Below, one piece after another: positions 1-33,456 of a DNA stretch of 33,456 nt. Below the pieces are notes generated by a model, which saw only the letters and a list, made by a program, of their open reading frames with translations, was not told the origin of the DNA and made no database searches. Source of the DNA: a virus. Position numbers and translations under genes: made by a program. The stretch lies in IMG/VR virus record IMGVR_UViG_3300046507_000197, positions 1 through 33,456 of that record; one strand, written 5' to 3'. Position 1 is the first letter of the stretch; the number at the start of each line of letters is the position of its first letter.

Positions 1-321
1 GGTCCCACTGCCAGTTGCTTGACCGATACCAATGGTCGCCAAGCTCCCCGCCGTACCCGCACCCGCCATTGGCACACTGCCGTACCACTGCAAATCATTT
101 CCGTTTTGGAACCAGGCGCCTTTCCAACCGCCCTGCGTGCTCGAATACCAGGTATTGTCCGATTTAAAGCAGACGGTCTGGCTGGCGTAGAAGCCGCCAC
201 TTGGTACGAAATACGACGCAAGCTCCCAAGAGCCCACTGGAGACGCCGGAGTATCTGCCGACGCGAACGCACTTGCAGCCAAAGCCAGAGACGCAAAAAC
301 AACATTGAACATCTTGCGCAT
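1..321 (-). CDS. Secreted protein of unknown function, N-terminal 107 codons (runs off the window)
   Basis: Reading the minus strand from ATG at 321, preceded by GAGAGGTGACT, gives an open frame to the window edge. The first ~22 residues (MRKMFNVVFASLALAASAFA, then SADTP) form a classic Sec signal peptide with an Ala-x-Ala cleavage site. The mature part is rich in Gly, Ser, Trp and aromatic residues (WELASYF, QTVCFKSDNTWYSS, GGWKGAWFQNG), as in small beta-barrel or lipocalin-like exported proteins. I do not recognise the family. A LexA box lies about 100 bp upstream, so the gene may be SOS-controlled. It sits past the spanin genes, in the place of a lysogenic-conversion gene, but a host gene flanking the prophage is equally possible. 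Confidence 0.7.
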   Translation of the reverse strand, partial: MRKMFNVVFASLALAASAFASADTPASPVGSWELASYFVPSGGFYASQTVCFKSDNTWYSSTQGGWKGAWFQNGNDLQWYGSVPMAGAGTAGSLATIGIGQATGSGT

Positions 322-423
322 AGTCACCTCTCGAAAAGCAGAAACAGGTGCTCGAAGACACCTATGAGTAGTCCGCCACAGCATTGAAGGGTCTGTAGGC
401 GGTTTAAATAGGATAGCCGAATA

Positions 424-439
424 CTGTACATACATACAG
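424..439 (-). promoter_or_regulatory. LexA (SOS) box in a candidate promoter
   Basis: CTGTACATACATACAG fits the gamma-proteobacterial LexA consensus CTGT-N8-ACAG exactly, with the usual alternating TA-rich core. On the minus strand a TTGATA -35-like hexamer (447-442) precedes it, so the box would fall in the promoter spacer; the -10 element (TATTCG or TATCCT further down) is weak. The nearest downstream minus-strand gene is the secreted protein beginning at 321. No plus-strand gene lies downstream within about 1 kb, so control of the secreted gene is the simplest reading. Confidence 0.75.
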
Positions 440-497
440 CATATCAATCGAAAAAAATTCTGCTGATTTCAGTCACGATGGCTCTACCATCGGACCT

Positions 498-1010
498 TTA
501 CTGACAGACGTCTCTGATGTAAGTCTGCGCCGCCCTCAGGGCTGCTTGATCGGAGATAAGATCTCTGCGGAGATCGAGAACAGCTTGTCCAGTTTCTCGA
601 CTGAGTTCGACGGAGCCTGCATCACCCACGCTGGTGGTGCCGGCGGTACCGGGCACGTTCCCGCTACTGGCACTACAACTTCCCGCGATGCGCAGCCGGC
701 GAGTGCCGTCAGCAACAGCACGGCGCAGAGTTTCGTTTTCAGCATTGGCCTTTTCCTTCTGTTCAGTCGCGTCTTTGTCCAGGGCTGCAAGCTTCTGTTC
801 AGCGTCCTGCTGTTTGGCGAGCGCCTTGCGCCCCTGATCGGCTCCCGCATTGGCGATCAGCGCGATATCGGCCTGGCGGTTCGCTTCATTGGTGGCGATG
901 ATCTTGCCGAAAGCGTTGGCCTGCCAGAACCACGCGACCCCGCCACCGGCCACGAACAGCACCACGGCGATCACCGCGGCTCCGATCAGCTTCAACTGGG
1001 CTTCGGTCAT
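498..1010 (-). CDS. Rz: Rz-like i-spanin
   Basis: The 170-aa protein has an N-terminal transmembrane segment at about residues 8-30 (KLIGAAVIAVVLFVAGGGVAWFW), followed by a long Ala/Lys/Glu/Gln-rich coiled coil (about 40-110) and a C-terminal domain ending in DVCQ. This is the layout of inner-membrane spanins, which pair with an outer-membrane lipoprotein to fuse the two membranes in the last step of lysis. Its start overlaps the endolysin stop by ATGA, so the two are translationally coupled. A second lysis gene, Rz1, is nested inside it in another frame, which strongly supports the assignment. Confidence 0.9.
   Translation of the reverse strand: MTEAQLKLIGAAVIAVVLFVAGGGVAWFWQANAFGKIIATNEANRQADIALIANAGADQGRKALAKQQDAEQKLAALDKDATEQKEKANAENETLRRAVADGTRRLRIAGSCSASSGNVPGTAGTTSVGDAGSVELSRETGQAVLDLRRDLISDQAALRAAQTYIRDVCQ
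536..745 (-). CDS. Rz1: Rz1-like o-spanin lipoprotein, nested in Rz
   Basis: A 69-aa protein read in a different frame entirely inside Rz. ATG at 745 follows AAGGAAAAGGCCA. Residues 1-18 form a lipoprotein signal with lipobox LAGC (Cys18), and the mature part is short and proline-rich (CPVPPAPPAW), the hallmark of Rz1 proteins. It would be lipidated and sorted to the outer membrane, where it bridges the periplasm with Rz. A longer upstream extension of the same frame to 850 lacks a ribosome site and would bury the lipobox, so I chose 745. Confidence 0.9.
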   Translation of the reverse strand: MLKTKLCAVLLLTALAGCASREVVVPVAGTCPVPPAPPAWVMQAPSNSVEKLDKLFSISAEILSPIKQP

Positions 1011-1432
1011 GGCACGTCCCTGAAGAAGATGTGATGCCCGAGCTTCAGCGTCTGCTTAGCCTTGGCAGCCCAGGCCGGTGGCTTCGGCATGGTGGTCGCG
1101 TAATAGTGAGTCGCGCCGCCGGTGGGGTCGGGCTTTAGCCTGCCTATGACTTGCTCAGCCGCGAGACGGCACATCGTGAACTCCGCCGCAGGGATCGGCT
1201 TCGCGCCACTCAGGAACGGATAGTTCAGGTCGTTCTTGTTCCAGCAGCTGAACTGGTAAGGCTTCTGGCAGACTCCGGTGTAGCCTTCTCCCCACCACGA
1301 TTTGTCCTTGCCGTCGTCGACCCGATTGCGGATCGACCAGGCCACGGCAATCATCCCCGCCAGCCCCTCCCCGCGGGCTTCGCCCCATAGGGTCCGCGCC
1401 AGCACATCACGATCTTTTTCAGTCACGTCCAT
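1007..1432 (-). CDS. SleB-like cell wall hydrolase (endolysin)
   Basis: The 141-aa protein matches the Hydrolase_2/SleB family of peptidoglycan lytic enzymes. It carries RTLWGEARGEG near the N-terminus, with Glu18 the expected catalytic acid, then the conserved AWSIRNRV and a central CQKPYQFSCWN block, and ends with GHHIFFRDVP. There is no signal peptide, so export depends on a holin. ATG at 1432 follows TGGAGAAAAGTG; upstream extension to 1480 has no support and overlaps a terminator. It is followed directly by Rz/Rz1, but the holin-like genes lie about 27 kb away near 28-29 kb. Confidence 0.9.
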   Translation of the reverse strand: MDVTEKDRDVLARTLWGEARGEGLAGMIAVAWSIRNRVDDGKDKSWWGEGYTGVCQKPYQFSCWNKNDLNYPFLSGAKPIPAAEFTMCRLAAEQVIGRLKPDPTGGATHYYATTMPKPPAWAAKAKQTLKLGHHIFFRDVP

Positions 1433-1448
1433 CACTTTTCTCCAGACG

Positions 1449-1472
1449 AAAAAAAGCCCGCATGCAGCGGAC
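1449..1472 (-). terminator. Intrinsic terminator upstream of the endolysin gene
   Basis: On the minus strand GTCCGC-tgcat-GCGGGC forms a 6-bp stem (one G-U pair) followed by seven T. It lies just upstream of the endolysin, so late transcripts must read through it, or endolysin expression depends on antitermination. Confidence 0.75.
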
Positions 1473-1520
1473 TCGTTCAATTAGCTATGATTGGCCTTCG
1501 CCAAATAAGGAGAAAAACCA

Positions 1521-1841
1521 ATGAGGATATGGATTATCTCGTGCCTCGTTGCAGCACTGTCAGGCTGCGGCACGATCAAGACGCTCAACGACGAGAAAGG
1601 CGCGGCTGACGACCTCGCGAAGTGGCAATCCAACTGCCACACAATCCCCCGAACTTACAGCGGAATGAGTTATCAATTTTGCAACCTGAACAGCCCACCC
1701 CGGTCCGGTCCTCACTGGGCGGTAACGCCAATTGCGCTCGATATGGTTGCTTCCGCAATCGCGGACACGATCCTGATTCCTTACACCGGTTATCAGCAAT
1801 ACCAGCGTGGCGATATCCAAGTGCGGCGTAAGCAGTATTGA
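1521..1841 (+). CDS. YceK/YidQ-like outer-membrane lipoprotein (plus-strand moron)
   Basis: The 106-aa protein starts with a lipoprotein signal and lipobox LSGC (Cys16), then GTIKTLND, a YSGMSYQFC segment and a C-terminal ASAIADTILIPYTGYQQY. This matches the YceK/YidQ (DUF1375) pattern of small lipoproteins, whose function is poorly known. ATG at 1521 follows AAGGAGAAAAACCA, a strong site. A TATGAT -10-like hexamer at 1486-1491 could drive it, but no good -35 precedes it. It is transcribed against the phage late operon between the endolysin and a small phage gene, so it is probably lysogenic-conversion cargo. Confidence 0.8.
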   Translation: MRIWIISCLVAALSGCGTIKTLNDEKGAADDLAKWQSNCHTIPRTYSGMSYQFCNLNSPPRSGPHWAVTPIALDMVASAIADTILIPYTGYQQYQRGDIQVRRKQY

Positions 1842-1903
1842 TTAGAGTCCGTTCAACTATGACGGCCCAAAGCGCACTCGGCGGGCATTGGGTCAGCGGG
1901 GCG

Positions 1904-2116
1904 TTACTCGGTAGGCTGATCCTGCTCGGGAACGTCCTCGGCGGTAATGGTCACCTGCGCGCGGTAGGTCTTCACCAGCTGCGCAGTGCGGATCAGGGAC
2001 TGAGGGAACGCCCCGAGGATTTCGCGCGCTTTGGCATCAGCCTCGGCTTCGGATACGTACTCGACCTGATTGTTAGGGTCGAACGAGTTGCTGCCATTGA
2101 TCACGATAAAAGGCAT
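1904..2116 (-). CDS. Small phage protein, 70 aa, unknown
   Basis: The frame starts at ATG 2116 after GGAGATTCAT and encodes MPFIVINGSN with an acidic C-terminus (TAEDVPEQDQPTE). The middle part (YVSEAEADAKAREIL) is a likely helix. I do not recognise a named family. Its place between the last tail genes and the endolysin is typical of small phage proteins of unknown role. An in-frame extension to 2131 is possible, but the Shine-Dalgarno sequence supports the shorter start. Confidence 0.7.
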   Translation of the reverse strand: MPFIVINGSNSFDPNNQVEYVSEAEADAKAREILGAFPQSLIRTAQLVKTYRAQVTITAEDVPEQDQPTE

Positions 2117-2168
2117 ATGAATCTCCATCATTTGGTTTGGTTTGAGTGGTGAAGCAGAAAGCCGCGCC

Positions 2169-3038
2169 TCACCCGTACGGGAAAGGCAGGACGGTTGTTG
2201 CGATTACCAAAGCCAGCGGGTATCTGTCTGTGATCAGTGGGCCCATAGATCCGGGGACGCTCATCAACCCGCCGTTGTTCATGTTTGTTCCGCCGCCGGC
2301 TGGACCGAACATAAAGCTCATGCCGCCCACCCTCCCGTATGCCCCCTCGGACATGCTCACGATTTGAGGGTTGACGCCGGTAAGGTCTGGAGACCAGTAC
2401 CCTGTGGCGCCTCTTGAGTAGTTCAGGAATGCCGCGTACTCGACGCCGGCCGGCAATGCGACGTCGACTACGTAATGCGCTATGGCTACTGGACTTTGCG
2501 TTGTCTGGAAGGTTATCGCCTGCCAAGCGCCGCCAACATATGGGCCCTTGTATCTCCCATATTGGTCAAGCTCTGCCGGGGCTGGAGTCTGGATCGTGTA
2601 AAGGATATTAAGCGGCACCTGGAGCGAATTGAACGAGATCGAACCGTCAGCTCTTCGGGTCTTCAGCCAGGGCGGATTACCCGCCACGTTGTCGTTCATC
2701 AGGTCGAAAACGTAGGCCTTCGTGCTTGTGCTGCCACCGCTGTAAAAGAACTTAACGGTGTTTCCCGATCTCGCGGTTCCTTGCAGGCATCCCTTTCCAA
2801 CGATGAAGCAGATTGGGTTGACTGCGTTCCCCACCGTGACCGAGAACATCTGATCGCCGCCGGTCGTGGACTGGGTATAGCTCGCCCCGTCATTGGGGTC
2901 CAAGTTGATCGACCTTAGGTAGTATCGGCCCCACGTTTCATCAGCTTGCAGATACCCACTTTTTACGAGCCCGTGCGTGATGTATTGGGTGTCGAATAAA
3001 AGGGTTCCGTCTTCCTTTCTTACGAGCAGTCCAGCCAT
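2169..3038 (-). CDS. Probable distal tail / virion protein downstream of J
   Basis: A 289-aa protein rich in Gly, Ser, Thr and aromatics, with no signal peptide or membrane segment. The N-terminus (MAGLLVRKEDGTLLF) resembles that of the preceding gene product (MTGLIIRNPAGQEIL), suggesting a shared anchor. The C-terminal 60 residues are Gly/Met-rich (GRVGGMSFMFGPAGGGTNMNNG), as in the surface-exposed ends of some tail proteins. The start overlaps the previous stop (TGATG). By position it is likely part of the tail tip or a receptor-binding accessory, but no specific family is recognised. Confidence 0.65.
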   Translation of the reverse strand: MAGLLVRKEDGTLLFDTQYITHGLVKSGYLQADETWGRYYLRSINLDPNDGASYTQSTTGGDQMFSVTVGNAVNPICFIVGKGCLQGTARSGNTVKFFYSGGSTSTKAYVFDLMNDNVAGNPPWLKTRRADGSISFNSLQVPLNILYTIQTPAPAELDQYGRYKGPYVGGAWQAITFQTTQSPVAIAHYVVDVALPAGVEYAAFLNYSRGATGYWSPDLTGVNPQIVSMSEGAYGRVGGMSFMFGPAGGGTNMNNGGLMSVPGSMGPLITDRYPLALVIATTVLPFPYG

Positions 3039-3340
3039 CAGTAGTATCCGTAGAAGATTCGGCAGTTCGCCGAGAAGTATCCCCAGCCATTGGTGTTGTA
3101 GGAGTAGGCCCAGCTCAAGGCAGTGCCGCTGAGCCCTGCCGCCGGCTTCTTTCCTTTCTCGCGCTGGAGATCAACCAGGGGGACGACGACGTAGTAGACC
3201 TGCTTACCCGCCGGGGGCGTCGGCAGCGTTGCACTGCCGTTGGCCCCGTTGGTATCGACCCACCCCATGTTCTGGCTGAGCCGCATCGTCATGTTGAGGA
3301 TTTCTTGCCCCGCCGGGTTTCGAATGATCAGACCGGTCAT
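3038..3340 (-). CDS. Small tail-tip-associated protein, 100 aa
   Basis: Starts at ATG 3340 with AGGTG overlapping the end of gene J. The N-terminus has the GLIIRNPAGQEIL pattern also seen in the next gene; the middle (KQVYYVVVPLVDLQ) is predicted beta-rich, and the C-terminus is aromatic (WGYFSANCRIFYGYY). Short proteins with a 'GLxxxxxxG' N-terminus often follow J in siphophages of gamma-proteobacteria, where they are thought to be tail-tip components. Function here is inferred from place and composition only. Confidence 0.65.
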   Translation of the reverse strand: MTGLIIRNPAGQEILNMTMRLSQNMGWVDTNGANGSATLPTPPAGKQVYYVVVPLVDLQREKGKKPAAGLSGTALSWAYSYNTNGWGYFSANCRIFYGYY

Positions 3341-3344
3341 TTTT

Positions 3345-6300
3345 TCACACCTTCAGTTCAAGAATGGTCACGCCTCCGGATGTCGCGAACAGGCCGTCCT
3401 CCCGCAAGATAATCGACTTGCCATTGGTGGCCTTGTTGTTGATGGCAATTGCGCCGGTGTTGTAGTCAATGATCATCACGGGCACGCCGTAATTCGTCAG
3501 AGTTGACGAACTGATCGACTGGCCGATGATGCCGTTAGCGATGGTTGCCCTTTTGATAACCGCATCAGCCATGAACACCTGGCCGCCCTCGATGATGAAG
3601 GGCGATGACACGTTGCCCGCCACATCTCGAATCACCGCAAACCGGTCAGCAGCAACGATGAACTGCGATTGCAGCACTCCGGAGCTGTTGTCCAGCCCTA
3701 TGCCGAAACCTGCGACGTAATTTAGGCCGTTCTGTGCCACTTGGAGGCGAACACTGTATGCGGCCGAGATCTTTCCGGCAGAGTCGGCAATCGTCGTGGC
3801 TTGCTGCTGGAGTTGAGCCGTGTTGCTGCCTACCGTCGTTTGGAGACCGGTGATTTGTTGCGACTGAGTGCTGATCGTCGTCCCTTGTTGGGTGACAGTA
3901 GTGGTCAACGAGGACAACGCCTGCGCAGATCCAGCAGCAGACCGGCGACCAACCGCAAAGTAGCCGATGTCGATCACCGAATTGGCATCGGCAGAGTTGT
4001 TCATGTCCAGGCGAATGGCGTAAATGCCAGTCTTACCGTTCCACCCGGCGTGCCCTGACAAGTCCATCTCAATGTCTTGCCAATCCTCGGTGTTGAGGTT
4101 GATCGGCCAATTGAAGCGCCGAGCCTCAGCCAAGCCACCATCCTCGTTTGCCCAGTACATCGCAGCCGATGCGCGGGTGGTGTTCTTGCGACGAAGCCGA
4201 ATTCGCAGGAACGGGTTCTCCGATCCATTGATGTTACCGAATGAACTGGTCGCCTGAATCTGTGTGTACTTCGAAACCGTCGCGAACAACGGACCGGCGG
4301 TAATCGTGGCGCCAGAAACGTTAGCCACCCAGTTCCGAGTCGAACCCGTCATTTCCCAGGCGTACCCAGCCACGAAAGGCGCCGCGTTGCCAATGGTGTT
4401 TTTCAGGTTGGTGATGTCGGAGCTCTGGCTTGTCAGCGTCCCTTCTACGCTGGTAACGCGGTTTGTCAGTGCTGTGACGGACGACGCGCTCGCCTTCGTT
4501 GGGAGACCATCAGTAGAGCTGTTCACTGCGTTTTCCAGCGTCGTAGTTCGACTACCGACACTGGTCAATGTCGTGCCCTGCTGGCTCACGACTGACGAGA
4601 GCGAGTCTACGGCGGCCGAGGTTGCAGCCTGATCACTGGCAACGCCCTGCACTGATGGGCTGTAGGCGGTAAGTACTGCACCCTCCTGAAATTGGACGTT
4701 ATCAAATTCAATCCACATATCAGCTGCAGCGCCGGATCTGTTCAGCAGCCGCGCTGCATAGATATTCGCCTTCGTTGCCCCGGCAGGTGCAACTCCTGTT
4801 AGCGACAGCCTTGTGAAAGTTGTACCGACCTGCGTTTCGACAGTCTGAATGGTTGAGATGACAGAGTTGGCGTCGTTCATCCACTGGACGTACGTGGCAA
4901 AACGAGCGCCACTGCTGGACAGGCGGGCATAGACGCTGAGTGTATAACTCTGCCCGGCGGTAACCTTCGGCTTGTCCGGGGTCGCCAAATTCAGGTCGAT
5001 GTAGCCGCCGTTCGCCAGCGCGGCTCTCGTCAGTCGAACCGCCTTCGTACTTGAGGAAAGCGGAGAATCGACCATCGATAGCGTCGGAGCCATACCCGAG
5101 CTGCTCCCCAGCTGCCATGAAATCGGGATGCCGCTTGCCGCAAGAGTTTCAAAAGAGCTGTTTGGCAGCAGGTTGTCGCCGCCCATTTGGCCGATACTGT
5201 TGTTCAGCGTCGTCAGTTGACCGCTTACGCTCGTGAGGCCGGTTTCAGTTTGTGTCACGCGAGCAGTGAGGGCGGTAGTTGCCAGGGCCTGCGTAGCGAC
5301 GTCAGAAGCCGAAACTTTGCCGCTATCCCTCCATCCAGTGACCACCGGAGAGAGTTCTACCTGCGCGCGGTCTATTTCAAAGAATCCAGCGGTTTGCGAT
5401 CCGCTTAGCACTCGGTATAGAGCGTTGGCCGATACCGTGTCGGCGGGCGCCGTCGCTGCAAGGCTCAAGCGCTGCCAAGAACCATTTGAAATCAGCGTGA
5501 CAGGGGCCGGCGTACTTATCGCTGACCCTGCGGCATTTACGAACTGAATGTAAATAACCAGCAACAAACCAGACGTTGCGCGCATATACGCGGACGCGGT
5601 GACCGTCTGCCCAGGTGATATCGCAGGCCGTTTAGTGGCAAGAGTCCCCAGTTGAATGTAGGCGGTTGGTGAAAGAGCGCTCACGTCGAAGTGTTGAGCC
5701 TTTCCAGCCGGGTCTAACGTCGATGTAACCAGCGATCGCGTGGCAATCCCTACTGCGCCGCCCGCTGAACCAGCGGCCCAGCCCTCGGCAATGCCGGCGT
5801 CATTCGGGTCCGCTCTTTCAAATGAAGGGTTATAAAGCAGGTTTTCGCCGCCCACGCTCGACAGATTCGCCGTGATGTTGGTGATCGCATTCCCTGCCGC
5901 CGTCAGGTCCGTTCCCTGCTGGGTGACAGTGTTGCTCAGTGCCTGGACAGTTGAAGCCTCAGCCTTGGTCGCCACCTGCGCCAGAGCGCTCGCAGCCGCC
6001 GCCGCAGCATCCGTCGCGGCCTTGTCTGTAACCGCCGCCCACGCGCTCCCCGTCCAGCGTTTTGGGGTGTTCGCGTTGCCGGTGATGTCGATCCAGAGGT
6101 TCTGGGCCAACTGATCGGCAGCCGCCGGCGCCGCCGACTGAACGATGACCTTGCCCTTCCCGCCTGCGAGCGTGTTCGCCGCGTTCGCTGCGTTCTGCGC
6201 TGCCGTAACGTTCTGGTTGGTGGTCGTCAGGCTGTTGTTCAGGCCGGTGATCGCCGTGCCCTGGCTGCTGAGGGTGTTCTCGGCAGTGGTGACACGGGTC

Positions 6301-8558
6301 GTCAGGCTCTGAACTGCGGTCGAAGACGCTTTGCCGTCCAGCGAGGTTTGCAGGCCGGTGATCTGGTTCGCCTGCGCGGTGTTCACGCCCTCGATGCTAG
6401 TGATCTTGGTTTCAGCGGTGGTAACGCGCGCGGCCAAGCCGTTTGCAGTCTGCACCGCTTGGCCGACGTTAAGCCAATAGGTGCTGTTCGGCGGTGGTGT
6501 GTTTTTCGGTACGCTCTGGGTCGCCTGATACAAAAACCCGTCTTCGCCAAGGGTGGATTGCCCGGTGGTGTAAGTTTCGTCTGGCTTGTACGGCATCGAG
6601 TCAGCCAGATCCGCGATCTGATCAATCTGCGCCTGCAGCTCGCTCTGCACTTCGGTCACGGTGTTGTTGACGTCGGTGATCTGGTCGCCGAGATCGGTTT
6701 TCACCTGGTCGAGGCGTTCGTTCACCGAACCCGGGCCGTCGCCGCCGATCTTGCCAATCTCCTCAGTCAACTCCTGACCAAGCTGAGTTTTGGTGATTTC
6801 CCCGGTCAGGTAATCAAGGATGTCGTCGGCATCGGCGCTGGCTTGGCCGTTGACGATTGTTGGCGCTTGCGGGAACCACGGACCGACATTGCCGGTGCGG
6901 TCGACGAGGCGCGCCCAGAAGAAGAACGACTGACCCGCGCGCAGACCCTGCATGGTGTAGTCGGATTGCGGGTAGGCCAGATCGGCAAGCTTGGTGGCCG
7001 TGGCCAGATCAGGCGCCTTGCTGTACCACAGCTCAGTCCTTTGAGTGTCTTCCGCACCAGGTGGGAAGGTCCACTTCAAGCTGATACCCATGATGAGGCT
7101 TTCGGTAGTCAACGAAGTAACGGCCGGCGGCAAACCTTCCTTACCGTTCAACTGGGTCAGGATCGACGAGCGCCAGATCGATGAGATGTCGTAGGCGCTC
7201 ACCGCGCGCACGCGAGCCAGGTACCCGCCCGAGTAGATGCCGGTGATATCGACGCTCGTGTTACCGGTGCGCTGTACCTTGATCCAGTTACCGTTGTCCT
7301 TCCGCCATTCGACGTCGTACCCGACAGCGCCATTTACAGCAGGCCAAGTGATGGTCATGGTGGTGACAGCGATACCCTGATCGATTGCCGAGTTAGAGGT
7401 CAGCGTAACGCTGGCAGGCGCCGGAACGACGGTGATTGGGATAACGCTGATCGGCCGGTCTTCGAGTTTTGCGCCGGTGTCGATGTATGCAAATTTGCTG
7501 GGCTCGAACTGGAGCGCGGCGATCTCATAGTCGCCTTCGGCGGTGCGCTTCCTGCTGAGTACGCGATACAGCGGAATAGCCAGATCATCGGCATCAATTG
7601 CCCACTGTAGTTGCGGCGCTGGGGTCTCGCTGTAGGCGGTAGTCACCGTTACGGCTCGTCCTGCTACAGACTGGACAGTGCGGCCTTCGGCCTTGCCGCT
7701 TGAGAGGTTGATTATCAAGCGGTCGCCGGCCTTGGCCTGGGTGTCTCGGTCCAGCGTCACGACGCGTCCGGCGGCAGCGGAGATTCGGCCGCCGATTTCT
7801 CGGCCAGCCAACAACGAATCTGCGACCGGGATGATGTAGCCGGGCAGTGGAATCGCACCTTCCATGCCTGTTTTGAAAGTGACGGTGCGGTCCTGATTGT
7901 TGCTCAGTACCGCCCATTTACCGCGGCGCTGGGCTTCGGACGCACGGGTGCAGCCGATTGCGCTGATCTCTACCGGCTTGTCACCGAAACGACGCTGCAG
8001 GTCTGGGTCCGCAAATGCGGTGACGTCGGTGTCGTAGTTGTTGGCTGGGTTGTCGTAGCTGACGATGGCTCGAGTGTATCGTGTCTTCGTCGACGCGCTG
8101 CCGTACGAAAATTTTCCGTCGATGACATTCGCGCGGGTGAAGACGTAGTCGAAATCCTGCGCGCGAGGCATATCGGCCTGCATCACAATCTGGCCTTCCG
8201 CCCAGTACGTCATACCCCGATAAATGGCAGCGATATCCCGCAGCAGTGTCCACGCTTCGGCCTTGCCTTGGAGATTCATGTCGCAGAGGAATCGCGGCTC
8301 TTGTCCACCGACGCCATCAGGCACCAACTGGTCGCAATACTGTGCGATCCGGTAAAGCTCCCACTTGTCGACCATAAACGGCTTGATGCGCTTGCCAAGG
8401 CCGAAACGATCTACCGTACAGATCCCGAATGTCGCCCACGCGGGATTGTTGGTCCACGCCGACTTGAAGGTGCCATCCCACACGCCTGAATAGCTGCGCG
8501 CGACAGGGTCATAGTTGCTCGGAACCTGCCATTTGCGCCCGTTGCAGTCCACCGTCAC
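3345..8558 (-). CDS. J: Tail tip / host specificity protein gpJ, C-terminal part (after in-frame amber)
   Basis: This open frame of up to 1737 aa is the continuation of gpJ. It begins in the gpJ body (VDCNGRKWQVPSNYDP), continues through fibronectin III-like segments (around PAPASVTLTSNSA and WPAVNGAVGYDVEWRK) and a coiled-coil region of TxxxTSxxG repeats. Two jelly-roll, carbohydrate-binding-like modules start at GGENLLYNPSFE and GGDNLLPNSSFE, and a third related segment follows. A DUF1983-type end (SAAYSVRLQVAQNG ... GGQVFMADAVIKRATIANG) closes it. The GTG at 8558 has no ribosome site, so it is not an independent gene: it is separated from the N-terminal part only by a TAG codon. GpJ normally forms the trimeric tail tip that contacts the receptor. 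Confidence 0.9.
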   Translation of the reverse strand: MTVDCNGRKWQVPSNYDPVARSYSGVWDGTFKSAWTNNPAWATFGICTVDRFGLGKRIKPFMVDKWELYRIAQYCDQLVPDGVGGQEPRFLCDMNLQGKAEAWTLLRDIAAIYRGMTYWAEGQIVMQADMPRAQDFDYVFTRANVIDGKFSYGSASTKTRYTRAIVSYDNPANNYDTDVTAFADPDLQRRFGDKPVEISAIGCTRASEAQRRGKWAVLSNNQDRTVTFKTGMEGAIPLPGYIIPVADSLLAGREIGGRISAAAGRVVTLDRDTQAKAGDRLIINLSSGKAEGRTVQSVAGRAVTVTTAYSETPAPQLQWAIDADDLAIPLYRVLSRKRTAEGDYEIAALQFEPSKFAYIDTGAKLEDRPISVIPITVVPAPASVTLTSNSAIDQGIAVTTMTITWPAVNGAVGYDVEWRKDNGNWIKVQRTGNTSVDITGIYSGGYLARVRAVSAYDISSIWRSSILTQLNGKEGLPPAVTSLTTESLIMGISLKWTFPPGAEDTQRTELWYSKAPDLATATKLADLAYPQSDYTMQGLRAGQSFFFWARLVDRTGNVGPWFPQAPTIVNGQASADADDILDYLTGEITKTQLGQELTEEIGKIGGDGPGSVNERLDQVKTDLGDQITDVNNTVTEVQSELQAQIDQIADLADSMPYKPDETYTTGQSTLGEDGFLYQATQSVPKNTPPPNSTYWLNVGQAVQTANGLAARVTTAETKITSIEGVNTAQANQITGLQTSLDGKASSTAVQSLTTRVTTAENTLSSQGTAITGLNNSLTTTNQNVTAAQNAANAANTLAGGKGKVIVQSAAPAAADQLAQNLWIDITGNANTPKRWTGSAWAAVTDKAATDAAAAAASALAQVATKAEASTVQALSNTVTQQGTDLTAAGNAITNITANLSSVGGENLLYNPSFERADPNDAGIAEGWAAGSAGGAVGIATRSLVTSTLDPAGKAQHFDVSALSPTAYIQLGTLATKRPAISPGQTVTASAYMRATSGLLLVIYIQFVNAAGSAISTPAPVTLISNGSWQRLSLAATAPADTVSANALYRVLSGSQTAGFFEIDRAQVELSPVVTGWRDSGKVSASDVATQALATTALTARVTQTETGLTSVSGQLTTLNNSIGQMGGDNLLPNSSFETLAASGIPISWQLGSSSGMAPTLSMVDSPLSSSTKAVRLTRAALANGGYIDLNLATPDKPKVTAGQSYTLSVYARLSSSGARFATYVQWMNDANSVISTIQTVETQVGTTFTRLSLTGVAPAGATKANIYAARLLNRSGAAADMWIEFDNVQFQEGAVLTAYSPSVQGVASDQAATSAAVDSLSSVVSQQGTTLTSVGSRTTTLENAVNSSTDGLPTKASASSVTALTNRVTSVEGTLTSQSSDITNLKNTIGNAAPFVAGYAWEMTGSTRNWVANVSGATITAGPLFATVSKYTQIQATSSFGNINGSENPFLRIRLRRKNTTRASAAMYWANEDGGLAEARRFNWPINLNTEDWQDIEMDLSGHAGWNGKTGIYAIRLDMNNSADANSVIDIGYFAVGRRSAAGSAQALSSLTTTVTQQGTTISTQSQQITGLQTTVGSNTAQLQQQATTIADSAGKISAAYSVRLQVAQNGLNYVAGFGIGLDNSSGVLQSQFIVAADRFAVIRDVAGNVSSPFIIEGGQVFMADAVIKRATIANGIIGQSISSSTLTNYGVPVMIIDYNTGAIAINNKATNGKSIILREDGLFATSGGVTILELKV

Positions 8559-8576
8559 GGCCGGAATGTTAGTGAA

Positions 8577-9290
8577 CTACTCGGCATCGAACTCGATGTA
8601 GAGCAGCGCGGTGTTCGGGTAGCGCAGTTTCGCGTCGATCACCTCTGTGTAACCGGCGACCAACATGGTGTCAGCGATCTTGTTGGTGTTCTGGTTGGGC
8701 GTGATGCGGCGAATGCGGATCTGCCAGCCTGATGTGGCCGCTGGCAAATCGATGCGGCGCGACCGCTCATAGCGAGTGGTGGTCTTGCCGTCCACGGCTT
8801 CATCGAGCACCTGCTGATATGAGCCGCCGTCGGTCGCGACATCTACCGCGTACTCGATGCGATAGCCGCCGACGTTGCCGTTCTCATCCTGTTGCTGGAG
8901 AGCCGGCCAAGCGAAACGCAAGCGTACGGCGGAAAGCTGGGTATTGGTCAGCGAGCGGACCCAAGCGGTGTCGCTGCGCAGCTCGACGTTCACCGTCGTT
9001 TCATTCTCGACCGACGGGATGCCCGGAATATAGGACTGGTCCACCGCGCCTGTACGCCATTCCCACTTCACGTTGGGGAAATTGACATTGCCGCTGGCAT
9101 CGTTGATCGGCGTGTTGTCTAAATAGAGGTTCGCAGCTGTCGGCGTTCCGTCGAACTCACCCTCACCTACAGCGATCAGGATCTTTGCGACGTTGGTAGA
9201 GCGCAGGCTATCCGCAGCCTCGGTGGGAGTCTTGGGGCTGCTGCTGCCGCCCTTGGCGCCACGGATGTCGATTTGTTCAACTGCGCCCAT
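8577..9290 (-). CDS. J: Tail tip / host specificity protein gpJ, N-terminal 237 aa
   Basis: Starts at ATG 9290 (MGAVEQIDIRGAKGG), with GGAGAAAAGC upstream. It has the gpJ N-terminal hallmarks: the K-G-G-S-S-S-P-K-T-P-T-E-A-D-S-L opening, GEGEFDG, and a C-terminal KLRYPNTALLYIEFDAE. In gpJ this should continue with an aromatic 'Q-F' segment; here the next codon is TAG, followed in the same frame by FTNIPAVTVDC. Alone it would be a short fragment unable to form the tip. The intact gene would span 9290-3345, 1981 codons. Confidence 0.9.
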   Translation of the reverse strand: MGAVEQIDIRGAKGGSSSPKTPTEAADSLRSTNVAKILIAVGEGEFDGTPTAANLYLDNTPINDASGNVNFPNVKWEWRTGAVDQSYIPGIPSVENETTVNVELRSDTAWVRSLTNTQLSAVRLRFAWPALQQQDENGNVGGYRIEYAVDVATDGGSYQQVLDEAVDGKTTTRYERSRRIDLPAATSGWQIRIRRITPNQNTNKIADTMLVAGYTEVIDAKLRYPNTALLYIEFDAE

Positions 9291-9306
9291 GCTTTTCTCC
9301 AGGCAT

Positions 9307-9328
9307 AAAAAAACCGCCAATCGGCGGT
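9307..9328 (-). terminator. Terminator-like hairpin between I and J
   Basis: Minus strand ACCGCC-gatt-GGCGGT is a perfect 6-bp stem with a four-base loop, followed by a run of T. It ends 16 nt before the J start codon, so late transcription must pass it. Confidence 0.75.
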
Positions 9329-9347
9329 CGGGTAATCCAGTTCAGAT

Positions 9348-9956
9348 TCAGGTTTTGTCTTCGGCGTAGATCGATGCAGAAATGATCGCGCCACCCCACC
9401 GGCGGCGTCCGATGCAGATCGGGACCGGGTTGCCGCTGGCTGTGGTGTTCTTGGCTGAGCCGAAGGCATAGGACGGTAGGTTTTCCGGCGACGCACTCTG
9501 TCGGATGCCAGACGCCTGAGGGCTGAGCATTTGGATAACGCCGCCCGCTGTGGATGCGACGCCCCCAGCTATAAGTGCTGCGCCTTGTGCGGTCGTAGAG
9601 CCGTACGCAAAAAAACCGATGACAATCAGCGCAACGCCCAAGATCGTTTGCAAGACCCCGGCTCGTTTGCTTCCGCTGATCACAGGAACAATCCGAATTT
9701 CGCGTGTGCCGCCAAGCTCGAGATCCTTTTCCCCGACATTTTTTCTGTTGCGGAAGATAGCGAATCTCATGCCAATACGGTCCAACCGCTGAATCTCTTC
9801 GGCAAACCCTTGAAGGGTTGCCTTCAGCGCCCGGAAAACCTCCAGCCCCTGGCCGCTGTCAATTTGGCGTTTATGAGTCCTGCCAAACTTTCTCGCAAGC
9901 GAGCCAGATAACAAGATTGTAGTCATAGGACTGTAGTGAGCCGCTGTAGCTGCCAT
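9348..9956 (-). CDS. I: Tail assembly protein gpI
   Basis: The 202-aa protein has the lambda gpI layout: an N-terminal ubiquitin-like part (TTILLSGSLARKFGRTHKRQ, GLEVFRALKATLQGF), a hydrophobic Gly/Ala-rich segment (VLQTILGVALIVIGFFAYG ... ALIAGGVASTAGGVI), and a C-terminal segment PVPICIGRRRWGG. It lies directly upstream of J, as in lambda. GpI is needed for tail tip assembly but is not found in the mature tail. ATG at 9956 follows CCGGAGTAAAA; the in-frame extension to 9971 would run into the terminator hairpin. Confidence 0.9.
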   Translation of the reverse strand: MAATAAHYSPMTTILLSGSLARKFGRTHKRQIDSGQGLEVFRALKATLQGFAEEIQRLDRIGMRFAIFRNRKNVGEKDLELGGTREIRIVPVISGSKRAGVLQTILGVALIVIGFFAYGSTTAQGAALIAGGVASTAGGVIQMLSPQASGIRQSASPENLPSYAFGSAKNTTASGNPVPICIGRRRWGGAIISASIYAEDKT

Positions 9957-9971
9957 TTTTACTCCGGACAT

Positions 9972-9991
9972 AAAAAACCCGCCGAAGCGGG
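9972..9991 (-). terminator. Intrinsic terminator downstream of the lipoprotein gene
   Basis: Minus strand CCCGC-ttcg-GCGGG followed by six T. The UUCG tetraloop makes this a very stable hairpin. It closes the lipoprotein gene and stands just ahead of gene I. Confidence 0.85.
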
Positions 9992-10007
9992 TGATTTTGA
10001 TGATTGG

Positions 10008-10409
10008 TTACATAGCTGTCGGAGATATGTCAAACGCATCTCCGGAAAGAGTGATCCTGCGCCGCACTGACTCACCGGCACCGACCTCTACCTCGCGCTC
10101 AACCAGACCAAAGCCGCCACAGGCGGCGCTCGGCTTCACTCCGAGAATATGCTTGCCGGGCTTCACCCCGAACTTCGCGACTTCCCCAGACGCAAATTCA
10201 GCCGCGAGAGTACCGTCTATGTAGAGTCGATAGTTGCAGCCTGATCCATAGAGACCGTTATCTCGAGTCACGACAACCTGGGCGTCAGCCTTGTTGCCGA
10301 AAGCGTACAGCCTCGATTGCGGCACCGGATCGGCTTTGTCCGCAGAAATCGGGGATGTGGCACAGCCAGCCAGCAGCGAAACTGCCAACGCCCCTACCAG
10401 AATTCGCAT
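10008..10409 (-). CDS. Phage-borne lipoprotein with a PEGA-like domain
   Basis: The 133-aa protein has a lipoprotein signal with lipobox LAGC (Cys16). The mature part contains NYRLYIDGTLAAEFASGEVAKFGVKPGKHILGVKP, the pattern of a PEGA-type beta-sandwich ('xYVDGxxxGxxxxGxxxxxxLxPGxHxL'). ATG at 10409 follows GAGGGATCATC. A weak TGGATG-N17-TACCCT motif with an extended -10 TG lies upstream, and a strong terminator follows, so it may be its own transcription unit. Phage lipoproteins near J (Cor-type) can block superinfection by masking receptors; that role here is only an inference. Confidence 0.8.
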   Translation of the reverse strand: MRILVGALAVSLLAGCATSPISADKADPVPQSRLYAFGNKADAQVVVTRDNGLYGSGCNYRLYIDGTLAAEFASGEVAKFGVKPGKHILGVKPSAACGGFGLVEREVEVGAGESVRRRITLSGDAFDISPTAM

Positions 10410-10586
10410 GATGATCCCTCATTGAGAAAGGGCCGAGGGTAGCACCGGGCTGTCTGCCCATCCAGTGTGGACAAAAGGCCAGTAACAGAAATGATACAGG
10501 CCGTAGTAGCGTTGCGCCTTCAACGAATCGCCCAGGTCCGTTGCCGGAAAGCCCATGGACCGGGGCAATGTGACCTAGGAGGTCAA

Positions 10587-10847
10587 ATGTCTACGAAATC
10601 AACTTCTGTCGACGACGCGATTAACCAATTGGCAACAGTTGTTCTTGCTCTTGCACAGACCCAAGCGGCGGTACAACCTGACCACGCACTCGCTTTCCTC
10701 GGCGCAGCAGTCATAGCGAGTCGCAACCAAGGTTTCGGTGACGGCTATGCCTTACAGATATTTCAACAGGTTTTCCCTGGGCAGCCACTGCCTGTAGTTT
10801 TGTCCGAAGAAGAGCTCGCTAAGAAGCAGCGCGAGCTCGGTCAGTAA
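10587..10847 (+). CDS. Unknown 86-aa protein on the plus strand (moron)
   Basis: ATG at 10587 follows an almost perfect AGGAGGTCAA site. The protein is MSTKSTSVDDAINQLATVVLALAQTQ..., helical and Ala/Gln-rich, with no signal or membrane segment, ending EEELAKKQRELGQ. It is transcribed against the tail operon and diverges from the lipoprotein gene; its last 29 nt overlap the end of a convergent 45-aa gene. I do not recognise the family. The strong ribosome site and the conserved-looking helical sequence argue it is real. No convincing promoter was found upstream. Confidence 0.75.
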   Translation: MSTKSTSVDDAINQLATVVLALAQTQAAVQPDHALAFLGAAVIASRNQGFGDGYALQIFQQVFPGQPLPVVLSEEELAKKQRELGQ

Positions 10848-10956
10848 TCACTGAGTTGATGGTCGATGATTGGATCAGTGCACTACTGATATAAAGTCGA
10901 CCATCACTCCCAATCAGAAATGGTAAAGCAGCACTTGGCTTAGACGAATTCTTCAC
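10819..10956 (-). CDS. 45-aa protein with a gpJ C-terminal-like motif
   Basis: GTG at 10956 follows AGGAGGAAGT, giving VKNSSKPSAALPFLIGSDG then RLYISSALIQSSTINSVIT and a short basic tail. The stretch GRLYISSALIQSSTINSVI aligns with GQVFMADAVIKRATIANGI near the C-terminus of gpJ, position by position (G-[RQ]-[LV]-[YF]-[IM]-x-x-A-x-I-x-x-x-T-I). It follows the K-like gene, 23 nt after its stop. It is probably a small tail-tip component using the same fold as the gpJ end, but could be a remnant of a duplicated J gene. Confidence 0.65.
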   Translation of the reverse strand: MKNSSKPSAALPFLIGSDGRLYISSALIQSSTINSVITDRARAAS

Positions 10957-10979
10957 ACTTCCTCCTGCGGCATCGCCGC

Positions 10980-11738
10980 TCACTGTTTCGCGTCTTTGTG
11001 CCTGAGGATCAGGCGTGTTCTGTCGTGCCATGGGCCGCCGAAGACGATGATCTCGGACGGCTTGCCATACATGTGGTGGAGGAGAAAAGGCCCCCCGCCA
11101 TGCACCGCCGCTGGCTCATCTGGTAGCGCAGGATCAGCCCCAAGGTAGATGCCAGCATGGTTCGGGTGCTTGGTGCGCCCTACTTCCATCACGATCATGT
11201 CGCCGCGCTGTGGCGTGCCGACACGCTCGAAGCCCGCTGCCCCATAGGCCTGTTCATAAAGACTCGGCCCGTCGGCCTGCTCCCACCAGCCGTCCTCACG
11301 CTTGAATGCCTCGAACTCCAGCGCCCATTCTCTCTTGTACCAGTCAGCGCAGACCTGCCAGCAATCCCATGCGCCATGCACGAACGGGCGACCGAGCAAC
11401 GGCGTGTGACCGGTGGGCACGATGGTGCGCAGATCACCTTCCGGCCAGCTCATAATGTGCCAGGGCAGTTCGGTCGCTTCGCACATCGCCAGATCGCACG
11501 GTGATGGTCTGCTGGTTGCGTCCGGATGCGAGTGAACGATGCCGATCACCTCGCCCTCGTCTTCAGCCGAGGCGTAATCCTCTGGGGTAATCCGGAACTC
11601 TGCGTTCGGGTCGGTTGCGGTGTTCGGGCACGGGATGTACTTCTGCTTTCGGCCAATGCTGATCAGCACGCCACAGCATTCGCGCGGATACTCCGCGGCC
11701 GCATGTGTCTGCACCGCCTTGAGGATATGTTTGAGCAT
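10980..11738 (-). CDS. K: Tail protein gpK: JAB/MPN metalloprotease plus NlpC/P60 domain
   Basis: The 252-aa protein has two enzymatic domains. The N-terminal JAB/MPN domain has Glu20 (YPRECCG) and the zinc motif His69-x-His71-x10-Asp82 (HSHPDATSRPSPCD). The C-terminal NlpC/P60 domain has catalytic Cys126 (HGAWDCWQVC) and His194 (HPNHAGIYLG). This is the gpK layout: a tail-tip protein that probably trims peptidoglycan during DNA entry. ATG at 11738 follows GGAGTTGACC and lies 2 nt after the gpL stop; a longer frame to 11843 overlaps gpL and lacks a ribosome site. Confidence 0.92.
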   Translation of the reverse strand: MLKHILKAVQTHAAAEYPRECCGVLISIGRKQKYIPCPNTATDPNAEFRITPEDYASAEDEGEVIGIVHSHPDATSRPSPCDLAMCEATELPWHIMSWPEGDLRTIVPTGHTPLLGRPFVHGAWDCWQVCADWYKREWALEFEAFKREDGWWEQADGPSLYEQAYGAAGFERVGTPQRGDMIVMEVGRTKHPNHAGIYLGADPALPDEPAAVHGGGPFLLHHMYGKPSEIIVFGGPWHDRTRLILRHKDAKQ

Positions 11739-11740
11739 GG

Positions 11741-12490
11741 TCAACTCCGGGCAATCAGCGAGACAGCCGGGAAGCCGCCGAAAGGTAGTTCGTTGTTGGC
11801 ACCCCAGCGGGGTTCGCAGCCTGTGGTGAGCAGACCGTTGCACTCGTCGAGCTCAGGGTTGTCAGTCGGGTTGCCGTCCTTATCGAAATACGGACCGGTG
11901 TAGCCGCAGTTTGGGCCGCGATACCCACCGGTGAGACACCAGTGGCACAGCGTGGTCATCTGCCTGCCGATTGACTCGCCGCCGACATCGCCCGGGCTGG
12001 CCAGCTCCCACGAAACCGTTTCGCCGTCCTCGTTGGTCTTCTGGTCCAGATACCAGACTTCGATGGACTCCTGCGTCGGGTCTGCCTCAGCATTGCCGGC
12101 CGGGAAGTTAACCGCATCGATGTAACGCACCAACGTGTGCCGCATGGTCACCTTGAAGTCGAGCAGATCCTCGAATGCGAGGCACAGCGCAGTGATTCGC
12201 CCATTCACGTTTCCGACTGACAAGGTTGGGCGCACCGCTGTGCCGTCGCCGTTCGCCTCAATGCCGTCGATTTGCATTGGCCAGGCTCCGTATTCTTCTC
12301 CCTGCCACCAGATCGATTTCGCGGGTAGCTGGTCTGCATCGGCACCAGCCGCGATGATTTCGGCCGAGGTGTGAGGGATTGCGTGTCCGTGAAACCGCAG
12401 AATGTCCGCACCGTAGTCCGAGCCGTCCAGCTCAAACAGCAATACCTCACTGCCAGGTTCGAGAACCTGCAGGTCGTTGATTAATGGCAT
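11741..12490 (-). CDS. L: Minor tail protein gpL (Fe-S cluster type)
   Basis: A 249-aa gpL homologue. The N-terminus (LQVLEPGSEVLLFELDG) and the IEVWYLD segment fit the family, and the C-terminal domain holds the cysteines Cys182, Cys185, Cys195, Cys217 and Cys225 within CHWCLTGGYRGPNCGYTG and CNGLLTTGCEPRWG. In lambda, four cysteines at this place bind an iron-sulfur cluster; the spacing here (10, 22 and 8 from Cys185) is close to lambda's. It is part of the tail tip between M and K. Confidence 0.92.
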   Translation of the reverse strand: MPLINDLQVLEPGSEVLLFELDGSDYGADILRFHGHAIPHTSAEIIAAGADADQLPAKSIWWQGEEYGAWPMQIDGIEANGDGTAVRPTLSVGNVNGRITALCLAFEDLLDFKVTMRHTLVRYIDAVNFPAGNAEADPTQESIEVWYLDQKTNEDGETVSWELASPGDVGGESIGRQMTTLCHWCLTGGYRGPNCGYTGPYFDKDGNPTDNPELDECNGLLTTGCEPRWGANNELPFGGFPAVSLIARS

Positions 12491-12499
12491 GGTGAATCC

Positions 12500-12838
12500 C
12501 TACGGTAGGAATGCTTGGTCGAACGTCGCGGTAAGCTTGAACTGGCCGCCGCCAAGCGGCGTCGGCACGGCTTTCTCGCAGGTGTAGAGGCCTACTTCGC
12601 CAAGCGGGGTTGTCCATTTGAAGGCTTTGGCCCCGCCATGACGGCCGAGGAATTCCATAATCTGCTGCACTGTGGACTTTGGCCCGGTGTAGGTGATTGG
12701 GAACGACTGCTCCTTGTTGTTCGGCCCATCACCGACCGTTTGCTTATAGCCGTTGCCGAACTGTGACTTGCGCACCCGCCAGTCGATGTCCGGCGAATCT
12801 CCCGTCTGGGTCGGCCAGCTGAAGGTTTCGATTGCCAT
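12500..12838 (-). CDS. M: Minor tail protein gpM
   Basis: A 112-aa protein with the gpM pattern: MAIETFSWPTQ, then RVRKSQFGNGYKQTVGDG, and a C-terminal KLTATFDQAF. It sits between the tape measure and gpL, the lambda position, with 1 nt separating it from the tape-measure stop. ATG at 12838 follows AAGGACCTGAC. GpM is a structural protein of the tail tip complex. Confidence 0.9.
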   Translation of the reverse strand: MAIETFSWPTQTGDSPDIDWRVRKSQFGNGYKQTVGDGPNNKEQSFPITYTGPKSTVQQIMEFLGRHGGAKAFKWTTPLGEVGLYTCEKAVPTPLGGGQFKLTATFDQAFLP

Positions 12839-12839
12839 G

Positions 12840-15800
12840 TCAGGTCCTTGTCTGCCGGAAGCTCACGCCGCCCGGGCGCCACGAATCAGCAACCGCTTTC
12901 TCAGCCGCTTGCTTGATCTGGATTTGCAGATTTTGCGCGAGAGCGGTCTGATCGAGTTCCATACCTTCAGAACTGCGATCTTGCGTCACGATGCTCACTG
13001 GCGCACTGATCTGGATGTTCGATCCACCGCCGCCACCGACAGCGCGGACGCCCAAGGCGCCGCTGGAAGTCCGGGTCAGGGGCATCACAGCCTCGTCACC
13101 TGCCTCTCCCATGACTCCCAGCTTTCCGCCAGCCATCCCGAACGCAGTCGGCGAGCTGACCACGCTGTTAGTGAAGGCGCCACCATTGGCGAACATCTGC
13201 ACGCCGTTCAGCCAGGCGCCGCCGTCGGCTTGCGGAAAGTACGTCGACGAATACCCGGCCTGCGATGCGCCGAGGCTCGAAGAAGTAGCGGCAGAGGATC
13301 CAGCAGCAAAACCGTTGGCTCCGCCTGAGAAGTAACTCAGCCCAGCTCCGAAGAGTGAGCTGAGCAGTGCGGATGACGCTTGGCGGGTAGCGATGCGCGC
13401 CATGTCTGCCAGGATCGATTTCGCGAAGTCGGAAAAAGACAGCTTCCCGGTCAGCGCGAAATTGACGATGGCATCCTCCATGCTGCTGAAGGCGTTGGTG
13501 AACAGGGTTTTCGTCTGGCCGGCGATGTCGCGCGCGCTGTCGAGGTAGTTTTCCCAAGCGGAGGTTGCTCCGTTGGTCCAGTCGCCTTGGGCGGTCTCCA
13601 CATCGGCGTAATTCTGCCGGATCTGGTCGGTTGCCTTCTTATTGGCGTCGGCCAGAGCCTGGGACTTTTTGGCGAACTCCTCATCCGACATGTTCCGGGA
13701 CGGGTCGGACTTCTGGTTTGCCAGGTCGAGCGCTTGCTGAGCAAACCGGTCTTGCTGGCTGTTCAGTTGACCATCGAGTGCGTTCTGCCTGTCACCGCGG
13801 CCCACGCCGAGCACCGCGCGCTGCCCGGCAAGTTCAAGCGCCTTCTGCTGTTGATCCAGCGCCTGCACATACTGATCGATCGAGCGGGTCTGCTTATCGA
13901 TCCGGCCTTTTTCGTTGTTGGCCAGAACCTCCAGTTGGCTGTCAGCGTCTTTCTGCGCCTTGACCATACTCGTGCGCGCATCGGTAATCTTTTGGTCAAG
14001 CTGGATGCGCTGTTCGCCCGTGGTCGACGACTTGTCTCGCACCGCTTGCAGGGCGGCGATTTCAGCCTCGTAGGCTGCGGTGAGGTCGCCCTTCTCCTGC
14101 TCAACGATCGCGACGCGCTGGCTGCTGTACGACTCCGCCGACACCAGCCCGGCCTTCTGCGCCGAATCCAGCTCCTTTTCGAGGTTCTGGTAGTAGCCGG
14201 TGATCGACTTGAGATTGTTCTGCGCATCATTGAAACCGGTCAGGTTCAGCTGATTAGCGTGGTCTTTTGGGTCTTTAAACTTGTCGTTGATGTTCGACAG
14301 GTTCTGGTCGACAACGGTCTGATTGAGGCGCGCATCATTCGGATTGGTCTTCCGAATGTCATCCAGCCACTTCTTGTATTCCTTTACCGCCTCAGTGCGC
14401 TTCTGTTCGTTGGTCCACGACGATTTCGTCAGCGCGTCGATCTTGCCCATGGCACTGATCGAGTCTTGCTGTGCCTTGGCCTGTTCGGCATCGTACTTCG
14501 CGATGTCAGCGTTGGCAGCCTTCGTGTCCTTCAGGAAGGTCAGCTTGTCGGTGTAGTACTCGATCATCTCCTGTTTGTTTTGGAACAGGCCGACATCGCC
14601 GGCTTGAGCCTGATCGAGATCCCGCTGCGCATTGGCGATATCTGTGTCGATATCGGAGCGGCCCAAGTTCTTCAATCCGTCAGCGGCTTTCACCACCGCC
14701 AGATATCCGCGCTCCCAGAAACTCAGGTTTTCCAGAATCTTGGGAGTGCGCTCATTAATTGCGTCGGCGTACTGCTCAGTCGCGAGCTTTACCGCTGCGG
14801 CATGGTCGCCCTGCTCTTCCAGCGCAGCGATCTGCGAGTAAACGGATGCAGTGAGGTAGTGATACTGCTCGTTCAGGGCCACAGACGCCTTCACAGGGTC
14901 GTCGGCGAGCTTCACGAACTCGGCAATGGTGGCGCTGACGGCGGTTCCGGTCGCCTCTTGCATGCCGACGGCGGCCTGGGTGATCGCCCTAAAGCTGTCG
15001 CCCGCGATTTTGCCGTTGGCTGCCAATGTCGCGAGTACTTCGGCGGCAGCGCCTGTTGTGCCTACCGTTGCGCTGACTTGCCGAGCCAGAGCTCCAAGCT
15101 GTTCAGCGCTTACCCCCGCTGCGTTGCCGGTGGCAATAAGCGATTTGTTGTAGCTGTCGGCCTCCTCGCTGCCTTTGTAGTAGGCAATGCCCAAGGTGGC
15201 GACCACCGCGGCAACTGCTGCGATGGGCGCAAGGATCGCAGCCAAGCGCAGAGCCGACGTGCCAGCGCTTGTGCCGATTTCCAGTAGGTTGTGAGCGGCG
15301 ACACGGAAGTTGCCCTCGGCCAAGGCGTTGCCCAGCTGAAGCACGTTCTCGCGCGCGCCCTTGGTGTTAAGGCTGAACTTCGATGTCTCGTCGCCCAGGC
15401 CTTTGACCTTCTGCCGGGCGGTGTCGATATCTGCCGAAAAGGTTTTGTAGTCGTCCTCTCCGAGGTTGCCAGCGGCGCGATGTTTGTTCTGCAGTTCCTG
15501 TTGATCGTCCAGCTTCTGCAGCGCGGCGAGCGTCGGGCTGATCTTGCCCAGCAGTGCTTGCAAGCCCTCCGCCTGTACGCCGGTGGCCGCCGCTGCATCC
15601 TTCGCAGCCTTGGCGCTATCCTGAGTGGTCCCGACAAGCGCGTCGGACTCGGCCTGCATGCGCTTCTGCAGCGCGAGGAGACTTGCCGTTGAATCGCGAC
15701 TGACATCCATCGCGCCGGCGGTGCTAGTCACGCTGGTAGTCAGGCGCTGGTAATATTCGCTGTTCTTCAGCGACGTCTGGGCAGTTTCCAGCAGCCGTGC

Positions 15801-16010
15801 CTTTGCATCCGCAGTTGCCTGCGCGGCGCGGGCCTCGGCCTCTGCCAGCTTGTCAGCCGCATCGGCGGTCTTCTTGAAACCGGTGGTGACGCTCTCGGCC
15901 GCTTTTTCCGCACTGGCTCCCGCCTCCGTGAGCTTGTCCAGATCGGTCGCGGCCTGGACGGCATCACCCGAATCAACCGCGATGCCAAGTTCTGCGATTG
16001 TGCCCGACAT
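12840..16010 (-). CDS. Tail tape measure protein
   Basis: At 1056 aa this is the longest intact gene here. It starts MSGTIAELGIAVDSGDAVQAATDLDKL, typical of lambda gpH-type tape measures. Long helical, Ala/Asp/Lys/Gln-rich stretches follow, with a hydrophobic segment LRLAAILAPIAAVAAVVATLG around residue 260. The C-terminal part has a Gly/Ser-rich segment and NIQISAPVSIVTQ. It sets tail length and helps DNA cross the inner membrane. ATG at 16010 follows GGAGCACTC. The long open frame on the opposite strand (13380-15287) is a shadow of its codon bias. Confidence 0.95.
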   Translation of the reverse strand: MSGTIAELGIAVDSGDAVQAATDLDKLTEAGASAEKAAESVTTGFKKTADAADKLAEAEARAAQATADAKARLLETAQTSLKNSEYYQRLTTSVTSTAGAMDVSRDSTASLLALQKRMQAESDALVGTTQDSAKAAKDAAAATGVQAEGLQALLGKISPTLAALQKLDDQQELQNKHRAAGNLGEDDYKTFSADIDTARQKVKGLGDETSKFSLNTKGARENVLQLGNALAEGNFRVAAHNLLEIGTSAGTSALRLAAILAPIAAVAAVVATLGIAYYKGSEEADSYNKSLIATGNAAGVSAEQLGALARQVSATVGTTGAAAEVLATLAANGKIAGDSFRAITQAAVGMQEATGTAVSATIAEFVKLADDPVKASVALNEQYHYLTASVYSQIAALEEQGDHAAAVKLATEQYADAINERTPKILENLSFWERGYLAVVKAADGLKNLGRSDIDTDIANAQRDLDQAQAGDVGLFQNKQEMIEYYTDKLTFLKDTKAANADIAKYDAEQAKAQQDSISAMGKIDALTKSSWTNEQKRTEAVKEYKKWLDDIRKTNPNDARLNQTVVDQNLSNINDKFKDPKDHANQLNLTGFNDAQNNLKSITGYYQNLEKELDSAQKAGLVSAESYSSQRVAIVEQEKGDLTAAYEAEIAALQAVRDKSSTTGEQRIQLDQKITDARTSMVKAQKDADSQLEVLANNEKGRIDKQTRSIDQYVQALDQQQKALELAGQRAVLGVGRGDRQNALDGQLNSQQDRFAQQALDLANQKSDPSRNMSDEEFAKKSQALADANKKATDQIRQNYADVETAQGDWTNGATSAWENYLDSARDIAGQTKTLFTNAFSSMEDAIVNFALTGKLSFSDFAKSILADMARIATRQASSALLSSLFGAGLSYFSGGANGFAAGSSAATSSSLGASQAGYSSTYFPQADGGAWLNGVQMFANGGAFTNSVVSSPTAFGMAGGKLGVMGEAGDEAVMPLTRTSSGALGVRAVGGGGGSNIQISAPVSIVTQDRSSEGMELDQTALAQNLQIQIKQAAEKAVADSWRPGGVSFRQTRT

Positions 16011-16020
16011 GAGTGCTCCA

Positions 16021-16323
16021 CTATTTCGATTCGCTCATGACGAGCAACGCCTCGGCCTCCATTACCCGAAGGTCACGGAACACCTGGTTTCTGGTTTTCT
16101 TGGGGATTTTGACAAGCGACATGACGGCGGGCACGACGGCGTAGTCCAACCCCGTGGCCCCAGCCATTCCAGTGCGCCACTGGGTGCCCATGGCCTCCAT
16201 GACGACGAACGCAGGCCAGTTGTCAGGAAGAACCTCGACAACGTCATCGAAGTCGGCGGCGGTCACGCCAAAGAGCGCCATCTGATCTTGCGGCATCGCA
16301 GGCTCGTGCAGAGCCTGCGACAC
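16021..16323 (-). CDS. DUF1799-type tail assembly chaperone, gpT-like frameshift partner
   Basis: The 100-aa frame MSQALHEPAMPQDQMALFGVTAADFDDVVEVLPDNW... has the DUF1799 pattern found between the small chaperone and the tape measure. It opens with a GTG at 16323 that lacks a good ribosome site (AGAG abuts the start codon). It is in the -1 frame of the upstream gene and continuous with it from GGGAAAC, so I infer that it is made mainly as the T domain of a G-T fusion of about 232 aa, which recruits the tape measure protein during tail assembly. Confidence 0.85.
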   Translation of the reverse strand: MSQALHEPAMPQDQMALFGVTAADFDDVVEVLPDNWPAFVVMEAMGTQWRTGMAGATGLDYAVVPAVMSLVKIPKKTRNQVFRDLRVMEAEALLVMSESK

Positions 16324-16328
16324 CTCTT

Positions 16329-16338
16329 TCAGTTTCCC
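16329..16338 (-). other. Programmed -1 frameshift site GGGAAAC at the end of the G-like gene
   Basis: The minus strand reads CTG GGA AAC TGA. G GGA AAC fits X XXY YYZ, directly before the stop codon. After slipping, reading continues as CTG AAA GAG GTG TCG into the DUF1799 frame. Lambda uses GGGAAAG at the same place between G and T. Confidence 0.85.
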
Positions 16339-16718
16339 AGCCGAGCCACAGCAAAAGCGGCCTGATATGCCTTGATGACTGCGTCAGCGGCGCCGGCCGA
16401 GGTTTTGACCAGAGCGCGGATTGTCTCCGGCGACAGCTTGTCATCGAAGCTCCAGCCCACGACCAGTTCGCTGACTTGCGCAACTTGGCGGTCAATATCC
16501 GCCCGGGTCAAATCTACGAGAGTGATGTCATCACCGAGATCCTTCATCCGCTCTTGGTCATCCTTGGCCGCCTTGTTCCAGCTCGCGAACAATTCCGCGA
16601 GCTCCTCGCGGTCTCGATACTTGAACTCGAATTCAACCGCCTGCAGCTTCCCGCCAACGCGCGGGATGTCTACGTCCGACTTGAACGTCGGGTTCTGGGC
16701 AATCCTGAACTTCGCCAT
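16329..16718 (-). CDS. Tail assembly chaperone, gpG-like
   Basis: The 129-aa product starts MAKFRIAQNPTFKSDVDIP and is helical with a charged centre (KYRDREELAELFASWNK). It is located between the tail tube and the tape measure, where lambda has G. It ends LGN-stop inside a GGGAAAC slippery site, so a minor product should be extended into the next frame. The chaperone coats the tape measure before tube polymerisation and is absent from virions. The start is 3 nt beyond the tail tube gene stop. Confidence 0.88.
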   Translation of the reverse strand: MAKFRIAQNPTFKSDVDIPRVGGKLQAVEFEFKYRDREELAELFASWNKAAKDDQERMKDLGDDITLVDLTRADIDRQVAQVSELVVGWSFDDKLSPETIRALVKTSAGAADAVIKAYQAAFAVARLGN

Positions 16719-16721
16719 GAA

Positions 16722-17384
16722 TTACGCCCCGCCCGCTGCGGTGGTGTAGCGAGTCGGCTCGGCCTGTAGCGCCAGGTTCACCGTGCGTGCCATCAGGTTG
16801 TTCCTGGTGACAGTAGGCTGCTTGGAAAACGAGGTGTAGGTGCCGTAGAAGATGGTGTCGTTGCCCGGCAGGTTCATGCGTGCGGCTTGGATCTGCTTGC
16901 CGGAGTCGGCCTTCGACAGCACTGCGTTGTGCGGCAGCGCAGGATCGTCAGCAATTGTCAGCGCCATGCTCGATGCGGCTTTATCGGTGGGGATCTGCCG
17001 GCCTTGGTCGTCTTCCAGAAAGACGACGTCGGTGTAGTTCTGGTCGCCACCGGAATACGCCACATCAACGACTTGCGGCACAGCAACCCAAGAGAGCACC
17101 TTCTTCAGGGTGCCTGCACCGCTACCGGTCGGGTAGAGCTGCGTATCGGTGGTGTCGATGGCTTCGAGGGTAATCGCGGTAGCTGTAGCAGCCTTCACAC
17201 GCACCACGCGATTGTTGAGGCGCGACCATGCCGACGAGACCAGTACGATGTCACCTGCCGACAGCGTGCCGCCGACAACGGTGGCCACAGCTTCGGAGGC
17301 ATTGGAGATGGTGGCGAAAGACAGCTCGGTAGCGTAGGTCGCCCCATGCTGGATGGTGGCGCCGTTCGGGAGTTTGTAGCCCAT
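16722..17384 (-). CDS. Major tail (tube) protein
   Basis: The 220-aa protein (MGYKLPNGATIQHGATYATEL) has the beta-rich composition of siphophage tube subunits, including a GGTLSAGDIVLVSSAWSRLNN Ig- or OB-like turn and AVPQVVDVAYSGGDQN. It has the expected place between the tail terminator and the chaperones. It polymerises as hexameric rings on the tape measure to make the tail tube. A stable hairpin lies 28 nt upstream of the start codon. Confidence 0.88.
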   Translation of the reverse strand: MGYKLPNGATIQHGATYATELSFATISNASEAVATVVGGTLSAGDIVLVSSAWSRLNNRVVRVKAATATAITLEAIDTTDTQLYPTGSGAGTLKKVLSWVAVPQVVDVAYSGGDQNYTDVVFLEDDQGRQIPTDKAASSMALTIADDPALPHNAVLSKADSGKQIQAARMNLPGNDTIFYGTYTSFSKQPTVTRNNLMARTVNLALQAEPTRYTTAAGGA

Positions 17385-17411
17385 GGGGTTTTTCCTCTTC
17401 GCAGAAATGAA

Positions 17412-17434
17412 GAACCCCGCACTTGGCGGGGTTC
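17412..17434 (-). terminator. Terminator-like hairpin upstream of the tail tube gene
   Basis: GAACCCCGC-acttg-GCGGGGTTC is a perfect 9-bp stem with a 5-nt loop. The minus-strand tail TTCATTTC is only weakly T-rich, so it may act as an RNA-stabilising or partial terminator ahead of the highly expressed tube gene. Confidence 0.55.
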
Positions 17435-17455
17435 AGGGTTTGCCCAATGGGCGGG

Positions 17456-17866
17456 TTAAGCTCGGTCGGCCCGGTACTGAAACGAAGCCGATACGGTAAG
17501 CGTGCTGTCGTCGACGATGGCGGGCCCGGGTTCAACGGGCGTCAGCACCATCACTTCGAAGTCACCCTGCTGGAGTCGCAAGAAGGTTGGGAACAGCTCG
17601 TCGAGGTCATCAATTAGCCCTTCCACATCGCCTGTGCCGTTGCCAGCCGGAGCCACAACACTGATCTGAAACACGCCGGTGTAAACACGGTCCGTGCCTT
17701 CCAGCGTCTGGGTGTCGGTACCAGCGGGCAACGTGAAGGCGCGCAGATAGGTCTCGTCGTCACCGGGTTCGAATGCCACGCCCTGATAAGCGATCCGCAT
17801 ACCTCGTGTCGCTGCCCAAGCCGCAAGCTGCTGCTCGTAGATGCGACGGATGATCTGATGGCTCAT
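17456..17866 (-). CDS. Tail terminator protein (DUF4128-like)
   Basis: 136 aa from ATG 17866 (MSHQIIRRIYEQQLAAWAATRG), overlapping the preceding stop by ATGA. The pattern (LRAFTLPAGTDTQTL, GVFQISVVAPAGNG, LIDDLDELFPTFLRL) fits the gpU-type/DUF4128 tail terminator family, which caps the growing tube and joins tail to head. An in-frame extension to 17926 overlaps the previous gene and has no ribosome site. Confidence 0.85.
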   Translation of the reverse strand: MSHQIIRRIYEQQLAAWAATRGMRIAYQGVAFEPGDDETYLRAFTLPAGTDTQTLEGTDRVYTGVFQISVVAPAGNGTGDVEGLIDDLDELFPTFLRLQQGDFEVMVLTPVEPGPAIVDDSTLTVSASFQYRADRA

Positions 17867-18060
17867 TTGACGGCCTCTGTCATCAGTTGCGGCGACTGGA
17901 AAGGCAGGGGCTGCCTCGTGTGGCATTTCGGGCAGGAGTGCAGGTAAAGCGGAGGGCTAGTCATGTAAGGAGGTGAATCAGGCTCACGCTCAAGCCTCTC
18001 ACCGCACTTGCACAGGGCATACCTCCAGAATGTGCGAACCTCGACATCTTCGTAATTCAT
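17863..18060 (-). CDS. Small zinc-ribbon-like protein, 65 aa
   Basis: Starts at ATG 18060, overlapping the gp10-like stop (ATGA), and its own stop overlaps the tail terminator start in the same way, so it belongs to the coupled tail operon. It has two CxC/CxxC pairs (ALCKCGERL and HSCPKCHTRQ), which could bind a zinc ion. I do not know a named family; it could be an assembly factor or a small connector component. Confidence 0.75.
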   Translation of the reverse strand: MNYEDVEVRTFWRYALCKCGERLEREPDSPPYMTSPPLYLHSCPKCHTRQPLPFQSPQLMTEAVK

Positions 18061-18713
18061 ACCTGGTTGTTCCTGATGGCCTCCAGCACGATTTGCTGGA
18101 AGCGGGTGACAGTGATGCGGACCATGCCGCCGGGCGCCTGTTGGGAATGGCCGAACTCCAGCGGGATGGCGTATGGCAGTGAGTTGGTGATGTACGCCGT
18201 GTCGCCCGCCTTAAACTCGATCGCGCCGTCGACGATGCGCGCCCTGGACTTGCGCCCGCTCGCGTCGACCTCTTCTGTAGTGGTGTTGTCCGGCGCGCCG
18301 ATGTTGAACATCCAGTTGCCACGAAAGCGCCCGCCGACATAGTCCTTGCCGGAAATCAGACCGTTCACGTTGAAGTTCTGGACCCGTTCGGCTTTCGTCA
18401 ACGGCTTGGCGTACTTGACGCCCTTCTTTAGCTTCCCGGACTTGGTGAAATTCGATTCGGTCAGGTTGATGACCGTGTTACGAGCTGCAACCTTGAAGTC
18501 GTAGTCGTCGGCTTCGCGGGTGTTCTTCTCGCGATGCGCGACGTTGGCTGCCCAGATTTCCGGATTGCCCACGGGCGACATGCGTATAACGCTGCTGCCG
18601 AGTTCGATCACGATCTCACGCAGGCTCGCGTCGATTGCTTCCTTGGCCTGCTCAGCGAACTGCGCCAGGCTCAGCGCGAAGCTGCCTGACTGCCCGGCAC
18701 CCGCGCGGCTCAT
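18057..18713 (-). CDS. HK97 gp10-like head-tail joining / tail component
   Basis: 218 aa from ATG 18713 (MSRAGAGQSGSFALSLAQF), overlapping the previous stop by ATGA. The conserved features are SLREIVIELGSSVIRMSPVGNPEIW, the RFRGNWMFNIG block and YAIPLEFGHSQQAPGGMVRITV at the end, as in gp10-like proteins that connect neck and tail. The frame upstream to 18788 overlaps the adaptor gene and lacks a ribosome site. Confidence 0.88.
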   Translation of the reverse strand: MSRAGAGQSGSFALSLAQFAEQAKEAIDASLREIVIELGSSVIRMSPVGNPEIWAANVAHREKNTREADDYDFKVAARNTVINLTESNFTKSGKLKKGVKYAKPLTKAERVQNFNVNGLISGKDYVGGRFRGNWMFNIGAPDNTTTEEVDASGRKSRARIVDGAIEFKAGDTAYITNSLPYAIPLEFGHSQQAPGGMVRITVTRFQQIVLEAIRNNQV

Positions 18714-19078
18714 GACCGCACCTGCAGCTCGTACACAAGCGCCGTACCGGCCGGGTTGATCTCTTTCAGAGGCGGGATGATTGACCAAGTCTTACCCTGG
18801 ATCACCGCCTTGCTCAGTAGCGTTGGCGGCGCGCTCAGCCCGCTCGCGGCGATCTTCAGCTTCTTGTCGCCGACCTTGATCAGGCTGCTGGTCTGGAATT
18901 CTTGGCCGGTGAAGTCGAGCAGTATGCCTTGGGCGGTCCGCTCGGTGACTGTGTCCGGGCCGGTCTTGCCAGTGCTCGGGTCGTAAACACCCTTGACCGT
19001 GTCGCGGAGGATTACTGGCCGACCAAACTCGGTGATCAGCTCAAGGGCCATCACGGCCATCTCGTCGTAGAAGGCCAT
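18710..19078 (-). CDS. Head-tail adaptor protein
   Basis: 122 aa from ATG 19078 after GAGGTGGTT. Segments ALELITEFGRPVILRDTVKG, QGILLDFTGQEFQTSSLIKVGDKKLKIAASGL and TWSIIPPLKEINPAGTALVYELQVR match the small beta-barrel head-tail joining proteins that sit at the neck of siphophages. It follows a moron and its terminator and precedes the gp10-like gene with an ATGA overlap. Confidence 0.82.
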   Translation of the reverse strand: MAFYDEMAVMALELITEFGRPVILRDTVKGVYDPSTGKTGPDTVTERTAQGILLDFTGQEFQTSSLIKVGDKKLKIAASGLSAPPTLLSKAVIQGKTWSIIPPLKEINPAGTALVYELQVRS

Positions 19079-19091
19079 AACCACCTCATAG

Positions 19092-19112
19092 AAAACCCGC
19101 ACAAGGCGGGCT
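19092..19112 (-). terminator. Intrinsic terminator closing the XRE regulator gene
   Basis: Minus strand CCCGC-cttgt-GCGGG followed by TTTTC. It lies 17 nt past the stop codon of the regulator and ahead of the head-tail adaptor gene. Confidence 0.75.
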
Positions 19113-19128
19113 TAACTGGACTAAAAAC

Positions 19129-19455
19129 TCATTCGCTTGCGAGCGTAACCTTGGCGAAGCCACGCTTTTTCAACTCTTCAATAATCTCTTCGATAGATGC
19201 TTCACCCAGGGCAATTTCAGTGAAATCGTCCTGAATGATTGCCTCCAGTTCGCTCTGATTTACTTCAGGGAACAGCGCCTTGTTCAATTTTGCCCAAGTG
19301 CTCATTTCTGGGCTGTGCATTCCGCGCTCATAGCGCCCCGCCATTACATTCGAAATGTCTGCAGCGATGGACAGTTCGGCCTGAGTCATGCCTGCCACTT
19401 TACGGGCGTTACGAAGAGCCTCAGGAAAATTCTTGTGCTTAGGATTAGGTAGCAT
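19129..19455 (-). CDS. XRE-family HTH regulator inserted in the head-tail region (moron)
   Basis: 108 aa with an N-terminal helix-turn-helix of Cro/CI/XRE type at about residues 12-60 (EALRNARKVAGMTQAELSIAADISNVMAGRYERG), then a short acidic C-terminus (QSELEAIIQDDF, EIIEELKKRGF). ATG at 19455 follows AGAGGTGTTCA. The upstream DNA is much more AT-rich than the flanking genes, carries a promoter with an inverted repeat, and a terminator follows the gene, so it is an autonomous unit. It may be expressed from the lysogen and act on host or phage promoters. Confidence 0.88.
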   Translation of the reverse strand: MLPNPKHKNFPEALRNARKVAGMTQAELSIAADISNVMAGRYERGMHSPEMSTWAKLNKALFPEVNQSELEAIIQDDFTEIALGEASIEEIIEELKKRGFAKVTLASE

Positions 19456-19473
19456 TGAACACCTCTAGTTGGT

Positions 19474-19512
19474 TTGTGCAATCATAATGCACCAACAATA
19501 GGTAGCCATCAA
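19474..19512 (-). promoter_or_regulatory. Promoter with overlapping operator of the XRE gene
   Basis: Minus-strand -35 TTGATG (19512-19507), 17-nt spacer, -10 CATTAT (19489-19484). The inverted repeat TTGTGCA-N7-TGCACCA (19474-19494, one mismatch) covers the -10, the expected place for autorepression by the HTH protein. Confidence 0.6.
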
Positions 19513-19545
19513 GTACTAATAAATCATATATAGTTATCTTTTAAG

Positions 19546-20049
19546 TCATGCCCTGACGGCGAACAACCCTCGTCTTTGCAGGTAATCTGCAAACTGGGTC
19601 GCGCTCGCTCGACCCGGCGCAGCCGGCAGCAGTCGGGAGCTGTTGCTGGGGATCACCGCGTATTCCCGTGTCACAGCACCTTCGACCCGATCCACGGTGA
19701 CCGCGCCCTTGCGCTTTTCCGGTGGGTCGATGTCGTCAGCGTGGATCTCAGCAGCCAACGCCATCTGCCCGTACTCGATCCGAGCTGGTAGGTAGTTATC
19801 GGGTTTCAGTTCGCAATCCAGCTCAACGCTACGCCGAGGCCAGGCCAGAGCCTGATCACTCGACATCTTGCGGCCTTTCCACGTCATGCCATCCATCGCC
19901 AAGGCGGCCCGGCGCAGCAATGCTTCCTGCGCTGGCTCGTCTGCCGGGATCGTCACGCCGAACTTACCGGCGTAGATGACCAAATCGGCAGCACTCGCGT
20001 AGCTTTCGGCATCAGGCTTGCCGGTACCGTCCTCGGTGATGAGTGCCAT
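19546..20049 (-). CDS. Head-tail connector, DnaT-like domain family
   Basis: 167 aa starting MALITEDGTGKPDAESYASAADLVIYAGKFG, the characteristic opening of the phage 'putative DnaT-like' (DnaT_2) family found between the capsid and head-tail joining genes. EALLRRAALAMDG and the RSVELDCELKP segment are also typical. Despite its name the family acts as a head completion/connector component in tailed phages. It starts 3 nt after the stop of the preceding gene. Confidence 0.82.
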   Translation of the reverse strand: MALITEDGTGKPDAESYASAADLVIYAGKFGVTIPADEPAQEALLRRAALAMDGMTWKGRKMSSDQALAWPRRSVELDCELKPDNYLPARIEYGQMALAAEIHADDIDPPEKRKGAVTVDRVEGAVTREYAVIPSNSSRLLPAAPGRASATQFADYLQRRGLFAVRA

Positions 20050-20052
20050 GGG

Positions 20053-20367
20053 TTATTCCGCTGGGATGAGAGCTTGAAGGTCCGGCTTCAGTGCATTGGC
20101 ATCATACTCGATGCCCTTGGACGTCAGCCAAGCGCGCAGGTCTTCAACGTTCATTTTCTTCGGATCGGTTTCAGGCCCGGTCTTTTCAGACTTGGCTGAC
20201 CACTCTGGCTTCAGTCTGGCAGCCGGCGTTTTGTCAGCGGCACCGCCACGGCTGTCCGTCACGTTCGAGTCGACGATGATCAAGCCGGCCTTCTTGGCCT
20301 GCGCCTTCACGTCGCCTTCGTAACGGTGAAATGGGCCTGGCAGATACCAGATGTTGTTCTCGCTCAT
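20053..20367 (-). CDS. Head protein with a HeH/LEM-like C-terminal domain (gpFI-like position)
   Basis: 104 aa (MSENNIWYLPGPFHRYEGDVK). The C-terminal part NVEDLRAWLTSKGIEYDANALKPDLQALI fits the helix-extension-helix fold found in small phage head proteins behind the major capsid gene, similar in place to lambda gpFI. The middle is Lys/Ser/Thr-rich and probably disordered. ATG follows GGAGATGCAATC. The role, DNA packaging or connector assembly, is inferred from position. Confidence 0.72.
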   Translation of the reverse strand: MSENNIWYLPGPFHRYEGDVKAQAKKAGLIIVDSNVTDSRGGAADKTPAARLKPEWSAKSEKTGPETDPKKMNVEDLRAWLTSKGIEYDANALKPDLQALIPAE

Positions 20368-20417
20368 GATTGCATCTCCGCCAAGCCGAGCACACGTCCC
20401 GGCTTGGACATCAGGGG

Positions 20418-21386
20418 TTACTTGGAGGCGTCACCGATCAGGGCAACACCGGCGGTGTCCTTGATGCTGGCTGCGGTTTTGTCCCAGTTGGTGCCGGTGG
20501 CCAGCGCCGCACTGGTCGGCGACTTGCCGCCGTTGGCGGTGTCCCAGGTGTAACCCTTCAGGCCGAGGCCGAAGGTGTAATCGACCTGAATGGTGGTCTC
20601 GATACGAGTCTGGCCGTTGCTGGTTTCGACGTTCGAGATGATGTCGCGGCTGTCATGAACCAACGCGGCGCCGGACGCCAAGCTGAGGATGATTTCCTTG
20701 TTCGGCGTGCCGGTCTGGGACAGCGCCGGAGCGTCGGTGACCACGGAGGTCTTTCCGAGGATATCTACCACCCGAACGTTGCCGGCCAGGAACAGGTTGT
20801 TGACGTTCGCCAGGTTCTGGCCGACCAGCTTGTGCCACGAACTGCCGGTCATGACCTGGGCGACGAGGTTCTGACTGGCGTCACCGAACTTCGCGTGCGA
20901 GCTGTTCAGACCCGCCTGCGAGATGCCGGCGGTGGCCGACACGTCGTTGACAGCGGCAGCCTGAGCGGTGATCGCGGCGACCAGTGCAGCAATGGCGGTG
21001 TTCAGTTGATCCTTGAGCAGGATTTCAGCGAACGCGCGCGAGGCCACTTCGATGCCCTGAGCAGTTGGGCGTTGCAGCCAGGTCATCTGGGAAGGCTCAT
21101 AGCGAACCGGGCCGAAACCACCAGCCACCTTCACGGTGGTGTTCTGCAGCTCGGTCAGATCGACCGGAGTTACAGCAGCCTGAGCAGCGTAACGGTTCAC
21201 ACGGCGCTGGGCAGAAGCCAGGTTCTGGAAGAACGACTCCTGCAAGAAGTCACCTGTGAAGCCTTCCGGCGACAGAACGATGGCGCCGTTGCTGGCAGCG
21301 TTGAACGCCGCGAGCATTTGATCCAGGGTCTCCAGAGTCGCCGGCATGACGTAATCGTTGAAGACCTGCATTTGAGACAGGGACAT
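20418..21386 (-). CDS. Major capsid protein
   Basis: 322 aa (MSLSQMQVFNDYVMPATLETLDQML...). It follows the scaffold gene directly, is large and lacks signal or enzymatic motifs, and the surrounding genes are portal, minor head protein and connector. Segments such as RVNRYAAQAAVTPVDLTELQNTTVKVAGGFGPV and EILLKDQLNTAIAALVAAI fit the HK97-like capsid proteins of Pseudomonas siphophages, with a C-terminal region KEIILSLASGAALVHDSRDI. ATG follows AAGGAATAACAC. Confidence 0.88.
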   Translation of the reverse strand: MSLSQMQVFNDYVMPATLETLDQMLAAFNAASNGAIVLSPEGFTGDFLQESFFQNLASAQRRVNRYAAQAAVTPVDLTELQNTTVKVAGGFGPVRYEPSQMTWLQRPTAQGIEVASRAFAEILLKDQLNTAIAALVAAITAQAAAVNDVSATAGISQAGLNSSHAKFGDASQNLVAQVMTGSSWHKLVGQNLANVNNLFLAGNVRVVDILGKTSVVTDAPALSQTGTPNKEIILSLASGAALVHDSRDIISNVETSNGQTRIETTIQVDYTFGLGLKGYTWDTANGGKSPTSAALATGTNWDKTAASIKDTAGVALIGDASK

Positions 21387-21396
21387 GTGTTATTCC

Positions 21397-22104
21397 TTAA
21401 TTGAGAGGGAGGTCCGGGAACTTGCTGGCGATTGCCGCTGTGCGTTCCGTTTTAGTGCCGCCGATGTTTCCTTTTGCGGCCCCGCCGCCATTCCCAGCAC
21501 CTGCAGCCCCGCCGCCCGATGCCTTACTGCCAGCGATCAACGGCGCGAACGCCGTGTCGTTGGTGAATTCTGCTTTCAGCTCGTCCAGTGTTGCCGCTGA
21601 GAGCTTGCCGGCCTGATCGAGAACCACGACGGTAGGTTTACCGTCACGCAGTTCAACGCTCAGACGGCGTTCGATGTGAGGTAGCAACGCCTTGGCGCTG
21701 CCTGGGATTGCCAATGCTGCTGCGATGTCCGTCGCGGTGCGGCCAACGGTCAGATCCCGGATCTGACTGCCGAGGCTGCCACGCTCCTGCTCGAGCAAAC
21801 CGTTCAGCTCAGCTTCGCGGCGGTTGTACTTTTCCGACCAGGACTTTTCGAGCTCTTCGACGTTGCCGGACTTGCGCGCGGCTTCTTCACGCTCCAAGCG
21901 TGCTGCCTCTTCGGCATCCTTGCGCGCCTTCTCGGCTGCTTTCTTCTCGCCGAGCAGCTCGTCGACCTTGGCTTTCAGGCCGGAGACGTCTTCCTGTTGC
22001 GGCAAGCCCTCGATGCCCAGCACGAATTTGCCGTCTTTTTCGGTGTACAGCGGGCGCACGGATTCGTCGACGCCATCAAGGGTGTCCAGTTGGAACTTCA
22101 GCAT
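21397..22104 (-). CDS. Capsid scaffold protein
   Basis: 235 aa from ATG 22104 (MLKFQLDTLDGVDESVRPLYTEKDGKFVL), after GGGAGACAACCA. A long charged coiled coil (about residues 35-110: VDELLGEKKAAEKARKDAEEAARLEREEA) and a low-complexity Gly/Ala tail (SGGGAAGAGNGGGAAKG) are typical of scaffolds, which are removed after prohead assembly. A longer open frame to 22248 overlaps the plus-strand gene start region and has no ribosome site. Confidence 0.88.
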   Translation of the reverse strand: MLKFQLDTLDGVDESVRPLYTEKDGKFVLGIEGLPQQEDVSGLKAKVDELLGEKKAAEKARKDAEEAARLEREEAARKSGNVEELEKSWSEKYNRREAELNGLLEQERGSLGSQIRDLTVGRTATDIAAALAIPGSAKALLPHIERRLSVELRDGKPTVVVLDQAGKLSAATLDELKAEFTNDTAFAPLIAGSKASGGGAAGAGNGGGAAKGNIGGTKTERTAAIASKFPDLPLN

Positions 22105-22220
22105 TGGTTGTCTCCCAGAGACGTTGGGCAGGCCCTGCCTGCGGAAAGAAAATGTGGATCTGTAGTGGCTAAATGATGACAATGCGCCCCGAAAAATTTC
22201 CCGATATACCGGAGCGAGCA

Positions 22221-22736
22221 ATGACGAACGACGCAGATGGCGCGACAAAGAAACTGGAACTACGAAACGGATTGTTGATTGCGGTCATCACAAGTGTGCT
22301 GACACTTGCTGGTGTAATGAGCACAAGCCTCACCAGCTGGATTTCGTCTTCGCAGTCATCAGCCACTACGAAAAGCCAGGCCTGCATTGTTCGATTGGAT
22401 ACTCAGGAACAAAGCTTGCGCGGAAAAGCGGACCAATTTCTCGGAGCATTAGGGAGTTTTTCGGCGCTTCTCGCACATAAGAAATTTGACAACGAGGCGT
22501 ACAACACAAGGCTCGACGACCTTATGAAAGCTGGGTATTCATTCAGCGCTTACGCACCTGAACAACTTGCGGCATTGAGCAGGAATCTGGTAACTCAACT
22601 GAAAAACGCGATTCATGTAGAGGATGAGAGCGAGTCAAAAAAGGAATTGGAGGATTTCTACAAATCGAATCAGCAGTGGAATGATGACTTCCAAAAATTT
22701 CTCAAAGAGTTAGCGTCAGATCGAAGCGGATGCTGA
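22221..22736 (+). CDS. Membrane-anchored protein of unknown function on the plus strand (moron)
   Basis: 171 aa from ATG 22221, preceded by GGAGCGAGCA. Residues 17-40 (NGLLIAVITSVLTLAGVMSTSLTSW) form a single transmembrane helix; the rest is a soluble helical domain (QSLRGKADQFLGALGSFSALLA, KNAIHVEDESESKKELEDFY). It is inserted between the scaffold and the minor head gene, opposite to both. Its stop codon lies 1 nt from the minor head stop codon. Base use is more AT-rich than the neighbours, consistent with horizontal acquisition. I do not recognise the family; a role in superinfection exclusion or anti-phage sensing would fit only by position. Confidence 0.8.
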   Translation: MTNDADGATKKLELRNGLLIAVITSVLTLAGVMSTSLTSWISSSQSSATTKSQACIVRLDTQEQSLRGKADQFLGALGSFSALLAHKKFDNEAYNTRLDDLMKAGYSFSAYAPEQLAALSRNLVTQLKNAIHVEDESESKKELEDFYKSNQQWNDDFQKFLKELASDRSGC

Positions 22737-22737
22737 C

Positions 22738-23823
22738 TTAAATCCCTGCCCGCTCAAACGCCAGAGGCTCAAGAGCCTTCATTTGCACAAGTGTCATAGG
22801 TGCGAAGTTCCGATCAAGCTGCAGCTCGGAGAAGCGCTCAACGCTGAGTTCTCCATCGCGCAGCAGCTTGGCCCGGACAGGCCCTATGGCCTTGTCTTGG
22901 AACACCGCAGGCTGCTGGACAAGCCAGTCGTAATAGCTGAGGTCTGCTCTCACCTGCTGCGGCCCACTGTCACCTACCGATGCGCGCGTGCCGTCTTTCG
23001 AGAGCAGCGCACTGAACCGAGTGATGGCTACGACCGTAGATCGACAATTGATGTGGATCGGCGGCCGCGGCCCTTCAATCAACTTGAACCGTCGGCCATC
23101 CAGCGTCCTGCACTGGGCGGTCGTCTTCGAATCCAGCGTGCTGACCCATTCGACCGACTGAACGACGTCGCTGTTTTCCTTCAGCGTTTCCATCCGTGCC
23201 TGAGTGGCAACGTGTTGGACTGCTGTGCGCACGACTGAACCGGCACTGCGGTTGGTCGTGGCCAGGATGCCGTCGTTGTAGTTGAGCGCCTTGGTCCCGC
23301 GAATGTTCTTGATGATCTGGAAGTTTGTCTGGCCTTCGAAGAAGCCCTGCCTGATCGCGCCTGTGAGGCGTTGCCGCTCTGTCGAGGTGAACCCTACAAT
23401 GAACGAGTCGAGCAGCTTGCCGCCGTCCACACCCCGCACGCTGAGCGGGTTCGTGAGGATGGCGGCGCGGATTGCAGCAGAGCCGGGCAGCGCCGCGTCG
23501 AACGTGATGCTTGGCGGTGCCGCGCGCGTCAGACTGGTCGCCTCAAACTGCGCCTCGTAGTTGGCGATGTCCACCAGGTCGAGATTCAGCTGATCGGTAA
23601 ACCGGTCGAAGATGCCCAGCAGCAGGCTGTCGACTTCCTTCAGCAGGCGCTCGAGACGCACCGCGGTGTAGTCGGTCAGATCTGCCTTGGTCAGCCGGTC
23701 GCGGATGCTGCGGTCGATCTCTTTCAGGAACGGGGCGAACTTCTTCACCTCGCCCGACTTCAGTTGCTCCAGGAAGACGGCGTGCCGGATGGTGGCGTCA
23801 AGAATTGCTTGGTTGGCCGCCAT
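22738..23823 (-). CDS. Phage minor head protein (Mu gpF / SPP1 gp7 family)
   Basis: 361 aa. The C-terminal domain contains the family hallmark: STLDSKTTAQCRTLDGRRF followed by PRPPIHINCRSTVVAI, a Cys/His-containing motif of Mu gpF-like proteins. The N-terminal half is helical. Such proteins associate with the portal and are ejected with DNA or guide head assembly. It overlaps the end of the portal gene by 26 nt. Confidence 0.9.
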   Translation of the reverse strand: MAANQAILDATIRHAVFLEQLKSGEVKKFAPFLKEIDRSIRDRLTKADLTDYTAVRLERLLKEVDSLLLGIFDRFTDQLNLDLVDIANYEAQFEATSLTRAAPPSITFDAALPGSAAIRAAILTNPLSVRGVDGGKLLDSFIVGFTSTERQRLTGAIRQGFFEGQTNFQIIKNIRGTKALNYNDGILATTNRSAGSVVRTAVQHVATQARMETLKENSDVVQSVEWVSTLDSKTTAQCRTLDGRRFKLIEGPRPPIHINCRSTVVAITRFSALLSKDGTRASVGDSGPQQVRADLSYYDWLVQQPAVFQDKAIGPVRAKLLRDGELSVERFSELQLDRNFAPMTLVQMKALEPLAFERAGI

Positions 23824-25258
23824 CTGGTGGATCCTCGTCGTCCAGGTTCAGACTGGAAGCGTCTTCCTGCAGCTCGTCGCGAACCTGATCGTCCGTTTTC
23901 TCCGGATTGATGATTCCTCGATCGCGCAGGTACTGCCAGAAGTCGGTGACCGGGAGGCGACCACCCTGCACCGCGTTGAACAAGCCGGCCATGATGTTGG
24001 CGTCCAGCCTGATCTGGGTGAAATCCTGATTCAGCTTGTATTCGGTTTTGCCAGCCGCGCCGACGAATTCAGCCATCCACGCGAGACACTGGGTGTAGGC
24101 CTCGCTGACGTTGCTCACGATCAGCGAAAGAACGCTGTGCTCGGACGCAGTGTCAGTGCTGGACTGCTCGGCGGTCTTCGTCGCACTTCCGCGCTCGACC
24201 AGGCGAGCACCCAAGGCAACCAGCTGGGTTTCCTTGGTGTCCATGGCCTCTTTGATCATGGTGTTGGCTTCGGCCTGCAGAACGCCCGCGGAGCCGTTGA
24301 CCGGCAGCGGGAGAATCGCACGGGAGCCGAAGTAGATACCTTTGGCTTCCAGCATCGCGACCCATTGCTCATCGAGGCCGGTGATGTACACCTGCGGCTG
24401 CCCCATCAGGAAGGCCGCGTCTTCATAGTCCGCGCTGTTCCGGTAATGCCCGATGTTGACCTCGGCCATGTCGTATAGCGGCGAGTCGTCGATGCTGGTG
24501 TCGTTGTTCTCGCTGCCCAGGAACTGAAATGGGATGACTGTCCAGCGCTGGCCGGATCCGTTGAGCGGAGCGAAGGGCTCGACAATGCGCGAACTCTCCT
24601 TTGCGCCCTCTTCCCAGACCTCTTGCGTGTACACGCCGGCCTCATCGAGCCGCAGAACCCGAAACTGAATCTTCTGCTCGCTGCCGAAGCCGTCTTCGGT
24701 GTCAACATCAACGGTCTCACGCAGAACCACCAGGCTCAGCAGATGCTGACCGCCGACCTGACGAGTCTTCCAGTTGATGATGGACTCAGCCGGATAGCTG
24801 CTGACATTCGAACGGGCGCGGCCGGAAATTTCATCAGCCTTGCTGACGCTGCCAGCCTCGACCGCTGCGTAATCCACCAGCAGGCCGTGACGGCCGACTT
24901 CGAGCAGATGCCCGATCACCGATTGCGACTGCTGGTAGATGCTGACGCCCTGCCCGTCGATATCCTTCGAAACGTATTCGAGAGCGACAGGTGTGGTGAG
25001 CGTCGGCCAGGTGCGGAATGCTGCCCCGACGAGGCTATTTTTCGTGCGGCCCGTTGCGTTGTAGAACACTGCACGGGCCTTGTAGCCCTTGTACCGCTCG
25101 GTGTTCTCCTTGCTCAGGTCGTGAGCATTCGGCTTTGGCAAGTAGAGGTCGCCAGCAGCCTTGATGGTTTCCGAGCCTTTGCAGACGTCACGCACCAGGC
25201 GCCAGCGGGATTTCGCCGCGTCGTACTCCGGGCGGGTGAATGTGACGTCATTGGTCAT
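23798..25258 (-). CDS. Portal protein (DUF4055 family)
   Basis: 486 aa, MTNDVTFTRPEYDAAKSRWRLVRDVCKG, a typical DUF4055 opening; the AVFYNATGRTKNSLVGAAFR motif, the HYRNSADYEDAAFLMGQPQ segment and LGARLVERGSATKTAEQSSTDTASEHSVL (stem and wing) are conserved in this family. Portals form the dodecameric DNA channel at one capsid vertex and bind the terminase. The start codon overlaps the terminase stop (TGATG), as expected. Confidence 0.92.
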   Translation of the reverse strand: MTNDVTFTRPEYDAAKSRWRLVRDVCKGSETIKAAGDLYLPKPNAHDLSKENTERYKGYKARAVFYNATGRTKNSLVGAAFRTWPTLTTPVALEYVSKDIDGQGVSIYQQSQSVIGHLLEVGRHGLLVDYAAVEAGSVSKADEISGRARSNVSSYPAESIINWKTRQVGGQHLLSLVVLRETVDVDTEDGFGSEQKIQFRVLRLDEAGVYTQEVWEEGAKESSRIVEPFAPLNGSGQRWTVIPFQFLGSENNDTSIDDSPLYDMAEVNIGHYRNSADYEDAAFLMGQPQVYITGLDEQWVAMLEAKGIYFGSRAILPLPVNGSAGVLQAEANTMIKEAMDTKETQLVALGARLVERGSATKTAEQSSTDTASEHSVLSLIVSNVSEAYTQCLAWMAEFVGAAGKTEYKLNQDFTQIRLDANIMAGLFNAVQGGRLPVTDFWQYLRDRGIINPEKTDDQVRDELQEDASSLNLDDEDPPDGGQPSNS

Positions 25259-25557
25259 CAGCGTGCAAACCCCATGTTCAAGGTGGTGACCGGTTTAATG
25301 ATCGGGAAGTCTTTGTGAATGAAGTAGCCGCCCGCGTCGTTTGCGTGGTCGTTGCCTTGCGTCTTGTCCGGCTCGCCGTTCGGCGCCCATATCTGCTGCT
25401 CCAAGCCATCGGCGTAGGTCGGGCATGTGAAGGGGTTGACCTTGTAGCGGCGCTCGCCCTGTGCGTTGCAGAACATGGCGTTCATGGCGTTGATCCGGTC
25501 TTTCACCGGTGGGTTTGCTGCTGGAGCAATCACCGCGAATCCGGCCTGCTTGAGCAT
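25258..25557 (-). CDS. terL: Terminase large subunit, C-terminal part in a shifted frame
   Basis: The frame entering as ...ADIAMLKQAGFAVIAPAANPPVKDRINAMNAMFCN is the normal continuation of the terminase nuclease domain (after YPDASGDSRKSVNAS), and it ends at the expected overlap with the portal start. It includes the conserved HANDAGGY near the end. It is out of frame by one base with the upstream part, and the ATG at 25557 has no ribosome site, so it is not an independent gene. Confidence 0.85.
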   Translation of the reverse strand: MLKQAGFAVIAPAANPPVKDRINAMNAMFCNAQGERRYKVNPFTCPTYADGLEQQIWAPNGEPDKTQGNDHANDAGGYFIHKDFPIIKPVTTLNMGFAR

Positions 25558-26558
25558 CGCGATGTCAGCAGGCTGGCATTCACCGACTTGCGTGAGTCGC
25601 CCGAGGCGTCCGGGTAGATCCGGATCTCGCAGGTCTTCTCAAAGTCGTTGCCGTTGTGCCGCCAGTATTTTTCCTTGATGCGTCGGATCATGTCCGGCGT
25701 GTCATATCCGTTCATGAGCTCATCAACCGCGCGGGGCATGCCTTGGTCACGCTTCACATGGGTGATCGCCGCCATCTTGCCAACGTTGAAGTCCATCCCG
25801 ATGAACAGCGGCTCCCCAGGCTCGACTTTGTCGAAGCATTGATTCAGCTTGCGATCGTACGCGTGGTAGATCGACCCTGACGTCAGGTTGACGAACTGCC
25901 CGTTCAGGTAAGCGCGGATCAATTGAGCCGGGTACGACTCCATCAGCGATGGGATGTAATCGTCGGGTAGGTTCAGCTCGTTGTCGAAGGTGCTGGCTTG
26001 GATCAGGCCGTACATGGAAGCTAGCGCGGGCTTCTCGCGGATCTGTTTCATGAACTGCTGGTAGACGAACTTGAAGCCCTCGGGCGTCGTCGTCACGTCC
26101 ACGCCGTTCTTCAGACCCGGCACGTTGTAGCGCATCCGGGCAATGATCTTGCGCCAGGCGTGCTGAGCCTTGAGCGCTGGGAGGACATCAAGCTCATCGA
26201 CCAGCGCGTGCCCGATCTTGAAACCGACGATGGTCTGCGGCTTTTCCATCGAACGACATATCGTCGTGCTGCGGTACTGCCTGCCGCTGTAGAAGTCGAC
26301 TTCTTTGTCGCTTTCCTTGGTCCTGACCTTCAGGCCCCAGTCGTAAGCCACCTCCTCAATCGTTGGAAAGAAGATGTCTCGGATCTGCGGATAGGTCGGA
26401 GCGAAGTAGCCGGAGTTGATGCCCGGCCATTCCCATACGTGTTTGCAAAGTGCAGCACATCCGACCCACGTCTTGCCCGAACCGAACCCGGCAACGAATC
26501 CACGAAACTTGTGCGGTAGCTGGAGAAAATCAGCCTGGGGAACGTTCAGGCTCGGCAT
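25530..26558 (-). CDS. terL: Terminase large subunit, ATPase and first part of the nuclease domain (frameshifted)
   Basis: Starts at ATG 26558 (MPSLNVPQADFLQL) after GAGGAAGCGGG. Walker A is GFGSGKT (residues 24-30), and the Walker B/catalytic carboxylates are in HALVDELDVL. The RuvC-like nuclease has FIGMDFNVGKM and IYPDASGDSRKS. After SVNAS the frame runs into unrelated residues and stops at 25530, whereas the real C-terminus lies in the other frame. The ATPase domain would still be complete, but the nuclease domain would be cut. The 5' end overlaps the terminase small subunit. Confidence 0.92.
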   Translation of the reverse strand: MPSLNVPQADFLQLPHKFRGFVAGFGSGKTWVGCAALCKHVWEWPGINSGYFAPTYPQIRDIFFPTIEEVAYDWGLKVRTKESDKEVDFYSGRQYRSTTICRSMEKPQTIVGFKIGHALVDELDVLPALKAQHAWRKIIARMRYNVPGLKNGVDVTTTPEGFKFVYQQFMKQIREKPALASMYGLIQASTFDNELNLPDDYIPSLMESYPAQLIRAYLNGQFVNLTSGSIYHAYDRKLNQCFDKVEPGEPLFIGMDFNVGKMAAITHVKRDQGMPRAVDELMNGYDTPDMIRRIKEKYWRHNGNDFEKTCEIRIYPDASGDSRKSVNASLLTSRCSSRPDSR

Positions 26559-27006
26559 CCCGCTTCCTCGCATCAATTACGTGAACCGACACGGCGGTTG
26601 GGACAACTGGCTCCTCGTCCGCATCGGCTTTCTTCTGCCGGTTGACGTACATGTCACCGGTTTCTTTGGCGGCCTGCTCCAGAATCTGCATGGCGAGCAC
26701 GATGTTCTTCATCGTCTCGGCCTTCTCAACGAACCGATTCATGGCCCGAAGCCGGAACGCCCGGTTCGCAATCGGTATGTCGGCCGTCTCTTCGCGGAAC
26801 CGCTTCCGGGTGTCTTCGAAAAGCGTCACCCAGCGCTTCGCCAAGTTCACACCTGCTCGCTTGGTTGGGTCGTGCTGCTCAACCTGCTGACGAGTCACGT
26901 CAACGTTGAATTCCTGCTTCACCGCCTGTGAGACTTGGGTAGGAGTGTCGAAGCACGCCAAAGCCTGAACGATGAAGGCTTTCACATCGCTTTTCAGGGC
27001 TGCCAT
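26530..27006 (-). CDS. Terminase small subunit (DUF2280 family)
   Basis: 158 aa, MAALKSDVKAFIVQALACFDTPTQVSQAVKQEFNVDVTRQQVEQHDPTK. This N-terminal helix-turn-helix and the following KRWVTLFEDTRKRFREETADIPIANRAFRLRAMNRF region match DUF2280, which precedes the terminase large gene in many Pseudomonas and enterobacterial phages and probably binds the packaging site. It overlaps the large subunit start by 29 nt. Confidence 0.9.
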   Translation of the reverse strand: MAALKSDVKAFIVQALACFDTPTQVSQAVKQEFNVDVTRQQVEQHDPTKRAGVNLAKRWVTLFEDTRKRFREETADIPIANRAFRLRAMNRFVEKAETMKNIVLAMQILEQAAKETGDMYVNRQKKADADEEPVVPTAVSVHVIDARKRDAEPERSPG

Positions 27007-27037
27007 AGATTTCCATCCGTCTCATGCCTGTCTCACT

Positions 27038-27661
27038 TCAGGCCGACTTGAGCAGACAGGTTCCGCAGGCCCTCGAAATATTCAGTTTCCCCACCTCTGC
27101 GGGTTTGTTTGCAGCGTCGACCATGGCCTGAACCTCAGTGCTCGCACCGTAGCGACGGACCACTCCGACGAACTCTTCCACGTCATGGCCTTGAAGTTTC
27201 AGCTTGGGCGCGCCGTCCTGTGTGAAGGCAGGCTGACCGTATTTGTCGGTCGCTTGCGCCAGATGATAGAGCTCGTGCTCAATGAGGGCACAGAACTCGA
27301 TGTCGCTGCAGTTCGAGCAGTAATCCGCAGCAAGCGTGATGATGAAGATCGGCACCTCGCCGAACCAGTCACGCATCTGCTGTTCCATTCGAGCCTTCTG
27401 CCAACCCCCAGCGCGGAAGGCAACCTGCTCGACCTGGCCCAGCACCCGGCGACCCTGCCTCTCGAAGCTGGCTGATGCCCACATCACCGCGATATCTGCG
27501 TCGATCAGATGAGCGTGGTCTTCGTTATGGATGGTTCCGGTCTCGGCAAGGATTTCGGCCTGCATCCACTTCCACACATGGGGCGCGGGGACCAGGCGAA
27601 TGCCGAAATCGGATAACCCATGCATATCCAGTAGCGACGCTGGTGGCAAAGGCCGCTCCAT
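27038..27661 (-). CDS. Putative phage metallopeptidase (HExxH)
   Basis: 207 aa. The zinc-binding motif His129-Glu-Leu-Tyr-His133 lies in LIEHELYHLAQ, and the family context VWASASFERQGRRVLGQ, GEVPIFIITLAADYC is that of the PhageMetallopep family found just upstream of terminase genes. Four cysteines (YCSNC, and ACGTC at the end) could bind a further metal. Substrate unknown. The gene starts just behind a terminator. Confidence 0.85.
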   Translation of the reverse strand: MERPLPPASLLDMHGLSDFGIRLVPAPHVWKWMQAEILAETGTIHNEDHAHLIDADIAVMWASASFERQGRRVLGQVEQVAFRAGGWQKARMEQQMRDWFGEVPIFIITLAADYCSNCSDIEFCALIEHELYHLAQATDKYGQPAFTQDGAPKLKLQGHDVEEFVGVVRRYGASTEVQAMVDAANKPAEVGKLNISRACGTCLLKSA

Positions 27662-27677
27662 ATCCTATCCCCGGCCT

Positions 27678-27707
27678 TAAAAGCAAAAGACCGCCAAATA
27701 GGCGGCC
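27678..27707 (-). terminator. Intrinsic terminator between the 129-aa moron and the metallopeptidase
   Basis: Minus strand CCGCC-tattt-GGCGG followed by TCTTTTGCTTTT. It lies 20 nt past the stop codon of the 129-aa gene. Confidence 0.75.
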
Positions 27708-27725
27708 TTCTACTCGTTGGACTAA

Positions 27726-28115
27726 TTAATCTTCCAGGCTCAATTCACTCTTGAAGTCTGGGAAGCACCTAATGAACTCGAGCTCGATAGCGACCTCTGG
27801 CTCTTTTGAGCGCAGGGCAGCATCAATCCGCCCCCAACCAATGCGAGGCCAAACGTCAATTTTGGGCGTCTCGATAAATGCGTAATCGCCATCAGGCAGC
27901 TCGATCATGCTGTATCCGATTTCCCACAGCACTCCGATCAGCTCACGAATGAACATGGGAGAGAGATCGGCCCTACCAGAAATCATCTTCAGATTGTGTT
28001 TGCTGAAACGGAAACGACTGACGTGTCGCTCCTTTTCGGTCGCGTATAACTCTGCATTAACCATCAGGGCTTGAGCAGTTGAAATGGCGGACAGTTTTTT
28101 TCGTAGACTGGACAT
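27726..28115 (-). CDS. Unknown 129-aa soluble protein (stand-alone moron)
   Basis: From ATG 28115 (MSSLRKKLSAISTAQALMVNAEL). The sequence has a helical N-terminal half (KERHVSRFRFSKHNLKMISGR) and an acidic C-terminal half with several aromatic/acidic patches (DVWPRIGWGRIDAALRSKEPEVAIELEF). I do not recognise a family. It has a promoter-like element 72 nt upstream and its own terminator, which makes an autonomous unit in the otherwise coupled operon, between the membrane (lysis) genes and the terminase region. The ribosome site (GGTAACGATT) is weak, so the start is moderately sure. Confidence 0.7.
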   Translation of the reverse strand: MSSLRKKLSAISTAQALMVNAELYATEKERHVSRFRFSKHNLKMISGRADLSPMFIRELIGVLWEIGYSMIELPDGDYAFIETPKIDVWPRIGWGRIDAALRSKEPEVAIELEFIRCFPDFKSELSLED

Positions 28116-28186
28116 AATCGTTACCAATTTTGTGATAGTCGTGCCAGACAGAGGTCCAGCGGGGCGTGTTCGCAAGGAACGGAGCC

Positions 28187-28214
28187 ATAATAACAAAACA
28201 CCCAGAATAGGCAA
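28187..28214 (-). promoter_or_regulatory. Sigma-70-like promoter for the 129-aa gene
   Basis: Minus strand TTGCCT (28214-28209), 16-nt spacer, TATTAT (28192-28187), in an AT-rich stretch. It points to the gene beginning at 28115. Confidence 0.55.
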
Positions 28215-28314
28215 TAGCTAACCCAAATATGTAGCTAGCTTTTTAATCAGGTGATTTTTAGGTTTTATCACACTGCCTAGCTCGGAAGGGGCGCATCTAA
28301 ATTTGTGGCACGAT

Positions 28315-28674
28315 TCAGCGCGGTCGGCGACGACGATCCACCTGCCCAGGCTGCGCACCGAAGCGCGGATCACGTAGGCAGTGCTCGCAGTTCAGCTTCG
28401 AGCAGATCCACTTCTTCACCGCAGGCCAATACGTGACCATGAACATGTGGCGTACTCCGGCCAGACATAGGGATGCGTGAAGCGTCAGCCCGGCATTGGT
28501 CGGGCCGAAGAAAAGTGTCTGGTTGCGCGTCATCACGACAAAGCCGCTTATGGCGATTGCCGAGTAGATGACCTTGCCGACGATCCCATCACGGACCTTC
28601 CCGCTCAGCACGCACCAGGTGGCCCACAGCGCGATCAGGCCGCAGGCGATGGAGTTGATCAGTTCAAGGTTCAT
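28315..28674 (-). CDS. Small membrane protein, holin-associated position
   Basis: 119 aa with three or so hydrophobic segments: residues 7-25 (NSIACGLIALWATWCVLSG), 34-50 (KVIYSAIAISGFVVMTRN) and 60-82 (NAGLTLHASLCLAGVRHMFMVTYW). A Cys-containing, strongly basic tail (CEHCLRDP ... RRRRPR) follows. It overlaps the holin-like gene (ATGA). Two-gene membrane cassettes of this type in Pseudomonas phages are often annotated as holins or antiholins; the precise role is not provable from sequence. Confidence 0.7.
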   Translation of the reverse strand: MNLELINSIACGLIALWATWCVLSGKVRDGIVGKVIYSAIAISGFVVMTRNQTLFFGPTNAGLTLHASLCLAGVRHMFMVTYWPAVKKWICSKLNCEHCLRDPRFGAQPGQVDRRRRPR

Positions 28675-29000
28675 GGTGGATTGCCTCCCCCGAACCGCTG
28701 GCGTATGAGTGCCCAGAGGTCAGCGGCTTTGATGGCGCGATTAATGGCGGTCATCAGAGACCCACCGAAAGCGCCTAGCAGGAACCCGACGCCAGCCACA
28801 TCACTTGGCTCGACCACGCTGAAGCGGTCGCAGACGATGCCGGTCAGGTAGAAAGCGCAGGCGATGCCGGTGCCGAGAAAGATCGCCCACGACCGGAAGT
28901 CCTTGAGGTCATCTTTGTGCCACCAACTGGCAACGATCGCACCAACCAAGCCCGCGATAAGCCAGTCGAGTTTGTCGAGCAGGCGGTGAAGTAACTCCAT
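28671..29000 (-). CDS. Holin-like membrane protein
   Basis: 109 aa, with hydrophobic segments at about residues 13-29 (WLIAGLVGAIVASWW), 39-58 (AIFLGTGIACAFYLTGIV) and 68-84 (VAGVGFLLGAFGGSLMTA) and charged ends: the class I holin layout. It would make the pores that release the SleB endolysin, which has no signal peptide of its own. It is located after the llpA terminator and ahead of the terminase module, about 27 kb from the endolysin. Confidence 0.75.
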   Translation of the reverse strand: MELLHRLLDKLDWLIAGLVGAIVASWWHKDDLKDFRSWAIFLGTGIACAFYLTGIVCDRFSVVEPSDVAGVGFLLGAFGGSLMTAINRAIKAADLWALIRQRFGGGNPP

Positions 29001-29058
29001 GCGCTCGACTCCGTACTGGGCAGGGATTGTGTTCGCCGAAAGGCGTGACTAACAAATG

Positions 29059-29095
29059 AATGCTCCTGGCCGATTCCTTCGAACGGACAGGAGCA
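29059..29095 (-). terminator. Long-stem hairpin downstream of llpA
   Basis: Minus strand TGCTCCTG...CAGGAGCA (8-bp stem) with an inner CCG...CGG pair, followed by TTCATTTG. It closes the com-llpA unit ahead of the holin gene. The T-run is weak. Confidence 0.55.
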
Positions 29096-29135
29096 CTTAC
29101 CCGCTATGGTTGCTAACTCGTTACGCTACGGACAG

Positions 29136-29978
29136 TTAAAACGACCAAACTGGAATATCGTATGGTCCCCATTTAGTCCATTTTTTATGGGCGCTAATCG
29201 TGGGCGTGAAACCGAATCGAGCCCACACCGGTTTGTCCATGGCCACCGATACGGTCCCATTAGCTTGGATTCGAAGATAGGCACCAGGGTTGCCATAAGT
29301 CTTCGTATTCCAGACGACAGTCGAATCCGCGTAGATGACAAAATTGCCGTCCTCTTGCATGACCGCTCTGTTCGCGCCTGACCCATACGTACCGGAGCTC
29401 CACAACGGAGTTTCGTTTGCAGCGTATAGAACGAGATTTCCATCGGCCTGAAACGAGAAATGGTTGGCGCCAGACTGATAGGTTTGGCCCTGAACCAGAG
29501 CCTCTCCAGGTTTGACGGTTAGGTCAGTTTTGAAAAGTGAGAACTGCTCGATCGATGTGTTGCTGGCCCACAGCGGAAAGCAATCATTCAATACGAGATT
29601 GCCATCGTCCTGCATGACTAGATAGGTGCGGTACGCGGCGAGATCGACGTTGCCACCCAACGGGGTAGAGTTAGTGGTGAGCCAAGATCTATTGCGAGTG
29701 ACGTCATTGAATCGAAAATAGTAGTAGGTCGTGAGGTAATTACCCCCACCTTTGTCACTAGCAGGCTGGGAATAAAGCCAATTAGGTGGCTCTCTCTCCG
29801 TTGCCCACCACACTGCCTTCCCGGTTGTATTATCGTAAATGACAAGATTGTTATCTGTCTGAAGGGTCAGTGTGAAATGCTGAGACGGGGACATTAGGAC
29901 TTGTCCGGGTAGCAGCTTTGTGACTGGCGGAAGAACTGGGCTGCCATCGCCAGTAAAAGGCGCGTATGCAATGGCCAT
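29136..29978 (-). CDS. llpA: Lectin-like bacteriocin (LlpA / putidacin L1 type)
   Basis: 280 aa with tandem monocot-mannose-binding-lectin (MMBL) domains, the layout and size of LlpA bacteriocins. MMBL motifs QxDxNxVxY: QTDNNLVIY (residues 40-48), QDDGNLVLN (123-131, last residue changed), QADGNLVLY (177-185), QEDGNFVIY (208-216), and a degenerate one near 238. It has no signal peptide, as usual for this class, and ends DIPVWSF. LlpA proteins kill related Pseudomonas by binding D-rhamnose-containing LPS and acting on BamA. ATG at 29978 is preceded by ATAGGTGAAAAA, in which the site overlaps the com stop codon. The reading frame extends upstream to 30095, but only across com. Base composition is more AT-rich than the phage genes. 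Confidence 0.92.
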   Translation of the reverse strand: MAIAYAPFTGDGSPVLPPVTKLLPGQVLMSPSQHFTLTLQTDNNLVIYDNTTGKAVWWATEREPPNWLYSQPASDKGGGNYLTTYYYFRFNDVTRNRSWLTTNSTPLGGNVDLAAYRTYLVMQDDGNLVLNDCFPLWASNTSIEQFSLFKTDLTVKPGEALVQGQTYQSGANHFSFQADGNLVLYAANETPLWSSGTYGSGANRAVMQEDGNFVIYADSTVVWNTKTYGNPGAYLRIQANGTVSVAMDKPVWARFGFTPTISAHKKWTKWGPYDIPVWSF

Positions 29979-29986
29979 TTTTTCAC

Positions 29987-30172
29987 CTATCGAGTCGAAT
30001 GATTGGGTGCGGAGATTTCCGCTTTCATGTCGCTCAAAGGCGATAGCTCGGGGCTCGTGGCCCTCACATGATTCAACGTCCCGCATCGGGAACATTTGAT
30101 CTGGAGCTCCGTCATCTCACCGATACGGGCGAGAAGTCTTTTGCACTTTCCACATCTGCAATCTTTCAACAT
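29987..30172 (-). CDS. com: Mu Com-like zinc-finger translational regulator
   Basis: 61 aa (MLKDCRCGKCKRLLARIGEM), with the Com pattern: C7-x2-C10 and C27-x2-C30 (IKCSRCGTLNHVRA). Mu Com has 62 aa with the same cysteine spacing. In Mu, Com binds an RNA stem-loop at the mom ribosome site and switches on mom translation. Here the gene just downstream is llpA, with 8 nt between them. The ATG at 30172 follows AAGGCTTTGCAG; a TTG two codons upstream is too close to AAGG. Confidence 0.9.
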   Translation of the reverse strand: MLKDCRCGKCKRLLARIGEMTELQIKCSRCGTLNHVRATSPELSPLSDMKAEISAPNHSTR

Positions 30173-30326
30173 CTGCAAAGCCTTATGGTTTTCTGCTAGG
30201 CTCCGCCCCGCTCGCGCGAGCAGTGAGGGCCTTGGCTGGCTTGCAGGCTGGTTCTGCGATCTGGCGTCTCCCTTGGGTGTTACAGCACCCTCTGGAGTCG
30301 CCCTCTCTTTTTTGCGGACAAATGAA
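30173..30326 (-). promoter_or_regulatory. Leader region of com-llpA with palindromes
   Basis: No gene seen here. It holds a perfect 12-bp palindrome GCTCGCGCGAGC (30210-30221), a hairpin GGGTG-ttacag-CACCC (30275-30290) and GGAG-rich stretches. It separates the tandem terminators from com, so a promoter for com-llpA should be within it, but no clear -35/-10 pair was found. It could carry an activator-dependent promoter, as in Mu com-mom. Confidence 0.4.
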
Positions 30327-30351
30327 AAAGCCCCGATCTTGTCGGGGCTTT
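30327..30351 (-). terminator. Intrinsic terminator upstream of com (second of two)
   Basis: AAAGCCCCGA-tcttg-TCGGGGCTTT is a 10-bp stem with a 5-nt loop; on the minus strand the stem runs into TTTTTC. It could also terminate plus-strand transcription. Confidence 0.8.
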
Positions 30352-30368
30352 GTCGTATCTGGCAGGCA

Positions 30369-30394
30369 CAAAAAAACCCGCTCGGTGGCGGGCC
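30369..30394 (-). terminator. Intrinsic terminator downstream of the early operon (first of two)
   Basis: Minus strand CCCGC-caccga-GCGGG followed by seven T. Placed right after the 69-aa gene, as tR' stands between Q and the late genes in lambda. Confidence 0.8.
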
Positions 30395-30462
30395 TCTCGG
30401 AGCAAGTTGCCGTAGGCAAAATACTCAATGTGGCGAAATGATGCACTCAGCCGTGCGGGAAG

Positions 30463-30672
30463 TCAATCCTTAGTGATCAACAAGAAATCCTGCGGAGGGA
30501 TCTGATTATCTCGGCCGAGGTACTTGACAGGTATCCCCATGAAAGCGCCGGCGCTAAACTCCGGACTTTTGTGAATCGCCTCTACAGCCTCCTTCGACCA
30601 TAGATGAATTTCTGTAACCGGCTTTCCGTCTTGCTGGGACTTCGCTATCGCGTCCAAAATGCGCTCTTTCAT
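30463..30672 (-). CDS. Small phage protein, 69 aa, unknown
   Basis: MKERILDAIAKSQQDGKPVTEIHLWSKEAVEAIHKS, helical then a short C-terminal beta part (MGIPVKYLGRDNQIPPQDFLL). Starts overlapping the previous stop (ATGA), so it is the last gene of the early operon before the terminators. No family recognised. Confidence 0.75.
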   Translation of the reverse strand: MKERILDAIAKSQQDGKPVTEIHLWSKEAVEAIHKSPEFSAGAFMGIPVKYLGRDNQIPPQDFLLITKD

Positions 30673-31250
30673 GCGGCTTCCTTCATCTGATAAATGACCG
30701 CCCCCACTGGGCTGAGCGCCATCCTATCAAGATCCTCGCAGCACTCGAAAATCAGCGTGATGACCGGATCCCAGTCACGGGCCCAGGCGCAGGATTCCAG
30801 CCTCACACCGTATTCTGCCATGAGCCACGAGCGAAACCCTTCAGGCTTGATCAGCGGATCTTCATTGGCCGACTGCCCGCCTTGGTGCATATAGCGGTAC
30901 CGGCGCATCACGCCCTTCACCACATACTCCAACTTTTCGCGCTTGCCCGCTGTCATGCGCTTGGACTTGGAGACGACCATGCTGAACACCACTTCCTCCG
31001 CTGCCTCGCGGATATCGTCGCTGCGGTGCGCGGCGTACATGTACTCGCCGAACACGCGCACCTGAGGGTGAAGCCTGGCAATGACCGACTGAATGTGACC
31101 GGCAAGCGCGCTGTGCACGGCGTGGTTCGCGGTCGGCCCGCGCTCGGTGGCTTGGACCACCACACCCAACTGAACGACGTCCGAACTTTGGCCCGGCGCC
31201 GGGTTGTAGGTGCAGTCATGCCACGCCTGACGTGCGGAATTGATCTTCAT
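30669..31250 (-). CDS. 193-aa protein in the position of late antiterminator Q
   Basis: MKINSARQAWHDCTYNPAPGQSSDVVQLGVVV... The protein is mixed alpha/basic in its middle part (SKSKRMTAGKREKLEYVVKGVMRRYRY), with a C-terminal WDPVITLIFECCEDLDRMA helix. It follows ninG (ATGA overlap) and is followed by one small gene and two terminators, exactly where lambdoid phages have Q. I see no firm sequence match to known Q families, so the function is inferred from position and from the many late terminators that need antitermination. Confidence 0.6.
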   Translation of the reverse strand: MKINSARQAWHDCTYNPAPGQSSDVVQLGVVVQATERGPTANHAVHSALAGHIQSVIARLHPQVRVFGEYMYAAHRSDDIREAAEEVVFSMVVSKSKRMTAGKREKLEYVVKGVMRRYRYMHQGGQSANEDPLIKPEGFRSWLMAEYGVRLESCAWARDWDPVITLIFECCEDLDRMALSPVGAVIYQMKEAA

Positions 31251-31864
31251 GCTGCTCTCCCCTTCAGCTCTCTGATTTTCGCCCGGTACTGCGCCTTGAT
31301 CTCTTGCAAATCCGGGATGGTGTATTTGCGTGCCTCATGTGGCCCTTCGAGCCATTCCAGCTTTTCTGCACCGATCCTGATCACCAGACGAATGCGGTAC
31401 TCGACCGCGTTGCCGGACAGGTTGCGGTTACAGCGCACGCACTGGCGGTGGACGTTGAACGGCTCGAATCGCAGCTCAGGACAGGCGCCGACTGATCGGT
31501 AGTGGCCGGCATCCCAGCGGCTGCCGGTGATCAACCCATCATCTGTGGCGATCGAGTCGCAGCTGATGCAAGGCAGGTGTGCGTCACGCAGGCGGATGAA
31601 GGCGTTGAACTGTGTCTGGGCTTCGCGCATGTGGTCCGCCCTGCTCTTCAGCTTCTCCTTCCGCGCACGCACTTCCTTGCGCTCGATCTGTGCCAGCGCC
31701 TTGCGAGCCCGCTCGTGATTCGCGGGAGCGATTGCCAGGCCGCACGCCCAGCCGCAAACTTTCTGCCCGAGCTTGGCCGGCACGAACTTTATGGCGCATT
31801 CCGGATTGGCGCAGGTCTTTTGCTTGCGTGCCGGTGGCGACTTCTTAACTGCCTGTCCGATCAA
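31247..31864 (-). CDS. ninG: NinG (Rap) recombination protein
   Basis: 205 aa. N-terminal Cys pair region (KTCANPECAIKFVPAKLGQKVCGWACG), a long basic helix (ERKEVRARKEKLKSRADH), then the conserved HNH-like AFIRLRDAHLPCISCDS ... WDAGHYRSVGACPELRFEPFNVHRQCVRCNRNLSGN. This is the NinG/Rap family of Holliday-junction/D-loop nucleases. The start is a TTG at 31864, whose bases overlap the stop of the preceding 32-aa gene; GGGGGTGAG is its ribosome site. Confidence 0.92.
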   Translation of the reverse strand: MIGQAVKKSPPARKQKTCANPECAIKFVPAKLGQKVCGWACGLAIAPANHERARKALAQIERKEVRARKEKLKSRADHMREAQTQFNAFIRLRDAHLPCISCDSIATDDGLITGSRWDAGHYRSVGACPELRFEPFNVHRQCVRCNRNLSGNAVEYRIRLVIRIGAEKLEWLEGPHEARKYTIPDLQEIKAQYRAKIRELKGRAA

Positions 31865-31959
31865 AGCTCACCCCCGATCTGAACCGACATGGGCTGAGCG
31901 TGATAACCAGCTTCGAGAATGGTCGCCAACGCACTGATCAGAGCCTTGATGGTCTTCAT
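31861..31959 (-). CDS. 32-aa peptide gene coupled to ninB and ninG
   Basis: ATG at 31959 overlaps the ninB stop (ATGA) and follows AAAGGAGAGTGGC. It encodes MKTIKALISALATILEAGYH and a short tail ending IGGEL; its stop overlaps the TTG start of ninG. Strong ribosome site and both overlaps argue it is translated. The amphipathic N-terminus may be a membrane-interacting helix. Function unknown. Confidence 0.6.
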   Translation of the reverse strand: MKTIKALISALATILEAGYHAQPMSVQIGGEL

Positions 31960-32396
31960 GCCACTCTCCTTTCGCCGTAGATGGCGTACATCAGGTCGTC
32001 GGGATGAGGCACGAGCAGCTGCAGGTGCTCAGCGCAGTAAGCGTCCAGCAGCTCCAGATAGGTCGTCATCTGCGCGATGGTAAAGCTGCGGGTCTTTGCC
32101 CGACCGACGCGGTAGCGCGTGCCGTCTGGAAGCTGGACAGGGTGAACTTCAGCCGGCCACAAGCGCGACACCAGGATCTCGTGCCACTCCTCCGAACTGG
32201 CTATCTGGCCGAACGAATCCCGTAGGTGAGCCTGGATCAGGCCGTTCCACATCCAGAGCAGCTTGTTCTGTGCGTCACTGCGCTTGCTGCGGACTTCGAC
32301 GATGGTCAGTTTGCGAGGCTTGGTCAGGTCGAGGCCCTGCAGGTAGCCCATCAGGCGGGTGCGGTCGTTCTCGTTGCGGAGCATGAGATCAGTCAT
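31956..32396 (-). CDS. ninB: NinB (Orf-like) recombination mediator
   Basis: 146 aa from ATG 32396 (MTDLMLRNENDRTRLMGYLQ), overlapping the previous stop by ATGA. Family features: KPRKLTIVEVRSKRSDAQNKLLWMWNGLI, FGQIASSEEWHEILVSRLWP, TRSFTIAQMTTYLELLDAYCAEH. Lambda NinB (Orf) is a ssDNA-binding mediator that helps RecA-type exchange. A frame upstream to 32444 is only readthrough of the overlap. Confidence 0.92.
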   Translation of the reverse strand: MTDLMLRNENDRTRLMGYLQGLDLTKPRKLTIVEVRSKRSDAQNKLLWMWNGLIQAHLRDSFGQIASSEEWHEILVSRLWPAEVHPVQLPDGTRYRVGRAKTRSFTIAQMTTYLELLDAYCAEHLQLLVPHPDDLMYAIYGERRVA

Positions 32397-32869
32397 GCGG
32401 CCACCTCTTCCTGATCGGCGTGAGCTCGCAGGGTCATGAGGCAATCCCGGGAGATGAATGCGTCGATCACGAATCCGCCAAGGTCAATCGCCAACGGGTC
32501 ACCGTTGCCCTTCCCACGCGTCACGTAAAACTTCCGACCCTCACGACCCTGGACTGGATCAAGCACGAAATACTTCTCGTCCGTTACCTCGATCAGGATC
32601 TGGTGATTGCCTGCCTCGATGTTGAGAGACGGTGCCGTGCAGAGATACACGCCTTCGTCTGCCAGAGGTGGCGTGTCGACGCTGTAGAAGGCGGTGTACT
32701 TGACGCCCAGGTACTCAAGCATTTCGCGAAGGGTCAGATCACCGTCTCGGTATGGCTTGTGCAGTTCCTCGATGACGTCAGCCGCGGGGCGACCCACAAT
32801 CATTGCCAGGCAGGTGGACACGCAGCTCACCGGGCATGGTTGGGTTTGCAGGATGATCAGGGGATTCAT
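32393..32869 (-). CDS. C39-like cysteine peptidase fold protein
   Basis: 158 aa from ATG 32869, after AGGAGGTTTTTCG. The N-terminus LQTQPCPVSCVSTCLAMIVG matches the C39 peptidase motif: Gln10 six residues before Cys16, as in bacteriocin-ABC-transporter peptidases, with CVSTCLAMI equivalent to CGxACLAMI. His89 (GNHQILIEV) and Asp104 (VLDPVQG) complete a Cys-His-Asp triad with 15 residues between them, near the family norm. It has no transporter part or signal. It sits among replication and recombination genes, so it is cytoplasmic. Its target is unknown. Confidence 0.78.
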   Translation of the reverse strand: MNPLIILQTQPCPVSCVSTCLAMIVGRPAADVIEELHKPYRDGDLTLREMLEYLGVKYTAFYSVDTPPLADEGVYLCTAPSLNIEAGNHQILIEVTDEKYFVLDPVQGREGRKFYVTRGKGNGDPLAIDLGGFVIDAFISRDCLMTLRAHADQEEVAA

Positions 32870-32982
32870 CGAAAAACCTCCTGCAGATTCACAGAGTGCG
32901 CGCTGCGCTCTGGTTTGTGGTTGAAGCCGTATCCGGCTACCAGCGTGATGAGGGCTATGGCGATAACGATTCGGCTGGCCAT
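32866..32982 (-). CDS. 38-aa single-pass membrane peptide
   Basis: ATG at 32982 overlaps the DnaC-like stop (TGATG) after GGAGGGGTTCTG, and the stop overlaps the next gene by ATGA. The peptide has a hydrophobic N-terminus (MASRIVIAIALITLVAGYGF), then HKPERSAHSVNLQ. The double overlap and good ribosome site indicate a real gene. A signal-anchored peptide of unknown role. Confidence 0.65.
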   Translation of the reverse strand: MASRIVIAIALITLVAGYGFNHKPERSAHSVNLQEVFR

Positions 32983-33456
32983 CAGAACCCCTCCTTGCCG
33001 CGCTGCGATTCCCAATCGAATGGAACAACTACCCCGCCACCCTCTCGCAGGCGATCAACGCAACGCTCGCCCATCGCCAGCGGAAGCTGATCGCCGCTCA
33101 GGTTGGAGATCACCACTGTCGGCCGCATCTGTTCGTACCGGCCGTTGATGATTGCGAACAGGGTGGTCAGCTCGAAGTCACTCGGCTGTTCCTTGCTCAC
33201 CCCGACCTCATCAAGGACCAGCAGCGAAGGTTCGATCAGGCTGGACAGGATGTCGGCCTCGGACTGTTCGTTGTTGCGGTCGTAGGTCGCGCGGATCGAC
33301 TGCAGGATTGAGCCGACAGTCCGGTACACGGCTGTGGCCGAGGTGGCGCGCATCAGGTCGTTGGCCATGGCCGCGCCGAGATGGGTCTTTCCGGTACCGG
33401 GCTGGCCCAGCAGCATCAGGCAGCGACCGGTGCGCTCGATCTCGGCGAACGCGGCG
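32982..33456 (-). CDS. DnaC-like helicase loader ATPase (5' part cut by the window edge)
   Basis: The frame is open to the window edge; residues before the first ATG at 33416 (AAFAEIERTGRCL) belong to it. Walker A is GQPGTGKTHLG, Walker B is LLVLDEVG, and sensor-like VVISNLSGDQLP and a C-terminal CVDRLREGGGVVV arginine finger follow. This is the AAA+ DnaC/DnaI family that loads the replicative helicase at the phage origin. Upstream phage genes (probably a replication initiator) should follow beyond the window. Confidence 0.92.
   Translation of the reverse strand, partial: AAFAEIERTGRCLMLLGQPGTGKTHLGAAMANDLMRATSATAVYRTVGSILQSIRATYDRNNEQSEADILSSLIEPSLLVLDEVGVSKEQPSDFELTTLFAIINGRYEQMRPTVVISNLSGDQLPLAMGERCVDRLREGGGVVVPFDWESQRGKEGF

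Follow-up and report, generated by a model that had tools for sequence, protein, structure and literature searches.

The window, the whole 33,456 nt stretch of viral DNA that was analysed, carries on its minus strand a small gene, com (30172–29987), directly followed by llpA (29978–29136); all features described below lie on the same strand. The com gene has an ATG start and encodes a 61 aa Com-type zinc-ribbon protein (MLKDCRCGKC...CSRC...), which in a family profile search scores 70 bits with PF10122 (Zn_ribbon_Com; cut-off 22.9) and also matches phrog_6417, 'translational regulator'. When aligned with Mu Com, all four zinc cysteines (both Cys pairs) are kept. The 280 aa product of llpA matches NF033557 ('putidacin L1 family lectin-like bacteriocin') over residues 8–279 (280.2 bits, cut-off 275) and PF01453 (B_lectin) in one stretch, residues 172–225, and four QxDxNxVxY-like stretches, three of them intact, can be seen by eye in its translation. 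By family profile LlpA is a putidacin L1 family lectin-like bacteriocin, a family with two monocot mannose-binding lectin domains in tandem, and it may kill related Pseudomonas. No immunity gene was seen beside llpA.

The com stop codon (TAG, 29989–29987) is separated by 8 nt from the llpA start codon (ATG from 29978), and the llpA Shine-Dalgarno (SD) sequence, AGGTGA, overlaps the stop codon. An earlier note on this DNA had described a small Com-type gene directly before llpA, with this gap and this overlap; the coordinates, the PF10122 match above cut-off and the zinc cysteines shared with Mu Com confirm it. Two holin genes lie downstream of the cassette and NinG/NinB-type recombination genes upstream. 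The earlier note had also tied LlpA to the late programme of the phage, a claim that found little to sustain it: the cassette is preceded by a dedicated leader RNA and, just upstream of that, by a terminator-like hairpin (30351–30327, from a pattern scan only), and a search of the window for a Mor/C-type activator gave none. Such a tie is possible.

The linkage of com and llpA is known. The cited passages of the review 'Lectin-Like Bacteriocins' (Ghequire et al. 2018, PMC6240691) state that, P. aeruginosa apart, a short PF10122 gene with homology to Mu Com stands before about 90% of llpA genes, that com also precedes other tailocin cargos as well as glycosyl hydrolase and levansucrase genes of P. 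syringae, and that the role of com before llpA was still to be explored. The pairing of Com with a bacteriocin, which the earlier note took to be new, had thus been published by 2018. In line with the review, a phage from P. aeruginosa with an llpA-like gene (L325) has no annotated com beside that gene. Literature searches found no RNA element in com-bacteriocin cassettes.

Com-type hairpins within com

The RNA target of Com, as determined by SELEX, EMSA and SHAPE, is a hairpin whose loop, CC(N)2-3GAG, is always closed by a C-G pair; the Mu hairpin, in the phage where Com is the activator of mom, is augc-CUGCGA-gcau (PMC6483171). Two hairpins of this type are found in the 3′ part of the window com: hairpin A, gggc-CACGA-gccc (30063–30051), and hairpin B, ucgc-CUUUGA-gcga (30043–30030). 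Both match the target motif and have stems that covary in relatives; hairpin A is conserved in position, and hairpin B has an alternative pairing with the SD.

Com regions were sampled from viral contigs, annotated phage records and genome contigs. Of the 88 viral regions, 83 had Com hairpins with stems of at least 4 bp, as did all 11 phage-record regions and 77 of the 80 genome regions; codon shuffling gave expectations of 1.3, 0.3 and 2.4, respectively. Two or more such hairpins occurred in 71 viral, 7 phage-record and 40 genome regions, and in none of the codon shuffles. The eleven phage-record genes come from phages of Pseudomonas, Burkholderia, Stenotrophomonas, Curvibacter, Moraxella and E. 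coli (Mu), and their hairpin stems differ (gcgc, aggc, tcgc, agtc, atgc). After clustering at 85% identity, the motif was present in 124 of the 125 non-redundant com regions, before unrelated genes. With motifs picked by position only, the three pairs next to the motif formed 192, 186 and 183 times in 216 cases (about 100 times when the position was slid); the fourth pair did not. The second and third stem pairs exchange CG, GC, TA and AT across the non-redundant regions.

Constraint at these sites is seen at the nucleotide level: the peptides encoded at the hairpins differ between groups, and synonymous codon conservation is 0.97 in the hairpins compared with 0.82 in the zinc domain. A class-wide search for PF10122 gave matches in only 5 of 369 genomes. 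Elsewhere in the window, two more Com-motif hairpins with 4 bp stems occur at 19050 and 18852, also on the minus strand, which is about the number expected by chance in 33 kb.

A predicted masking helix over the llpA Shine-Dalgarno

The nucleotides of hairpin B take part in a second structure. The arm CGCCUUUGAG (30042–30033), within hairpin B, is an anti-SD sequence, and a conserved long-range pairing joins its CGCCNNNGAG to the segment CUCGAUAGGUGA (29994–29983), which holds the com stop codon and the llpA SD and forms the 3′ arm of a masking helix. The two arms were identified by folding and by an arm-swap test, and the stem is capped by a third hairpin, C (GCGGA-aatc-TCCGC, 30022–30009). 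The same sequence of hairpin B also pairs with the cargo SD in Pseudomonas cargo cassettes. As the masking arm is made of hairpin B nucleotides, hairpin B and the masking helix are mutually exclusive, and if Com binding and masking of the ribosome site exclude each other in this way, the region would act as an RNA switch.

Hairpin C is the local stem-loop pointed out by the earlier note. It is real and it covaries: across 45 homologous loci all four counted pairs change on both sides, and 97.2% of cells are paired. It is not, however, the site of Com, which lies 5′ of it in hairpins A and B. The same note had suggested that CUAUC pairs with GAUAG next to the SD; this pairing can form in the window but is not conserved, the homologues mostly having CGATCGCC and CTCAATAGG, and it was rejected as the masking pairing in favour of that between CGCCNNNGAG and the SD arm.

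Coevolution of the Com loop with the SD arm was seen in the arm-swap test, made on 31 junctions of at most 90% identity, a limit that does not fully remove relatedness. Duplexes between each loop arm and its own SD arm had an energy of −9.59 kcal/mol, compared with −8.06 (sd 0.29) when arms were swapped between loci and −4.05 when they were shuffled, and none of 2000 permutations was as good as the matched arms. Compensated pairs of arms include CCUCUGAG/CUCAGAGG (L201), GCCCUU/AAGGGC (L226), CCUAUGA/UCAUAGG (L055) and, before a levansucrase, GCCUUU/AAAGGU (L323). In the 45-row alignment the masked (OFF) structure is 88.8% paired, against 30–46% when slid, and its covariation is 0.111 against 0.067 in shuffled alignments (0 of 500 as high). 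Hairpin C is the best supported part of this alignment; the outer SD helix varies mostly on one side, and its support therefore comes from the arm-swap test. The RNA arrangement of com-llpA is far beyond chance.

The effect of hairpin B on the ribosome site was modelled in 74 cassettes of the same layout. Enforcing the hairpin raised the median unpaired probability of the SD from 0.10 to 0.49 (in the window, from 0.04 to 0.49); the increase was above 0.2 in 49 cassettes, and a decrease of that size was seen in none. The OFF stem exceeds the ensemble containing hairpin B in stability by about 6–7 kcal/mol, so that Com binding would have to be tight or co-transcriptional.

Cargo genes and the leader RNA of com

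The start codon of the cargo gene lies 49–60 nt after hairpin B in cassettes. Among 78 unique cassette junctions, the cargo is LlpA in 32 and a protein of an unnamed 105–121 aa family in 30; the remainder comprise four alginate lyases (PF08787), four DUF642 proteins, two colicin M-type proteins (PF14859), two levansucrases and a small number of others. One more colicin M-type cargo, that of L226, is not among the 78 junctions. The alginate lyase-like cargo, found in one family of com cassettes (L197, L200, L082 and L085), was unexpected. The 105–121 aa family, the second commonest cargo of com (L039:443–805 and about 30 other cassettes), is modelled as a beta sandwich (pLDDT 88), for which Foldseek gives weak matches, with E values of 0.0015 or worse, to phage cement and capsid proteins (7dou, 4dmi). 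Cassettes can also occur in tandem: L008:1776–2983 carries two com-LlpA units, and L038:105–2412 carries three cassettes, two with LlpA-type cargos and one with a member of the 105–121 aa family. A relative of llpA at L009:2700–3030 has no com nearby and yet is preceded by a Com-type hairpin, gggc-CAAGA-gccc, perhaps from a decayed com or for control in trans.

Outside these cassettes, the gene after com mostly encodes a DNA methyltransferase or a Mom-like protein. In the methyltransferase-type operons the start codon is most often 15–22 nt after hairpin B, and enforcing the hairpin moves the unpaired probability of the SD only from 0.36 to 0.42. The hairpin loop is present there without control of the SD, so a loop that masks the SD looks like a special feature of the cargo cassettes.

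Directly before the window com is a structured leader RNA of about 140 bases (30313–30170), which was recognised by its fold (z −2.4), a profile match (E 8e-38) and covariation within classes. The profile gave 219 matches in the sampled loci and the window, always directly before com and never elsewhere; some of these loci overlap, and the matches are not 219 independent cases. Folded class by class, the long hairpin of the leader displays many compensatory changes; a global MAFFT/RNAalifold alignment mis-registers between classes and recovers 12 pairs only, so the per-class folds are the better guide. A conserved sequence of the leader, CUGCAAGCC (30246–30238), can pair with the ribosome region of com, GGCUUUGCAG-AUG (30182–30170); matched arms gave −10.7 and swapped arms −9.6, with 0 of 500 swaps as good. 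The leader is missing before some cassettes and before the levansucrase gene. A mapping of the lscB transcription start (−339) onto the leader was tried and is void, because the lsc locus of P. syringae has no leader.

A search of the whole window against Rfam gave no match at the gathering threshold, and within 28900–30700 the sole match with an E value up to 1 was to Trp_leader, below threshold and upstream of the cassette. Judged from its sequence, the leader before com, which has no Rfam match, is a candidate for a new regulatory RNA, one that probably adds control on the synthesis of Com itself.

Probable control of llpA by Com and comparison with related systems

Taken together, we think it quite likely that com-llpA works like Com/mom of Mu, as a switch that turns translation on, here rebuilt to serve a cargo gene. 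While Com is low, CGCCUUUGAG in com would pair with the llpA SD and the com stop region, with hairpin C as a cap, and LlpA would be OFF. As Com builds up, it would bind hairpin B, plus hairpin A just upstream; the nucleotides held in hairpin B would then no longer mask the SD, and llpA would be translated (ON). The earlier note had supposed that Com gates LlpA translation, and this is strongly supported at the RNA level by the covarying Com target hairpins that compete with the SD-masking helix; given a Com hairpin and a masking pairing that exclude each other, Com very probably switches translation of the bacteriocin on. Binding of this RNA by the window Com, its activating rather than repressing action and the size of its effect in cells are points that we infer. 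There are also observations against a Com switch. Some llpA genes have no com, and in P. syringae neither levan nor levansucrase changed when com on an lscB plasmid was given a premature stop (PMC3899960, section 2.6; data not shown there). At lscB, however, Com might be supplied in trans, since P. syringae has further com copies before lscC and before a glycosyl hydrolase gene.

The Com protein would not be needed if com and llpA were joined by plain translational coupling, with ribosomes that reach the com stop codon melting the masking helix and freeing the llpA start 8 nt further on. Most cassettes have a layout suited to this, since their com stop falls in the 3′ arm of the helix and no more than about 12 nt separate it from the cargo start, but in L002–L005 and L007 the stop is 25–37 nt before the cargo start. 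Coupling also leaves unexplained why, across many groups of phages and bacteria and ahead of unrelated genes, com should keep two Com-target hairpins whose stems covary, and the lack of effect of the premature stop at lscB speaks against it too, although the position of that stop is not given in the paper. We consider coupling an unlikely explanation.

Lower still is the probability that Com binds the hairpins and represses, either lowering translation of com or blocking ribosomes near llpA, as in autoregulation. The hairpins do lie in the coding sequence of com itself, and in most methyltransferase-type operons the next start codon is close behind hairpin B, as might suit a repressor. Mu Com, however, activates mom (PMC6483171), and in the modelled cassettes the SD is freed when hairpin B forms and is in no case more hidden.

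It is highly improbable that Com regulates transcription by acting on DNA. RefSeq names the product 'Com family DNA-binding transcriptional regulator' (plasmid matches H47–H69), and transcription of lscB/C is driven by the prophage-derived region in front of them (PMC3973379), but the elements conserved in transcribed com are 4 bp hairpins with compensatory changes, and they match an RNA target selected in vitro. The RefSeq name disagrees with this RNA hairpin evidence. Just as improbable is the idea that com is a relic that hitch-hikes in this phage and does nothing for llpA. The lscB result and the llpA genes without com (the P. aeruginosa phage and L009) would fit a relic, but com, both hairpins and an SD switch specific to the cassettes are kept before cargo of several unrelated families, and synonymous codons in the hairpins are held as strongly as noted above.

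The on-switch of llpA may itself be the second of two stacked RNA switches in com operons: the leader would mask the com ribosome site, maybe sensing a signal, and the Com hairpin/SD switch would then release the cargo. We give this reading slightly less than even credence. If true, such a circuit in two steps would give phages and prophages a single RNA-protein gate behind which unrelated cargo could be placed: bacteriocins, colicin M, alginate lyase, levansucrase and small structural-looking proteins. Since the same cassette carries unrelated cargo, com together with its hairpin could serve as a marker for new phage-borne effector genes. For llpA, the Com hairpins and the exclusive SD helix offer a concrete answer to the open question of what com does there, and one that can be tested by mutation.

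Among related systems, the com-methyltransferase operons of B3-, P2- and Mu-like phages resemble the window in their Com family, in having Com hairpins in tandem and often in the leader RNA. They differ in controlling a DNA methyltransferase, whose start is closer to hairpin B, and in having no clear loop-based SD switch. In PAPE-lscB/C of P. syringae (PMC3899960, PMC3973379), com is directly before levansucrase, as in the com-cargo cassettes. Both Com hairpins are present there (aggc-CGUGA-gccu and ucgc-CUUUGA-gcga), and the SD, AAAGGU, is complementary to GCCUUU; unlike in the window, the apical hairpin is replaced and there is no com leader RNA. A bacteriophage-derived activator of the lsc genes, LscR, was reportedly described in 2016.

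The com-llpA and com-cargo pairs of Pseudomonas are the same gene pair as that of the window, a com-like gene standing before most llpA genes outside P. aeruginosa; the cited passages of the review (PMC6240691) give no RNA element, and the hairpins, SD switch and leader are described here from sequence. The com-mom operon of Mu has a Com of the same family encoded directly upstream of the controlled gene, a hairpin of the same type inside com, and a start region that is also held in secondary structure. Mu has one Com hairpin and the window two, and the cargo is a DNA modifier in Mu and a bacteriocin in the window. The circuits also differ. In Mu the Com hairpin adjoins an inhibitory stem (CCCAC...GUGGG), whereas in the window the Com loop itself is the anti-SD, so that binding and masking would exclude each other. 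The recognition hairpin of Mu Com is thereby extended from mom to bacteriocins and other cargo, and the putative RNA switch of the already known com-llpA pair is a well-supported new form of Com/mom control.
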